Assembly: GCF_000518185.1 (NCBI RefSeq)
Contig: NZ_JADC01000011.1
Location: 124,001-188,000, forward strand
Length of the DNA stretch: 64,000 bases
Direction of reading: 5' to 3'
Origin: Bartonella clarridgeiae ATCC 51734
GTDB lineage: Bacteria; Pseudomonadota; Alphaproteobacteria; Rhizobiales; Rhizobiaceae
Below the pieces are notes generated by a model. The model was not told the origin of the DNA. It saw only the letters and a program-made list of their open reading frames with translations, and ran no database searches. Shown one piece after another: positions 1 through 64,000 of this stretch; the first letter of the stretch is position 1; each line of letters starts with the position of its first letter. The translations under genes were made by a program, and so were the position numbers.

Positions 1-140
1 CAAAAGGAAGCGCTATTTTTATGCATTTAACGCGGGATAATTATATGCCAACAGAAGGATGTATTGCACTTTCATATCGTGATATGCAACGTATTTTACC
101 CTATATTAACCAACGCACCAAAATTATTGTTTTAGGTTAA
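1..140 (+). CDS. L,D-transpeptidase (YkuD family), C-terminal part
   Basis: Only the last 45 codons lie in the window, in the frame ending with TAA at 138-140. The readable part has the YkuD catalytic signature: MHLTRDNYMPTEGCIALS contains the T-x-G-C-I-A-L-S block with the nucleophilic cysteine. The upstream histidine of the full H...S-x-G-C motif is outside or just at the edge. Enzymes of this family make 3-3 crosslinks in peptidoglycan or attach envelope proteins to it, in the periplasm. The stop overlaps the stop of the convergent EVE gene by three bases. The N-terminus cannot be judged. Confidence 0.85.
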   Translation, partial: KGSAIFMHLTRDNYMPTEGCIALSYRDMQRILPYINQRTKIIVLG

Positions 141-565
141 AGATCTGTGAGTTTCAATCCTCCCATAGAGCATATTTCTTTCCATTCATCTTCTGTAACC
201 GATTGTACCGATAAGCGCATAGCTTTGACCAATATCATATTTTTTAATTTTGGATTGGCTTTGATTTGTTTTAATGAAACAGGATTTGGTATATCACAAA
301 TAGCACGAATATCTACACATTCCCAGCGTGAATCGAAACTTGTAGAATCAGGATGCGCTTCAGCACATACTTCTACAATGCCAACTATTTCTAGTCCTTG
401 ATTTGAATGATAAAAAAAACCTTTATCACCATATTTCATGGCGCGCATATTGTTGCGCGCTTGATAATTACGCACACCATCCCATTGTTCACCATAAACT
501 CCCTTTTGTTTTTGCATATCCCATGACCATTTATGGGGTTCAGATTTGAAGAGCCAATAAGCCAT
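137..565 (-). CDS. EVE domain-containing protein
   Basis: This 142-residue protein is a single EVE domain over its whole length. It opens with the typical MAYWLFKSEP and W-D-G-V-R-N-Y-Q-A-R-N block (residues about 28-38) and has the aromatic cage-type residues Y-H-S-N in the middle. EVE domains resemble YTH/PUA folds and are thought to bind modified bases in DNA or RNA; no substrate is known for this bacterial subgroup. It lies 35 bases downstream of tsaD on the same strand, as in related alphaproteobacteria, where gpsA often stands between them; gpsA is absent here. Function is inferred from family only. Confidence 0.88.
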   Translation of the reverse strand: MAYWLFKSEPHKWSWDMQKQKGVYGEQWDGVRNYQARNNMRAMKYGDKGFFYHSNQGLEIVGIVEVCAEAHPDSTSFDSRWECVDIRAICDIPNPVSLKQIKANPKLKNMILVKAMRLSVQSVTEDEWKEICSMGGLKLTDL

Positions 566-600
566 GAAGTCTCCTTTGCGTAGTTTATTAGTTTGCGGAT

Positions 601-1695
601 TTATACTTTTGTTCCACGACGTCCTGTCCCGATTAAAGGAGGAGCTTTTTCATCCAATGGCCAGCGTGAGCGAGGTGCGATATCAAGAGAACTTACTTGT
701 CCCCGTGCTAAACGCTCAGCACCAACAAAAGCAATCATTGCAGCATTATCTGTACATAAAGAAAGAGGTGGAGCAATAAATTCAAAGCCGTGTTGATGAG
801 CAAGTTTTTGTAAATTATAACGAATAGCTTGATTAGCAGCAACTCCTCCAGCAACAACTAAGGCAGGGAGAGTACATCCTTCATAATGAGAAAAAGGATA
901 ACGGTGGATAAATTTTTGCAACGACAAACCAACTCGGTCCTGTAATATATCGATCACAGCTTCTTGAAAACTTGCAGCGATGTCAGAAACATCACTTTCT
1001 GTCAAAGGTGCCATAGCTGTTGCAACTTGCCGAACAGCAGTTTTAAGACCAGAGAAAGAAAAATCCAGCCGTTTATCGCCTTTTAAAGGTCGTGGAAGAG
1101 AAATGCGATTTTTATCCCCCAATAAGGCGGCTTTCTCAATTTCTGGACCGCCAGGATAAGGAAGACCTAAGAGTTTTGCAGTTTTATCAAAAGCCTCTCC
1201 TAGTGCATCATCAATGGTCGTGCCCAAACGCTGGTAATGACCCACCTCATGGACAAGAATTGTTTGAGTATGACCACCTGAAACCAAGAGCAATAAATAG
1301 GGAAAACTAACATTATGCGTTAGAACAGCTGTTAAAGCATGTCCTTCTAGGTGGTTGACTCCAATAAAAGGCTTTCCGGTAGCAAAAGCTAGCGCTTTTG
1401 CGCTCATAAGTCCAACTAAAAGTCCTCCTATCAAACCAGGACCACTTGTTGCTGCAATAGCATCAATATCTTTGAGTTTTATCTTGGCCTCTGTAAGAGC
1501 TTGGAGAATTAAACCATCAAGAATTTCAACGTGAGCACGTGCAGCAATTTCAGGAACAACACCGCCATAAGGTGCGTGGTGATCAATTTGACTCCAAATA
1601 ATATTGGAAAGAATATGGCTTTTTCCTTCATTGTCGCGCTCAACAACAGCGACAGCAGTTTCATCACAACTCGTTTCTATTCCCAACAGACGCAT
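601..1695 (-). CDS. tsaD: tRNA N6-adenosine threonylcarbamoyltransferase
   Basis: TsaD transfers the threonylcarbamoyl group from TC-AMP to A37 of ANN-decoding tRNAs, working with TsaB and TsaE in the cytoplasm. The 364-residue protein begins [13 protein letters not shown], a Kae1/TsaD hallmark. It carries the metal-binding N-H-L-E-G-H motif with histidines at 115 and 119, and the SGGHT and D-D-A-L-G-E-A-F-D blocks. Length is normal for the family. The enzyme's product, t6A37, is the substrate of MtaB, encoded at 37.6 kb in this window. In many relatives hemC is the divergent neighbour upstream; here the upstream 2 kb is non-coding debris, in line with loss of heme synthesis. Confidence 0.96.
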
Positions 1696-2729
1696 TTTAG
1701 GCTAAATTTTATATTATGATTTATTAAATATGTACGTATCATGAATATACAAAGATGAAAAGAATTTCGCTTAAAATTGGTTGATCTTAGAATTGAGAGA
1801 CTTAGCTTATTAGTCTATAATGTTCATGATGAGTAAATGAGAGCATTTTTCGTATTAAACGGAATAATTAATGCCAAAATTTTTTCTTGTATAAGCTTAA
1901 TAAAATTTTGTATGATCACTGTAGTGTATTTTAACATCTGTTAAAAGCGCTTTATCGAAATTATTTGATTATATAGATTTGGTAGTGAAAGTTGATATAG
2001 ATTATAAAGTAGATCACTTTTGTGTTTTTTTGTAAGCCATATGCTGTATTGATTTATGACACTTTATAAGGTCAGCTAAAAGTTCTATAGGCTTTCTTTT
2101 CTAATGATATCGATTTCAATCAATACTATCTTCACAGACCAAAATCCTTCTTAATTTTAATAGATGCTTCCTATCGCTACTGCGTTGTCTATCAAGATTT
2201 CATACCAAAAAATAGCTTTTTGCAATATGCATAGTCACCAACCTCAAAACTGCTGTGTATATTAGTTTCATAAACCCAAAAATTGCCCTAAGTCCAACAA
2301 TAGCCATCATATGATAGATTATTTTTATTTCCTATTATTTTCTACAAAATCACCAAAATTCTAAAGTGTTCGGACATAATATAAAACACGAGTTTGTATA
2401 TTAATTTTACTTTCTCGTATTAATTCGTGTTTCTATTAATATCTATTTTGAAATTTCCTCTATTTTAATTATTAAAAATTTTCTAAATACAGTAAAATAT
2501 ATAATAGCCAATGCTTTTCAGATTATTTGTACGAGAATACTGATGTGTTTGTTAATAAAAGCGAACAATAATTTCGCCTTTTTGCAAACTCTACAGAGGA
2601 AACAGAGTAATGGCTTGCAACAGCATAATGTTATTCCTGATGAGAAATTGGTACATTTTGGAACTGTTTATCCTGGTGAAAAATACTATGATCTTTCTAT
2701 TAAGTCTATAAGATCTAGCATTTAAAGAA
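1696..2729. other. Gene-free AT-rich region upstream of tsaD
   Basis: About 1 kb with stops in all frames and no codon pattern that I recognise. A 60-codon open stretch at 2543-2725 (plus strand) is just upstream of the helicase remnant and could belong to the same fossil, but I see no family signature in it. The region begins where hemC usually sits in related genomes. No RNA gene, insertion sequence or terminator is visible. Confidence 0.5.
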
Positions 2730-3269
2730 CTATCACATTTACTACGCTAACAACTTTTCTCAAGGAATTATCTTGTATTCGTTATGTTTAAAGAATCCTA
2801 AGATTTTTGGACATTTATTACAGTTGAATGGAAATTAGGTAGCTTATATAAGAATTATGAAAGTTTCGAACATCTCTAGTAATTTTTGAAAAAGGAAATC
2901 CTAAACTTACGAATATCGCTAATTTCAAAACATTTTAACACATTACAGAAATGAAATTTGCTACAATTAAATAAAAAGAAGATAAATCTGTTGTTCTCTA
3001 CAATAAACAATATCACAATAAAAAATATCTCTCTTGAATCTTATAAATATATTGTAGATGATAGATCTGCTCTTGAATAGGTAATGAAGCGATAAATTGT
3101 AAAAATAGTAAAATAAGCGAAGTTGTTAATGATGCTACTTAAATTATACTGTTGAAAGAATTCACAACATAACTTATCCATTAGAATCATTTCTAATAAT
3201 TTATTAATCGCCAGTTTAGCAACAATAAAAATTATTTGTAATCTTCCAAAATTGAAAATAAACAGATGA
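2730..3269 (+). pseudogene. Fossil C-terminus of a large DEAD/DEAH helicase / type ISP-like restriction protein
   Basis: No frame stays open, but successive pieces in three frames reproduce the conserved tail of very large helicase-methylase proteins. At 2802-2879 the frame reads DFWTFITVEWKLGSLYKNYE, resembling the D-F-W-x-F-x-x-A-G-R-K-L-x-x-L-H-x-N-Y-E block. At 2942-3000 comes ITEMKFATIK then a stop, then KEDKSVVLYN. At 3009-3090 NITIKNISLESYKYIVDDRS then ALE-stop-VMKR corresponds to I-T-I-K-N-I-P...Y-x-V-N-G-K-S-A-L-E-W-V-M-E-R. At about 3168-3269 ISNNLLIASLATIKIICNLP matches the L-R-V-I-x-x-S-L-x-T-x-x-I-V-x-x-L-P end. Many stops and shifts show an old inactivation. The family is recalled from memory of such C-termini, so moderate confidence; the N-terminal domains are gone or unrecognisable. 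Confidence 0.5.
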
Positions 3270-3909
3270 GTAATTCATGAGATATATTTTCCTTTGATTT
3301 CAAATTATTTTGAAAATAATTCCTTACTTGAATTTAAAATTTTGAATAAAAATGCAATAAAAATTTAAGCTTATTAATTTTCATTACTTCATTTTTCTTT
3401 AAAAAACGATTAGATTTTATACTGTAAATATATAATAACTCTTTAACTAAATAGCTATGAACATAATTTTGTAATTTATTACAGAAGGAGAGAATAAGAG
3501 CATTTTCTTGATTATGTGTTATTAACATTTTGTTTCTTATATGACAATTATAACATATTATGTTTGAAAATGCTTGCAATTCAAATTAATCACTATTAAA
3601 TGTTCTTCTTTTATTTTATATCATTATTTTTTATAGTGAGAAATGCTCATTATATGATTTATGTTAAAGATATTTTGTAAAATAATACCCGGTTTTTTAT
3701 TGCATTATAAATATCTTAATATTTTATAAATATTACTTTAATGAAGTAAAAAATTATAGGAGACTATAGAGATTAAACTTGATACTAATAAATATTTAAG
3801 CATATTATAAGCACGATAAGCATATCTTAAATAGGATAAATTAGATGTTAAGGGGGGAAGTACTTTATTTCTAAAATTTTATTAATATTAGATTAGAAAG
3901 AATTGTTAC
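3270..3909. other. Gene-free AT-rich region before the repeat gene
   Basis: About 640 bases, extremely AT-rich, with many short poly-A and poly-T tracts. An 81-codon minus-strand open stretch (3334-3579) has no recognisable feature and a composition expected by chance. The last 60 bases must contain the promoter and ribosome site of the solenoid gene; AGAAAG nine bases before the ATG is the only, weak, candidate ribosome site. Confidence 0.45.
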
Positions 3910-5601
3910 ATGACCTTACCAGCAAACTCAAAAAAAACGCCCACCAAAAAAAAATCCCAATCAAATCAATCCGTAGAAAAAAAGTATCGCCTTATAATCT
4001 TGGAGGGTTCCAGTGAATTGTATCGTATTATAGCTCTTAGATCCTTCGGAGATGTAAGAGAAGGTGATATTGGTGGTGTTATTCAAAATGAAAATAATTT
4101 GTCACACAAGGGCAACTGTTGGATTTATCGAGATGCTCAGGTTACTGGAGAAGCTAAAGTTTATGACGATGCCCAAATTAGGGATGAAGTCAAAATTTAT
4201 GGAAAAGCCAAAATTTATGGAAAAGCCAAAATTTATGGAATAACCAAGGTTTATGGGAAGGCTCAAATTTTTGGCAAAGCTGAGGTTCGTGGAACAACCC
4301 AAGTTCATGGGAGTGCCAAAATTTATGGATATGCTGAGATCAATGGAAATCCGAACATTTACGATGATGCAAAGATCTATGGACATGCTCAGATTAAAGG
4401 CAGAAATAAAATTTTTGGCAACGCTCAAATTTATGAAAATTGTTTTATTAATGAAGATGCCATAATTTATGGTAATGCTGAAATTTATGGCAATGCCCAG
4501 ATTAGTGGGAAAAGTAAAGTTTATGGTAATGGTAAAGTTTATGATACTGCTAAGGTTTATGATGATGCCAGTGTTGCGGGATCGGGCTTGGTTTGTGGCA
4601 ATGCTCATGTTTACCAAAATGCCAAGATTTGGGGGGGTAAGATTAAAAAAAATGCAACAGTTTTAGGCAATGCGGAAATTTTTGGTAAATCTACGATTAC
4701 TGGAAATGCCAAAATCTCTGGTGATGCCATAATTTCTGGTTATGCTCAGATTCGTGACAATGCTCAGGTTTATGGAAACGTCAAAATTTATGAAAAAGCT
4801 AAGATTTTTCATGATGTTCATGTTAAAGATAAAGTCGAAATTTGGGGACATGCCCAAGTTTATGGTAACAGTGTAATTTCGGGTGAATCTAGAATTTATG
4901 ATTATGCTCAAGTTTATGGATACACTCAAATTTATGGTAATGCTCTGATTTTCGGGAAAGCTGTAGTTGCAGAAAGAGCTCAGATTTATGAATTTGCTAA
5001 GGTTTATGACATAGCTTTGATTACTGGAAATGCTCAGGTTTACGGAAATGCTCTCGTTTTTAACAACGCTAGAATTCGTGATAATGCCCAAGTTTATGGC
5101 AATTCTAAGATTTACGAAAAAACCGAAATTTGGGATGAAGCCAAAGTTTATGGTGATGCTAGAATTTTCGGACAATCTCAGATTTTCGGAGAAGCTAAAA
5201 TTTATGATGAAGTCAAAGTTTATGATAACGCTGCGATTACTGAAAAAGCGGAAATTTCTGGTACTGCAAAAATTTATGAAAAGGCTAGAGTTTTTGGTCA
5301 AGCTCGAGTTTTTGGCAATTCCGCAGTTTTCGGTCAAGCTCGAGTTTTTGGCAATGCTGAGATTTATGATACAAACCTTTTTAAGGATGCAGTTTTTGGC
5401 AATATGTTGAATTTTAATGAGAATACAGCTCAAACTCTTGATGAAAATACAGTTCAAACTCTTGAGGAGAACAAAGTTAAAGTTCTTAAAACTGATAACA
5501 CTGATAATTATAGAACTGCCTATGAAAATAACGATAATCTCCAAATACCTAATTCTGAAAAAAGGTGGCAGAATAGAAATAATGTGTCTATGCAGATATA
5601 A
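3910..5601 (+). CDS. YdcK-like hexapeptide-repeat beta-solenoid protein
   Basis: This 563-residue protein has three parts. Residues 1-25 are rich in K, S, T and Q. Residues 26-70 form a cap module (YRLIILEGSSELYRI, then F-G-D-V-R-E-G-D-I-G-G, then N-N-L-S-H-K-G-N-C-W) typical of YdcK-type proteins. Residues 71-497 are about seventy imperfect six-residue repeats of the form I/V-Y-G-N/K/D-A-Q/K, the pattern of a left-handed parallel beta-helix with three hexads per turn, so some 23 turns. Residues 498-563 are polar. There is no signal peptide or membrane segment. Hexapeptide enzymes normally have far shorter helices plus a catalytic histidine loop; none is evident, so a structural, binding or surface role is as likely as acyltransfer. 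It stands alone between eroded regions, and its C-terminus appears frameshifted. Confidence 0.82.
   Translation: MTLPANSKKTPTKKKSQSNQSVEKKYRLIILEGSSELYRIIALRSFGDVREGDIGGVIQNENNLSHKGNCWIYRDAQVTGEAKVYDDAQIRDEVKIYGKAKIYGKAKIYGITKVYGKAQIFGKAEVRGTTQVHGSAKIYGYAEINGNPNIYDDAKIYGHAQIKGRNKIFGNAQIYENCFINEDAIIYGNAEIYGNAQISGKSKVYGNGKVYDTAKVYDDASVAGSGLVCGNAHVYQNAKIWGGKIKKNATVLGNAEIFGKSTITGNAKISGDAIISGYAQIRDNAQVYGNVKIYEKAKIFHDVHVKDKVEIWGHAQVYGNSVISGESRIYDYAQVYGYTQIYGNALIFGKAVVAERAQIYEFAKVYDIALITGNAQVYGNALVFNNARIRDNAQVYGNSKIYEKTEIWDEAKVYGDARIFGQSQIFGEAKIYDEVKVYDNAAITEKAEISGTAKIYEKARVFGQARVFGNSAVFGQARVFGNAEIYDTNLFKDAVFGNMLNFNENTAQTLDENTVQTLEENKVKVLKTDNTDNYRTAYENNDNLQIPNSEKRWQNRNNVSMQI
4120..5400 (+). repeat. 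18-bp periodic tandem coding repeat (hexapeptide array)
   Basis: The DNA repeats with an 18-base period, each unit approximating AARRTTTATGGNAANGCY and encoding one hexad. Roughly 71 units run without interruption. Near-identical neighbours occur, for example the units around 4190-4235 and 5280-5355, which suggests expansion by slipped-strand or recombination events. Because the period is a multiple of three and lacks stop triplets on the opposite strand, long antisense frames are also open; these are by-products. Confidence 0.85.
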
Positions 5602-5753
5602 GATTGAGGATTACACATATTGAAAATAAAGCTATTATTTGTGATAATTTGCAGGTTTATGGGAAATTACGTTTTTTGAAAAAGCTTTTTTATCAAGAAA
5701 TAAGAAATTTACCAGGCACTATAGAGCTAAATTATAAAAGCAAAAATAGTTAA
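5583..5753 (+). pseudogene. Out-of-frame C-terminal tail of the solenoid gene
   Basis: Just past the stop of the solenoid gene, another frame (offset from the main frame) is open to TAA at 5751-5753. It reads first VYADIRLRITHIENKAI, then CDNLQVYGKL and a lysine-rich end. The VYADI and LQVYG pieces again look like hexad repeats. The simplest reading is that the original protein was about 50 residues longer and a frameshift near 5560-5600 gave the present stop. An independent remnant of a second solenoid copy is possible. Confidence 0.5.
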
Positions 5754-6702
5754 GTTCAGTCATTGTATTTTATATTTTTACAAAGAGACTTTACGAAACA
5801 ATATAAGTAATAAGCGCTAAAAATAAGTAATAAGCGCTAAAAACGTGGAATTTTGTACTTAGTAGAATAAACTTGATACGATGCCTCAGTTTTATTCAAT
5901 GACTACTTAAAAATTATTAGATTAGGCTATGAGTATATACTGTATACAGAAATATTCTGTAGAGAACCCCCTATATGTTACTATAATTAAACTAAATGCA
6001 AAGAATTGCGAGCAAATGTTTTTAAAGCTAAGAGGATCTTTATACAAAGCTGAATCAGAAGTAGCTATTCAAGTTAGTGATAGCTAAATATCATCAGAAT
6101 AATAAGAACTGGTTCAGCTTTTAACTCATATGCTTTTTAAGCCTTAAATACCATGAAGAGCTACAGTTCGTTCATGATACAAGTTTCTAAAATTCTGATA
6201 AAAAATATAGATCTAACTGGTTAAATATAAGATTTATTAATAGGAAGGACCTATTTTGAGGAATAAGACAACTCTGATATGAGAAGGTAATTATGTAAAT
6301 ACTCTTAATCAGATGTTATAATCAAGAATTTGTGTAATGTAATGTATAAGGTGATTTGTGCAATTATTTTCCTGATATGAGCAGGATAGTAATTTATTAT
6401 TACTTCTTGCTATAGACAAGGAAATAGCAATTAATAACTTGTTATGCCGTTAAACAACTAATATTATTAATCTCAAAATAGCATCGGTTGATTGATGTTA
6501 GCAAGAAGCATATAATGTTTATCACTAACTCTGAAATATATGATCAGCAATACGCACAATCTTCCAAAGAACTGGCAAAGTAGTTTGTTTATGATCAAGC
6601 ACAACAGACTATGACATCGCATTATATACAATAAAAGAAAATTTCTGCTGTGCACATTCATAAAAATACCAAAAAAATCCGGTGTGAATACGATTAGATA
6701 TC
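5754..6702. other. Gene-free region between the solenoid gene and holA
   Basis: About 950 bases, apart from the 20-bp duplication, without a recognisable gene. Short coding-like fragments exist on the plus strand near 6000-6130 but none can be assigned to a family. A perfect 10-bp palindrome CTGTATACAG lies at 5940-5949. A 62-codon minus-strand frame at 6473-6661 has no signature. In relatives the DNA beside holA carries other housekeeping genes, so this looks like an eroded insertion site. Confidence 0.45.
5803..5842. repeat. Perfect 20-bp tandem duplication
   Basis: The unit ATAAGTAATAAGCGCTAAAA occurs twice back to back (5803-5822 and 5823-5842). Each unit contains the palindrome AGCGCT. 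It lies in non-coding DNA 200 bases after the solenoid gene and looks like a recent slippage product or a two-copy variable repeat. Confidence 0.85.
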
Positions 6703-7746
6703 TTACAAATCCTTTTGGCGTTTTGCAATAATTGTCAATTCCAACAGAAGTTGGTGAATGATTGTTTCATTCAAAAGTGGGTTTTTACGACTCTCTAAAA
6801 TAGCGGATTGTATTTTTTTCATCGCATATAAAATTTGTTCCAAGTTCCAATATCTTAAAGCTTGTTCAACTTTTTTTTTTCTTTGAAAAAAAATCGGTGG
6901 TCGAGCTTGAGCAACCACTTCAAAAGAATTTTTACCTTCAATTTCCACTTGATAACGTAAAAGCTGTAACTGTTGAAAATTCCTTTGAGCTACATTCAAA
7001 ATAAAGAGAAATCTGCTGTTTATAACTACATAACGACTAAAATAAGTTTCAAAACCTGCTAAATCTCCCAGTAAAACAGCATCAATCACTTCATCTTGAG
7101 AAAGAGCGCTCACATCGCTAACGACAGCTTTTACATCCTCAAGAGCAATATGAGTTTTTTTTAAAGCATAAAGACAAAGCTTTTCCAATTCACTACGTGA
7201 TGCAAGACGATCTTCACCTATATTTTGGTGCAAACATTGACGTGCTTCCAAAGAGAGAGTTATACTGAACTCATCTAAAATCTCATCAATCAATCCATTA
7301 AGAGAATGAACGTTATCTGCATAACAAGGCAAAGCAATTGCTGTAGATGCCATTTCAATAATATTGCGTAATCCTACTCCTTTTTTTAAATCTCCCGCCT
7401 CAATTAAAATAAAACTTTTTTTCGGTGGTTCTGTTATTAAAAATTTAAGTGCTTTAAGAAAGCCTTTGTGGTTATCACCATTTGATACCCATATTAAACG
7501 ATCACCACCAAAGAGTGACAAAGTACGCGCTTCATTTCCTAATCGTGCAGGGTCTTTATCAATTTCAGCAGCATCCAAACGAACGGTTGAAAAAGGGTTT
7601 TCTATTGCCACCTGGGTGAGCTTAGCAAAACGCTGAGCACGTTCACAAACAAGACCCCGATCCGGTCCATAAATTAAAACAATAGGAAAAGAACGTGAAA
7701 AATATTTTAAAAACTGATCAACTTCATGTGCTTTCTTATGAGCCAA
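6703..7746 (-). CDS. holA: DNA polymerase III subunit delta
   Basis: HolA is the clamp-loader delta subunit that opens the beta sliding clamp during replication. The 347-residue product has the family start with VLIYGPDRGLVCERA (residues about 22-36), the P-F-S-T-V-R-L-D-A segment and the SLFGGDRLIWVSNGD segment of the N-terminal AAA-like fold, which lacks a Walker motif in this subunit. A helical collar domain follows, ending in a region rich in I, L, Q and K. Length is normal. In most relatives holA follows lptE and leuS; here the upstream 700 bases hold no gene, so holA appears to be transcribed alone. Confidence 0.93.
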   Translation of the reverse strand: MAHKKAHEVDQFLKYFSRSFPIVLIYGPDRGLVCERAQRFAKLTQVAIENPFSTVRLDAAEIDKDPARLGNEARTLSLFGGDRLIWVSNGDNHKGFLKALKFLITEPPKKSFILIEAGDLKKGVGLRNIIEMASTAIALPCYADNVHSLNGLIDEILDEFSITLSLEARQCLHQNIGEDRLASRSELEKLCLYALKKTHIALEDVKAVVSDVSALSQDEVIDAVLLGDLAGFETYFSRYVVINSRFLFILNVAQRNFQQLQLLRYQVEIEGKNSFEVVAQARPPIFFQRKKKVEQALRYWNLEQILYAMKKIQSAILESRKNPLLNETIIHQLLLELTIIAKRQKDL

Positions 7747-8459
7747 AACATTAATCCATTAAAAGTCTATCATCAAAAGCTTCGCTACAAAACTTATGAA
7801 ATAGTTCAATTTAGCTATCCACAACATTAAACTTTTACACTCTTTTTGACAATGTCCCAGATTACTTTTCGTTATGCAACATCAGAATCTACTCCCTATA
7901 ATCAAAAATCTAACGCATAGAATTCATCACTATACTAATGGTTTCCCTCTTTTGTTTAATAATTTTTCGTCAAAACATCACAAAATCAGCTATTCCTAAA
8001 CTTAATACTGAAGAAAGCTTATCAAATACCAAATTATTTCCTGTATCGAGTACAACAACAAACTCTTTGTTAACAGGATTGTTCGTGTGATTCTGAAAAG
8101 ACTTTTCAAGATGAAGATTTCACCAAACATTTTTATTTTGCAAAATTACTGTTTCTAGCAACTTATACTTATAATCTTCTATGAAAAGCACTTTTAATGT
8201 GATTTTCTGCTTTTATCAAATTTTCATTCCCAAAGAGTAATCACAATAAAACATAATCTCACTTTTCAACACGGCTATACTCTTACGGGTAAAAAAATCA
8301 TAGAGAATAATTGACTTAAAAAGCACTTTTAAAACCAATCTCTATTCTAATTTTTAAACATCAAAAAATAAATTATACAAAACATTATTTTTTTGTTGCA
8401 ATTCAGAAAAGCCTACGCCATACAAATAAAGTTTGAGAAAAAGTGTTTCAAATTTTTAA
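7747..8459. other. Gene-free region between holA and tRNA-Gly
   Basis: About 710 bases with stops in every frame. A plus-strand stretch near 7935-8085 reads with a coding-like bias (it includes KLNTEESLSNTKLFPV) before meeting stops, but no family is recognised. A near-perfect DnaA-type 9-mer CTATCCACA occurs at 7815-7823, probably by chance. lptE, the usual neighbour, is not detectable. Confidence 0.4.
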
Positions 8460-8534
8460 GCGGGTGTAGCTCAGGGGTAGAGCACAACCTTGCCAAGGTT
8501 GGGGTCGTGGGTTCGAATCCCATCGCCCGCTCCA
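8460..8534 (+). tRNA. tRNA-Gly(GCC)
   Basis: A complete cloverleaf: acceptor GCGGGTG pairs with CGCCCGC, D arm GCTC/GAGC, anticodon loop CTTGCCAAG with anticodon GCC, T arm GTGGG-TTCGAAT-CCCAT. CCA is encoded at 8532-8534. It decodes GGC and GGU. A short stem with a T run follows 50 bases downstream. Confidence 0.97.
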
Positions 8535-8587
8535 CTGGTTAGTGTGAATTTATTTTAAAATGTGAACTAATCTAATCTTTAAGCTAT

Positions 8588-8611
8588 AGACTTTTTTCTA
8601 AGAGTCTTTTT
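8588..8611 (+). terminator. Intrinsic terminator after tRNA-Gly
   Basis: AGACT at 8588-8592 pairs with AGTCT at 8603-8607 around a ten-base loop, followed by a run of five T. The stem is short and AT-rich, but its position after the tRNA gene supports the call. Confidence 0.5.
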
Positions 8612-9460
8612 CATTTATGATCCCACAATTCACAAAAATGATGAAGCGGACCTCGTTCCTTTCCTACTTGTAAAATATTTGAAGCAGATAAAGCACTATT
8701 CAAATGATTTTTAGCTTTTTTGACTGCATCAACTAAAGATGCTGTAGGCAAAAGTGCTGCAATCGCGGCCGAAATAGTACAACCTGTACCATGATCATTG
8801 GTTGTAATGAGACGAGAAACGTCAAGCATCACAATACCTTCAAAATCACAATTAAAGATCTGGGCTAGAAAGATCATAATGATTTCCAGTCTTGCAAGCA
8901 AAAACATCTAACTGCCCATCTTTCAATAAAACAGCACCATAACCCAATGTCAAAAGTTGCAGACTACATTGATACATAGCATCTAATGACCATTTGACTT
9001 CACGTCTCAATAACATGGTTGCCTCAAGAAATTTGGTGTAATCAGTGTCGACATAGGAATAAGAACATTACGAACAACTTCAACTGCATCAGGTTTCAAA
9101 AGAACATCACCACTTTTTCTAACATAACCGGATCAAAAACAATAAAAGAGGCTTTAAATAAACTAAACGCTCTGCAATAACCTGCGCAATTTGAGCATTT
9201 GCCACTATCTCAATTTTAACGGCATCAACATGAACATTTTCAAAAACCGAATCAATTTGATCAGCAACAAAAGACGCATCCAACACTTGAAAAGCGCACA
9301 CACACTGTGTATTCTGTGCAACAATAGCTGTAACTATGCTCATACCATAAGCTTTCATTGCTGCAAAAACCTTTAAATCGGCCTGCATTCCAGCACCCCA
9401 AGAAGGATCAGTAGCAGCAATGGATAAAATTCGTGGAATGAAAAAACTTATCTTTACCAA
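8611..9460 (-). pseudogene. thiD: Broken hydroxymethylpyrimidine (phosphate) kinase
   Basis: Translation in shifting frames gives the whole ThiD sequence in order. The start is IPRILSIAATDPSWGAGMQA (family: S-I-A-G-S-D-P-S-G-G-A-G-I-Q-A); the end holds the D-H-G-T-G-C-T-I-S-A-A anion-hole and catalytic block. The middle, 8908-9118, contains pieces such as REVKWSLDAM and TLGYGAVLLKDG. At least two frameshifts divide it into a 113-codon front and a 98-codon end, and conserved glycines in the substrate site are replaced (G to A, G to W). ThiD phosphorylates HMP and HMP-P in thiamine synthesis; its loss leaves the cell dependent on supplied thiamine unless another copy exists elsewhere. Confidence 0.9.
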
Positions 9461-9599
9461 TCTGTGATGTCATATGCTTTTTTCCCCACAGTTTTAAATA
9501 TTTTTTAAAAGAAATCCTTGAAAAAATTTCAATTAAAGGTGTTTTCTCATATAAACTGCATTATAAATAGAATTTCCTGATAGACATGAAACGAGAAAT

Positions 9600-10406
9600 A
9601 TGGTGCTTATCTTTCGCTCTCTTCTTTTTACAGTCGTTTTTTACACAGCAACTCTTGTACAAATGGTTCTTTATGCGCCTTTTTATTTTTTAATGCCGCG
9701 TAAAAAGGCGTGGATTATACCTAAAATGTGGATACGTATTACACTGTTTTTGCACAAACACATTACTGGAACAGACTATGAAATTGAAGGTATAGAAAAT
9801 CTCCCAAGTGGTGCTTATATCGTTGCTCCAAAACATCAATCCGCATGGGAAACCTTTAGCCTTGTCCCTTACTTTGATGATCCCGCTCTCATCATTAAGC
9901 GTGAATTAATGTGGATTCCCCTTTTTGGTTGGTACATGGCAAAAACACAAATTATTCCGATTAACCGGACAAGTCCTATTAAAGCTCTCAAAATCATTTT
10001 ACACAATGCAAAACAAAAAGTAAAACAAGGGCGTGAAATCATCATTTTTCCTGAAGGAACACGCAGAAAACCTGGCCAAGATCCAGATTATAAACCAGGA
10101 ATTATTGCTCTTTATAATGAACTCAAACTTCAAGTTGTACCCATTGCCCACAATGCTGGTTTATATTGGCCACGTAATAATTTTCGTCGCTATCCAGGAA
10201 CAATCCGCGTCCGTATTCTTCCTCCTATTAAAGCCGGCTTAAATAAACATGATTTCCTAGATCAACTCATTCAAAAAACAGAAAAAGCTTGTGATGAATT
10301 ACTCCTATTAGCTGCTCAAGATCCTAATCCTCCCCCTATGCCACCTTCTGCTGTTCAAAGACTTGAAATACTTGGCCATAATTGGAAAGGACCTGTGTGT
10401 GATTAA
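9600..10406 (+). CDS. plsC: 1-acyl-sn-glycerol-3-phosphate acyltransferase (PlsC family)
   Basis: The protein (268 residues) starts with a membrane-anchoring segment at residues 4-30. Motif I reads KHQSAWET, the H-x4-E form of the catalytic H-x4-D box that is common in this proteobacterial subfamily. Motif III is IIIFPEGTRRKPGQ, which binds the phosphate. It would acylate lysophosphatidic acid to phosphatidic acid at the inner face of the cytoplasmic membrane. The ATG is preceded by GAG at a five-base spacing. It starts a plus-strand run with a D,D-carboxypeptidase and a CobW GTPase. The symbol is by family; a paralogue could exist elsewhere. Confidence 0.88.
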   Translation: MVLIFRSLLFTVVFYTATLVQMVLYAPFYFLMPRKKAWIIPKMWIRITLFLHKHITGTDYEIEGIENLPSGAYIVAPKHQSAWETFSLVPYFDDPALIIKRELMWIPLFGWYMAKTQIIPINRTSPIKALKIILHNAKQKVKQGREIIIFPEGTRRKPGQDPDYKPGIIALYNELKLQVVPIAHNAGLYWPRNNFRRYPGTIRVRILPPIKAGLNKHDFLDQLIQKTEKACDELLLLAAQDPNPPPMPPSAVQRLEILGHNWKGPVCD

Positions 10407-10499
10407 ATATTCATTCTCTATGTATAACAAAAATCTTTACAATAAAATTCAAACAGTGCTGGATCATTTAAATTTAAAAACAATGGGGGAATTTACTTT

Positions 10500-11603
10500 A
10501 TGCACCAACTTTTCCACACATTTTTTTTATCTTTCATTCTAAGTATAACAAGCTCTCTGACTCTTGCTCATCCTTTTATCTCTGTTGATGCTACAACTGG
10601 ACGAATATTAAAGCATAACCAAGCTTTTGAACGTTGGTATCCTGCTTCTTTAACAAAATTAATGACAGCTTATGTCATTTTTCGAGCTATGAGCACAGGA
10701 AAAATTTCATCCCACAAGCATATCACCATCAGCAAAAATGCAGCACAAGCCCCTGCCATCAATTCAGGCTATAAAGCTGGTTCTGTTCTTACACTTGATA
10801 CTGCTTTAAAAATTACTCTGGTTAAATCCACAAATGATTTAGCTATTGCTATAAGTGAAGCTATTTCTGGTTCACAAGAAGCTTTTGTACAACAAATGAA
10901 TGCGGAAGCTCAACGTCTAGGTATGTTCGGAACCAATTTTACAAATACAAGTGGATTACCAGATCCAAATAATTACTCCACAGCGCGAGATATTGCTCTT
11001 TTAGCGGTTCAAATTCGTCGAGAATTTCCTCAATATGCTCATTATTTTTCTATTCCAGCCATTGATTTTGGCAACGGAAAAAAAATCCAATTTAATTCAA
11101 ACAATCTTATTGGCCGTTTTGATGGCATAGATGGCATGAAAACAGGATTTATTTGTGCTTCCGGTTTCAATCTTGTTGCTTCAGCAACCCGAAATAAGCG
11201 AACAATTATCGCTGTTATTTTAGGATCGGACAGCGTCAATAAAAGAGAAGAAAAAGCAGCACAATTGCTTGATGAAGGGTTTTCAGACAAAGGATCTCTC
11301 CAATCAACATTAGCAACATTAGAACCTTATGGTACAAAAATGTCACAAACAACCGATATGAGACAACAAATATGTGCACCTGAAGCTATAAAAATGCGTT
11401 TAAATTCTTATGATGAAGAAGGAAATATCATTTTCACTTCACCTTTAATTACCGCTTTACCTTCTTCCATTCTTCCTTTGAAAGTACAACTCATTAGCAT
11501 ACCAAAAGCATTAAAAATCAATGGAAAAATAGTACGAAAAATTCCCATTCCACATAAACGACCTCTCTATCACCCTATGATAAAAGCAGTCAATCACATT
11601 TAA
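10500..11603 (+). CDS. D-alanyl-D-alanine carboxypeptidase (PBP5/6 type)
   Basis: This periplasmic serine peptidase removes the terminal D-Ala from peptidoglycan stem peptides. The 367-residue precursor has a signal peptide (residues 1-23, ending L-T-L-A). It carries all three penicillin-binding motifs: S-L-T-K with nucleophile Ser50 and Lys53, S-T-N at 110-112 and K-T-G at 214-216. The C-terminal end is basic and could contact the membrane, though no clear amphipathic anchor is visible. GGGGGAA eight bases before the ATG is a strong ribosome site. The gene ends nine bases before the CobW gene, so the two are probably cotranscribed. DacA, DacC or DacF cannot be told apart from sequence alone. 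Confidence 0.93.
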   Translation: MHQLFHTFFLSFILSITSSLTLAHPFISVDATTGRILKHNQAFERWYPASLTKLMTAYVIFRAMSTGKISSHKHITISKNAAQAPAINSGYKAGSVLTLDTALKITLVKSTNDLAIAISEAISGSQEAFVQQMNAEAQRLGMFGTNFTNTSGLPDPNNYSTARDIALLAVQIRREFPQYAHYFSIPAIDFGNGKKIQFNSNNLIGRFDGIDGMKTGFICASGFNLVASATRNKRTIIAVILGSDSVNKREEKAAQLLDEGFSDKGSLQSTLATLEPYGTKMSQTTDMRQQICAPEAIKMRLNSYDEEGNIIFTSPLITALPSSILPLKVQLISIPKALKINGKIVRKIPIPHKRPLYHPMIKAVNHI

Positions 11604-11611
11604 TATTTCAA

Positions 11612-12676
11612 ATGCAACAAACAACACGTATTCCCGTCACTCTCATTACCGGCTTTTTAGGTTCTGGTAAAACAACCTTGCTCAACTACTTGCTGCAAGA
11701 CCCTATTTTAGCTAACAGTGCTGTTATCGTTAATGAATTCGGTGAAGTAAGCGTCGACCATCTTTTTATTAAAAAAGCGACAGAAGGAATTATTGAATTA
11801 ACAAACGGTTGTCTGTGCTGCAATTTGCATAGTGATTTAATCGATACATTAGTTGACTTGATTGATCACACTCAAACAAAATATCTTAAAAAATTGAATC
11901 GCATTATAATTGAAACAACAGGTTTAGCTGATCCTGCCCCTATTTTACAAGTCCTTCTAAGCCATCCTGTCTTAATTCAAGCATTAGCTATTGATAGCGT
12001 TATTGCAACATTTGATGCATTAAACTCTCTTTCCATCCTCGAGCATTACCCTGAAATACAAAAACAACTGGCTTTCGCTGATAAAATTATTCTTACAAAA
12101 ACCGATCTTATTGATCATAAAATTCCTCTCGATTTGCTCACCAACAAACTCAAAGCTCTTAATCCCACAGCGCAAATTATCAATTTCCATTCTGATCAAT
12201 GCAAACTACATGAATTAATAAATAAAACAATTTGGAATGAAAAAGGAGATAATATAGAGTTAAAAAAATGGCTGGCCACTGTTCCACATGATCATTCTCA
12301 TTACCAAAACTTTCGTGCCTTTTCATTAGACTGTAATGAACCGATTCACTCCGCTACGTTAAAAGCTTTTCTAGATCTCTTAAAAGATCTTTATGGTGAA
12401 AAATTACTCCGTATAAAAGCACTTATCGCATTGCACGATAATCCGCATAGTCCAATTGTTCTTCATGGTGTACAAACATTTTTTCATCCACCAATAAGGC
12501 TTTCGGCATGGCCAAAAGGAATCACAAAAACTCACTTTGTCATTATTACCCATGGTGTTGAGAAAGAAGCAATACAAAAACTATTCGATGCTTGTTTAAA
12601 TAAACCAGCAATAGATACCCCAGATAAAGCTGCTATGTTAGATAACCCTTTAGTTATTCCAGGAGTAAAATTTTAA
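11612..12676 (+). CDS. CobW/YjiA family GTPase (putative metallochaperone)
   Basis: The 354-residue protein is a G3E-family P-loop GTPase. It has Walker A G-F-L-G-S-G-K-T-T at residues 14-22, the metal-binding G-C-L-C-C-N-L with cysteines 67, 69 and 70, E-T-T-G-L-A-D-P as the Walker B/switch region, and TKTDLID as the guanine-specificity motif. The C-terminal CobW_C domain follows from about residue 225, preceded by a short His-containing stretch (PHDHSHYQ). Such proteins deliver zinc or cobalt to target enzymes. No cobalamin genes are nearby, so a zinc-transferase role is the better guess. It follows the D,D-carboxypeptidase closely; some penicillin-binding enzymes are metal enzymes, but this one is a serine enzyme, so no link is claimed. 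Confidence 0.88.
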   Translation: MQQTTRIPVTLITGFLGSGKTTLLNYLLQDPILANSAVIVNEFGEVSVDHLFIKKATEGIIELTNGCLCCNLHSDLIDTLVDLIDHTQTKYLKKLNRIIIETTGLADPAPILQVLLSHPVLIQALAIDSVIATFDALNSLSILEHYPEIQKQLAFADKIILTKTDLIDHKIPLDLLTNKLKALNPTAQIINFHSDQCKLHELINKTIWNEKGDNIELKKWLATVPHDHSHYQNFRAFSLDCNEPIHSATLKAFLDLLKDLYGEKLLRIKALIALHDNPHSPIVLHGVQTFFHPPIRLSAWPKGITKTHFVIITHGVEKEAIQKLFDACLNKPAIDTPDKAAMLDNPLVIPGVKF

Positions 12677-12818
12677 TTTCCTTTGCCCATTAATAAATCA
12701 AACATTCGCACACAATTTACTCTTTAATATATTCTTATAACCGTTAATATATTGTATGAAAGAATTAGCGCGTATTGTAAAAGATAAAAGAATTATATAT
12801 TATATGATATAATTGCCC

Positions 12819-13568
12819 TTATAAGGCTACAGCAACTGAAGCTTTATTAGTAAAATGATCAAAAATGTAACGTTTATCATAAACACTAATTCTGGGAGGT
12901 TTACGGTTTATTTCAAAAAAATCATAGCCTTCTTTGAGCATCTTCCAGAATTTATAATGAGGGTTGGCATGATGACGTTGCATATTAGCATCGGTCATGC
13001 GAAAAGGAAAAGCATGTAACTGAAATTCCTTTTGCCCACCTCTAAAAGCATCTCGCGCAAAAGCATAGATTTGTGCCATATTTCTATCATTCATTGAATA
13101 ACAGCCTACAGAAGAACAAGCTCCATGAACCATAATATAGCTTCCTGTACGGCCATGAATCCGATCATATAGATTAGGAAAACCTATATTAAAAGAAAGA
13201 TAATATTTCGAATAAGGATTCATTTGATTTGCCTGAATGGTATAAAAACCTTCTGGAGCTTGAAAATCGCCTTCTCGATACTTAGGTCCAAGCTGACCCG
13301 ACCATTTGCAAATGTTATAACTTATAACAAGAACGAATACTCCTGAACGATTTTGCTTCCAAATTTCAGCAATATTTTCTTCCTTAAAAAATCGCATCAT
13401 AATTGGTGCATACTGATCAATATCATACATAGCCATTTTATTGAAAACTTCTTGAGGCAATGGCTGTTCAATTTTAGCTCTGAAAGAAGTAGGTAATCTC
13501 TCCTGACATGCCATCAACATTCCAGTTAGAATAAAAAGCAACGTTGAAAACAATCTATTTAATTTCAT
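12819..13568 (-). CDS. L,D-transpeptidase (YafK type), lipoprotein
   Basis: I place the start at 13568 (MKLNRLF...), giving 249 residues. Upstream in-frame codons run into accA and do not fit a signal peptide, whereas this start gives a short basic end, a hydrophobic stretch and the lipobox L-M-A-C at residues 18-21. The catalytic block is V-H-G-A-C-S-S-V-G-C-Y-S-M, matching the H-G-x(3)-S-x-G-C-x-x-M form of YafK/ErfK enzymes, which in E. coli relatives (DpaA/LdtF) act on or release peptidoglycan-bound lipoprotein. It is the second L,D-transpeptidase in the window. It follows accA by 29 bases and may be cotranscribed. Confidence 0.87.
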   Translation of the reverse strand: MKLNRLFSTLLFILTGMLMACQERLPTSFRAKIEQPLPQEVFNKMAMYDIDQYAPIMMRFFKEENIAEIWKQNRSGVFVLVISYNICKWSGQLGPKYREGDFQAPEGFYTIQANQMNPYSKYYLSFNIGFPNLYDRIHGRTGSYIMVHGACSSVGCYSMNDRNMAQIYAFARDAFRGGQKEFQLHAFPFRMTDANMQRHHANPHYKFWKMLKEGYDFFEINRKPPRISVYDKRYIFDHFTNKASVAVAL

Positions 13569-13597
13569 TGAATAAAAGGTCTCCGACAGTAAATATA

Positions 13598-14554
13598 TTA
13601 ACTCAAAGAACGACCGATTTGAAGATATTTCTCCCACCGCTCTTGTTTAATAGTTTCACCATCTTTATCAGCCATAGACTTTAAAGCATCTGAAATAATA
13701 TTACCTGCTGCCTCAATTACAATCTCTTTTCCTCGATGCGCTCCTCCTAAAGGCTCAGGAATAATACCATCAATAATCTGTAACTTATAAAGATCTTGAG
13801 CAGTAATGCGCATATTCATTGCCGCATCCTTTGCACGGGCTGAATCACGCCATAAAATAGAAGCTGCCCCCTCTGGTGAAATAACCGAATAAATCGAATG
13901 CTCCAACATATAAACTTTATTGGCTGCAGCAATTGCTATCGCTCCCCCTGAACCTCCTTCTCCAATAATAACGGAAACAACAGGAACCCGTAAGCGTAAG
14001 GTTGCTGCCGTTGATTGAGCAATTGCTTCTGCCTGTCCACGTTGTTCAGCACTCACACCAGGATAAGCACCCGCCGTATCAACAAAAGTCAGTAATGGTA
14101 ATTGAAAACGATCAGCCATTTCCATAATACGCACAGCTTTACGATATCCTTCTGGCCTTGCAGAACCAAAATTATAGTGCAAACGGGTTTGTGTATCATG
14201 ACCTTTTTCTTGACCTATATAAGCGATTGCTTCACCTTTAAAGCGTGCAAAACCAGCTTGAATAGCTGCATCTTCAGCGAATTTACGATCACCTGCCAAA
14301 GGTGTAACATCAGTCAACAATTGCGCTGAATAATCCATAAAATGAGGTCGATCAGGATGACGAGCTACTTGTGTTTTTTGCCATGGTGACAATTTTTTAT
14401 AGAGATCTTGCAAAGCTGTTCGAGAACGCATTTCAAGACGCGCAATCTCATTGCTCATATCAAGACTACCTTTCTCTTGAGCAATTTTTTTTAATTCAAG
14501 AATTTGCAGATCAAGATCAGCAACTGGTTTTTCAAAATCAAGATAATTATACAT
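13598..14554 (-). CDS. accA: Acetyl-CoA carboxylase carboxyltransferase, alpha subunit
   Basis: AccA and AccD transfer the carboxyl group from carboxybiotin to acetyl-CoA, the first step of fatty acid synthesis. From the ATG at 14554 (MYNYLDFEKPVADLD) the product is 318 residues, the usual size; a TTG three codons upstream is less likely. The oxyanion-forming GEGGSGGAIAI block, the preceding DTAGAYPG block and the YSVISPEGAASILWRD segment are intact. It is followed closely by the YafK-type gene. Confidence 0.96.
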   Translation of the reverse strand: MYNYLDFEKPVADLDLQILELKKIAQEKGSLDMSNEIARLEMRSRTALQDLYKKLSPWQKTQVARHPDRPHFMDYSAQLLTDVTPLAGDRKFAEDAAIQAGFARFKGEAIAYIGQEKGHDTQTRLHYNFGSARPEGYRKAVRIMEMADRFQLPLLTFVDTAGAYPGVSAEQRGQAEAIAQSTAATLRLRVPVVSVIIGEGGSGGAIAIAAANKVYMLEHSIYSVISPEGAASILWRDSARAKDAAMNMRITAQDLYKLQIIDGIIPEPLGGAHRGKEIVIEAAGNIISDALKSMADKDGETIKQERWEKYLQIGRSLS

Positions 14555-14632
14555 TGTATCCAACTTATTTTGTATAATTTATACACTTATAATTTATTTT
14601 ATTAAAGTATTTTTCAAAAGATAATCTTCTCT

Positions 14633-15571
14633 TTACTCAACCTTACACTGATCAACAAGCGGATGATGCTCATTAACCAAACGATGAAGCCTAGCTTCTA
14701 ATACATGTGTATAAACTTGGGTTGTAGAAATGTCGCAATGTCCTAATAAATGCTGAACTGCACGCAAATCAGCACCATTTTGCAACAGATGACTTGCAAA
14801 AGCGTGACGCAACACATGAGGAGAGAAGTTTTCACTCTGTATTCCTGCTCTTTTAGCGAGATCTTTTAATCCGCGGGCAACAAATTGGCGCGCAATATAT
14901 CCGGTTGATGAACGAGCAGGAAAAAGATAAAAACTTTTTGCATCTTTCCCTTGATCACGCAAAACCAACCACTTCGACAGAATTTGGCGTGCCTTCTCTG
15001 ATAAAAGTACTACTCGTTCTTTTTCACCCTTACCGCGAACCAAAATAAATTGTTCTTTCCTTCGTACAGCTTGAACCGGAAGACTCACGAGCTCACTAAT
15101 ACGTAATCCTGTTGCATAAAGCATTTCAAGCAACACCTGAAAACGCAAAGCACGAAAATATTCCTGGGATCCATATTCTGCCTGATCTGTCTCCAACTGT
15201 GCAAAATCAAGTAATTTTGTCACCGCATCTTCGCTGATAATTTTTGGCAAAGGACGCCCTTGACGAGGTGAATCAATATCACTAGAAGGATCATCTCCTC
15301 TTAATCCTTCAGCATAAAGAAACTGGAAAAATTGACGTAAAGTTGATAAACGACGTGCTTGTGAAGTTGCAGCACAACCAGCAGTCTGCATGAGAGATAA
15401 AAGATTTATCAAATCTTCTCTTTGTGCTGAAAAAAATGAAAGAGAGTATGAAGACAATTTATTTTGCGCCCATTGTAAATCATGTTGATAAGCAAAAAGT
15501 GTACGAACAGAAGCTCCTCGCTCCGCACTCATCATTTCAAGAAAACGATCTATGACAGCACTACTTTTCAT
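14633..15571 (-). CDS. xerD: Site-specific tyrosine recombinase XerD
   Basis: With XerC, XerD resolves chromosome dimers at dif during cell division. The 312-residue protein has a SAM-like N-terminal DNA-binding domain and the catalytic set: R in ATGLRISELV, K in the VRGKGEKER beta-hairpin, H-x-x-R in SPHVLRHAFASHL, H in HLLGHCDIS, and the nucleophilic tyrosine in TQVYTHV. Spacing and length favour XerD over an integrase. Its ATG overlaps the TGA of the 53-residue membrane protein upstream (ATGA), which implies translational coupling. The aroK-aroB remnants lie divergently, a known rhizobial arrangement. Confidence 0.94.
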   Translation of the reverse strand: MKSSAVIDRFLEMMSAERGASVRTLFAYQHDLQWAQNKLSSYSLSFFSAQREDLINLLSLMQTAGCAATSQARRLSTLRQFFQFLYAEGLRGDDPSSDIDSPRQGRPLPKIISEDAVTKLLDFAQLETDQAEYGSQEYFRALRFQVLLEMLYATGLRISELVSLPVQAVRRKEQFILVRGKGEKERVVLLSEKARQILSKWLVLRDQGKDAKSFYLFPARSSTGYIARQFVARGLKDLAKRAGIQSENFSPHVLRHAFASHLLQNGADLRAVQHLLGHCDISTTQVYTHVLEARLHRLVNEHHPLVDQCKVE

Positions 15572-15729
15572 TTATTTTCTTTCGAAGACGCATTTAATAA
15601 ATCTAAAGACACATCAATATGCATATCCACTGTCACTGGTTCAACATAAACCACAAGGGCAATCATAATGCTAAAAAGAATAGCAATTAAAATAAAAAAT
15701 ATTATCAAAAATCGGGTTAATGTTGGCAT
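15568..15729 (-). CDS. Small single-pass membrane protein, 53 residues
   Basis: The frame from ATG at 15729 to TGA at 15568 reads MPTLTRFLIIFFILIAILF then SIMIALVVYVEPVTVDMHID and a polar end. It has one strongly hydrophobic helix (residues 7-29) followed by an acidic segment, so probably one N-in membrane helix with a periplasmic tail. The TGA overlaps the xerD ATG in ATGA, a strong sign that it is translated. A short membrane protein in the gap between xerD and aroK is, from memory, also found in other Rhizobiales. The ribosome site is weak. Function is unknown. Confidence 0.7.
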   Translation of the reverse strand: MPTLTRFLIIFFILIAILFSIMIALVVYVEPVTVDMHIDVSLDLLNASSKENK

Positions 15730-15852
15730 AAAAAATTATTCTTAAAAAAGATCTTAATTTCCTATCATACTTGATAAAGATTAACAGGTATTGACTTTAA
15801 GATAGATAAATATCGAAATATCATAAAAAATAATCATTCTAAAAATATCCCG

Positions 15853-16448
15853 ATGACACAAATAAAAAATCAACTCTTATCTTGTCTTAACGGACGAGCA
15901 CTCGTGTTTGTCGGTCTCATGGATGGAGGTAAATCAGTCATCAGAAAACACGTAGCTACCATGCTTAATTTATCTTTTTATGATTCTGATCAAGAAATCG
16001 AACAAGCAGCACAAATGACAATTTCTGAATTTTTTGAAACTTATGGAGAAACAGAGTTTCGCTCTCTTGAAAAACGCATCATTTTAAAAATCCTAAAAAA
16101 GCTCTCTTATTTTAGCAACAGGCGAAGGAGCTTAAACGAAAATATCCGAAAAACCATTCATCGAAATGGGATATCAATATGGCTTAAAACAGATCTTGAT
16201 GTTCTCATTGAACGTGTTTTAAAGCGTCCCACTCGACCATTGCTTCAAAAAAAGACCCTAAAAAAATTATGCAAAAACTCATAGAGCAACGCTACCCTGT
16301 CTATGCAAAAGCAAATTTAACGATTAACAATCACAGAGAACACTGTCATACAGTAGCACAAAATGTCGTACGATCCAAACAACGCTACTTGGACCAAGAA
16401 ATAAAAGATAGGAATAACAGATATGCATATCAAAACAGTCACCGTTAA
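15853..16448 (+). pseudogene. aroK: Broken shikimate kinase
   Basis: The front (residues 1-85) is recognisably shikimate kinase but the P-loop reads GLMDGGKSVIRKH in place of G-L-M-G-A-G-K-S-T-I-G. At 16109-16135 the substrate-binding block LATGEGA appears in another frame and ends in TAA. The reading then returns to the first frame for NENIRKTIHRNG and IERVLKRPTRPLLQ. A third frame after an A-rich run (about 16245-16265) gives MQKLIEQRYPVYAKANLTI. Three or more indels therefore separate the parts. A 143-codon frame survives but lacks the conserved G-G-G-A loop and the C-terminal lid, so activity is very unlikely. It normally overlaps aroB, as the remnants still do. Confidence 0.92.
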
Positions 16449-17556
16449 ATTGGAGAAGCAATATTATGATATCATAATTGGCCCAGGTCTAATTACATAA
16501 TTAGCTTTACGAATTAAGAATTGTTTTAACGAAAAAGAGTTTTTATTCAAAACGTTTGGCTATTATCACAGATAAAAATGTCGAAGCTCTTCATTTGGAA
16601 AAACTTCAGATAGGATTAAAAGAAAACAGAATCCATACCGTTCCAATTATTATAGAAGCAGGAGAAAAATCAAAATCATTTTCGACTCTACAAACTATAA
16701 TTGATAAAATTCTCTCTTCCCGTTTAGAGAGAGGAGATAGTATTATTGCATTTGGGGGTGGTGTTATTGGTGATCTAGGAGGATTTGCTGCAAGCATAAT
16801 ACGTCGCGGCATGTATTTCATTCAGATACCGACAACATTGCTCGCACAAATTGATTCATCCATTGGAGAAAAAACTGGAATTAATAGCTATTATGGTAAA
16901 AATCTTATTGGCACCTTTTATCATCCTCAATGCGTTCTTTCTAATACTTGTACTCTTAATACATTGCCATTGCGTGAATTGCGGGTGGGCTATGAAGAAA
17001 TGATTAAATACGCCCTCATTAACCAACCTGATTTCTTTGAATGGCTTGAAAAAATTGGCACTATGTGTTTTCTAATGGCCCAACGCAAACAGAAGCTATT
17101 GCTCGTTCATGTCAATTTAAATCTGACATTGTAACTCGTGATGCACATGAAATTGGAGAACGCGCATTGCTAAATCTTGGCCATACATTTGGACACATGC
17201 TTGAAATAGCAACCGCTTACGATTCAAACCGCTTAATTCATGGTGAAAGTGTGGCTATTGGAATAATTTTAGCCCACCAATTTTCTGCTGAACTGAATTT
17301 AATAAGTTCCATACTAACGCAACGTATTGAAACACATTTTAAAGTTGTTGGTTTACCTACACAATTACAGGATATTCCAGGCAAACTTCCAGATGCTGAA
17401 ATATTAATGACTTTTATGGCACAAGATAAGAAAATCTTAAAAAATCGTTTAACTCTCATCCTAATACGTGGACTCGGTCAATCATTTATCGCAAAAAATG
17501 TTGCACCAAATACCGTTTTAAATTTTCTGAAACAAAAATTAATGAAAACGCGTTAA
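16423..17556 (+). pseudogene. aroB: Broken 3-dehydroquinate synthase
   Basis: The true start at 16423 reads MHIKTVTVKLEKQYYDIIIG and stops at a TAA about 25 codons in. A second piece (from about 16550) covers NAD-binding [15 protein letters not shown] and [20 protein letters not shown] shift near 17065-17130 leads to a third piece with the metal-binding N-L-G-H-T-F-G-H and H-G-E-S-V-A-I-G. The core domains remain legible while the frame is broken at least three times, so inactivation is fairly recent. AroB closes the ring of 3-dehydroquinate, step two of the shikimate pathway. Confidence 0.94.
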
Positions 17557-17616
17557 TAAATGTTTATAATGATTGATTAACCTCGGGGCTTTCGCTATAA
17601 AATTAAATGTGATTGG

Positions 17617-17924
17617 GTCTGCGTAGCTCAGTGGGATAGAGCACAGGATTCCTAAAGAATTGGGCACCTTCAGGAGAAATCCTAAAAGTGAATCTGCTCA
17701 AATTCGGGGAAAGCTTCACAGGAATTTGTATGTCAATCCCGAGCCAAGTCTCTTTTTAAATAAAGAGAAAGGTGTAGAGACTGAACGGGCAGCACCTAAG
17801 AAGCGTAAGCTTTAAGGTGAAGAGACAGTCCAGACCACAAACGGTTTTTCTGATAAAGCTGGCGATGAAAATCGAAGTGGTATGAATCCTGGGGTCGTAG
17901 GTTCGAATCCTGCCGTAGACGCCA
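17617..17924 (+). tRNA. tRNA-Arg(CCU) interrupted by a group I intron
   Basis: The 5' exon (17617-17653) and 3' exon (17885-17924) join to a perfect cloverleaf: acceptor GTCTGCG with CGTAGAC, D arm GCTC/GAGC, anticodon stem CAGGA/TCCTG, seven-base loop TTCCTAA with anticodon CCU, T arm GTAGG/CCTGC, discriminator G and encoded CCA. The mature tRNA would be 77 bases. Splicing after the third anticodon base (U) and before AA restores the loop; this is the only junction that obeys the U-before and G-after rule of group I introns. A self-splicing intron in tRNA-Arg(CCU) is known in Agrobacterium and some other alphaproteobacteria, so this is likely a homologue. The tRNA decodes AGG. Confidence 0.93.
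17654..17884 (+). ncRNA. Group I (IC3-like) self-splicing intron in tRNA-Arg
   Basis: The 231-base insert has the conserved group I core: CAAATTCGGGGAAA (P3/P4 side), CCCGAGCCAAG (J/P4-P5), GGTGTAGAGACTGAACGG (P3'/P7), CACCTAAG and AAGGTGAAGAGACAGTCCAG (P8 to P7'). These blocks match, in order and spacing, those of the Azoarcus tRNA-Ile intron as I remember it. The last base is G (17884). No open frame for a homing endonuclease fits in it. P1 pairing is less clear: AGGAG (17671-17675) can pair with CTTCC-type exon bases and GGG at 17662-17664 with CCU. Splicing needs free guanosine and no protein in known cases. Confidence 0.9.
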
Positions 17925-17968
17925 TCATATAAATTACAATTGTTATTTTGAATAATTAAGGAAACATT

Positions 17969-18334
17969 ATGAAAAAACTCTACTTAAGTTTATTACTATT
18001 CAACCCGATTACTGCCTTCGCTGGCTCTTTGGTCATCAATGTACCAGATGTTCCGGAACCTATGATAAAAAATGTTGTTTATCAATGTGATACTGGAGCG
18101 AATAAAGAAAAAGTTGAAGCAACCTATCTTAATGCCGGTAATATTTCGTTAGTTGATTTCAAATGGAAAGGCGAACAAATTGTCGCTGCAAATGTTATCG
18201 CTGCTTCAGGATCAAAATATGCAGGAGCGCAGTATATTTGGTGGGTATTTAAAAACGAAGTTACACTTATTGATCTTATTAATGATCCAGAAGAAAAGAA
18301 ATCTATTTTCTGTAAAGTAGAAGAAAAGAAATAA
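17969..18334 (+). CDS. MliC-family C-type lysozyme inhibitor
   Basis: A 121-residue precursor with a clear signal peptide (MKKLYLSLLLFNPITAFA, cleavage after residue 18). The mature part has the single MliC domain: YQCDTG near residue 40, the central variable strands, and the inhibitory loop region GSKYAGAQYIWWVFKNEVTL, followed by a final cysteine that would pair with Cys39. There is no lipobox cysteine, so it is a soluble periplasmic (PliC-like) form rather than the lipoprotein. It protects peptidoglycan against host lysozyme, useful for a bacterium living in blood or cells. It is 44 bases after tRNA-Arg and has its own AAGGAA ribosome site. Confidence 0.85.
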   Translation: MKKLYLSLLLFNPITAFAGSLVINVPDVPEPMIKNVVYQCDTGANKEKVEATYLNAGNISLVDFKWKGEQIVAANVIAASGSKYAGAQYIWWVFKNEVTLIDLINDPEEKKSIFCKVEEKK

Positions 18335-18544
18335 AATAAGCTCTTGTTAATTAATTCTATATTTGTTTGAATTTTATGATTTCTTCTTTTTTATGGAATA
18401 AAAGAAAAAGTGATTTTTTAAAGAATCTTTTGACTGATCTCGATGAGTTGTCGTTTGTGACAGTAGCAGAAAAGTTATTGGTGCTGTCATAAACAAAAAA
18501 AATCATCAAAAATGTTCGTTAACAACAAATTTATGATCCACAAG

Positions 18545-18743
18545 CATTGAACAAAAAAGTAAGCAATAATGATACTGCCAGCTCTCCAACTTGTACTCAA
18601 TGAGTCAATGAGAATGTATGCAAACGTTCATAAAAATTGGAAAAACTTACAAAGTCCTATCGTTTCAATGAGAGTAAGACTAGATCTGAGTATTAAAAAC
18701 ATGGTAATTATAATAGCGCTCAAAGTGAAACATTATTTTTCAT
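18545..18743 (-). pseudogene. phaG: Remnant of cation/proton antiporter subunit G
   Basis: Directly after the phaF remnant an ATG (18743) opens MKNNVSL and stops. Further on, another frame reads FVSFSNFYERLHTFSLTH, stop, VQVGELAVSLLLTFLF, which matches the MrpG/PhaG pattern L-P-N-F-Y-E-R-L-H-x-x-T-x-x-x-x-L-G-x-G-x-x-L. Several stops and shifts. The open plus-strand frame at 18569-18766 is the mirror of this relic and not a gene. Confidence 0.75.
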
Positions 18744-18990
18744 TCAATAATTTCTCCACAGATTAAAAATTTTGCCAATACGATACTTGATACAGGATCT
18801 AAAAGCTAATAATGAGAGCAGCTTCAAAATAAACAGCTATCCCTAACGAATATCAAATGTGAGAAATAAAAATAGTTGTCATATAAAGAGCATCTAAACC
18901 AACAATTCGATCTTTTGTTCTTGAACCACAGACCAATCGAAACAATACTATAAACATTGCCAAATTTAAAAGAAATTGTAAGAAAAAAAT
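18744..18990 (-). pseudogene. phaF: Remnant of cation/proton antiporter subunit F
   Basis: The sequence FRLVCGSRTKDRIVGLDALY then SFLDPVSSIVLAKFLICGEI, ending IE-stop, matches MrpF/PhaF (F-R-L-x-R-G-P-x-x-x-D-R-I-x-A-L-D). At least one stop follows MTTIFISHI. The 5' boundary is blurred by the deletion that removed most of phaE. Confidence 0.8.
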
Positions 18991-19116
18991 CCCCAGTAAA
19001 GAATAACTATACTCATGAGAAAATCTCCAAAAAAATGGCCTAAATTAAAACGGTTTAAAATCAGCCACATTAAAACAATTGTATAACTAAAAAGAGATAA
19101 GAAAAAATGATTCATC
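18991..19116 (-). pseudogene. phaE: Remnant of cation/proton antiporter subunit E
   Basis: Starts at ATG 19116, overlapping the phaD stop as TGATG, and reads MNHFFLSLFSYTIVLMWLIL then NRFNLG, like the N-terminal membrane segment of MrpE. After about 35 codons it runs into the phaF relic. Some 100 or more codons are missing, so this subunit has a large internal deletion. Confidence 0.7.
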
Positions 19117-20045
19117 AATTCTTCTCTACATTTTTTAGAGAAAAATCAGTTAAAACACTGTTAATATAATTTTTAGAATAATGTAAATCAGCAGTTTCAG
19201 ATATATAATGGCTAAAAGGTTCAGCCATAATTGTTCGAATAAAACATAAAGTAAGAAGAGCAACGATAGGTGTAAATTCGATCACTTGCACACGTGGATT
19301 TTACCTTCAAAAGAAACCCAAAAAATTCCAATACCAATCCGTGTCATTGCAATTAAAGTTGAAAAACCAGAGTAGCCACAACCTGCCTTAGCAATAAAGC
19401 AATATCCAAAAATATCATATCTACTTCAAATAAAACAATATCTTTAGAAGCTATGCATTTTAGCTTAATTGCTAAATCAGCTATATATAAATGTGCCTAC
19501 TATCCCATAAATCAGAACCGTGCCAATAAAAACAGAAATAAAGCAACAAGATTAATCACTACATAATGTATACTTGCCCGGACCCATAACCGACCCGATT
19601 CGTGCAAAGCAAGCCTATAAGAAGCAGTTAACATAACTTTAAAAAACACAAATGAATCGAATAAGTTACCTGTCAACAAAACATCATTAATCCCTACTAT
19701 CAAAAACCGCATTAATGGCTGAAAATGAGGAACTACCTTACACCAATGAGCTTGTGAGAAACGGACATAGCAGCATTCAGCAAACTTGAAGGCAAAAGCA
19801 TCAGGGCACTTAAACGATCAAGAACCATAATGATACCGAACAGTGAAAGCCAATTTCCAAGCCGATAAACGTCTGAAGCTAGTGCACTTCAAGAGTACGT
19901 GCACACAACAAAATAGAAATAACAATCAATACCCCCAGAAGAGAGACTAATGAGTGATTTAAGCTGTGCATTACGTGCATCATAAAAAAGAAGAAATACT
20001 CCAGTACTTAATGGCAAAAATAGGTAAATGATGCAAAGCTTCCAT
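19116..20045 (-). pseudogene. phaD: Remnant of cation/proton antiporter subunit D
   Basis: The front reads MEALHHLPILPLSTGVFLLF. A middle frame at 19512-19712 reads RFLIVGINDVLLTGNLFDSF and VFFKVMLTASYRLALHESG, the proton-translocating core shared with NuoN/M/L proteins, and the end reads TIMAEPFSHYISETADLHY. These match MrpD/PhaD start, core and tail in order, but about a third of the usual 500 or more codons is missing and stops interrupt all frames. Confidence 0.85.
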
Positions 20046-20385
20046 CACTTTGCCTCACGTCCATCAACATGATCCGAACCCATTAAATCGCGCGACACTA
20101 AGAAAATAACCAAAAATAAATTTCGTCGCAAAACTAATCACAATTGCTGTTAAAATCAAAAACTGCGGAAGAGGATCGACATAATTTGCCGAATTGATCA
20201 CATGAGATGGATTAACAATAGGAGCCCGTATTGATAAGGAATCTACTCATTGAAAATGATAAAAAATTTATGCTATAAGAAATCAACGAAAAACCAAGAA
20301 TAACCTGAAAAGTTCCTGGACGTAAAAGAAGCCAAATATCCGATCCAACGAGAACACCAATACCTAAAGAAAGAACAACTTTCAT
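20042..20385 (-). pseudogene. phaC: Remnant of cation/proton antiporter subunit C
   Basis: ATG at 20385 opens MKVVLSLGIGVLVGSDIWLL and RPGTFQVILGFSLISYSINF, the MrpC/PhaC (NuoK-like) start. After a shift it continues NYVDPLPQFLILTAIVISFA and ends near the phaD start. The family end (D-H-V-D-G-R-E) is still readable as DHVDGREAK in another frame near 20055-20085. Confidence 0.85.
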
Positions 20386-22015
20386 TGGCTTCCCTTTTTT
20401 TCAAAATAGTTTTTTACCAATTCGGTAAATTCGAATTGATGTGCAATCGCAATAAAATAAGAACAATTGCGCCCATCAACAGAGAAAACATGCCTAAATC
20501 AAATAAAAAAAAGTGCTTTAGGAATTTTTCCAATCCAAAGAAGGTTCGTATATCGAAAAAAGGATATTCAAAAAATCAAGAACCTACCCCTGTTGCCACC
20601 GAATAATAAGCCGAAACCTATCAAAAAACGCAAATGACTTTCGACCCAGAAAATATTGGTAGCAAGATATTGTAAAATAAATCTTGTTGCTAAAATAACA
20701 CCTTCAGCAAATCCACCTTCTGGAAAATCAGACTCGCGCACAAATAAATTGCAAAAGTCATAATAATCGGAAAAAGCCAATCTATAATAACAAAAGGAAC
20801 AGCTAAATAACCCAACAAAGTATCTCCATCTTGACGGTTTAAGCTGTACATCATCAAAATTTATCTACATATGTTGTTTAAAAGAAGCACCTATATTTCA
20901 GGTGCAGAATAAAAACGTCGTAAAAGTGCAAAAATCGTTAGTGTAACTCGTTAGTGTAACAATGCCTAAACCACTATTTCTCTCCATTGTATCAAAACCA
21001 CGGAAATTAACAAAAAATATTTACAACATTGGGACCCCCCGCTGAAATAAGCTTGTGTTAGAAAAAATCAGAAATTTCTATTCCTTGTGAACGGGTGTCA
21101 TCACTGCAAATGACAACCATACTATACCCGCACCACTAACAAACGTTATGATAAAATCACGAACACGGTGTAAATGTGCTAAAAATCCAATGGATACAGG
21201 AGTCGAATAATGCAAATACTTAGGTAATCAACGTAAACCAAGAAATAACAATACTGTCGTCACTACTTCAATAACCAATTGTATTACCCCTAAATCAGGC
21301 GCAGAAAGCTATAAAAAAGTCGCACAAGCCATTAAATTAGCACCTCCCAATAGAATTACAGCATCAATAACACAAAAGGGTGAAATTTTGCCTCCAATCA
21401 ACTAAAATCCACAAAACCCACCAATCAACTAAATAACAATAAAAGGCAAATCAATTGGAAAAAGTAGTAATGGACCTGCCGAAATTCAACAAATTATCAC
21501 ACCACAGAAAAGAGCAACAAATGAAAAACACACAAAAAGCACCCACCACAATTGAACTTGTAAATGACGTGTCAACAAAAAAGACTCTACCGTAAGTGTC
21601 CATTTCCAAGAAATAATCATAAGAATTCGTTCCAAAATACGCAATCCTTTATAAACGATGAAAAAAAGGGGCTCCCTCATCATACGGCAAAAAATAACGA
21701 TGCCCTAAAACATAAAGCAATGCCCCTAAAGCAATAAAACTCTGACAAGCAGGGCAAAACCACCAAAATAGTAAAGCTATACGCGCCCCATCACGCACGC
21801 TGTTATTATGGTACCAATAACCAATCAATAAAAAGGAAAAAAATCGCGCAACTGAATTTATATAATAACTAATGACGCGCATAAACAATAACAAGAAATC
21901 CTATCCCTAATCAAAAGACAAAAAAGCCATAATAAGTCATCTATGCGAAGCGTTAAATTAACTCCCCATTCCTGAAAGCCAAGAAAGATTTAAACGTACC
22001 ACATCGTTTCTAGAA
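20386..22015 (-). pseudogene. phaA: Remnant of cation/proton antiporter subunit A/B
   Basis: At the upstream edge NLSWLSGMGVNLTLRIDDLL WLF matches the PhaA N-terminal region (the space marks a break in quoting only). 21649-21894 holds FFSFLLIGYWYHNNSVRDGA R, the conserved F-S-F-L-L-I-G-Y-W-x-x...A-R-x-G-A-R block. 20568-20780 holds FPEGGFAEGVILATRFILQY, the MrpB-type P-G-G-G-F-x-x-G block. About half of the roughly 970 codons expected for fused PhaAB is missing, and every frame is interrupted. The intact complex exports sodium or potassium for protons. Confidence 0.85.
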
Positions 22016-22152
22016 ATCGTTGGATACAGGATAATTAATTGCCAAAAGAAGGTAAAAATGCAAAAGCCTTAGCAAACCAGTCTTTATTATTTTCAGCAAT
22101 CAAACGAAAAAACCACATAAAATATTTCAAAGCTTTTAACCTCTTATATTCT

Positions 22153-22644
22153 TTACCCTTTGAAAAAGCTGGAAAAGCATTGCTTGCGAGGTCCATGAAA
22201 AGGTTGATAACTATTATCATTTTGATTGTAAGAAAGATAACGAGCCTTACAATAATCAATATGGTGTTTCACATTCCACAGCTCCTTTTTTTCTAAAAAG
22301 GAAGAAAAAGTCGGTTTTCTGTCTCTTTGCGTTGATATAACTTTTAGAGAAATATCTTTTACATTTGAATATGTATACCCAATAAATGCTTTTTCAGGAT
22401 ACCACCAGCCATCACTATACTTGCGATAACCATGTCGATAATGACGATAACCTTTAAAACCATTCAGTTCTTTACGCCCAGTAACAATCAAAAGAGCCGG
22501 ATCATTTTGAACAGAAACCTGATCAACCGCTTTTGCCTCAACATCACTCTTTTGCACAACATTAAAAATATTAGCCGTTATAATGAAAATACTGACAATC
22601 GTTACACTAGAAAAAATGTAACATAAGTTTTTAATGGTAAACAT
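22153..22644 (-). CDS. BA14K family protein
   Basis: From ATG 22644, preceded by GAG at nine bases, the product is 163 residues: MFTIKNL, a hydrophobic segment (residues 8-28, signal peptide or anchor), a linker, a GYRHYRHGYRKYSDGWWYP repeat-like patch, and a C-terminal HHIDYCKARYLSYNQNDNSY ending in GPRKQC. The last part is the BA14K signature (Y-C-x-A-R-Y-R-S-Y-x-P...G-x-R-x-x-C), first described for a Brucella abortus immunoreactive 14-kDa protein. The frame is open 46 codons further upstream, but that part is not signal-like. BA14K proteins are surface-related and immunogenic, and their biochemical role is unsettled. Confidence 0.75.
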   Translation of the reverse strand: MFTIKNLCYIFSSVTIVSIFIITANIFNVVQKSDVEAKAVDQVSVQNDPALLIVTGRKELNGFKGYRHYRHGYRKYSDGWWYPEKAFIGYTYSNVKDISLKVISTQRDRKPTFSSFLEKKELWNVKHHIDYCKARYLSYNQNDNSYQPFHGPRKQCFSSFFKG

Positions 22645-22812
22645 AACATACATCTCAAAATAACTGAATAAAAACCAAATTACAGAAAGTCTTTTTATTG
22701 CTAAACGAAAATAGATTTTCTCACTGCCATTTTTTCCTTGAGACATTCTGTTGCTATATGTACTAAACGTTAATATGAACAATAAGATCCTTCACAAGAG
22801 AACGGATAACAA

Positions 22813-23910
22813 ATGATTAGAACTCCTTATTATCTTATCGATAAATCTAAACTCATAAAAAATATGAAAACTATTGCCCACTTACGAGCAATATCAGGAG
22901 TGAAAGTTTTACTTGCTTTAAAATGCTTTGCGACATGGAGTCTTTTTGATGTTATGTCTCAGTATATGGATGGCACCACATCATCATCCCTTTATGAACT
23001 CCGTTTAGGAAAAGAAAAATTTGGCAAAGAAACCCATGCCTATTCAGTTGCATGGGCAGATGATGAAATTGACGAAGCCTGTAGTTATGCAGATAAAATC
23101 ATTTTTAATTCAATTCAACAACTACAACGCTTTGCTAACGCTACAAAAACTATTCAACGAGGCTTAAGATTGAATCCAGGGATCAGCGCATCAAATTTTG
23201 ATCTTGCAAATCCCTCTCGTCCTTTTAGCCGTTTAGGAGAAACTAATCAGGATGCTATTAAAGAAGTCTTACCCTTCATTAATGGTTTAATGATCCATAA
23301 CAATTGCGAAAACAGTGATTTTAATCTTTTTAATCAAATGCTTAACCAAATTGAAGAAAAATTTAAAGAACTCTTCATTGCAGTTGATTGGGTTAGTCTC
23401 GGTGGTGGAATTCACTTTACTGCTGAAAATTATCCTTTAGAAGATTTAGCAGAACGTCTAAAATGTTTTTCTCAAATCTATGGTGTAACTGTTTTTCTGG
23501 AACCAGGAGAAGCCGCTATTACCAAAAGTACCACATTAGAAGTTAGCGTTCTTGACACATTATATAATAAAAAAAATCTTGCTATTGTTGATAGCTCAAT
23601 TGAAGCCCATATGCTTGATCTTTTAATCTATCGTGAAAATGCTAAATTAGAGCCAAATCACGGTCCCTATGAGATTATGGTTTGCGGTAAATCCTGTCTT
23701 GCTGGCGATATTTTTGGAACATTTAAATTTCCTGAACCCCTGAAAATAGGTGACAAATTATCCTTTCAAGACTCTGCAGGATATACAATGGTTAAAAAAA
23801 ATTGGTTTAATGGTGTCGCAATGCCTGCCATTGTCATTAAAGAATGTAATGGGACCTTAACACTTCAACGTCAATTTAGTTATAACGACTATCAAAATAG
23901 CCTTTCATAA
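22813..23910 (+). CDS. nspC: Carboxynorspermidine decarboxylase
   Basis: A 365-residue PLP enzyme of the alanine racemase/group IV decarboxylase fold. The start TPYYLIDKSKLIKNM and the PLP lysine in LLALKCFATWS (Lys37) are typical, as are SLGGGIHF, EPGEA and the VCGKSCLAGDIFG block with the catalytic cysteine. It decarboxylates carboxynorspermidine or carboxyspermidine to norspermidine or spermidine. Its partner dehydrogenase lies 56 bases downstream, so the pair makes spermidine-type polyamines without S-adenosylmethionine decarboxylase. This route is common in Rhizobiales, where carboxyspermidine is the likely natural intermediate. A terminator closes the pair at 25.2 kb. Confidence 0.93.
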   Translation: MIRTPYYLIDKSKLIKNMKTIAHLRAISGVKVLLALKCFATWSLFDVMSQYMDGTTSSSLYELRLGKEKFGKETHAYSVAWADDEIDEACSYADKIIFNSIQQLQRFANATKTIQRGLRLNPGISASNFDLANPSRPFSRLGETNQDAIKEVLPFINGLMIHNNCENSDFNLFNQMLNQIEEKFKELFIAVDWVSLGGGIHFTAENYPLEDLAERLKCFSQIYGVTVFLEPGEAAITKSTTLEVSVLDTLYNKKNLAIVDSSIEAHMLDLLIYRENAKLEPNHGPYEIMVCGKSCLAGDIFGTFKFPEPLKIGDKLSFQDSAGYTMVKKNWFNGVAMPAIVIKECNGTLTLQRQFSYNDYQNSLS

Positions 23911-23966
23911 CTAACACAACAAATAAAAATCATCATGCAGCAGTATTAAAAGGAGATGAACTCACA

Positions 23967-25205
23967 ATGAAAAAAAACGTTCTCATTATTGGTGCTGGCG
24001 GTGTTGCACAAGTTGTTGCACATAAATGTGCTCAAAACAATGATCTTCTTGGTGAAATTCATATCGCTTCACGAACACAAAAAAAATGTGATGCAATCAT
24101 TGCTTCCATTCAAGAAAAAAAAGTCATGAAAATAAAGAACATTTTCAAAAGCCACGCACTCAACGCAATGGATGTCTTAGAAACTGTCAAACTTATTCAC
24201 AAGACAAAATGCGAAATCGTCATCAATGTTGGTTCTTCTTTTCTTAATATGTCTGTTCTTTCAGCCTGTATTGAAACCAAATGCGCTTATATTGATACAG
24301 CGATTCATGAAGACCCTTTGAAAATTTGTGAAACACCCCCTTGGTATGGCAATTATGAATGGCCCAGACGTCAAGAATGCGAAAAAGCTGGTATAACTGC
24401 TATTTTAGGGGCAGGTTTTGATCCTGGTGTTGTTAATGCTTATGCAGCATTAGCACGCGATAATTATTTCGATACGATTACCGATATTGATATTATTGAT
24501 ATAAACGCCGGAAGCCATGGACGTTGGTTTGCAACAAATTTTGATCCAGAAATTAACTTTCGGGAATTTACAGGACAAGTATGGTCATGGCAAAATAAAC
24601 AATGGACTTCTAACCAAATGTTTGAAATTAGTCATGAATGGGATTTACCCGTTCTTGGAAAACAAAAAGCTTATATGACAGGACATGATGAAATCCATTC
24701 ATTATCCAAAAATCTTGATGTTCCCAATATTCGTTTTTGGATGGGTTTCAGTGACCGTTATATTAATGTCTTTACCGTTCTCAAAAATCTTGGACTCTTA
24801 TCCGAACAGCCTATCAAAACAGCAGAAGGTCAAGAAGTTGTTCCCTTGAAAGTTGTGAAAGCGGTTTTACCTGATCCAGCTTCTTTAGCGCCAAATTATA
24901 CAGGAAAAACTTGTATTGGAAATCTTGTTAAAGGTATAAAAAATGGGAATTCAAAAGAAGTTTTTATCTATAATATATCTGATCACAAACAAGCTTTTAA
25001 TGAAACTGGTGCACAGGGAATTTCTTATACAGCTGGAGTACCTGCTGCTGCTGCTGCTATCCTTATTGCTACCGGCGAATGGGATGTTAAAACTATGGTG
25101 AATGTAGAAGAACTACCACCACATCCTTTCCTGAAATATCTCGATCATATGGGACTTCCAACCTATGTAAGCGAACAACAAGAAGATAAAAAATTACAGT
25201 TTTAA
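23967..25205 (+). CDS. Carboxynorspermidine/carboxyspermidine synthase (saccharopine dehydrogenase family)
   Basis: The 412-residue enzyme begins with a Rossmann dinucleotide site, VLIIGAGGVAQVVAHKCAQN (residues 4-23), and has the ADHPD-type region LGAGFDPGVVNAYAALA and the C-terminal GAQGISYTAGVPAAAAAILI block of the family. It couples aspartate semialdehyde with diaminopropane or putrescine using NADPH to give the carboxylated triamine used by NspC. The start follows AAGGAG by 11 bases. The immediate linkage to nspC makes the assignment firm, although the exact diamine is inferred. Confidence 0.92.
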   Translation: MKKNVLIIGAGGVAQVVAHKCAQNNDLLGEIHIASRTQKKCDAIIASIQEKKVMKIKNIFKSHALNAMDVLETVKLIHKTKCEIVINVGSSFLNMSVLSACIETKCAYIDTAIHEDPLKICETPPWYGNYEWPRRQECEKAGITAILGAGFDPGVVNAYAALARDNYFDTITDIDIIDINAGSHGRWFATNFDPEINFREFTGQVWSWQNKQWTSNQMFEISHEWDLPVLGKQKAYMTGHDEIHSLSKNLDVPNIRFWMGFSDRYINVFTVLKNLGLLSEQPIKTAEGQEVVPLKVVKAVLPDPASLAPNYTGKTCIGNLVKGIKNGNSKEVFIYNISDHKQAFNETGAQGISYTAGVPAAAAAILIATGEWDVKTMVNVEELPPHPFLKYLDHMGLPTYVSEQQEDKKLQF

Positions 25206-25228
25206 CTTATTCATATAACGAAAATACA

Positions 25229-25257
25229 ATAAAATCGCCTTTTTAAGGCGGTTTTAT
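25229..25257 (+). terminator. Intrinsic terminator after the polyamine pair
   Basis: CGCCTT (25236-25241) pairs with AAGGCG (25245-25250) over a three-base loop. The stem is extended by ATAAAA on the left and TTTTAT on the right, giving a U-run on either strand. It ends the nspC operon and may also serve lpdA, transcribed from the other side 80 bases away. Confidence 0.85.
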
Positions 25258-25337
25258 CAAAATACAAAGGTATCAGTACAAAAAATTCTCTCATTCTGCT
25301 TTCAAAAAGCACTATGGAATCTTGTTAAAAAGTAACT

Positions 25338-26744
25338 TTAGGTATGAAGAGGCTTAGAAAATGTCGCTAAAGCTGCTTCCCGCACTGCTTCCGATAAGGT
25401 AGGATGTGCATGACAACAACGACCTAAATCCTCTGATGAACCTCCAAATTCCATCAGAACTGCAATTTCATGAATTATTTCACCAGCACCAAATCCAAGA
25501 ATATGCGCACCCAAAACCTGATCTGTTTTTTTATCAGCAAGAATTTTAACAAATCCATCGCTTTTTTGCATTGCGCGGGCACGGCCATTTGCCATAAAAG
25601 GGAACTTTCCAATGTTATAGTTAACACCTGTCGCTTTAAGCTCCTCTTCTGTTTTACCTACACTAGCGATTTCTGGCTGTGTATAAACAACACTCGGAAT
25701 GACATTAAAATTAACATGGCCTCTCTGACCAGCTAAAATTTCAGCCACTGCAACACCTTCTTCTTCAGCTTTATGGGCCAACATTGGCCCTTTGACGACA
25801 TCACCAATCGCATAAATTCCTGGAATATTGGTTTGCCACTGCCCATCTATCTTAATAAAACCACGTTCATCCATCTGAACACCTGTTTCTGCTAAACCAA
25901 GCCCCTTCGTATATGGAGAGCGTCCTGTGGCAACCAAAACAACATCAGCTTCTAAAGTTTCTGCTACACTACCTTGAACAGCTTCAAAAGTTACTCTAGC
26001 AACCGAATCAGATTGAGTAACTGCTGTTACCTTCGCACCAAGCTTATATTCAATCCCTTGTTTCTCCATTAACTTCTGAAATTGCCGTGAAACTTCACCG
26101 TCCATCGACCCTAAAACTTTATCAAGAAATTCTACAATAGTAACTTTAGCGCCCAAACGACTCCACACTGAACCAAGTTCTGAACCGATAACACCCGCAC
26201 CAATAACCACCATACGTGTAGGAACTTTTTCAAGTGCAAGCGCTCCTGTAGAAGATACAATCACTTTTTCATCAATTTCAACATTCACACCTGGAATACC
26301 TGATACATCTGAACCCGTAGCGATAATAATATTCTTTGTTGCAATCTTGTGTTGATTACCATCTTTAGCAAGAACTTCAATCTGACTTGGATTTGAAATT
26401 TTTGCGGTACCATGAAAAATATCAATTTTATTTTTTTTCATCAAAAAAGAAATGCCACTTGTATTAGCTGTTACAACAGCTTTTTTATGTGCCATCATCT
26501 TATCAAGATCAAGTTTAGCTTGAGAAATAGAAATACCTAGCGTCTCAAAGCCATGCTGCGTTTCAGCAAATAATTCTGAGGCATGTAACAATGCTTTAGA
26601 AGGAATACAGCCAATATTAAGACACGTACCACCCAATGTTGCACGTTTTTCAATAATCGCAGTTTTGAGACCCAATTGAGTAGCTTTTATTGCTGCCACA
26701 TAACCACCTGGACCAGCTCCAATCACAACAACATCATAAGACAT
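25338..26744 (-). CDS. lpdA: Dihydrolipoyl dehydrogenase (E3)
   Basis: The flavoenzyme reoxidises the lipoyl arm of 2-oxoacid dehydrogenases with NAD. The 468-residue protein has the FAD site VVIGAGPGGYVAAIKA (residues 5-20), the redox disulfide GGTCLNIGCIPSKA, the NAD site VVIGAGVIGSELGSVWSRLG, the ATGRSP segment and the C-terminal catalytic HAHPTLSE. It is last in the sucA-sucB-lpdA group, 33 bases after sucB, so it is probably the E3 of 2-oxoglutarate dehydrogenase; a second copy for pyruvate dehydrogenase is usual in relatives. Confidence 0.96.
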   Translation of the reverse strand: MSYDVVVIGAGPGGYVAAIKATQLGLKTAIIEKRATLGGTCLNIGCIPSKALLHASELFAETQHGFETLGISISQAKLDLDKMMAHKKAVVTANTSGISFLMKKNKIDIFHGTAKISNPSQIEVLAKDGNQHKIATKNIIIATGSDVSGIPGVNVEIDEKVIVSSTGALALEKVPTRMVVIGAGVIGSELGSVWSRLGAKVTIVEFLDKVLGSMDGEVSRQFQKLMEKQGIEYKLGAKVTAVTQSDSVARVTFEAVQGSVAETLEADVVLVATGRSPYTKGLGLAETGVQMDERGFIKIDGQWQTNIPGIYAIGDVVKGPMLAHKAEEEGVAVAEILAGQRGHVNFNVIPSVVYTQPEIASVGKTEEELKATGVNYNIGKFPFMANGRARAMQKSDGFVKILADKKTDQVLGAHILGFGAGEIIHEIAVLMEFGGSSEDLGRCCHAHPTLSEAVREAALATFSKPLHT

Positions 26745-26777
26745 CTGTCTTCCCTTTCATCCTAAAAAACTGTGTTT

Positions 26778-27989
26778 TTATAAATCAAGAACAAGACGTT
26801 CCGGATCTTCCAAACTTTCTTTAACACGCACAAGGAAAGTAACAGCTTCTTGCCCATCTACAATACGATGATCATAAGAAAGCGCTAAATACATCATTGG
26901 ACGAATCACAATTTGTCCTCCAACCACTATCGCACGTTCTTTAATCGCATGCATTCCCAAAATACCAGATTGCGGTGCATTCAAAATCGGCGTCGACATT
27001 AACGACCCATAAACACCGCCATTAGTAATAGTGAATGTTCCACCCAACATATCAGCAACCGCCAATTTTCCATCACGAGCAAGACGTCCTAAACGACCAA
27101 TTTCTTTTTCAATTTCTGCAATTGACATTTGATCTGCATTACGAACAACCGGAACAACAAGTCCTTTGTTTGTTCCAACAGCAATTCCAGCATTAACATA
27201 GTTTTTATAAACAATATCTGTTCCATCAATTTCCGCATTAACAGCAGGAAGCTCTTTTAACGCATGGCAAACAGCTTTGGTAAAAAAGCCCATAAAGCCA
27301 AGCTTAACACCATGCTTCTTTTCAAAAAGATCTTTGTAACGTTTACGCAAATCCATTACAGTAGACATGTCAACTTCATTAAATGTGGTTAACATTGCTG
27401 CTGTATTTTGTGCATCTTTAAGGCGGCGTGCAATTGTCTGGCGTAATTTTGTCATACGAACTCGCTCTTCGTGCACTATATTCACAGATGCAGCAGAAGA
27501 AACAGAAGCTAATGTTTTTGTCTTTTGCGTTAAAACATCAAGAACATCTCCTTTGAGAATCTGTCCACGCTTTCCAGAACCTGAAATATCGTTTTTCTCT
27601 ATATTATTTTCGGCCATTAACTTTGCTGCTGAAGGTGCAAGAGACATCGCTCCCCCTAAAGAGGAAGCCAGCACAGACGCTACCACAGGAGCAGATGTAG
27701 GCGTAGATGTAACAGAAGGTGAAGATGCAGATGATGCAGAGATACCATCAGCTCCTGCTTCAACTATCCCTAAGAGAGCATTCACTTCAACTATGTCGCC
27801 TTCTTTTGCAATGATTTCAGATAATTTTCCGGCAACAGGAGAAGGAACCTCAACTGTTACCTTATCAGTTTCTAACTCAACCAAAGGCTCATCCATAGCC
27901 ACGGCTTCACCAATTTTCTTAAACCATTTGCCAATTGTTGCCTCAGTAACTGATTCGCCCAAAGTAGGAACACGGATTTCAGTAGCCAT
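26778..27989 (-). CDS. sucB: 2-oxoglutarate dehydrogenase E2, dihydrolipoyl succinyltransferase
   Basis: The 403-residue core subunit of the complex. It has one lipoyl domain (residues 1-77, lipoyl lysine in [14 protein letters not shown]), an alanine/serine/proline-rich linker (about 78-110), a peripheral-subunit binding domain ([20 protein letters not shown] onward, about 117-150) and the catalytic acyltransferase domain ending with the active-site [10 protein letters not shown] single lipoyl domain is the norm for SucB. It lies 31 bases after sucA. SucB proteins of Bartonella are known to be antigenic in infection. Confidence 0.97.
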
Positions 27990-28020
27990 AATATTTTTCC
28001 ATACGTCAGAGTAAAATAAA

Positions 28021-31020
28021 TTAATAACCTAACGCGTCTTCAAGAAACGCGGCAAGCTGTTCAAGATGTTTCGACATTAAACCAGTCGCAGGCGATGCAC
28101 TTGCAGAACGCCCAGCATAACGTGCACGTGAATAACGTGCACGAATATGAGTCAGAACCCATTCTAAATAAGGCTCAATAAATGACCACGCCCCCATATT
28201 TTTGGGTTCTTCTTGACACCAAACAATTTCAGCCTTTAAAAAACGCGATAATACATTTACCAGAGCTTTTGCTGGAAAAGGATAAAGCTGTTCAATACGT
28301 AACAAATAAACATTATCAATCCCTCTCTTTTCACGTTCTTCATAAAGATCATAATAGACTTTACCTGTACAAAGAACAACACGACGAATCTTACTGTCTT
28401 TTTGTAACTTAATCACAGAGTTCTTGAGATATTCTGCATCATCAAGCAATAAACGATGAAAACTTGTTTCTGGTCCCATTTCACTTAAAAAAGAAACCGC
28501 TCGTTTATGACGCAAAAGTGATTTTGGTGTCATCAAAATCAATGGTTTACGAAAATCACGTCTAATCTGGCGACGCAAAATATGAAAATAATTCGCGGGA
28601 GTTGTACAATTTGCAACCTGCATATTATCTTCTGCACAAAGTTGCAGAAAACGTTCTAGACGTGCTGAAGAGTGCTCTGGCCCTTGCCCTTCAAAACCAT
28701 GAGGTAATAAACACACGAGACCAGACATACGAAGCCATTTACGCTCAGCAGATGAAATAAATTGATCAAAAATGACCTGTGCACCATTAGAAAAATCACC
28801 AAATTGCGCTTCCCAAAGTGTTAAACCACGTGGCTCAGCAAGTGAATATCCATATTCAAAACCAAGAACAGCTTCTTCGGAAAGCATGGAATTTACAACT
28901 TCATAAATAGCTTGCCCCTGTTGTAAATTATTTAAAGGGATATAACGGACTTCATTTTCTTGATCATAAAGAACCGCGTGACGTTGCGAAAAAGTTCCAC
29001 GCTCAACATCTTCACCAGAAAGGCGAACCGGTGCTCCTTCTAAACACAAAGAACCAAACGCTAAAGCTTCAGCTGTTGCCCAATCAATACCCTCACCAGT
29101 TTCAAACATTTGAGCACGATTATTTAAAAAACGCTGAATCGTTCTATGTATATGAAAATCTGATGGAATTTCGACAAGTTTTTGTCCAATCTCCTTTAAA
29201 GTTTTCAATTCAATGCCTGTTGTTCCACAACGTTGCTCATCACTATTACTGGCAGCTTTAAGACCTGTCCAGCTTCCATCAAGCCAATCAGCCTTATTAG
29301 GTTTATAAGAAGCGCTGGCTTCAAACTCATTTTCAAGCTTATCACGCCACATTTTTTTCTTTTGTTCAAATTCTTGAGGATCAATCACTCCTTCTGCTAT
29401 CAGCTGATCACTATAAAGTTGAACAATCGTTTTGTGATTACGAATTGCTTTATACATAAGCGGCTGTGTAAAGGAAGGTTCATCACCTTCATTGTGCCCA
29501 TAACGACGATAACAGAACATATCAATTACCACCGGTTTATGGAAGATTTGACGAAATTCTGTTGCTACTTTTGCTACAAAAACGACAGCTTCAGGATCAT
29601 CTCCATTCACATGAAAAATTGGTGCATCGATCATTTTCGCTACATCTGACGGATAAGGTGACGAACGTGAAAAGCGCGGATTAGTTGTAAATCCGATTTG
29701 ATTATTGATAATCACATGTATCGAGCCAGCAACACGGTAACCTCTCAGATCTGAAAGACCAAATGTTTCCTGAATAACGCCTTGTCCTGAAAAAGCCGCA
29801 TCACCATGAATAAGAAGTGGCATGACTTTTGAACGCTCATTTAATGAAATAACCTCAGTGCGTTCAGGACCAATAAGTTGATCTTGCTTAGCACGTGTTT
29901 TTCCAATAACAACTGGATCAACAATCTCAAGATGAGATGGATTAGGCAAAAGCGATAAATGAACTTTTTTACCATCAAATTCACGATCAGCAGAAGTTCC
30001 CAAATGATATTTTACATCACCTGATCCTTCCACATCATCAGGTTTATAAGAACCACCCTTAAATTCATGAAAAATAGCTCGATGTGATTTTTCAAGAACC
30101 TGAGAGAGAACATTTAAACGACCACGGTGAGCCATTCCCAAAACTATTTCCTGCACTCCTAAGGCGCCACCACGCTTAATAATCTGTTCAAGAGCTGGGA
30201 TAAGTGCTTCACTCCCATCAAGGCCAAAACGTTTTGTCCCCTTATATTTTGTATCTAGAAATTGTTCAAAGCCTTCTGCCTCTATAAGCTTGTTTAGGAT
30301 AGCTTTTTTACCCTTTTGTGTGAAAGCAATTTGTTTATCTGGTCCCTCAATACGTTCTTGGATCCATGCTTTTTGAGCAGGATCTGAAATATGCATATAC
30401 TCTACACCGATCGTCGAACAATACGTACGATTAAGAATTTCAAGCATCTGCGGGATGGTTGCATACTCTAATCCCAAAACATTATCAATAAAGATCGGAC
30501 GTTTGTAATCAGCAGGACTAAAACCATAAGCTTCTGGAGATAATTCTTTATAATCTTCGGGATTTTCAGCCAGTTGAAGCGGATCAAGTTGTGCATGAAG
30601 ATGTCCTCGAGCTCGGAAAGCGCGAATCATCATAAGTGCGTGAACAGAATCACGTGTCGCTTGAATAATATCTTCTTTACTAGACGTCTTTCCATTTTGT
30701 ACAGCATTAACTGCTGCTTTCTCTTTTAATTTATCGCCAAAATGCTTCTCAAGAGCAGACCAATCATTATCTAAAGCAGAAACAAGCTCCCCGCTTTCTT
30801 TTAATGGCCAATGGTTCCGTTGCCATGTTGCTCCTTCGGCATTTTTGATCACATCTTCCTTATTATCTTGAAAAGTTTCAAAAAAATCACACCATTGGGG
30901 ATCAACATTGGTAGGATTTTTTTTATATTCGGCATAAAGTTGATTTATATAATCTGCATTTCCACCATACAAAAATGATGTTTGTGTAAAAGGATCATTC
31001 TTCTCATCCTGCCTTGCCAT
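28021..31020 (-). CDS. sucA: 2-oxoglutarate dehydrogenase E1
   Basis: The thiamine-diphosphate decarboxylase of the complex, 999 residues, a normal length for Rhizobiales. Visible landmarks: the N-terminal [20 protein letters not shown] core-binding helix, [11 protein letters not shown], the ThDP site [15 protein letters not shown] (G-D-A ... N-N-Q-I-G-F-T-T), and the [20 protein letters not shown] region of the pyrimidine-binding domain. It depends on thiamine diphosphate, while the window's thiD is dead, so thiamine must be imported or salvaged. It follows sucD by 145 bases that hold a strong hairpin. Confidence 0.97.
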
Positions 31021-31122
31021 ATATCTTTCCGGAACACTCGTCCCGTCTCCTTAATATATCCGCTTTTATTTTTAAAATAAGAATCGGAAAATTGCAAAAA
31101 AGCCTTTATTTTTATAATTCAT

Positions 31123-31159
31123 ATTTTATCTGAATGGATAATACTCATTCAGATAAAAT
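31123..31159 (-). promoter_or_regulatory. Strong 14-bp hairpin between sucD and sucA
   Basis: ATTTTATCTGAATG (31123-31136) is the exact inverse complement of CATTCAGATAAAAT (31146-31159), with a nine-base loop. It begins seven bases after the sucD stop on the transcribed strand. Read on the minus strand no U-run follows, so it is more likely a 3'-end protecting or partly terminating hairpin than a full terminator. It may set the ratio of sucCD to sucAB message. Confidence 0.65.
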
Positions 31160-31165
31160 TTTCTT

Positions 31166-32068
31166 TTAATCATTCAACACTGCAACTAAAGTTTTGCCTA
31201 TTTGTGATGGTGAAGGAGAAACGCGAATTCCTGCTGATTCCATTGCCGCAATTTTATCTTCTGCACCACCTTTACCACCAGAAATCACTGCACCAGCATG
31301 TCCCATTGTCCGTCCCGGAGGAGCTGTACGACCAGCAATAAAACCAACCATTGGTTTTTTGCGACCTTTCTTTGCTTCATCCTTTAGAAACTGTGCAGCT
31401 TCTTCTTCAGCAGAACCACCAATTTCACCAATCATAACAATAGATTCGGTTTCATTATCAGCCAAAAACATTTCTAATACATCAATAAATTCAGTACCCT
31501 TAACAGGATCACCTCCAATACCAACAGCTGTCGTTTGTCCAAGTCCCTCATGACTCGTTTGAAAGACCGCTTCATATGTTAGAGTTCCTGATCTCGACAC
31601 AACTCCAACAGAACCTTTTTTGAAAATAGCACCGGGCATAATACCAATTTTACACTCATCAGGAGTAAGAACACCTGGACAATTAGGACCAATTAAACGC
31701 GATTTCGATTTCTCTAATTTAGCTTTAACCTTAACCATATCCATAACCGGTATACCTTCTGTAATACAGACGATTAAACCGATCTCAGCATCAATGGCCT
31801 CTATAATAGCATCAGCGGCCCCCACAGGAGGAACATAAATAACAGAAGCATTAGCTCCAGTTTTTTCTTTACCTTCCACAACACTAGCAAAAATGGGAAG
31901 AGTTTCACCTTTTGATCCCTTCCATGTTTCTCCCCCTTTCTTGGGATTAATGCCCCCAACCATTTGTGTACCGTGGTAAGCAAGCGCTTGTTCTGTATGA
32001 AATGTTCCCGTTTTCCCCGTAAGCCCTTGAACAAGAACTTTTGTATTCTTATTAACAAAAATCGACAT
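31166..32068 (-). CDS. sucD: Succinyl-CoA synthetase, alpha subunit
   Basis: The 300-residue subunit carries the CoA-binding Rossmann domain ([20 protein letters not shown], residues 12-31), [20 protein letters not shown], and the phosphohistidine in [16 protein letters not shown]. With SucC it converts succinyl-CoA to succinate with ATP or GTP formation. The gene begins three bases after the sucC stop, so the two are translated together. Confidence 0.97.
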
Positions 32069-32071
32069 GGC

Positions 32072-33268
32072 TTAAGCTCCCTTCACTGCAGCAACAATTT
32101 TTTGAGCAGCATCATCTAAATCATCAGCCGAAATAACATTCAAACCACTTTTACTGATAATTGCTTTACCCTGTTCAACATTAGTACCTTCAAGGCGAAC
32201 AACTAAAGGAACTCTTAAGCCAACTTCCTTAACAGCAGTAATCACACCTTCAGCGATAACATCGCAACGCATAATCCCACCAAAAATATTGACCAAAATG
32301 CCTTTAACATTTGGATCAGCTGTAATAATTTTAAAAGCAGCAGTCACTTTCTCTTTTGAAGCACCACCACCAACATCAAGAAAATTTGCTGGCTCAGCCC
32401 CATAAAGTTTGATAATATCCATTGTCGCCATAGCAAGACCAGCACCATTCACCATACAGCCAATTGTCCCATCAAGAGCGACATAAGCAAGATCATGCTT
32501 TGACGCTTCAATTTCTTTTGGATCTTCTTCGGAAATATCACGTAATTCCAAAATATCTGGATGACGAAATAAAGCATTATTATCGAAAGAGACTTTCGCA
32601 TCAAGCACACGTAAATGGCCATTATCCATTACAATCAGTGGATTGATTTCAAGAAGACTCATATCTTTTTCACAAAAAGCCTTATAGAGTATTGGAAAAA
32701 GTTTTTCGCCATCTTTACGTGCACTATCGCATAATTTTAATGCGTCACAAAGTTTCTTACAATCAGTAGGAGTAACACCTTTCGTAGGATCAATGGGAAG
32801 GGTGAGTATTTTTTCCGGTGTTTCTTCAGCAACCGCTTCAATATCCATTCCTCCCTCTGTCGACACAACGAAAGCAACTTGACCGATTGTACGATCAACT
32901 AAAAGCGAAAGATAAAGCTCCTGTTCAATATCAGCACCATTTTCAATATAAAGGCGATTAACCTGTTTACCTTCTGGACCTGTTTGCTTAGTTATCAAAG
33001 TCTTACCAAGCATTTCCTTTACATTAGTAATAACTTCTTTAACTGATTTTGCAAGTCGAACACCACCTTTTGAATCAGAACCAAGTTCTTTAAACTTCCC
33101 CTTTCCACGGCCTCCAGCATGAATTTGACTCTTAACCACATAAAGCGGTCCTGGTAATTTTTTCACCCATTTTTCAGCTTGTTCTACAGAATAAACAGCA
33201 ACACCGTTCGCTATTGGTGCACCGTATTCATGAAGCAGGCGTTTGGCCTGATATTCATGGATATTCAT
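32072..33268 (-). CDS. sucC: Succinyl-CoA synthetase, beta subunit
   Basis: The 398-residue subunit starts [20 protein letters not shown] and has the ATP-grasp domain ([36 protein letters not shown]), the magnesium site E-I-N-P-L and the CoA-ligase domain with [15 protein letters not shown]. Length matches the family. It is first of the sucCD pair and follows mdh by 93 bases, the usual rhizobial order. Confidence 0.97.
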
Positions 33269-33361
33269 TTATTTGTCCTTTTCTTCTATGGATAACTAAA
33301 TTGATCCTCAAAACACTTAAGGTATCTTACTTTACCTAGACCTAGCAAAAACTCTTTTGAG

Positions 33362-34372
<1,011 letters not shown>

Positions 34373-34618
34373 TTAAACATTTTCATTTAAATCTAATCCT
34401 ATTTTTTAATAAAACCGCTTAAGAATAAAATGATTAAAGTTCACCAAACTCTCTATTTCATTGTCAGAAACTCCTCCCTAAAATATTAAAGTTAGTGATT
34501 GACTACAATCATATCGATAAGATGAATTTAAAAAAAATACAACAGAATTATTACAACATTTTTAAATTCAATAGGTTATTATTTTAGCAGTTTACGTAAA
34601 AGTAAAGCAAAGATTCAT

Positions 34619-35788
34619 TTATTTCTTTAAAAATTGTTCTGCCCAAATATTGAGATAATCTTGGCCTTGCATTTCAAACAGACGCGATCGTGTTCTTTGA
34701 AACTCAAATGTTTCTGTTGTTTGTGCTTGCCCTTTATATAACTGCTCAATTTCTGCTTCCGCGGACATAAAGAGTCTTATGTGGCGTTCATAAAGAACAT
34801 CAATGAGCAAAATGAACCGTTTAGTTTCATTACGATGTGCATCATCCATAATAGGAACGCGATCAATAAAAATCGTATGGTAATGCTCCCCTAAAGTTAA
34901 ATAATCAGCTGCTGCTAAAGGCTTTATACAAAGATCCTGATAATCAAAGCGTGCACATCCTGCACCAAAACGTGGAATATGAATAGAACGCCCCTTTACA
35001 AATATATCATCAGATGTTTCTTTTTGACCTTGTAAAACTAATGTCCATGCTTGATCCATGCTTTCATCTGCTGCTTTCCCCAATGGGGTTATATATACAT
35101 GTTGTGGATTTGATTTTTCAAAACGATAATCCGTCTTTGCATCAAGATTAATAACACGAACATGTGTTTTTAAAATTTGAATGAAAGGCTTAAAGAGCTC
35201 TCGATTTAAACCATTGTAATAAAGATTATCAGGAGCAACATTTGAAGTGGCAACAAAAATTACTCCTTGATTAAATAAAGCAGTAACAAGACGACCGAGT
35301 ACCATTGCATCCGCAATATCTGTTACACTAAATTCATCAAAGCAAATCACACGTGCTTCTCGTGCAAGATTTTCTGCAACTACTAAAATAGGATCATTGT
35401 GCTTGGATTTTGCATATTTAAACTCTTGCCTATGTACATTAATACGTTCATGCACATCAGCCATAAAATCATTAAAATGAGCGCGTTTTTTATCCCCTTC
35501 TGGCAAACAAGAGAAAAACAAATCCATAAGCATGGTTTTGCCTCGCCCAACCTTACCATAAACGTACAATCCCTGAACGAAATAATTATCAGTACCATAT
35601 TGTTTTGAAACATAAGAGTGCATTTTTTTCTTAAAAAAACGCCAGAACATCCAAGGTCGAGAAATCTTTTGTGCTGAAATTTCTTGTAATAAATAATCAA
35701 AATGTTTTGTTAAATTCCATTGAGCTGCATCAAAACTAACTTCTCCTTTGGAAACAAGGTCTTCATAGCACATTGAAACTAAAACCAT
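34619..35788 (-). CDS. zapE: Cell division protein ZapE (AFG1-like ATPase)
   Basis: The 389-residue P-loop ATPase has Walker A GKVGRGKTMLMDLFF (canonical for the AFG1/ZapE family), Walker B-type VICFDEFSVTDIADAM and the sensor region FVATSNVAPDNLYYNGLNRE. In E. coli ZapE acts at the Z-ring late in division; in mitochondria AFG1 aids respiratory protein turnover. The gene is upstream of mdh in the usual rhizobial layout, separated by 260 bases with no other gene. Confidence 0.93.
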   Translation of the reverse strand: MVLVSMCYEDLVSKGEVSFDAAQWNLTKHFDYLLQEISAQKISRPWMFWRFFKKKMHSYVSKQYGTDNYFVQGLYVYGKVGRGKTMLMDLFFSCLPEGDKKRAHFNDFMADVHERINVHRQEFKYAKSKHNDPILVVAENLAREARVICFDEFSVTDIADAMVLGRLVTALFNQGVIFVATSNVAPDNLYYNGLNRELFKPFIQILKTHVRVINLDAKTDYRFEKSNPQHVYITPLGKAADESMDQAWTLVLQGQKETSDDIFVKGRSIHIPRFGAGCARFDYQDLCIKPLAAADYLTLGEHYHTIFIDRVPIMDDAHRNETKRFILLIDVLYERHIRLFMSAEAEIEQLYKGQAQTTETFEFQRTRSRLFEMQGQDYLNIWAEQFLKK

Positions 35789-35927
35789 CTAAACATCCTT
35801 TTTTCAAATCATTCTAAAAAAACAAAAATTTCATAGACATAAATGTTTCTTTTTTGCATCATTTTGTGATTAAACAATGCAAATTTGTGCCTATATATTT
35901 CCTTTTTCATAAATAGTTTAGAACGAT

Positions 35928-36458
35928 TTAACGGTCTAAAATAACTGGCTGATTATCCAACATACGCCCTTCTAAATAATCTCTTCCAAAAGAATAAAGA
36001 ACTGCAATAATACTTCCAGACCTATCATAAAAATATAATTTTTTTTCCTTAACAGCCCATGAATTAACTTTAGCAAACATTCTTGGACAATTTAAAGGAC
36101 TAGCACGATACCCTGAACCAAATTTTGTTTGTGGGGTCGCTATTCGGCAAGACTTACCGCCAATATAGAGGTTCCATACACCAGCAATACTGGTAGGTAA
36201 TAAATCAACCGCATTGCCTGGTACTTCAAAGTCAGTTAACTGCGTATTATTTTGAGCGTATTCCTTTTCATAACCTGAGGGAGTTAACACTTCAGATTTT
36301 AATGTATCAGATGTTGTAGGTTCTAACAGTTGCTGAACAGGATAAAAAACTTCCGCTATTTTGTTTCCGTTACTTTTACCAAACCGTGATGTTGAACAAC
36401 CACTTAAGATATATATAATTGATAATGCAATGGAAAATGAAATTTTTGAAAATATCAT
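35928..36458 (-). CDS. omp19: Omp19-like lipoprotein, AprI/Inh protease-inhibitor domain
   Basis: From ATG 36458 the product is 176 residues, with a lipobox L-S-G-C (Cys21) after a hydrophobic stretch. The C-terminal domain (about 90-176) reads IAGVWNLYIGGKSCRIATPQ, TKFGSGYRASPLNCP and LYFYDRSGSIIAVLYS, closely like Brucella Omp19 and the AprI/Inh inhibitor barrel, with the two cysteines for its disulfide. Brucella Omp19 is an outer-membrane lipoprotein that inhibits host and lysosomal proteases. The linker is longer and more acidic than I recall for Brucella. In-frame codons further upstream lack a ribosome site. It is divergent from dapF. Confidence 0.88.
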   Translation of the reverse strand: MIFSKISFSIALSIIYILSGCSTSRFGKSNGNKIAEVFYPVQQLLEPTTSDTLKSEVLTPSGYEKEYAQNNTQLTDFEVPGNAVDLLPTSIAGVWNLYIGGKSCRIATPQTKFGSGYRASPLNCPRMFAKVNSWAVKEKKLYFYDRSGSIIAVLYSFGRDYLEGRMLDNQPVILDR

Positions 36459-36728
36459 ATCTTCACTCTTTCTCATGAAAATAACAAGCTTACTCAAAAA
36501 AATAAATGAGCATATTTTTGTAAATACCCCATTTTACAAAGATAAATTAATAAATAAGAAAAACCTAATAAAAAAGCACGCAATCATGACAAAAATTGTT
36601 CATCTTTAATAACAATAATCACTACCGCTCATTTTATTTTTATCAATACTGGTAATTTGGAAAATTTTCAGTCATTATATTCTTTACTAGACTTATCATT
36701 CCATCGCACAAAAAAATAGAGAAATCTT

Positions 36729-37583
36729 ATGAAAACGCCATTCAGCAAAATGAACGGTCTTGGAAATAAAATTATTGTTGCTGATATGCGTGAAAACACA
36801 CATAATATTACACTGCAAGCAGTTCTTGCTTTAGCTAAAAATCCACAAACGCACTTTGATCAAATCATGACGATTCACCCGTCAACCAAAAATGAAACTG
36901 ATTTTCGCATTGAAATCTGGAATGCTGATGGTTCAAAAGCAAAAGCTTGTGGTAATGGTACGCGTTGCGTTATTGAATGGCTGACGAATCATAATCTTGG
37001 TGAAAGTTTTCAATTAGAAACACCCGCTGGTATTGTCGAAGGTAAACGTCAAGCAAATGGTCTGATCTCTGTTAACATGGGCCGCCCAAATTTTGATATA
37101 AAAAATATGCCTATTGCTTATGAAATAGCTGATACCAATCACGTAGAAATAACTGCCGGACCTTTAAAAGATGCTTCTCTTGTTTCCTTTGGAAATCTTC
37201 ATGCTATTTTTTTCGTTGAGAGCAATATTCAACATATTCCCTTAGAAAAATACGGACCTAAACTCGAACATGACCCGCTTTTTCCAGAACGCTGTAATAT
37301 TTCCATTGCTTTTGTAACATCACGAAATAGCTTAATTTTAAGAACATGGGAGCGTGGAGCAGGATTAACAAAAGCATGTGGCACTGCTGCTTGCGCTAGT
37401 GCAGTAGCTGCCTATCGCCGCGGATTAACAGAACGCCGTATTAATGTTAATTTACTGGGAGGAAATCTCTCTATTCTTTATCAAGAAGATGATCATATCA
37501 TTATGACAGGTCCAGTAGAATATGAATTTAGTGGTCTTTTAAGCCCTTTAACAGGGGATTACAAAAAGGATTCTTTTAAATGA
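36729..37583 (+). CDS. dapF: Diaminopimelate epimerase
   Basis: Converts LL- to meso-diaminopimelate for peptidoglycan and lysine. The 284-residue protein has both catalytic cysteines in their motifs: KACGNGTRCV (around residue 79) and TKACGTAACAS (near 220), plus the N-terminal FSKMNGLGN block. The last four bases overlap mtaB (ATGA), so the two are coupled. It heads the dapF-mtaB-ftsY-ispZ cluster, a stable rhizobial gene order. Confidence 0.96.
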   Translation: MKTPFSKMNGLGNKIIVADMRENTHNITLQAVLALAKNPQTHFDQIMTIHPSTKNETDFRIEIWNADGSKAKACGNGTRCVIEWLTNHNLGESFQLETPAGIVEGKRQANGLISVNMGRPNFDIKNMPIAYEIADTNHVEITAGPLKDASLVSFGNLHAIFFVESNIQHIPLEKYGPKLEHDPLFPERCNISIAFVTSRNSLILRTWERGAGLTKACGTAACASAVAAYRRGLTERRINVNLLGGNLSILYQEDDHIIMTGPVEYEFSGLLSPLTGDYKKDSFK

Positions 37584-38863
37584 CAATAGAAATTGTGACT
37601 TTTGGTTGTCGACTCAATAGTTATGAATCGGAGATCATACGCAAAGAAAGTACTTCTGCTGGTCTTGATAAACTTAAAGACGGCGCCATTATTTTCAATA
37701 CCTGCGCAGTCACCGTTGAGGCTGTACGACAAGCTAAACAAGCGATTCGAAAAGCTAGGCGCGAAAACCCTAATGCGCGCATTATTGTTACGGGATGTGC
37801 AGCACAAACAGAAGGAAAAAAATTTTCTCTCATGAAAGAAGTCGATCTGATTTTAGGCAATGAAGAAAAACTCCATGCTCATTCCTACTGTCAACGTCCT
37901 GATTTCGGCATTAATCATGACGAAAAAATCCGTGTCAATAATATTATGGAAGTCAATAAAATTGCTCCACATATGATTAATGCATTAGAAGGACGCACAC
38001 GTGCTTTTGTCCAAGTGCAAAATGGATGCGATCATCGTTGTACATTTTGCATTATCCCTTATAGCCGTGGGCCATCACGCTCAGTTCCCATGGGCATCAT
38101 TATTGAACAAATTAAACAGTTTGTAGGCAATGGTATTCAAGAAATCGTTTTAACAGGTGTTGACCTCACAAGTTATGGCCCTGACTTACCTGGAAAAATC
38201 ACTTTAGGAAAATTAGTTTCAACTATTTTACACCATGTTCCTGATTTGCCAAGACTACGCCTTTCATCCATCGATTCCATTGAAGCAGATCAAGAGTTGA
38301 TTAATCTTTTAGCATATGAAAAAAGAATAATGCCATATTTGCATTTATCTTTACAAGCAGGTGATAATATGATTTTAAAAAGGATGAAACGACGTCATTT
38401 GCGTGAAAATGCAATTCAGTTTTGCCAAAACTTACGCGCTAAGCGTCCTACAATGGTTTATGGTGCCGATCTGATTGCTGGTTTCCCGACAGAAACAGAA
38501 GAAATGTTTCAAAATAGTCTGACTTTAATTAATGAATGTGGTTTGACATATCTCCATGTATTTCCCTTCAGCCCAAGAGAGGGAACGCCAGCTGCACGTA
38601 TGCCACAGATTAATCGTGAAACAATCAAAATTCGCGCTGAAAAATTACGTAAAGAAGGGGAAAAAGCTTACCGAAAACATCTTATTCATCTAAAAAATAG
38701 CCAACAAACAATTCTTATTGAGAGAGACGGAATTGGACGGACAGAAGATTATACGCTCACACAAATTAAAGGTACTAAAGCTGGAACAATTGTTAAAGCT
38801 CTCATTATTGATCACGACGGAAAAAAATTAATTGCCGCACTTCCTGAATCGAATGCAGCCTAA
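37580..38863 (+). CDS. mtaB: tRNA t6A37 methylthiotransferase
   Basis: A radical-SAM methylthiotransferase, 427 residues. The N-terminal UPF0004 domain holds the cysteines of the auxiliary iron-sulfur cluster (TFGCRLN, FNTCAVT, VTGCAAQ). The radical-SAM triad is in QNGCDHRCTFCIIPYSRG, and a TRAM domain closes the protein. The T-F-G-C-R-L-N start and lack of the MiaB-type signature favour MtaB (ms2t6A37) over MiaB. It modifies the product of TsaD, encoded at 0.6-1.7 kb. Confidence 0.93.
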   Translation: MTIEIVTFGCRLNSYESEIIRKESTSAGLDKLKDGAIIFNTCAVTVEAVRQAKQAIRKARRENPNARIIVTGCAAQTEGKKFSLMKEVDLILGNEEKLHAHSYCQRPDFGINHDEKIRVNNIMEVNKIAPHMINALEGRTRAFVQVQNGCDHRCTFCIIPYSRGPSRSVPMGIIIEQIKQFVGNGIQEIVLTGVDLTSYGPDLPGKITLGKLVSTILHHVPDLPRLRLSSIDSIEADQELINLLAYEKRIMPYLHLSLQAGDNMILKRMKRRHLRENAIQFCQNLRAKRPTMVYGADLIAGFPTETEEMFQNSLTLINECGLTYLHVFPFSPREGTPAARMPQINRETIKIRAEKLRKEGEKAYRKHLIHLKNSQQTILIERDGIGRTEDYTLTQIKGTKAGTIVKALIIDHDGKKLIAALPESNAA

Positions 38864-38877
38864 GCAGGAAAGCTCTC

Positions 38878-40119
38878 ATGACAAACTCTTTTATAAAAAA
38901 AATACTCTCTTTTAATACATCTAAAGAAAAAAAAATTAAAAAAGAGCAGATTCTTATGTCTCATGAAATCGATGAGGAAAAACAAAATGAAGATAAAAGT
39001 GAAAATATAAAAAGCAAATACTCTTCCAAAGATGTAAAAGAGGAAAAACGAGAGCAAAAGAAAATACAAGAGACAACATTCATTGAATCTAGCGAAAAAG
39101 TTTCTTCTCCCGAAGAATCTTCTCGTAAAGTGATCGTTACTGATACGATTATAGAAAAAAATAAAGAACCTTTATCCACTTCAACTGTTGAACAAAAAAA
39201 AGCAGCATGGTTTGAACGCCTTAAAAAAGGATTATCTCTTTCTTCACAGCAATTAAGTGATTCAATTGGTTCGCTTTTTGCCAAAAAAAAACTCGATGAA
39301 AACACACTACAAGAATTAGAAGATATCCTCATTCAAGCAGACTTTGGTATAGAAACAACCACACGTATTATTGATATCTTAGCTACTGGTCGTTATGAAA
39401 AAAATTTGTCTCCAAAAGACATTTATACTATTGTGACTAACGAAATTAAAAAGGTGCTCGAACCAATTGCTTTTCCATTGGAAATTGATCTTAATCATAA
39501 ACCCCATGTTATCTTACTCGTCGGTGTAAATGGAACTGGAAAAACCACAACTATTGGAAAATTAGCTGCTAAACTAACTGCAGGAGGTTTAAAAATCATG
39601 CTTGTTGCTGGAGATACGTTTCGCGCCGCAGCTATTGAGCAATTACACATTTGGGGTGAACGTACAAAAGCTCCTGTTATTTCAAGCAAACTTGCTGCAG
39701 ATCCTGCAAGCTTAGTTTTTGATGCTTATAAAAAAGCTAAAAAAGAAGGCAGTGATGTTTTAATTATTGACACAGCAGGACGTTTACAGAATAAAATTGA
39801 ATTAATGGATGAATTAGCAAAAATTATTCGTGTTTTGGGTAAACATAATCCTCAAGCTCCTCATACAGTTCTTCAAACACTTGACGCAACGACTGGGCAA
39901 AATGCACTCAACCAAGTGAATATTTTCCGTGATATTGCTGGTGTAAATGGTTTAGTTATGACAAAACTTGATGGTACTGCGCGTGGGGGAATTCTTGTTG
40001 CCATTGCATCTAAACATAAACTCCCTGTTCATTTTATTGGTATAGGCGAAAATGTTGAAGATCTTGAACCTTTTTCTGCCTCTGATTTTGCTGAAGCTAT
40101 TATAGGAAAATACGCATGA
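38878..40119 (+). CDS. ftsY: Signal recognition particle receptor FtsY
   Basis: The membrane-targeting GTPase that receives SRP-ribosome complexes. Residues 1-105 are a very charged K/E/S-rich A domain, longer than in some relatives. The NG domain follows: LLVGVNGTGKTTTIGKLAAK (G1), GDTFRAAAIEQL, DTAGRLQNK (G3) and TKLDGTARGG (G4), with G-I-G-E-N-V-E-D-L at the end. 413 residues. It starts 14 bases after mtaB and overlaps ispZ by four bases (ATGA). Confidence 0.96.
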   Translation: MTNSFIKKILSFNTSKEKKIKKEQILMSHEIDEEKQNEDKSENIKSKYSSKDVKEEKREQKKIQETTFIESSEKVSSPEESSRKVIVTDTIIEKNKEPLSTSTVEQKKAAWFERLKKGLSLSSQQLSDSIGSLFAKKKLDENTLQELEDILIQADFGIETTTRIIDILATGRYEKNLSPKDIYTIVTNEIKKVLEPIAFPLEIDLNHKPHVILLVGVNGTGKTTTIGKLAAKLTAGGLKIMLVAGDTFRAAAIEQLHIWGERTKAPVISSKLAADPASLVFDAYKKAKKEGSDVLIIDTAGRLQNKIELMDELAKIIRVLGKHNPQAPHTVLQTLDATTGQNALNQVNIFRDIAGVNGLVMTKLDGTARGGILVAIASKHKLPVHFIGIGENVEDLEPFSASDFAEAIIGKYA

Positions 40120-40790
40120 AATTTTCTCTTTTTGAACCTAATTCATATAATGACCCTTGTTTGAAAAACAACAATAACAATCAAAAAACACCTTCTTTGC
40201 CAATTCTTAAATTTCTTTTAGAAATGGGACCATTAATTGTTTTTTTCCTTGCTAATTATAAAGGTGAGTGGTTGATAAATAATATTGAGCTTTTTAAAGG
40301 TTTTGATAAACCTATCTTTCCTGCAACTGCTCTTTTTATGATAGCAATCATTATTGCCCTAACCTTATCTTGGTTTCTTGCACGTGTAATTCCTATAATT
40401 CCACTTATTTCAGGAATATTCATCCTTTTTTTTGGTTTTTTAACTCTTTGGCTTCACGATGATACTTTTATTAAAATGAAGCCTACGATCATTAATGGTT
40501 TATTTTCTTTTATTTTATTTGGTGGCTTATTTTTTAAAAAGCCACTTTTGCGTTATGTTTTTGACTCCGGTCTGAAAATTGACGACTGTGGATGGAATAA
40601 ACTCACTTATCGTTGGGCATATTTTTTTGTTTTTCTCGCTGTTCTAAACGAAATCATTTGGCGTAATTTCAACGACAATTTTTGGACTAATTTTAAAGTA
40701 TTTGGCGTTATGCCTATAACATTTCTATTTATGTTGACACAAATGCCTCTTATCATAAAACATTCAAAAAATTTAACAAAAGAAGATTAA
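40116..40790 (+). CDS. ispZ: Inner membrane-spanning protein YciB / septation protein IspZ
   Basis: The 224-residue protein has five or six hydrophobic helices and the YciB signatures LEMGPLIVFFLANYKGEW near residue 28-45, L-T-Y-R-W-A-Y-F-F and NEIIWRNFNDNFWTNFKVFG. E. coli YciB is involved in envelope integrity and septation; intracellular pathogens lacking it show division defects. An unusual run of asparagines (KNNNNNQK) lies in the N-terminal cytoplasmic part. Its ATG overlaps the ftsY stop. Confidence 0.92.
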   Translation: MKFSLFEPNSYNDPCLKNNNNNQKTPSLPILKFLLEMGPLIVFFLANYKGEWLINNIELFKGFDKPIFPATALFMIAIIIALTLSWFLARVIPIIPLISGIFILFFGFLTLWLHDDTFIKMKPTIINGLFSFILFGGLFFKKPLLRYVFDSGLKIDDCGWNKLTYRWAYFFVFLAVLNEIIWRNFNDNFWTNFKVFGVMPITFLFMLTQMPLIIKHSKNLTKED

Positions 40791-40864
40791 TAATCCTGTT
40801 TTACATCGCGAATTTATCACTATGAATTGCTTCATAAATTTAACATATAATGTTGAGAAAAGAG

Positions 40865-41626
40865 ATGTTAATTGAACAATTTATCTGTCGAAAAGACAAT
40901 TTTGGTACTCTTATTCATGATAAAAAAAGCGGTTATACGGCTGCTATTGATGCGCCTGAAGGAAAATCAATTCACAATATGTTAAAACAGCATAACTGGA
41001 CACTTCAATTTATTTTTGTCACTCATCATCATCATGATCATGTAGAAGCACTGGCAGAATTAAAAAAAGTCTATAATGCTACGATTATTGGACCAGAAGC
41101 AGAAAGCAAAAAAATTGCTCTTCTTGATTATACACTGCAACCTGATGAAAATTTCTGTTTTGGTACACACACTCTTGCTGCCCTTTCAACACCTGGTCAT
41201 ACATTAGGAGCATTATCTTATTATTTTCCTCAAGCTAATTTACTATTTGCTGGAGATACACTTTTTTCACTCGGTTGTGGGCGCCTTTTTGAAGGGACAC
41301 CTTTACAAATGTTAACTTCTTTAAAAAAACTCCGTCAACTTCCTGATGAAACGATCCTTTATTGCGGACATGAATATACTAAAACAAATGCTCTTTTCGC
41401 ATTGACTATTGACCCACAAAATAGAAAGCTTCATCAAAGAGTAGAAGAGGTTTTTTTGTTACGAGCACAAAATGCTATGACCTTACCAACAACTTTAGGA
41501 CAAGAAAAAGACATAAATCCATTTCTTCGTTGGGATGATACTATTTTACGAAAAAATCTCGCAATGGAAAATGCAACAGATGAAGAAGTCTTTGCTGAAA
41601 TCCGTAAAAGAAAAGATCATTTTTAA
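40865..41626 (+). CDS. gloB: Hydroxyacylglutathione hydrolase (glyoxalase II)
   Basis: A metallo-beta-lactamase-fold thioesterase that hydrolyses S-D-lactoylglutathione, step two of methylglyoxal removal. I start at ATG 40865 (MLIEQFICRKDNF), which fits homologues and has GAGA six bases upstream; an in-frame ATG five codons earlier adds only MLRKE. The 253-residue product has the metal motif THHHHDH, STPGHTLGA, FAGDTLFSLGCGRLFEG and YCGHEYT, and the C-terminal HAGH domain ending in an N-P-F-L-R-W block. It is convergent with parB. Confidence 0.94.
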   Translation: MLIEQFICRKDNFGTLIHDKKSGYTAAIDAPEGKSIHNMLKQHNWTLQFIFVTHHHHDHVEALAELKKVYNATIIGPEAESKKIALLDYTLQPDENFCFGTHTLAALSTPGHTLGALSYYFPQANLLFAGDTLFSLGCGRLFEGTPLQMLTSLKKLRQLPDETILYCGHEYTKTNALFALTIDPQNRKLHQRVEEVFLLRAQNAMTLPTTLGQEKDINPFLRWDDTILRKNLAMENATDEEVFAEIRKRKDHF

Positions 41627-41706
41627 CTCTATTTAATTACCCTTTCTCAAAATAGAACAATTTGAAATTTAGTTTTAAATATACCAACTGGACTTATATT
41701 TTTAGA

Positions 41707-42615
41707 TTAGCTTTGCAAACGTCGACAAATATCATCTAATTGCTCTAATGAGGAGTAATGAATCTTCAAATCACCACCTTTTTTACCATGTCGAATGATG
41801 ACTTTCATTCCAATCACATCAGTAAGCAATTTCTCTAAGGATTGTGTTTCTATATCTTTTCTTACTGGAATTTGTTTTTTTATCTTATAATTTCCATATT
41901 TATGTGCGATCATTTCTGTTTGGCGTACAGAAAGCCCTTCACGAATAATCTTTTCAGCTAATTCTTGTGGATTTTCAACTGTAATAAGGCACCGTGCGTG
42001 ACCAGCTGAAATTTGACCAGCTGTCAAAAATTGTTGCACTTTTTGTGGTAGCTTTAACAAGCGGAGAGTATTTGTAACATGACTACGACTTTTTCCAATA
42101 ATTTCTGCTAAATCTGCCTGAGTATATCCATGTTCATTTAACAAAAGCTCATATCCTATTCCTTCTTCAATAGGATTGAGATCAGTTCGTTGAACATTTT
42201 CGATAATTGCTAATTCCAAAGCAGTTTTATCATCTACATCGCGAATAATAACGGGCAATTGACTTAAATTAGCTCGTTGTGCAGCTCGCCATCTCCGTTC
42301 ACCAGCAATCAATTGAAACTGGTTAGGATGAGTACGAGAAGGTCTAACGATGATGGGTTGAACAATACCATGTTGACGAATTGATTGCACTAAGTCATCA
42401 AGTTCCGAATCGGTAAACTGGCGTCTTGGATTATTTGGATTACGGGAAATAAATTCAATAGGAACAAACCTTTCAGAGGCTATAGGAGCGACACTCGGCT
42501 TCGATGTGAATTTATCAAAACTTGCTGAATATGCAGGATTTCCGTTTAAGTTGATATCCCCAATCAATGCTGCTAACCCGCGTCCCAGTCTTTTTTTTGA
42601 TTGATCATCACTCAT
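41707..42615 (-). CDS. parB: Chromosome partitioning protein ParB
   Basis: A 302-residue CTP-dependent parS-binding clamp. It begins with KKRLGRGLAALIG, the ParA-contact motif, then the ParB/Srx domain with FVPIEFISRNPNNPRR and the CTP-site block AGERRWRA, and a helix-turn-helix TQADLAEIIGKSRSHVTNTL (residues about 155-175). The C-terminal dimer domain ends in a leucine-rich helix. It follows parA by 44 bases. Two candidate parS sites lie within 4.5 kb upstream. Confidence 0.96.
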   Translation of the reverse strand: MSDDQSKKRLGRGLAALIGDINLNGNPAYSASFDKFTSKPSVAPIASERFVPIEFISRNPNNPRRQFTDSELDDLVQSIRQHGIVQPIIVRPSRTHPNQFQLIAGERRWRAAQRANLSQLPVIIRDVDDKTALELAIIENVQRTDLNPIEEGIGYELLLNEHGYTQADLAEIIGKSRSHVTNTLRLLKLPQKVQQFLTAGQISAGHARCLITVENPQELAEKIIREGLSVRQTEMIAHKYGNYKIKKQIPVRKDIETQSLEKLLTDVIGMKVIIRHGKKGGDLKIHYSSLEQLDDICRRLQS

Positions 42616-42659
42616 AATTTTTCTCTTTAAATTTTGTACAATTATTTTTCTTATACTTT

Positions 42660-43457
42660 CTAAGCTGCAGCTTGCGCTTGCTTTTCACGTTGAATAACTT
42701 CCGACGCCAACCGCAGATAGGCTTGGCTACCAGCACATTTGAGATCATAAAGCAATACTGGTTTGCCAAAAGAAGGAGCTTCAGATACACGTACATTACG
42801 TGGAATAACAGTACGATAAACTTTTTCTCCCATAAAAGAGCGGACATCTTCAACAACTTGATTTGAAAGATTATTCCGTCCATCATACATTGTTAAAACA
42901 ATACCCTGAATTTCTAAAGATGTGTTTAAAATAGACCGTACTTGTTTCACAGTTTCAAGTAATTGGCTTAAACCTTCAAGAGCTAAAAATTCACATTGCA
43001 TTGGAACTAAAACAGAATTTGCTGCTCCCATAGCATTTAATGTCAAAAGATTAAGAGAAGGAGGGCAATCAATTAAAATATAATTAAATTTTTTGGCTAT
43101 TTTGGAATCATAACAAAGAGCCTTACGCAATCGTTGAATACGATCTTGTGAAGAAGCAATTTCCATTTCAATGCCTAATAAATCAAGTGTAGACGGAACA
43201 ATATGTAGATTAGGCACAGCAGTTCTCAAAGCGGCTTCTGCAACTGAGATTCCAGAAACCAAAACATCATAAGATGACAAAGGACGACTATTACGATCGA
43301 TTCCCAATCCTGTACTTGCATTTCCTTGTGGATCAATATCCATAATAAGAATATTTTCACCAATAGCAGCCAAAGCTGTTGCAAGATTTATCGTCGTCGT
43401 TGTTTTACCTACCCCACCTTTTTGGTTTGCAATAGCGATAATTCGTGTTTCGCTCAT
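42660..43457 (-). CDS. parA: Chromosome partitioning ATPase ParA
   Basis: The 265-residue Walker-type ATPase drives origin segregation with ParB. It has the deviant Walker A KGGVGKTTTTINLAT (residues 13-27), D-I-D-P-Q-G-N-A-S-T-G-L and YILIDCPPSLNLLTLNAM. No N-terminal DNA-binding extension is present, as expected of chromosomal ParA. Its start overlaps rsmG by four bases (ATGA). Confidence 0.97.
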   Translation of the reverse strand: MSETRIIAIANQKGGVGKTTTTINLATALAAIGENILIMDIDPQGNASTGLGIDRNSRPLSSYDVLVSGISVAEAALRTAVPNLHIVPSTLDLLGIEMEIASSQDRIQRLRKALCYDSKIAKKFNYILIDCPPSLNLLTLNAMGAANSVLVPMQCEFLALEGLSQLLETVKQVRSILNTSLEIQGIVLTMYDGRNNLSNQVVEDVRSFMGEKVYRTVIPRNVRVSEAPSFGKPVLLYDLKCAGSQAYLRLASEVIQREKQAQAAA

Positions 43458-44113
43458 TTTGCTTTACCCTTTTCACATGATCGAACATGAGAAATTTCTA
43501 AGATAACAGAATTTTCATCAATTTTACTTTCATGTTTTAGCAGATCAAAGTGCCAATTGGCAGTAGAATTTTTTATTTCTTTAACGTAATCCCGACCTTT
43601 TTGTATAAGAGCAATTGTTTTTTGTGTTAACCAAGGTGACATAAGCTGTAAAAGAGTATCTAATGAAGCTAAACCTCTTGCGGTCAGAATATCCGGTGCT
43701 TTTATTTTTTTGTAAACATCTTCGACTCTACAATGATGAACTGTTGCTGGAAGGTTAAGTTGTGCAATAACATTTCGTAAAAAAGCTACTTTTTTTCCAT
43801 TACTTTCAACTAAATCAATATGCCCCCCTTTTTTTTCTTTGAGAAAAATAGCAATAACAATCGCGGGAAAGCCTCCTCCTGATCCAAGATCACACCAATG
43901 TAGAGATTGACTTTTTAAAGGATAAATTTGTGCAGAATCTAAAATATGACGTGTCCATAAAACTGGTATTGTTGCAGCAGATATCAAATTAACATGTTTA
44001 TTCCATTGTATTACTAGAGATTCAAATTGTATTAAAAGTTTCATCGTTTCACGTGAAACAGAGGGTATTATTTCTAAAGTATACTGATATTTTTTTTCTA
44101 TAGAAATAACCAT
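43454..44113 (-). CDS. rsmG: 16S rRNA (guanine527-N7)-methyltransferase RsmG
   Basis: The 219-residue SAM enzyme (formerly GidB) has WCDLGSGGGFPAIVIAIF as the cofactor site, then DLVESNGKKVAFLRNVIA and TARGLASLDTLL. Loss of this enzyme gives low-level streptomycin resistance in many bacteria. Its N-terminal codons for V-S-R-E-T are spelled by a parS site, a widespread feature of rsmG genes. It shares one base with the mnmG stop (TAATG). Confidence 0.95.
   Translation of the reverse strand: MVISIEKKYQYTLEIIPSVSRETMKLLIQFESLVIQWNKHVNLISAATIPVLWTRHILDSAQIYPLKSQSLHWCDLGSGGGFPAIVIAIFLKEKKGGHIDLVESNGKKVAFLRNVIAQLNLPATVHHCRVEDVYKKIKAPDILTARGLASLDTLLQLMSPWLTQKTIALIQKGRDYVKEIKNSTANWHFDLLKHESKIDENSVILEISHVRSCEKGKAK
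44045..44060. promoter_or_regulatory. parS: parS site 1 (inside rsmG)
   Basis: CGTTTCACGTGAAACA matches the consensus TGTTTCACGTGAAACA at 15 of 16 positions, with the inner 14 bases a perfect palindrome. It is 0.6 kb upstream of parA and codes for the V-S-R-E-T residues of RsmG. It is the expected loading site for ParB. Confidence 0.93.
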
Positions 44114-45981
44114 TAAGCTAATTTTGCTTTTTTATGTCTTTGACGTTGAATATATGTAAGAATTAGTGATAATGCTGCTGGTGTCATACCATCAATTTTC
44201 TTTGCATCAGCAATTGACCGCGGCGATATTTGTTGAAATTTTGCTTTTAACTCATTTGAAAGGCCAGAAATTTCTTGAAAATTCAGAGAAGAAGGAATTT
44301 CTAAACGCTCATCTCGTTGAAGAGCCATAATATCTTGTGCTTGTCTTTCTAAATAGACTGCATACTGTGCTTCAATTTCTAAAGCTTCAACTGTTTTAGA
44401 ATCAATTGAATGTAATTGTGGCCAAAAATGTGCAAGACGCGCCACACTCATATGAGGACGTGCTAAAAGATCATAAGCAGAACGTCTAATTCCATCATTA
44501 TTAATTTGCAACCCATGAACAGATGCCTCGTTAGGGGTTAAAAAAAGTTTTTGACACATTAAACGTGCTTGATCAAGACGCTGTTGTTTTTGTTGATAAC
44601 AAACCCAACGGGTCTGGCTAATAATTCCCCATTGTTTTGCCAAAGGTGTTAAGCGAGCATCAGCATTATCAGCTCGAAGTGATAAACGAAATTCAGCCCG
44701 TGATGTAAACATTCGATACGGTTCACGAACTCCGCGTGAAATTAAATCATCTATCATAACACCAATATAGGCTGTAGAACGACTTAAAATAATTTCTTCC
44801 AACCCACCAACTTGACGTGCAGCATTTAACCCAGCTAAAAGACCTTGAGCTGCAGCCTCTTCATATCCTGTTGTACCATTGATCTGTCCTGCTAAAAATA
44901 AACCCGGTAAAAATCGTAATTCTAAATTTCTGGAAAGTTGTCTAGGATCAACAAAGTCATATTCAATTGCATAGCCAGGTTGTAAAATTTCGACATTTTC
45001 TAGTCCTTCAATTGTTCTCAAAAAAGAGATTTGTATATCTTCAGGAAGAGATGTGGAAATACCATTTGGATAAATCGTATCATTATCTAATCCTTCAGGC
45101 TCTAGAAAAATTTGATGCCCATCACGATCACCAAATTTGATAATTTTATCTTCAATTGAAGGACAATATCGTGGTCCTAATCCTTCAATAACTCCAGAAT
45201 ATAACGCTGATTTATGAATATTTTCACGAATAATTTGATGCGTTTTTTTATTTGTTCGTGTTATTGCACATTCAATTTGAGGTTGCTCGATTTTTTCTGT
45301 CAGTAAAGAAAATGGAACAGGGTCTTCATCAGCCTGTTGTTTAAGAAGTTTATTCCAAGAAATAGTTTTTTTGCTAAAGCGAGCAGGTGTTCCTGTTTTT
45401 AATCTTCCGAGATTTATACCATAATTTTTCAAGCGTTCAGCAAGTTGTATGCTTGATTGTTCACCCATACGACCAGCAGACCATGTTTTATTACCAATAT
45501 GGATAAGTCCACGCAAAAATGTACCTGTTGTTAAAACAACTGCATTGGAATAAATATTTCCTTGTTTTTTTAAAAAGGCACCTGAAACACGACCATCTTT
45601 AATAATTAGATCAATAACTTCATCTTCAATAAGAATCAAATTATCCTGTTTCTGTAAAAGTTGTTGAATTTTATTTTTATATAACTGTCTATCAACTTGT
45701 GTACGTGGACCTCTTACTGCTGGTCCCTTCCGTCTATTAAGAAGTCTAAACTGAATTCCAGCAGCATCTGCTGCTTGTCCCATTAAACCATCTAAAGCAT
45801 CTATTTCACGAACCAAATGCCCTTTTCCAAGTCCACCAATAGCGGGATTACATGACATCGTTCCAAGTTTTGATATCTGATATGTAACAAGTGCTGTTTG
45901 TGCTCCAATACGCGCCGAAGCTGAAGCTGCTTCACAACCAGCATGTCCACCTCCTATAACAATGACATCATATGATTGCAT
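44113..45981 (-). CDS. mnmG: tRNA uridine-5-carboxymethylaminomethyl modification enzyme MnmG
   Basis: With MnmE it makes cmnm5U34 in tRNAs reading codons ending in A or G. The 622-residue FAD protein (GidA) starts with [20 protein letters not shown], has [20 protein letters not shown] and the [20 protein letters not shown] segment with the catalytic cysteine, plus the C-terminal MnmE-binding helical domain. It is followed without gap by rsmG and preceded 120 bases upstream by mnmE. Confidence 0.97.
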
Positions 45982-46086
45982 TTAATTTATTCCATAAAGA
46001 ATTGACTTTAAATTTACATGAAAAAGAACGTATAAAATACATGATCTTATCAATCTGTCTATCAAATAATTATAGATAAATCGAAA

Positions 46087-46102
46087 TGTTTCACGTGAAT
46101 CA
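46087..46102. promoter_or_regulatory. parS: parS-like site 2 (mnmE-mnmG gap)
   Basis: TGTTTCACGTGAATCA differs from the consensus TGTTTCACGTGAAACA at one base (position 14). It starts right after the mnmE stop codon (46103-46105 on the minus strand) in the 121-base gap before mnmG. It is non-coding, so its conservation cannot be due to protein sequence. Confidence 0.85.
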
Positions 46103-47410
46103 TTATTTACCAACACAAAATCGTGAAAAAATAATATCAAGTAAATCTTCAACGTCAATATCACCTGTAATTCGTCCAAGTGCATGACTCGCACGACGAA
46201 GATGTTCTGCACGTAGACTTAAATCAAGAGAAGTAGAATTTATCGATGTATTAATTTCTTCTGCAGTTTTTTTCAATAATTGAAGTTGCCTTTTTCTTGC
46301 TGGAACAGCATTTCCAATTTCAGTAACGCGGCGTGAACAGAATAATTCAATCTCTTTTATAAAATAATCAAAATTTAAACCACTTAATGTCGAAAATTGT
46401 ATTGGCCAACGTATTTTATCCCCTTCACAAAGATCGAGTTTATTACCTACATGCCAAATTTCAGCTGAAGTTTTTGGTAAATTAACCTCTTGAGGATTAT
46501 TCATATCATAAACAGAAATAACTAAATCAGCTTCCATAATGTGTTGTTTTGCGGTTTCTATCCCCAATAGTTCAATCTTATTTTTTGTCTTTCTTAAACC
46601 AGCAGTATCTGTAAAAAAAACAAGTAAACCACCAAATACTAATCTAACTTCTAAAGCATCACGTGTTGTTCCTTCCTCTTCTGATACAATAGCAACAGAT
46701 CTTCCGGAAAGACGATTAATAATACTTGATTTTCCAGAATTTGGAGCACCTGCTATAACAATTCTAATTCCATCACGTAAAATACTTGCACGCTCTCCTG
46801 CAGAAATATGTTCACATAGTGAATGGTAAAGTTTCTCTATGTCTTGCCAAATTTTATCAGATACTGAATCAGGAATATCATTTTCATCAGAAAAATCAAG
46901 CTCTGCTTCTATTAGAGCACGTGCTGTCATGAGTTTGTGGCGCCAATCACGATAAAGTTTTGTTAAAGTACCACTCGTTCCCATAATTGCTAAACGCCGC
47001 TGACTTTCCGTCTCTGCTTGAATTAAATCAGCAAGGCTTTCTGCTTGAATTAAATCTAATTTACCTTCAATAAATGCTCGACGCGAAAACTCTCCTGCTT
47101 CTGCAAGGCGACATTCTTCAAATGTAGTCAACTCATCAAGAAAACGATTAACAACAGCCTTGCTTCCATGTAAGTGAAATTCTGCACAGTCCTCTCCTGT
47201 AAAACTATGAGGTGCAGGAAAAAAAACAGTTAGGGCAGAATCTAAAAAGCTTCCATCGCGAGCAATAAGATCGCCATAATGCATCAATCGCGCTTTAGGT
47301 AAACAACCACAAAGTGTTTTTACAACATTCTTAACATGAGGACCAGAAAGTCGAACAATTGCAACCCCTGAAGGCAACAATCCACTTGAAACAGCAAAGA
47401 TTGTATCCAC
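46103..47410 (-). CDS. mnmE: tRNA modification GTPase MnmE
   Basis: The 435-residue potassium-activated GTPase pairs with MnmG. It has the folate-binding N-terminal domain (TIFAVSSGLLPSGVAIVRLS), the G domain with GAPNSGKSSIINRLSG, EEEGTTRD, FTDTAGLRKTKN, and the C-terminal formyl-binding F-C-V-G-K. All key motifs are intact. A parS-like site directly follows its stop. Confidence 0.97.
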   Translation of the reverse strand: MDTIFAVSSGLLPSGVAIVRLSGPHVKNVVKTLCGCLPKARLMHYGDLIARDGSFLDSALTVFFPAPHSFTGEDCAEFHLHGSKAVVNRFLDELTTFEECRLAEAGEFSRRAFIEGKLDLIQAESLADLIQAETESQRRLAIMGTSGTLTKLYRDWRHKLMTARALIEAELDFSDENDIPDSVSDKIWQDIEKLYHSLCEHISAGERASILRDGIRIVIAGAPNSGKSSIINRLSGRSVAIVSEEEGTTRDALEVRLVFGGLLVFFTDTAGLRKTKNKIELLGIETAKQHIMEADLVISVYDMNNPQEVNLPKTSAEIWHVGNKLDLCEGDKIRWPIQFSTLSGLNFDYFIKEIELFCSRRVTEIGNAVPARKRQLQLLKKTAEEINTSINSTSLDLSLRAEHLRRASHALGRITGDIDVEDLLDIIFSRFCVGK

Positions 47411-47439
47411 AGGATTAATCCTAACTCAAAACAAAAAGC

Positions 47440-48705
47440 CTATGTATTCATTGAATCAAAAAATTCACTATTATTTTTTGTTTGTTTTAATTTATCAATT
47501 AAAAATTCAATCGCATCTGTTACACTCATAGGTGCTAGTATACGACGAAGAACAAAAATCTTATGTAAGTCCTGACGGGCTACTAAAAGATCTTCTTTAC
47601 GTGTTCCTGATTTCAAAATATCCATAGCTGGGAAAGTGCGCTTATCAGCAACTTTACGATCAAGAACAATTTCTGAATTACCAGTTCCCTTAAACTCTTC
47701 AAAAATAACCTCATCCATACGGCTTCCTGTATCAATTAAAGCTGTCGCTATAATAGTTAGAGATCCTCCTTCTTCAATATTACGAGCTGCACCGAAAAAG
47801 CGTTTAGGGCGTTGTAAAGCATTTGCATCAACACCACCTGTTAAAACTTTTCCTGACGAAGGAACAACAGTATTATATGCACGTCCAAGACGTGTAATTG
47901 AATCAAGAAGAATAACAACATCACGTCCATATTCAACTAATCTTTTAGCTTTCTCAATAACCATTTCAGCTACTTGTACATGACGTATTGCTGGTTCATC
48001 AAAAGTAGAAGAAACAACTTCTCCTTTCACAGAACGTTGCATATCAGTAACTTCCTCTGGACGCTCATCTATTAACAAAACAATAAGATAACATTCAGGG
48101 TGATTCGTCGTAATAGAATGGGCAATATTTTGTAATAGAACTGTTTTTCCTGTTCGTGGAGGTGCCACAATCAATCCTCTTTGACCTTTTCCTAGTGGAG
48201 ATATTAAATCGATCACCCGCGATGACATATCTTTGTCTGTAGGATCTTGTACTTCCATTTGAAAACGTTCATTTGAATAAAGAGGGGTAAGATTATCAAA
48301 ATGAATTTTGTAACGAATTTTTTCAGGATCTTCAAAATTAATTGTGTTAACTTTGAGAAGAGCAAAATAACGCTCTCCTTCTTTTGGACCTCGTATAGGA
48401 CCCTCAACAGTGTCCCCTGTTTTTAATGAAGAACTTTGTATTTGTGTTGGTGAAATATAGATATCATCTGGTCCTGGAAGATAGTTAGCATCAGCAGATC
48501 GTAGAAATCCGAATCCATCTTGTAAAACCTCAACAACACCTTCCCCTATGATTTCTACATTTTGCAAGGTGAGTTTTTTTAAAATAGCGAACATTAACTC
48601 TTGTTTACGCATTAACGAAGCATTTTCGACTTCTAATGTTTCAGCAAAAGAGACGAGTTCAACTGGATTTTTACTTTTAAGTTCTTGTAATTTCATTTCC
48701 TGCAT
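47440..48705 (-). CDS. rho: Transcription termination factor Rho
   Basis: A 421-residue hexameric RNA helicase. The N-terminal RNA-binding domain has the cold-shock-like [24 protein letters not shown] motif (shown broken). Walker A is [21 protein letters not shown]-loop and R-loop segments ([36 protein letters not shown]) are complete. It is first of the minus-strand group reading away from the candidate origin. In most relatives heme genes separate rho from the origin; here nothing does. Confidence 0.97.
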
Positions 48706-49358
48706 AAAATATGCTCTTTTAATCAGTGGGGAGAATTGTTTCTAGAAAATTTTAAGGAAAAGAATATTCCTTTAAATAAAGTTATACACTTAACTCTTTT
48801 AAACTGCAAGCATTGCTCTTAATAATTCGCTTCTATATGTATCGACTAATCATAAACATTAAAGAAATAATAACAGACTTATCCTGTTTTAAGATATCTC
48901 TGTTGAAATATTTTAGAAACTATGTCATTTCCCTCTTAATAAAAATGAACATGAAATTCTATATTTATAATGCTTATCTAAATTTATTTTCACTCTAATA
49001 ATACATAGAAGCATTTATATGTCATTTATAAAAATATTACCGTTTTTGTGGTAGTATTTTTTTGTTTTATTATGTTTTATATATAAAAAATAAATTTAAA
49101 ATTTAATAATTCTTCTTATTTAAGTCTGTGTTTAACGTGAATTATTATTTATCCTCAATTTTATCAACAAAGAAAAAGAAAAAATAATAATAATAAATAA
49201 ACTTTTAATAATATTATCCTCGTTTTTTTCCATAAGAAAAATTTATTTACTACTCCTTTTGAACTTGTGCATAATAATAAAAATTTCACTTTAAATTTTA
49301 ATTTTTTTTAGAATTTTAGAGTTTTATATACATTAATTAACAAGGAGTTAAATTTTCT
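48706..49358. other. oriC: Candidate chromosomal replication origin (oriC)
   Basis: A 653-base gap between the divergent rho and ppsR genes. Position: in Caulobacter and relatives oriC lies between hemE and the ppsR-maf-aroE-coaE-dnaQ series, and that series begins here at 49359. Sequence: DnaA-like 9-mers occur at 48782-48790 (TTATACACT), 48889-48897 (TTATCCTGT), 49149-49157 (TTATCCTCA), 49161-49169 (TTATCAACA) and 49214-49222 (TTATCCTCG), none exact to TTATCCACA. A very AT-rich block at 49040-49300 could be the unwinding region. TTAA-N7-TTAA at 49337-49351, a CtrA-type pattern, overlaps the ppsR ribosome site. ParABS is nearby. Confidence 0.7.
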
Positions 49359-50192
49359 GTGGTTAAAAAAAAATCTTTCCATTTGCATATGATTTCTGAT
49401 GCAACGGGAGAAACACTAATCTCTGCTGGAAGAGCTGTAGCATCGCAATATAAAATAAGGCAAGCGATAGAACATATTTATCCAATGATTCGCAGTAAGA
49501 TTCAGCTGCAGAGAGTTCTTAATGAGATACAGCAAGAACCAGGTATTGTTCTTTACACGATTATTGATAAAGAAATTAAACAGCTAATTGATGAAGCATG
49601 CACAAAAATGTCTATTCCTTGTGTTGATATATTAAATCCTATTTTAAATGGCTTTCAATCTTATCTTGGAACACCTAAAAATTTACGTGTAAGCGCACAG
49701 CATGAACTTAATGCAGATTATTTTCGTCGTATTAAAGCTTTAGATTTCACAATAGAACACGATGATGGGCAATCTCCTGATAGTTTATTAGATGCGGACG
49801 TAATTCTTATAGGTATTTCAAGGACTTCTAAAACACCAACAAGTATCTATTTGGCAAATCGTGGAATTAAAACTGCTAATGTACCTCTTGTTAAAGGGAT
49901 TGATTTACCTCAGACTCTTTTTGAAGCAAATAATGCTTTAATTGTTGGTTTTATTGCTTCAGCTGAAAGAATTTCACATATTCGCGAAAACAGAAATTTA
50001 GGAGATAGTTTTGCTATTGAGAGTTATACTGATCGTATTAGAATAGCAGAAGAACTTATTTATACAAAACGTATTTGTGAACGTTTTTGTTGGCCTATTA
50101 TTGATGTTACAAGGCGTTCTATTGAAGAAACGGCTGCAGCAGTCTTTGAACTTTTATCGCAATTTCGTGAAGGAAAAGAAGAGAAAATATGA
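49359..50192 (+). CDS. ppsR: Pyruvate, phosphate dikinase / PEP synthetase regulatory kinase-phosphorylase (DUF299)
   Basis: A bifunctional ADP-dependent kinase and pyrophosphorylase that switches PPDK or PEP synthase off and on by threonine phosphorylation. The 277-residue protein reads [20 protein letters not shown] at the start and has the P-loop-like [20 protein letters not shown] motif (about 150-169), then [11 protein letters not shown]. The start is GTG at 49359 with AAGGAG 11 bases upstream. In alphaproteobacteria it is the first gene right of the origin. Whether PPDK is present in this genome cannot be seen here. It overlaps maf by four bases. Confidence 0.9.
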
Positions 50193-50785
50193 TAAAAAAA
50201 TCATTAATATTAGCATCTCTTAGTCCCTATCGTGCGCAATTATTAAAAAAAGCTGGTTTAAAATTTTCTGTTGAAGGAGCTTCCTTTGATGAAAGAAAGA
50301 TAGAAAAAACAGCAAAGATAAAAACTCCTGAAAAACTCTGTTCTTTTCTTGCAAATATGAAAGCAAAAAATGTTTCTGATCGTTTTCCTAATGCATTAGT
50401 TATTGGTTGTGATCAAGTTTTTGATTTTGAAGGTCAAATTTTTCATAAAGTAAAAAATGATCAAGAAGCACGTCAGCGTTTACATATGTTATCAGGAAAA
50501 AAACATTCTCTTCATAGTGCTATTGCTTTAGTTCAAAATGGTAAAAAAATTTGGTCTGAAGTTTTTAGTGCTCATATGACGGTACGTCCTCTCTCATTAA
50601 AATTCGTTGAAAATTATTTAACACGTGTAGGAGCAGATGTTTTAAAAAGTACGGGAATCTATCAGATTGAGGGAGAGGGAATCCACCTTTTTGAAAAAAT
50701 TGAAGGGGACTTTTTTACTATTGTTGGTTTACCTTTACTACCTTTATTAATTAAATTACGTCATTTAGGAGTTATTGATAGCTAA
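50189..50785 (+). CDS. maf: Maf-like nucleotide pyrophosphatase
   Basis: Maf proteins hydrolyse non-canonical or modified nucleoside triphosphates and can restrain septum formation. The 198-residue product begins [20 protein letters not shown]; the usual S-x-x-R signature at this point is present as S-P-Y-R. The [16 protein letters not shown] block holds the catalytic aspartate, and [12 protein letters not shown] follows near the end. It overlaps ppsR (ATGA) and precedes the broken aroE. Confidence 0.9.
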
Positions 50786-50809
50786 TTTGGTAATAAATTA
50801 CAGAAAAAA

Positions 50810-51434
50810 ATGTATCCGCGTCCTTGTATTATTGGTTACCCAATTAATCATTCAAAATCACCAAAAATTCACAATTTTTGGCTCAAACAATATAATTTAT
50901 CAGGTGAATATCTTGCAAAAGAAGTAAAATTTGGAAAATTAAAAGATTTTCTTACATTTACGAAAAAAAGAAACTTTTGTGAGGGTAATGTTACTTTACC
51001 ATATAAACAAGAGGCTTTCCATTTAGCAACTTATAAAGAACAGATAGCGACAATTATCGGTGCTGTTAACGCACTATGGTTTGAAGGAGAAAAGCTTTGC
51101 GCCACAAATAGTGATGCTTATGGTTTTTGTGCTAATCTTGATGATTTTTTTCCTGATTGGGCTGGAGGAACAGCTCTCGTTTTTGGTGCAGGGGGTGCTG
51201 CACGTGCTGTTTTATATGCTTTAAAAAAACGTAGATTTGAAAGAATTTTTTTGCTTAATTAATAACGCCTTTTTTATATCAAGCAAAAGCTCATGGTTTA
51301 AAAAAGTTGATAGACTCGGAATGCTTTTACACCAAGCTGTTCCTGGTTTTGAACGGTGGTTTGGAATAAAATCATTAGTAACAAGAGAATTGGGGAAAGC
51401 AATCTTAGAAGATATGAGTGAAAATAAATCATGA
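50810..51434 (+). pseudogene. aroE: Broken shikimate dehydrogenase
   Basis: The front 150 codons are intact AroE: the substrate site [25 protein letters not shown] with the catalytic lysine, TNSDAYGF and the NADP site [19 protein letters not shown]. After RIFLLN the frame stops. The last 45 codons ([20 protein letters not shown] to LEDMSENKS) lie in another frame (51237-51434). About 70 codons of the NADP-binding domain between them are missing, so this is a deletion joined to a frameshift. The 3' end still overlaps coaE by four bases. AroE reduces 3-dehydroshikimate. Confidence 0.93.
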
Positions 51435-52024
51435 AAATTATAGGGCTAACTGGGTCAATAGCAATGGGAAAATCAACAACTGCTGATTTTTTTAAACAAG
51501 CGGGTGTTCCTGTTTTTAGTGCTGACGAGGCCGTACACCAACTTTACAGGAATGAACTAACAATATCTCTTATAGAGCGTGCTTTCCCAGGTGTTATTGA
51601 AAACGGCCAAGTTAATCGTCTAAAACTTTCTGAAATATTAATCAATAACATTGAAAAATTAAAGATTTTAGAAGAAATAATTCATCCTTTGGTGCAGAAA
51701 AAAGAAAGAGAATTTATTAATATAGCACGTCAGCAGAAAAAAAAATTAGTTGTTCTTGATATTCCTCTTCTTTTTGAAACAAAAAGTGAAAATCGTGTTA
51801 ATAGTGTGGTTGTTGTGTCTTCACCACCAGAAATACAAAAGGCACGCGCAATGAACCGTCCAAATATGAACGAAGAAAAATTTTTAATTATTAATACTAA
51901 ACAAGTATCTGATAAACAAAAACGAAAATATGCTGATTTTGTTATTGATACGGGGAAAGATTTGGAAAATACACGTCAACAAGTTTTAAAGGTAATAAAA
52001 AGTCTATTAAAAGACGATTCTTAA
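51431..52024 (+). CDS. coaE: Dephospho-CoA kinase
   Basis: The last step of CoA synthesis: phosphorylation of the ribose 3'-hydroxyl of dephospho-CoA. The 197-residue P-loop kinase begins [20 protein letters not shown], has [11 protein letters not shown], the [15 protein letters not shown] lid-side block and [12 protein letters not shown] near the end. All motifs are intact. It is in the conserved origin-proximal series, before dnaQ. Confidence 0.94.
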
Positions 52025-52037
52025 AAGAGTTAGAGCA

Positions 52038-52745
52038 ATGCGTGAGATTATTTTTGATACTGAAACAACAGGATTAAATAAAGAAAGTGATCGCATAATT
52101 GAAATCGGTTGTATAGAAATGATCAACCGTTACCTTACAGGGCGTCGATTCCATGTTTATTTAAATCCGCAAGGAGTTGTTATTCCTGATGAGGTTGTCG
52201 CTATTCATGGATTAACGAATGAACGCTTAAAAGATGAAAAAAAATTTGATGATATTGTCGATGCGCTTTTGGATTTTATTGATGGGGCAACGATAGTTGC
52301 TCATAATGCAAATTTTGATATCGGTTTTCTTAATGCAGAATTAGAGCGAGTTAATAAACCTCTTGTCAGTATTAATCATGTCATTGATACATTGGCTATA
52401 GCACGACGCAGGTTTCCTACGGGACCTAACTCTCTTGATGTCTTATGTAAACGTTTTGGAATCGATAATAGTCATCGTGTACTTCATGGAGCTCTACTTG
52501 ATGCAGAGATTCTCGCTGATGTGTACATTGAGTTAATTGGTGGAAAACAGGGAATATTTGGTTTTGATAATTGTGAAGATTTTGATGTTATGAGTGTTCA
52601 AGATGGCAAGAATGCTTTCCATACAACTAAAATTCGTTTTCACCCCTTACCTCAAAGATTAAGTAAACAGGAAAAAGATATGCATGCTAATTTAATCAAA
52701 AAGATAGGTGATAAAGCTCTATGGAATCACTTCAAGATTATCTAA
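52038..52745 (+). CDS. dnaQ: DNA polymerase III subunit epsilon (proofreading exonuclease)
   Basis: A DEDDh 3'-5' exonuclease, 235 residues. Exo I is EIIFDTETTGLNKESDRIIE (D and E present), exo II is VAHNANFDIGFLNAELER, and exo III is HRVLHGALLDAEILADVY with the catalytic histidine and aspartate. The C-terminal polymerase-alpha contact segment is present. It is the end of the ppsR-maf-aroE-coaE-dnaQ series. In other alphaproteobacteria secB follows on the other strand; it is absent here. Confidence 0.95.
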   Translation: MREIIFDTETTGLNKESDRIIEIGCIEMINRYLTGRRFHVYLNPQGVVIPDEVVAIHGLTNERLKDEKKFDDIVDALLDFIDGATIVAHNANFDIGFLNAELERVNKPLVSINHVIDTLAIARRRFPTGPNSLDVLCKRFGIDNSHRVLHGALLDAEILADVYIELIGGKQGIFGFDNCEDFDVMSVQDGKNAFHTTKIRFHPLPQRLSKQEKDMHANLIKKIGDKALWNHFKII

Positions 52746-53051
52746 ATAAAAACTGTTCTGCCTTTTTATTGAAAGTTTTTTAAAAAACACGGCCGTTGTG
52801 GGGAGGGGAACACCACAACGACCTCATCGCTACATTGTACCCCAGCTATCATAGGAGGAACAAAACAAAGCTATTATATCCTGTAACAGCAAAGAAAAGC
52901 TCTAGGTACTGAACATAAAACGCAACGATATCCTAAATATATAACAATAAAAAATGTCTTTTTAGAGGCAAAACCAATAAATTTTAAAATAGGATCAAGA
53001 AAAATATAAAAGTGTATTTTCTTTATGTGAAAATGGAGAAACAAAATCGTT
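52746..53051. other. dnaQ-polA gap with a GC-rich hairpin (possible small RNA)
   Basis: 306 bases without a gene. CGTTGTGG (52794-52801) and CCACAACG (52813-52820) form a perfect 8-bp stem, extended by two G-C pairs after a mismatch (GG at 52791-52792 with CC at 52822-52823). The 11-base loop is GGAGGGGAACA; the G run could pair with ACCCC at 52839-52843, a pseudoknot-like arrangement. An AGGAGG element (52853-52858) follows with no start codon after it. GTTTTTTAAAAAAC (52775-52788) is a palindrome just upstream. The hairpin stands out in GC from its surroundings. secB, the usual neighbour, is not here. Confidence 0.45.
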
Positions 53052-55958
53052 ATGAAAGCAAATGACCACCTTTTTTTAGTTGATGGATCAGGCTATATTT
53101 TTCGCGCTTATCATGCCTTACCACCTTTAAAGCGCAAAAAGGACGGACTTCCTGTAGGAGCTGTGGCTGGTTTTTGTAATATGCTATGGAAATTACTCTG
53201 TGATGCTCGTAATACAGCTATTGGTATTGTTCCGACCCATGTTGCTATCATTTTTGATTATTCATCTAATACTTTTCGTAAGCAAATTTATCCTCAATAT
53301 AAAGCTAATCGAACAGCACCTCCAGAGGATCTCGTTCCTCAATTCGCGCTAATACGGCAAGCAACAAGAGCTTTTAATTTACCTTGTATCGAAAAAGAAG
53401 GATTTGAAGCAGATGATTTAATCGCTACCTATGCGCAATTGGCGACACAAGTTGGAGCAAAAACAACTATTATTTCTTCTGATAAAGATTTGATGCAATT
53501 AGTAAACACACATGTATCTTTATATGATGGTATGAAAGATAAGCATATAGGTATTTCTGAAGTCATGGAAAAATGGGGTGTAATGCCTGAAAAAATGGTT
53601 GATTTTCAAGCTTTAACTGGAGATCCAACGGATAATATACCAGGTGTTCCAGGTATTGGTCCCAAAATTGCAGCACAATTATTAGATCAATTTGGTTCTC
53701 TTGAACTTTTGTTGCAACGTGTGACAGAAATTAAGCAAATAAAACGACGTGAAAATATTCAAGCTTATAGTGAGCAAGCAAAAATTTCTCGTGAACTAGT
53801 TAAACTTAAAAAAGATGTTCCTATAGATAAAAGCTTAGATCATTTTATTTTGGAACCACAAGACGGTCCACGCTTAATTGCTTTTTTGAAAGCTATGGAG
53901 TTTACAGCACTAACACGTCGTGTAGCAAAAGAGACATCATGTGATGCAGCGGTTATTGATGCGTTAGATATAGATATTGAGTGGGAAGAAACTACGTGTG
54001 AGGCTGATTTGAATGTCAAGGAAGATAATAAAGTCTTATTCCATGATTTTTCTGAAAATTCTCCACAGATTTTGGCGCAAAAACGCAAAGATCAAACTCT
54101 TACCCAAAAAATTGCAAGAGATGCCTATAAAACTATTCTTGATGAGGAAATTCTAAAAGAGTGGTTGTTAGAAGCAGAAAAGCAAGGTTATTTTGCTTTT
54201 GATACTGAAACAACCTCTCTTGATCCTATGCAAGCAAAGCTTGTTGGTTTTTCATTGGCTTTACAGCCTGGAAAAGCAGCTTATATCCCACTTGAACATA
54301 CTGCAGGAGAAGATGGTCTTTTGGCAGGTGGGCGTATTGTTCCACAAATTGAAACACAAAAAGCTTTAGCGCTTTTAAAACCTATATTGGAAAATCAAGC
54401 AATATTAAAAATTGGCCAAAATATAAAATATGATTGGTTAGTGATGAAGCAATACGATATTGTAATGCGTTCTTTTGATGATACAATGCTTTTGTCTTAT
54501 GCTTTAGAGGCTGGAATTTCCACGCATGGTATCGATGTTTTGTCTGAACGTTGGCTTGGGCATAAGCCAATTACTTATAAGGATTTGACTTATAATGGAA
54601 AAAAAATAGTCTCTTTTGCACAAATAGATTTGAAACAAGCAACTCTATATGCAGCGGAAGATGCTGATATAACTCTTCGTTTATGGCAAGTGTTAAAACC
54701 ACAACTTGTAGCGCAAAGGATGACAAAGATTTATGAACGTCTTGATCGTCCATTGATAGAAATTCTCGCAAGAATGGAAGAACGCGGAATTCTTGTCGAT
54801 CGACAGATTTTATCACGCCTTTCAGGAGAGTTGGCACAGGCTGCTTTAAATCTAGAAGAGGAAATTTATCAGCTTGTTGGTGAAAGATTTAATATTGCTT
54901 CACCAAAGCAACTGGGGGATATCCTTTTTGGTAAAATGGGCTTGCCTGGTGGTGCTAAGACTAAAAATGGCCAATGGTCAACATCGGCACAAACTTTAGA
55001 AGAGTTAGCTACTGAAGGCCATATTTTACCAAGAAAAATTGTTGATTGGCGTCAACTTGCAAAACTAAAATCTACCTATACAGATGCTTTACCCTCTTAT
55101 ATTTTGACTAAAACAGGTCGTGTTCATACAAATTATTCTCTAGCAACAACATCGACAGGGCGATTATCATCATCAGAACCTAATCTGCAGAATATTCCAG
55201 CACGAACTGCTGAGGGACGAAAAATTCGAGCAGCTTTTATTGCTTCAGAGGGGCATATATTGTTGTCTGCTGATTATAGCCAGATTGAATTACGTATCCT
55301 TGCGCATTTTGCAGATATAGGGGCATTAAAAGAAGCATTTTTACAAGGTCAGGATATTCACGCTATGACTGCATCCCAAATGTTCGGAGTTGCAGTTGAA
55401 GGAATGCCGTCAGATATACGTCAACGTGCGAAAGCCATTAATTTTGGTATTATTTATGGTATTTCATCCTTTGGATTAGCAAATCAATTGGGGATTTCGC
55501 GCAAGGAAGCTGGCAATTATATTCGGCTCTATTTTGAAAGATTTCCAGGGATTGAAGATTATATGGAAAAAACAAAAATGTTTGCTCGTCATCATGGTTA
55601 TGTGGAGACCATTTTTGGACGTCGGATCCATTATCCTGAAATAAAAACAGCTAATCCACAAATTCGTGCCTTTAATGAACGAGCTGCTATCAATGCACCA
55701 ATACAAGGATCTGCAGCAGACATTATTCGCCGTGCTATGATTCAAGTGGAAAATGCTTTAGAAAAAGAAAAATTGTCGGCTAAAATGTTATTGCAAGTAC
55801 ATGATGAACTTATTTTCGAAGTATCGAAATCCGAAAGTACAAAAACTGCAATTCTTATTAAAAAAGTTATGGAAAATGCTACAATGCCGGCATTATCCTT
55901 GTCTGTACCACTTGAAGTGAAAGTTATAGCTGCTCAAAATTGGAATGAAGCACATTAG
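53052..55958 (+). CDS. polA: DNA polymerase I
   Basis: A complete 968-residue three-domain enzyme for Okazaki fragment repair. The 5'-3' exonuclease domain (1-290) has FLVDGSGYIFRAYHALPPL, GFEADDLIATYA and GDPTDNIPGVPGIGPKIAAQ. The 3'-5' proofreading domain (about 370-560) keeps FDTETTSLDPMQ and YAAEDADITLRLW, so proofreading residues are intact. The polymerase domain has motif A LSADYSQIELRILAH, motif B RAKAINFGIIYGIS and motif C LLQVHDELIFEV. Its stop overlaps the stop of the convergent EEP gene by four bases. Confidence 0.97.
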   Translation: MKANDHLFLVDGSGYIFRAYHALPPLKRKKDGLPVGAVAGFCNMLWKLLCDARNTAIGIVPTHVAIIFDYSSNTFRKQIYPQYKANRTAPPEDLVPQFALIRQATRAFNLPCIEKEGFEADDLIATYAQLATQVGAKTTIISSDKDLMQLVNTHVSLYDGMKDKHIGISEVMEKWGVMPEKMVDFQALTGDPTDNIPGVPGIGPKIAAQLLDQFGSLELLLQRVTEIKQIKRRENIQAYSEQAKISRELVKLKKDVPIDKSLDHFILEPQDGPRLIAFLKAMEFTALTRRVAKETSCDAAVIDALDIDIEWEETTCEADLNVKEDNKVLFHDFSENSPQILAQKRKDQTLTQKIARDAYKTILDEEILKEWLLEAEKQGYFAFDTETTSLDPMQAKLVGFSLALQPGKAAYIPLEHTAGEDGLLAGGRIVPQIETQKALALLKPILENQAILKIGQNIKYDWLVMKQYDIVMRSFDDTMLLSYALEAGISTHGIDVLSERWLGHKPITYKDLTYNGKKIVSFAQIDLKQATLYAAEDADITLRLWQVLKPQLVAQRMTKIYERLDRPLIEILARMEERGILVDRQILSRLSGELAQAALNLEEEIYQLVGERFNIASPKQLGDILFGKMGLPGGAKTKNGQWSTSAQTLEELATEGHILPRKIVDWRQLAKLKSTYTDALPSYILTKTGRVHTNYSLATTSTGRLSSSEPNLQNIPARTAEGRKIRAAFIASEGHILLSADYSQIELRILAHFADIGALKEAFLQGQDIHAMTASQMFGVAVEGMPSDIRQRAKAINFGIIYGISSFGLANQLGISRKEAGNYIRLYFERFPGIEDYMEKTKMFARHHGYVETIFGRRIHYPEIKTANPQIRAFNERAAINAPIQGSAADIIRRAMIQVENALEKEKLSAKMLLQVHDELIFEVSKSESTKTAILIKKVMENATMPALSLSVPLEVKVIAAQNWNEAH

Positions 55959-56836
55959 TTTTTTTCATTCATTTTATGTTTAAGAGTGGCCATTGCTTTT
56001 GCAAGGTTAAGATACGCTTTGATGGGCAAATGATCAGAAGCAATACGTGCTAATGGTGAATAATGGCTTTCAACATTTGTTACTAATTGATGAGGAAAAG
56101 CAAAAATTCTATCAAGAGCTAAAAAAGGAAAGCGAGAGGGAAAGCTTGGCACGTTGCCAAGTGTGACGTCAAAGTAAGAGGAAAAAAAATTTAATGATGA
56201 GCCTTTTCCATTTCGCCATTCATTTAAGTCACCGATGAGAAGTGTAGGCATAACAGAATATTTTTTAAGAAGTGCAAGAAGCATTTTGACTTGCTGATTA
56301 CGAGAATGGCGTAACAAACCAAAGTGAGCAGCTATAACACGAATAAAACCTGATTTCATTTTTAATTCTACAATTATAGCACCACGTGGTTCAAAACCAG
56401 GTAAAGTGATTTGTGAGATATTATGTATACGTCCTTGGCGCAAAAAAAGAGCATTGCCATGCCAACCATGGCCATTCGGTGACATGGTATTTAAAGGCAC
56501 TGGAATTAACCCTGTTTCAGCTTTTAAGAGTTGAAGATCAACCAAACCGGTGCGTTCACCAAAACGCTTATCCGCTTCTTGAAGAGCGAGAATATCAGTT
56601 TGTAATTCAGCAATAACACGCACAATACGAGTAGGATTAAAAATTCTATCAACACCAACACATTTGTGGATATTATAGGAAGCTATAGTAAGATCATAGT
56701 TATCATTACGATTGATTAAATTTTTTTGGTAACTAGGGCGATTATAAGAAATCTTTAATAAAGAATTATGAAATTTTTTCTGAATGAGAGGCCAACGAAA
56801 TTTTAGTTTCTTTGTTATTTTGTATTGTTTAATCAT
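55955..56836 (-). CDS. Endonuclease/exonuclease/phosphatase family protein
   Basis: The 293-residue protein has a basic 45-residue N-terminal part and then an EEP (DNase I-like) fold: IASYNIHKCVGVDRIFNP, DILALQEADKRFG with the metal-binding glutamate, VIAAHFGLLRHSRNQQ, PTLLIGDLNEWRNG and ASDHLPIKAYL. All catalytic residues of the family (N, E, H, D-x-N, D-H) are visible. The substrate, DNA or phospholipid or another phosphoester, is not predictable. No signal peptide is clear. The gene follows a rho-independent terminator on its strand. Confidence 0.85.
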   Translation of the reverse strand: MIKQYKITKKLKFRWPLIQKKFHNSLLKISYNRPSYQKNLINRNDNYDLTIASYNIHKCVGVDRIFNPTRIVRVIAELQTDILALQEADKRFGERTGLVDLQLLKAETGLIPVPLNTMSPNGHGWHGNALFLRQGRIHNISQITLPGFEPRGAIIVELKMKSGFIRVIAAHFGLLRHSRNQQVKMLLALLKKYSVMPTLLIGDLNEWRNGKGSSLNFFSSYFDVTLGNVPSFPSRFPFLALDRIFAFPHQLVTNVESHYSPLARIASDHLPIKAYLNLAKAMATLKHKMNEKN

Positions 56837-56873
56837 GTCAATAAGTTTAAAGACAGCGCTTATATTAAAGATT

Positions 56874-56904
56874 AAAAAAACCCCGTTTTCTTTAGAAAAC
56901 AGGG
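56874..56904 (-). terminator. Intrinsic terminator of the Bax-inhibitor-1 gene
   Basis: On the minus strand CCCTGTTTTC (complement of 56895-56904) pairs with GAAAACGGGG (complement of 56881-56890) over a four-base loop, with one G-T pair, and is followed by seven U (complement of 56874-56880). It lies 26 bases after the stop of the upstream gene. A textbook terminator, the strongest in the window. Confidence 0.95.
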
Positions 56905-56929
56905 CTTTTAAGTTAAATAATAATTTTTA

Positions 56930-57703
56930 TTAATCGCGATTCGAACCAAGAAATTGCAACAAAAAAACAAACATATTTATGAAATCAAGATAAAGATTCA
57001 GTGCACCCATAATGATTTTACGGCCGCGAGTATCATCTCCATCTCCTTCATAATACATTAACTTTATATTTTGCGTATTATAAGCTGTTAAACCAGCAAA
57101 AACGAGAATACCAATCACAGAAATCGCAAATTGCAAAGCACTTGACCCGAGAAAAATGTTCACAATTGCGGCAAGCATTAAACCAATTAAGCCCATAAAC
57201 AAAAATGAACCTACAGCTGTAAGATCACGTTTTGTAGTATAACCGTATAATGATAAGGAACCAAAAGCAGCAGAAGTAATAAAAAATGTTTGCACAATGC
57301 TTTCTGGTGTATAGCGCAGAATAATTGACGATAGTGAAAGCCCTACAAGAGTAGCATAAGCAAAAAAGAGACTTCGGGCAACACTGGTACTAAGCGTATT
57401 AATCTTAAAAGTGAGAAATAATACAGCTACAAGCGGTGCAAACATAATAACATAAGAAAACGGCGACATATAAAATGTCACACCAAATGGCGTTAAATAA
57501 ACACTTCCATTGATTTGAGCTGCAGCTTGATTCATATCTGTTGTCGTAACCAATGACGCGATTGCATAAGCGGCAGCAGCTGTAATAAGCAAACCAATGG
57601 CCATTGTATTATAGACGCCCAGCATATAACTGCGCAATCCTTGATCAATTGATGCATCGGCATGAGAAGCAGATACCGAACGTAAATTTTTAAAATCAGC
57701 CAT
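56930..57703 (-). CDS. Bax inhibitor-1 (BI-1/YccA) family membrane protein
   Basis: The 257-residue protein has seven predicted membrane helices after a 25-residue cytoplasmic N-terminus, and the family end block LTAYNTQNIKLMYYEGDGDD with the pH-sensing aspartates seen in bacterial BsYetJ-type channels, followed by LYLDFINMFVFLLQFLGSNR. BI-1 proteins are calcium-leak channels or protease (FtsH) modulators. It is a monocistronic gene: a gap of 780 bases upstream and a strong terminator downstream. Confidence 0.92.
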   Translation of the reverse strand: MADFKNLRSVSASHADASIDQGLRSYMLGVYNTMAIGLLITAAAAYAIASLVTTTDMNQAAAQINGSVYLTPFGVTFYMSPFSYVIMFAPLVAVLFLTFKINTLSTSVARSLFFAYATLVGLSLSSIILRYTPESIVQTFFITSAAFGSLSLYGYTTKRDLTAVGSFLFMGLIGLMLAAIVNIFLGSSALQFAISVIGILVFAGLTAYNTQNIKLMYYEGDGDDTRGRKIIMGALNLYLDFINMFVFLLQFLGSNRD

Positions 57704-58486
57704 AATATTAAGTCCTTTAGCATATGTTCCGTAGGGTATATGAATTAAGAGAAATTGTTGTTCTTATATAAACTTTTCTTAAGCATATATAAAAACTCCT
57801 CGACACCCTGACGGAATTCTAGCACACTTAATCCCTATTATGGAGATTTATTTAAAAATTACAAGAGATTTTTGTTGAAAGAAAAGTTTACAAATTAGTA
57901 ATAAAAGGGTGGTTTTTCCAAATCAACGGAGGTGCAATGTAACTTTTTGAGCAATGATGTTTCTTCTAAATGTGCTTGACGTAAAAAACGATATTATAAC
58001 ATTAATACACGTTTTGTCAGTTTTAGTGGCTAAATAAAAATAAAATCAATGGGCGAAAAAATTCAATATAGGGCTAGTGCTTTCTATGCCGATTGTAAAG
58101 TGAAAAAAGTTAATACAATATTATTCGAATGGGAAAAAAAACTTCGAATATTCTCTTTCTTTTGATTAAGTTTTATTAATTTTTAAATTAGTTAGAATAT
58201 CGATTTCTGTGAGCATTAATCTTTAGCTTTTAGAGTTTGTAAGAGGATTTTAAAGAGCTTTTTCTATATCTTATAATAATGAGAAGCTTTAACAGATTTA
58301 CGAGGAAGTATGCTATTCCTATTTGCGCATTAACATAGAAAAAATGAGTTTTTCATACCTAGTTATAGTTACACGGAATATTTAGAAGAGACCAGGAGAT
58401 GCTTATTTAGAATTTAAAAGAAAATCTGATTTTCTTTGTTTATTTTATACAAAAGTAAAATACCCTTGGAAAAGAAAACGATATGC
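57704..58486. other. Gene-free region between lspA and the BI-1 gene
   Basis: About 780 bases. The part next to 57704 must hold the BI-1 promoter. On the minus strand a 32-codon stretch ending at TAA 57895-57897 reads RFLRQAHLEETSLLKKLHC and then SVDLEKPPFYY, with coding-like character, and may be the 3' tail of a lost gene; I do not recognise its family. Nothing else is legible. Confidence 0.4.
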
Positions 58487-58990
58487 TTATTCAAAAGATG
58501 TATTTTCAGGATAATGTTTTTTTTTAGTCAATATACGAAATTCGTCGATTAAAACAGCAACAGCACCAAGCGTGATAAAAGTATCAGCAAGGTTGAAAAC
58601 AGCAAAAGAAAAGACGCCGTTAATGTGAAATAATATATAATCTATTACATAATGGAAGCGAATACGATCAATAAGATTACCGATTGCTCCACCAATAATA
58701 AAAGAAATACCAAAATACGATAAGAATTTGTCATTTTCAGTATTTTTCCACAACCATAAAAGAAAAACAATAATAATGAGCGTAAGAGCAATAATTCCCC
58801 AATGAGGATAGGAAGAAAGAAATGAAAATGCAATGCCAGAATTATGTACATGATAGAGAGAAATAAAAGAAAGAATCGGTATTTCTGCCCCTAATTGTAT
58901 GGTATGCATAACCCAATATTTGATTCCCTGATCAAGTCCTACTGTAAAGATTAAGGTGAAAAAAAGAAAGAGCAATGATTTACGTGTCAT
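58487..58990 (-). CDS. lspA: Lipoprotein signal peptidase (signal peptidase II)
   Basis: The aspartic membrane protease that cleaves prolipoproteins before the lipidated cysteine. I start at ATG 58990 with AAGGA six bases upstream; this gives 167 residues and an ATGA overlap with the preceding methyltransferase. It has four membrane helices, with GLDQGIKYWV in the first loop and the catalytic aspartates in GNLIDRIRFHYVIDY and FNLADTFITLGA. It serves the lipoproteins encoded in this window, such as Omp19 and the YafK-type enzyme. Confidence 0.95.
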   Translation of the reverse strand: MTRKSLLFLFFTLIFTVGLDQGIKYWVMHTIQLGAEIPILSFISLYHVHNSGIAFSFLSSYPHWGIIALTLIIIVFLLWLWKNTENDKFLSYFGISFIIGGAIGNLIDRIRFHYVIDYILFHINGVFSFAVFNLADTFITLGAVAVLIDEFRILTKKKHYPENTSFE

Positions 58991-59835
58991 CTTTTGTCCT
59001 TGCATATTTCAAGATTTAAGTAAGGACGGCGAATTTCATAGAGCATAAGAGCTGTAGCTACTGCTAAATTAAGTGAATCAGCATATCCACATTGCGGGAT
59101 ACGTGCCAGATTATTGCAATGATTTGCAAGGACATCGGATAAACCTTTTTGTTCATTCCCCATTAAAAGTATAATGGGACCATTTTTAAAATCAATTGCG
59201 CGGTAATCGACAGATCCTTTAAGATGTGTACCAACAATCATACCTTTAAAATTTGTAGACCAATTTAAAAAAGCACTTTCATTACAACGATACAGTGGTA
59301 TGGAAAATATAGAGCCCATTGTTGCACGTACTGTTTCGAGTGAAAAGGGATCTGTTGTTTCGCCAATCAAGAAAATTCCTTTTGCTCCTACCGCATCGGC
59401 AGTACGGATGATAGTTCCAAGGTTTCCAGGATCACGCACACGATCAAGAGCGATATAGACATCGTCGACTCGTCTTATGATTGTTTTAATAGAGTGCCAT
59501 TGTTGTTTAAAAATACCGACAACTTTTTGCGGGTTATCACGGTGAGTAATGGATTCCAGAACCTTTTGTGAGGCTTTAATTACAGAACCACCATTGGCTA
59601 TAGTATTTGCAGCGGCGTTTTCAATGATAGTATTATTAAGTGAGTTTTTAGAAACTATGAGTGTTTGAATTGTCCAACCAAGATTTAAAGCATCAATAAC
59701 TAGTTTTAATCCTTCTGCTGTGAAGATACCTTCTCGATTACGGTTCTTCTTTTTATTTAGCGCTTTAAGATCTTTAATGATAGGATTGCTAAGGGATGTA
59801 ATTTCTTTAACTTTGCCGGTTTTTTGTTTATACAT
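58987..59835 (-). CDS. TrmH/SpoU family RNA 2'-O-methyltransferase
   Basis: The start is probably ATG 59835, giving 282 residues; a TTG five codons upstream lacks a ribosome site. An N-terminal L30e-like substrate domain (NPIIKDLKALNKKKNRNREG, like RlmB/TsnR) precedes the SPOUT knot domain: ALDRVRDPGNLGTIIRTADA, LIGETTDPFSLETVRATMGS and the SAM loop ILLMGNEQKGLSD with IPQCGYADSLNLAVATALML. It likely modifies 23S rRNA or tRNA; the exact site is not predictable. It overlaps lspA and is just downstream of another rRNA methyltransferase. Confidence 0.88.
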   Translation of the reverse strand: MYKQKTGKVKEITSLSNPIIKDLKALNKKKNRNREGIFTAEGLKLVIDALNLGWTIQTLIVSKNSLNNTIIENAAANTIANGGSVIKASQKVLESITHRDNPQKVVGIFKQQWHSIKTIIRRVDDVYIALDRVRDPGNLGTIIRTADAVGAKGIFLIGETTDPFSLETVRATMGSIFSIPLYRCNESAFLNWSTNFKGMIVGTHLKGSVDYRAIDFKNGPIILLMGNEQKGLSDVLANHCNNLARIPQCGYADSLNLAVATALMLYEIRRPYLNLEICKDKR

Positions 59836-59837
59836 GT

Positions 59838-60782
59838 TCAAGCAATCCAACGGCTAAAAAGAGAAGTAGAAAGAGCACGTCCAGCAGATTCTTCACGCAA
59901 AATCAATTCTCCTGACTCTATAGTACCACCAAGATTTGTAAATACATCACGCATTAAAGTATGAAATGTATAGAAGGAAGCACGAATAGAATAAACTGTC
60001 AGAATGACAGCAAGTGGTTTGTTTGATAAGAGCTTGCGACAGTTTTTGATCATAGTTGGTAGGTGATCGAACAATTGCCAAATTTCGTTATGAGGTCCGC
60101 GTCCATAAGTAGGAGGATCAAGGAGAATCAAATCATAGCTTTTTTGACGGCGTAATTCACGTTCAACAAATTTTACTGCATCATCACATATCCAGCGAAT
60201 GGGACGATCTAATAATCCTGCTTTTTCTTGATTAGCTTTTGCCCAAACGATAGCCTTTTTAGAAGCATCAACATGAGTAACAATTGCACCTGAACGTGCA
60301 CCAATCAAAGAGGCAATGCCTGTATAGCCAAAAAGATTTAACAATTTGACAGAACGATTGGTTTTAATAATTTGTTCTTCCAGTGAACGCCAATGAGCAT
60401 CTTGTTCGGGAAAAACGCCCACATGGCGAAAAGAAGTAAAACGTCCCAGAAAAGATAAACCATTCCAAGAAAGTGGCCATGTTTTACCAAGTGGCTTTTT
60501 AGGAAAATACCAACGACCAATACCTTCTTCATCTCGGTTACCTGTAAAAATTGCATCAGCATTAGCCCAATTTTCTTGTGATAAAGCTGGTTCCCATAGC
60601 GCTTGACTTTCTGGCCGAATAATACGGTAAGAACCATAACGCTCTAGTTTTTTTCCATTACCAGAATCAATTAAAGCATAATCTGCGCTCGCACCTGTTT
60701 CTAAAATAAAAGGCAATTTTTCTCGTGAGTATACATTGCTAGAGCGTGGTTGAAAACATTGTACAGGCATATTGAGTGTCAT
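59838..60782 (-). CDS. Class I SAM-dependent rRNA methyltransferase (RlmI/RlmK-like)
   Basis: The 314-residue protein has an N-terminal substrate region (about 1-110) and a Rossmann methyltransferase domain: LLNLFGYTGIASLIGARSGA (SAM motif I), VTHVDASKKAIVWAKANQ, the base-contacting LILLDPPTYGRGPHNEIWQL and the late LILREESAGRALSTSLFSRW. The D-P-P-T/S-Y/F motif is that of the COG1092/COG2521 23S rRNA methyltransferases. The PUA domain of RlmI is not evident, so the N-terminal part is reduced. Cotranscribed with the SpoU gene and lspA. Confidence 0.82.
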   Translation of the reverse strand: MTLNMPVQCFQPRSSNVYSREKLPFILETGASADYALIDSGNGKKLERYGSYRIIRPESQALWEPALSQENWANADAIFTGNRDEEGIGRWYFPKKPLGKTWPLSWNGLSFLGRFTSFRHVGVFPEQDAHWRSLEEQIIKTNRSVKLLNLFGYTGIASLIGARSGAIVTHVDASKKAIVWAKANQEKAGLLDRPIRWICDDAVKFVERELRRQKSYDLILLDPPTYGRGPHNEIWQLFDHLPTMIKNCRKLLSNKPLAVILTVYSIRASFYTFHTLMRDVFTNLGGTIESGELILREESAGRALSTSLFSRWIA

Positions 60783-60924
60783 AATATATTGTTCTAGAAG
60801 GAGATTATTTTAAATAGTCGTTTAAGTTCTTATGCTGTTAAAAGTCTTAAGTTAATTAACTATGTATAGGAAACAAGAGAAAACATTTGTAGATTTATTA
60901 TCGAGTACTATAGGGAAAATTTCG

Positions 60925-61248
60925 TTAAAGTGCCATTATATTAGATTTATTAGCAATTGATATTTTTAATTTCTCTATCTCTGCTTTGCTTTCTTTTAAG
61001 GCTTTGCGGTTTTTATGTTGTGCGAACCAATTGATTATACTGCTCAGAAAAATACCGAAACAAAAAAAAATAAAAAGCCAGACAAAGAGAGGAGCTTGAT
61101 AAGTAAAATATTCAGAATTGTTTTGAAGAGGATTAAGCTTTAATATAACTACTTGCCGGTTAGCAACAATGAAACCAATCAAGAAAACTGTAATAGGTGT
61201 CAAAATCACCGCTAAGAGGATACGTTTAATAATCATGGATTTACTCAT
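60925..61248 (-). CDS. LapA domain-containing (DUF1049) inner membrane protein
   Basis: A 107-residue protein with two membrane helices (about 9-29 and 50-70) around a short periplasmic loop, then a basic coiled-coil tail (HKNRKALKESKAEIEKLKIS). That is the LapA/YciS layout; the E. coli LapAB pair controls LpxC turnover and LPS amount. The gene starts three bases after ihfB, the usual order in Rhizobiales, where the trp genes normally follow; those are not here. Confidence 0.87.
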   Translation of the reverse strand: MSKSMIIKRILLAVILTPITVFLIGFIVANRQVVILKLNPLQNNSEYFTYQAPLFVWLFIFFCFGIFLSSIINWFAQHKNRKALKESKAEIEKLKISIANKSNIMAL

Positions 61249-61251
61249 TTA

Positions 61252-61530
61252 TTAAGTATTAAGTCGGTCACGCAAATCTTTACCTGTTTTGAAAAAAGGA
61301 ACCCATTTCTCTTCAACCATAACAGTTTCACCTGTTCGTGGATTGCGACCATTACGGGCTAAACGTGTTTTTATAGAAAAAGCACCGAAACCACGTAGTT
61401 CAACACGTTGACCATTGGCGAGAGCTGCTGAAATTTCTTCAAAAATAGCATTCACAACATTTTCTGCATCACGTTGCATAAGATGCGGATTATGACGAGC
61501 AATAATTTGTACAAGTTCTGATTTAACCAA
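61252..61530 (-). CDS. ihfB: Integration host factor subunit beta
   Basis: A 92-residue DNA-bending protein. I place the start at TTG 61530, because GAGGGG lies five bases upstream and the reading then begins (M)[16 protein letters not shown], the normal N-terminus of alphaproteobacterial IhfB; the ATG 18 codons upstream gives an extension without family likeness. Conserved features: [24 protein letters not shown] with the intercalating proline, and [12 protein letters not shown]. The non-ATG start may set its expression. Confidence 0.93.
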
Positions 61531-61686
61531 AATAGCCCCTCTTTCATATGAAAAAAGATTTTTCGTTGCAATTGTGTGTCTCATATATGTGCGTTACGTA
61601 TATAGAGATACATATTCCAATATATAAATCATTAAGAGTAAAATAAAACCAATAAAGGAAAGATTGCAATAAATAAAATTTAAAAT

Positions 61687-62391
61687 ATGTCTTATAAAAA
61701 CTCTATAAATCAAAAACGAGATATCTGGGAAATTAAAAATATGACTCTGCATGATCAATATGAATTATTTTCAATAGAATCATCTTTTAGAAATGTTTTA
61801 AAAAAAACATATTATCACTCCTATCAGGTTCGCTTACTCAGAATTTGTTTACCGATTTTTGCATTGATTATAGCATTGGTTTTTTGCTGGTTTACATTTT
61901 TTTCTATTTTTGTTCCCTTTGATAATGTGCTTTTGAGACATGAAGAAGAAAAAATAGCACAATTAACGATGCTTAATCCAAGATTGGAAGGCTATACAAA
62001 TTTTTATAAGCCTTACTGGATTAAGGCAGAAAAAGCGTTTCAAGATCGTAAATCTTCGGGGATTATAGGGCTAAAAAATATCACGGCTGAATTGCCTACA
62101 GGCAAACAGGGGCAACTTTTTATTAATGCAGAAGAAGGAGCTTATGATAATATTAACAGTCGTTTACAATTAGATAAACCTTTTACGGTTACAACGAAAG
62201 ATGGAATAATTGCACAATTTATGACTGCGAATATTAATTTATCTACAAACCAATTAAACACAGATCAACCTGTAAATATTCAAAGTACGGGTTTCCATCT
62301 TATGGCGAATGCTCTGCAAGTTTGTGAGAAAGAACAAGTTATGTATTTTCAAAGGGGAGTACATATCATTCTTGATCAAAGAGAAAAATAG
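61687..62391 (+). CDS. lptC: LPS export ABC transporter periplasmic protein LptC
   Basis: The 234-residue bitopic protein has an N-terminal cytoplasmic part, one membrane helix (LPIFALIIALVFCWFTFF, about residues 56-75) and a periplasmic jellyroll domain (about 100-234) that hands LPS from LptB2FG to LptA. The N-terminal cytoplasmic part of about 50 residues is longer than in E. coli but usual in Rhizobiales. It begins the lptC-lptA-lptB group and is divergent from ihfB. Confidence 0.88.
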   Translation: MSYKNSINQKRDIWEIKNMTLHDQYELFSIESSFRNVLKKTYYHSYQVRLLRICLPIFALIIALVFCWFTFFSIFVPFDNVLLRHEEEKIAQLTMLNPRLEGYTNFYKPYWIKAEKAFQDRKSSGIIGLKNITAELPTGKQGQLFINAEEGAYDNINSRLQLDKPFTVTTKDGIIAQFMTANINLSTNQLNTDQPVNIQSTGFHLMANALQVCEKEQVMYFQRGVHIILDQREK

Positions 62392-62409
62392 CAGAAGGAA
62401 TTTTGAATA

Positions 62410-63057
62410 GTGTTTATAGAAGGTATACGTAAGTTTATACGAGAAAAAAAATCAATAATGAAGCCAAAAAAATCGCGTAAAGAATGGGTAAGTATCTTAG
62501 TTTTAAGTATGGCGATATTAGGATCAGTTAATGGATATGCTCGAGTAACCCATTTCGGAATCGATGGGTTAAATGGAAAAGAGCCAATGGAAATTCACGC
62601 AGATTCTTTAGAAATACGTGATAAAGAAGGCATTGCTATTTTAAATGGAAATGTTTCAGTGATGCAGAGTGAGCGACTTTTACGAACGTCAAAATTAGTT
62701 ATTTATTACAATAAAGCACATGTAACAAATGATATAAATCAGTTAATAACAAAATCAGTTTTTTCTGGAAAGATTGGTTCAACAGATATAAAAAAAGTAG
62801 AAGCTTCAGGTGAGGTTTATATTAAAATGGCAACACAAACTGTTACGGGTGATAAAGCTATTTTTGATGGACAATCGAATATGATAATCTTAACAGGTAA
62901 TAATGTTGTGTTAACCGATGGTGATAATGTAGCTACAGGGTGCACATTAACAGCTAATATGAAAACTGGAAAAGCTTCTCTTGAAGGATGTAAGACATCT
63001 GGAAAGAAGAATCGTGTTTCGATTATTTTAGAATCAAGCTCAAAGAATGGTCGTTAA
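62410..63057 (+). CDS. lptA: LPS transport periplasmic protein LptA
   Basis: The start is probably GTG 62410 (AAGGA ten bases upstream), giving 215 residues; ATG 62458 is a possible alternative with a poorer ribosome site. A signal peptide with a basic n-region ends at G-Y-A (about residue 44 counted from GTG). The OstA/LptA domain follows: PMEIHADSLEIRDKEGIAIL, NGNVSVMQSERLLRTSK, TVTGDKAIFDGQSNMIILTG. LptA bridges the periplasm as a beta-jellyroll filament carrying LPS. It lies between lptC and lptB with short gaps. Confidence 0.9.
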   Translation: MFIEGIRKFIREKKSIMKPKKSRKEWVSILVLSMAILGSVNGYARVTHFGIDGLNGKEPMEIHADSLEIRDKEGIAILNGNVSVMQSERLLRTSKLVIYYNKAHVTNDINQLITKSVFSGKIGSTDIKKVEASGEVYIKMATQTVTGDKAIFDGQSNMIILTGNNVVLTDGDNVATGCTLTANMKTGKASLEGCKTSGKKNRVSIILESSSKNGR

Positions 63058-63063
63058 GATTTC

Positions 63064-63858
63064 ATGTTTGGAATCAAAAAAGAAAAGCAGACGATTGAAC
63101 ACAATTTTACGAGTGAGGCTTTAAAAAAAACCTCAAATAGGATCTTAGTTGCTCATAATTTAATTAAAGCTTATCGAGGAAGACAGGTTGTTAATCATGT
63201 TTCTTTTAATATTCGTGCTGGAGAGACGGTCGGTATTTTAGGTCCTAATGGTGCTGGTAAAACGACCTGCTTTTATATGGTTACGGGTTTAATCAAATCT
63301 GATGGTGGTTTAATCGAGATTGATGGGTTTGATATTACCCATCTGCCAATGTATAGACGTGCTCGTTTGGGGATTGGATATTTACCGCAAGAAGCCTCAA
63401 TTTTTCGTGGTCTTTCAGTAGAAAATAATATTAAAGCTGTTTTGGAAGTAATTCAAAAAGATCGCTTTAAACGCTGTGAAGAGTTGGACGCGCTTTTGCA
63501 TGAATTCAAAATTGATCATTTACGCAAAATACCGGCTCTTTCTTTATCAGGAGGTGAGCGAAGGCGTCTTGAAATTGCACGCGCTTTAGCTTCTCGTCCC
63601 AATTTTATATTACTTGATGAACCATTTGCAGGAATTGATCCCATCGCTATTTCTGATATTAAACAGCTTGTTCGTCATTTAACTCAACGTGGTATCGGTG
63701 TTTTGATAACGGATCATAATGTGCGCGAAACATTGGAGCTTGTTGATCGTGCTTATATTATTCACTCAGGAAAAGTTTTAGTTCATGGTTGTCCGGATGT
63801 CATTATCAATAATGCTGATGTCCGTAAAATTTATTTGGGAAATCAGTTTTCTCTTTAG
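63064..63858 (+). CDS. lptB: LPS export ABC transporter ATP-binding protein LptB
   Basis: The 264-residue ATPase energises LPS extraction by LptFG. It has Walker A GILGPNGAGKTTCFYMVTGL, the Q-loop YLPQEASIFRGLSVENNIKA, the signature LSLSGGERRRLEIARAL, Walker B FILLDEPFAGIDPIAISDIK and the H-loop ITDHNVRETLEL. The N-terminal extension of about 25 residues is common in Rhizobiales. lptF and lptG are not in the window. rpoN, the normal next gene in many proteobacteria, does not follow. Confidence 0.96.
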   Translation: MFGIKKEKQTIEHNFTSEALKKTSNRILVAHNLIKAYRGRQVVNHVSFNIRAGETVGILGPNGAGKTTCFYMVTGLIKSDGGLIEIDGFDITHLPMYRRARLGIGYLPQEASIFRGLSVENNIKAVLEVIQKDRFKRCEELDALLHEFKIDHLRKIPALSLSGGERRRLEIARALASRPNFILLDEPFAGIDPIAISDIKQLVRHLTQRGIGVLITDHNVRETLELVDRAYIIHSGKVLVHGCPDVIINNADVRKIYLGNQFSL

Positions 63859-64000
63859 TTTTTTTAGTTTCTATAGAATATTCAGGTTTAAAAACTATTG
63901 CTATGAACACAATTTTTATCTCGGTCAATAGCGTTTATTAATTTTAATGAGGACTTTTTAATGGAAGCAATATAAAATGTATATTTTTGTAAAGAATTAT
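63859..64000. other. Window end after lptB
   Basis: No gene is visible in the last 142 bases. GAGGAC before an ATG at 63961 looks like a ribosome site, but the frame stops after four codons. rpoN is expected here in many relatives and is absent. Confidence 0.4.

Follow-up and report, generated by a model that had tools for sequence, protein, structure and literature searches.

The window analysed here, a 64-kb stretch (64,000 nucleotides) of Bartonella clarridgeiae DNA, carries on its forward strand a tRNA-Arg(CCU) gene at 17617–17924, which consists of two exons and a 231-nt insert with coordinates exact to the base (Table 1). The insertion point lies directly 3′ of the third anticodon base. 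With introns allowed, ARAGORN returned one tRNA-Arg(cct) of 308 nt containing a 231-nt intron from base 38, and the joined exons were recognized as a tRNA-Arg(cct) of 77 bases. An earlier note on this DNA had called the joined tRNA perfect; its length and identity stand, while the acceptor stem contains one G-U pair. A default ARAGORN run over the 64-kb window missed the interrupted gene, its sole call being a tRNA-Gly at 8460. The tRNA sets of Bartonella genomes can thus be undercounted, since the gene escapes the default search and is unannotated in B. bacilliformis (PMC7717549).

Table 1. Features of the interrupted tRNA-Arg(CCU) gene in the window
Feature	Position	Strand	Basis
5′ exon of tRNA-Arg(CCU), through anticodon CCU	17617..17653	+	ARAGORN; same exon border in 71/71 genus genomes
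Content of 5′ exon: acceptor 5′ strand, D arm, anticodon stem 5′ strand, anticodon CCU	17617..17653	+	
Group I intron, 231 nt, last base G17884	17654..17884	+	RF00028, 67.7 bits; terminal G in 131/131
P1: exon C17651 C17652 U17653 with guide G17662–G17664; U-G at 5′ splice site	17651..17664	+	Invariant, 131/131
P10: guide with 3′ exon	A17659 U17660 U17661 with A17885 A17886 U17887	+	Invariant, 131/131
P2 hairpin, GAAA loop	17665..17690	+	8/9 pairs changed on both sides; 94.7% of cells paired
P3	17694–17699 with 17787–17792	+	100% paired; both-sided changes in 3/6 pairs
P4, enclosed by P3	17703–17708 with 17738–17743	+	Outer pair broken in 46/131 rows
P6, enclosed by P3	17744–17745 with 17771–17772	+	
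P6a, enclosed by P3	17749–17752 with 17765–17768	+	Both-sided changes in 4/4 pairs
P7, G-binding helix, pseudoknotted with P3	17779–17783 with 17826–17830	+	Invariant; 100% paired in rows with letters
P8, between the P7 strands	17793–17797 with 17815–17819	+	Both-sided changes in 4/5 pairs; 90.5% of cells paired
P9	17834–17838 with 17877–17881	+	98.2% of cells paired
P9a	17842–17845 with 17858–17861	+	95.8% of cells paired
P9b hairpin, GAAA loop	17863–17874	+	99.8% of cells paired
3′ exon of tRNA-Arg(CCU); encoded CCA at 17922–17924	17885..17924	+	ARAGORN, genus read-out

The check proposed in the earlier note, a cmscan run, matched the group I model RF00028 at 17641–17853 on the forward strand (67.7 bits, E 5.1e-15, model positions 1–253), which is above the curated cut-off of 50 bits and confirms that note's call of a tRNA-Arg(CCU) gene split by a 231-nt group I intron. 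Its further claims of core blocks in order, a U before the 5′ splice site and a G at the 3′ end were likewise seen in the window copy: the P3–P7 pseudoknot is present with P4, P6 and P8 in order, and the U-G pair at the 5′ splice site and the final intron G are shared by all 131 introns aligned. Membership in the family typified by BbgpI, the tRNA-Arg(CCU) group I intron of B. bacilliformis, is evidenced by insertion in this tRNA right after the anticodon and by kinship with the introns of the other 70 genus genomes, to which the window intron is 68.6–96.1% identical and with which it groups in a wide tree. Across the whole genome (1,487,828 bases in 17 contigs), the intron was the single RF00028 match at E ≤ 0.001. 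A promoter scan of 17500–18050 gave a 10-of-12 match upstream, but two sites were found against 1.3 expected.

The helices P1, P2, P3, P4, P6, P6a, P7, P8, P9, P9a and P9b were assigned by hand on the window sequence and scored on the alignment of 131 introns, comprising 70 genus introns and 61 from elsewhere, with no more than two per genus label among the 61. In the assigned structure 96.7% of 6873 cells were paired, compared with 28–44% when the helices were slid by 1–3 columns. Changes on both sides were observed in 32 of 53 pairs, against a shuffled mean of 20.0, and none of 500 shuffles scored as high. P1, P7 and five of the six P4 pairs never vary and are therefore uninformative by covariation. 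The weakest pair was the innermost one assigned to P8, broken in 62 of the 131 rows; one P2 pair was broken in 35. In the window copy itself, the assigned core pairs are all standard and the core helices intact. Folding of the single sequence gave a z of −2.2, with three of 200 shuffles as good. Its minimum-energy structure contained P6a, P7, P8, P9a and P9b whole, five of six P4 pairs and three of nine P2 pairs, with none of P3 or P9; the centroid structure recovered P9 also. The loss of P3 is expected, because the folding method permits no pseudoknot.

The earlier note had considered the P1 pairing unusual, a view the alignment did not bear out. Its three pairs (C-G, C-G and U-G) are invariant in all 131 introns, and a C opposite U33 is usual in the family, being found in 70/70 Bartonella introns and in 50 of the 61 others, where G (10 introns) and A (one) make up the remainder.

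The arrangement is a known one. We assign the intron to the alphaproteobacterial family of tRNA-Arg(CCU) introns, of which it is a Bartonella representative; relatives within the genus share the arrangement, which is hence real but ordinary. For BbgpI, splicing has been shown in vivo and in vitro, the intron being self-splicing; it was initially detected as a strongly expressed small RNA, and its locus is c42404-42711 (PMC7717549). By hand count, the copy in genome G007 lies within 2 bases of that published locus. The two introns occupy the same gene and the same site after the anticodon, have lengths of 230 nt (G007) and 231 nt, and are 83.7% identical. Whereas splicing has been demonstrated for BbgpI, for the B. 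clarridgeiae copy we infer it by analogy. Introns in tRNA-Arg(CCU) of Agrobacterium and other alphaproteobacteria are cited in PMC7717549 from earlier work (Reinhold-Hurek and Shub, 1992; Paquin et al., 1999). The kinship with the Agrobacterium introns asserted in the earlier note was supported; the Agrobacterium rows align and share the tRNA, the insertion site and the ATTGGG guide. The base opposite U33 differs, being G in the Agrobacterium rows L140 and L142 and C in the Bartonella rows. By description, the intron may also be likened to the Azoarcus tRNA-Ile intron, a small bacterial tRNA intron in a different tRNA. The latter belongs to subgroup IC3, to which tRNA group I introns are assigned, and bears tetraloops on P2 and P9. 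Crystal structures of the Azoarcus intron are referred to in PMC3984707, and tRNA-Leu(UAA) group I introns of cyanobacteria and plastids are described in PMC4033280.

Within Bartonella, an intron was present at the same site, with identical exon borders, in all 71 genomes searched. The RF00028 search gave a match in 70 of these; the copy in G002, lost to the stricter filter used there, was found by exon pattern, and a relaxed RF00028 search of that genome yielded four weak matches, at other places. Intron lengths in the genus ranged from 220 to 278 nt, and the last six bases were GGTATG in 69 of 71. The two longer introns, of 278 nt (L095, genome G063) and 253 nt (L096, genome G047), carry their extra sequence mainly in the P6a region. 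The nearest relative, both by sucA and by intron, was G042, with exons 98.7% and intron 96.1% identical to those of the window. In the literature searched, we found no description of this genus-wide presence, which is not proof of its absence in print.

The surroundings of the gene are also largely shared. In 67 of the 71 genomes the C-terminal part of aroB was located 46–101 nt upstream; in the other four it was not found beside the tRNA. Downstream, mliC was present in 57, the remaining 14 having downstream flanks of less than 600 nt in the data examined. G042 had no aroB match within 1476 nt upstream, with tRNA, intron and mliC present. At 16556–17556 of the window, aroB occurs in two overlapping frames with the N-terminal and C-terminal Pfam halves, and a shikimate kinase ORF at 15853–16284 matches its profile only in part. 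Both genes look broken, or else the assembly has errors.

Intron and sucA tree distances were correlated at r = 0.94, with none of 2000 permutations as high. An intron split was taken as well supported at a bootstrap of at least 95 and an SH-aLRT of at least 80, and a sucA split at an SH-aLRT of at least 95; on this basis, 11 of the 21 well-supported intron splits occurred in the sucA tree, and nine conflicted with one or more of 42 sucA splits. Agreement between the two trees extended to the deep splits and to the five-member lineage that includes the window (100/99). On the intron data, the sucA topology was rejected by an AU test (p 1.9e-8); the test rejected it for the host flank too (p 9.6e-59; 67 of 71 loci, the control leaving out G002, G042, G046 and G063, which are non-homologous there), so the rejection does not single out the intron. 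In a wide quick tree of 186 introns, from which the tRNA-Leu candidates L123 and L130 (two of 13) were left out, the 70 distinct Bartonella introns required three label changes; starred branches forced at least two of these. The tRNA-Leu intron L110 was placed on a long branch among the Bartonella introns, a position we regard as unreliable.

Beyond the genus, 394 family genomes (eight of them Bartonella) were searched with the exact interrupted pattern, which was found in 40, including all eight Bartonella, and for an intronless tRNA with a pattern allowing up to three mismatches, which was found in 34. Since both patterns are narrow, 320 of the 394 matched neither. An RF00028 search of the same genomes gave a match in 38, and absence in it is unreliable because the same kind of search missed the G002 copy and only five candidates were scored per genome. 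The presence of the intron in the wider family is patchy. Among named genomes, the interrupted pattern, which demands the family's own exon and guide and so is no survey of all bacteria, was matched by at least 119 stretches, with 113 of 119 being complete genes. Among the matches listed, 112 of these 113 were from named Alphaproteobacteria (Acetobacterales, Hyphomicrobiales, Rhodobacterales and Rhodospirillales, 22 being Bartonellaceae), and one was from a metagenome bin titled Proteobacteria. Ten of 162 loci were without a complete gene, namely six of the 119 listed interrupted-pattern loci and four intronless loci. The exon pattern matched 13 of 26 family loci; the sequences of the other 13 were inspected visually and taken to be tRNA-Leu for the most part. 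In L108, L110, L111, L113, L115, L116, L118, L120, L124, L125 and L129, related group I introns follow U34 of tRNAs read as tRNA-Leu. These tRNA-Leu introns (L108–L125) resemble the Bartonella intron in core sequence but, by this reading, occupy another tRNA, with insertion following U34 and not position 36. One intron type would thus appear to reside in two tRNAs, at different positions of the anticodon loop.

Group I introns are excised by a standard two-step mechanism. We consider it almost certain that the window holds a BbgpI-type intron, which would be spliced by the two-step group I reaction and has probably been vertically inherited since the common ancestor of the genus. This reaction is the best explanation because the B. 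bacilliformis orthologue self-splices. The pre-tRNA would fold its intron into a ribozyme, in which a guanosine bound in P7 would attack at the P1 U-G pair, just 3′ of U17653. The exon 3′ end released in this way, aligned to the 3′ exon via P10, would then attack after G17884, and the exons would be joined into the 77-nt tRNA-Arg(CCU).

The earlier note had set an old, vertically kept intron against one that moved in. The former is upheld within the genus, by the 71 genomes, the shared neighbours and the distance correlation; the picture in the wider family is the patchy one given above. A recent arrival in B. clarridgeiae was rejected. It is rather unlikely that the intron entered Bartonella lineages repeatedly, or was spread among them by recombination or homing, such that its fixity reflects repeated spread. 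The supported conflicts between intron and sucA trees, the AU rejection and the label changes in the wide tree speak for such movement, as do the patchy presence in the family and the related tRNA-Leu introns, which suggest that this intron type changed its tRNA at some time. Yet conflict with sucA is just as strong for the host flank as for the intron, the distances correlate, the deep splits and the five-member lineage agree, and the neighbours are the same. Nor is there room for the usual endonuclease in introns of this size: judged by length, no homing-endonuclease gene was found in the 231-nt window intron, and the longest stop-free stretch among all 71 introns is 77 codons. Taken together, the occupation of the same site in 71 of 71 genomes, the aroB neighbour in 67 and the correlation of 0.94 argue for vertical retention, the reading best supported within the genus; the region may also have undergone recombination.

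Could the intron instead be a dying relic, its core degenerate, the tRNA not made and AGG decoded by the UCU tRNA? The small genome (1.49 Mb), the neighbouring aroB split over two frames and a tRNA-Arg(UCU) gene encoded elsewhere in the genome (L039) would fit such decay. We judge it very improbable, as the standard core pairs of the window copy and the retention of the intron in every genus genome stand against it, together with the close identity of exons and intron to those of G042, which keeps both though no aroB match was found upstream. Finally, a chance resemblance or an unrelated insertion in the tRNA, for which nothing was found in favour, is effectively ruled out by the E-value, the covariation and the conservation.

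As to decoding, all 37 tRNA matches in the genome were decoded in a search for a second CCU tRNA and none carried a CCU anticodon; a search with the exon-1 pattern, allowing three mismatches at most, found it once in the genome, with no second copy. The earlier note had named a second intact tRNA-Arg(CCU) gene together with a degenerate core as grounds for abandoning its call, and neither was found. It had also stated that AGG decoding would fail without splicing. Across 33 window ORFs (33 of the 35 of at least 250 aa, 4663–5544 and 6703–7746 being left out), 19 of 12,972 codons are AGG. A tRNA-Arg(UCU) is able to read AGG by wobble, and because such a tRNA is present, the claimed failure is not established.

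A single-copy group I intron lacking an evident endonuclease has thus been kept in every genome searched of a host-restricted genus, which raises the question of why it was not lost under genome reduction. A long shot is that a regulatory role has evolved for the guanosine-dependent splicing step or for the intron RNA once freed, such as coupling the supply of tRNA-Arg(CCU) to nucleotide status. The idea arises because one site is occupied in all 71 genomes though several of them are small, aroB is broken in the window and was not found adjacent to the tRNA in four more, and other genera of the family have an intronless tRNA; a use of the freed RNA is brought to mind by the discovery of the B. 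bacilliformis intron as an abundant small RNA (PMC7717549).

No phage record matched. When the window tRNA was compared by blastn with 72,556 plasmid records, 1263 matched, none over 80% of the query. Two of the 1263, both resistance plasmids, were examined, and each contained an unannotated split tRNA near aac(3)-IId: plasmid pCTX-M3 (NC_004464.2) at 2448–2746 (L357) and LR890662.1 at 1963–2259 (L358). The insert in both is a group I-like intron of 219–221 nt, for which RF00028 remained below its cut-off. ARAGORN labels the tRNA as tRNA-Stop(tta); by likeness to L123 and other loci, we read it as a probable tRNA-Leu(UAA). Over 472 nt, the pCTX-M3 stretch shares 87.5% identity with L123, a locus in a genome of the window's own family, and this identity suggests that the resistance segment may have come from an alphaproteobacterium.
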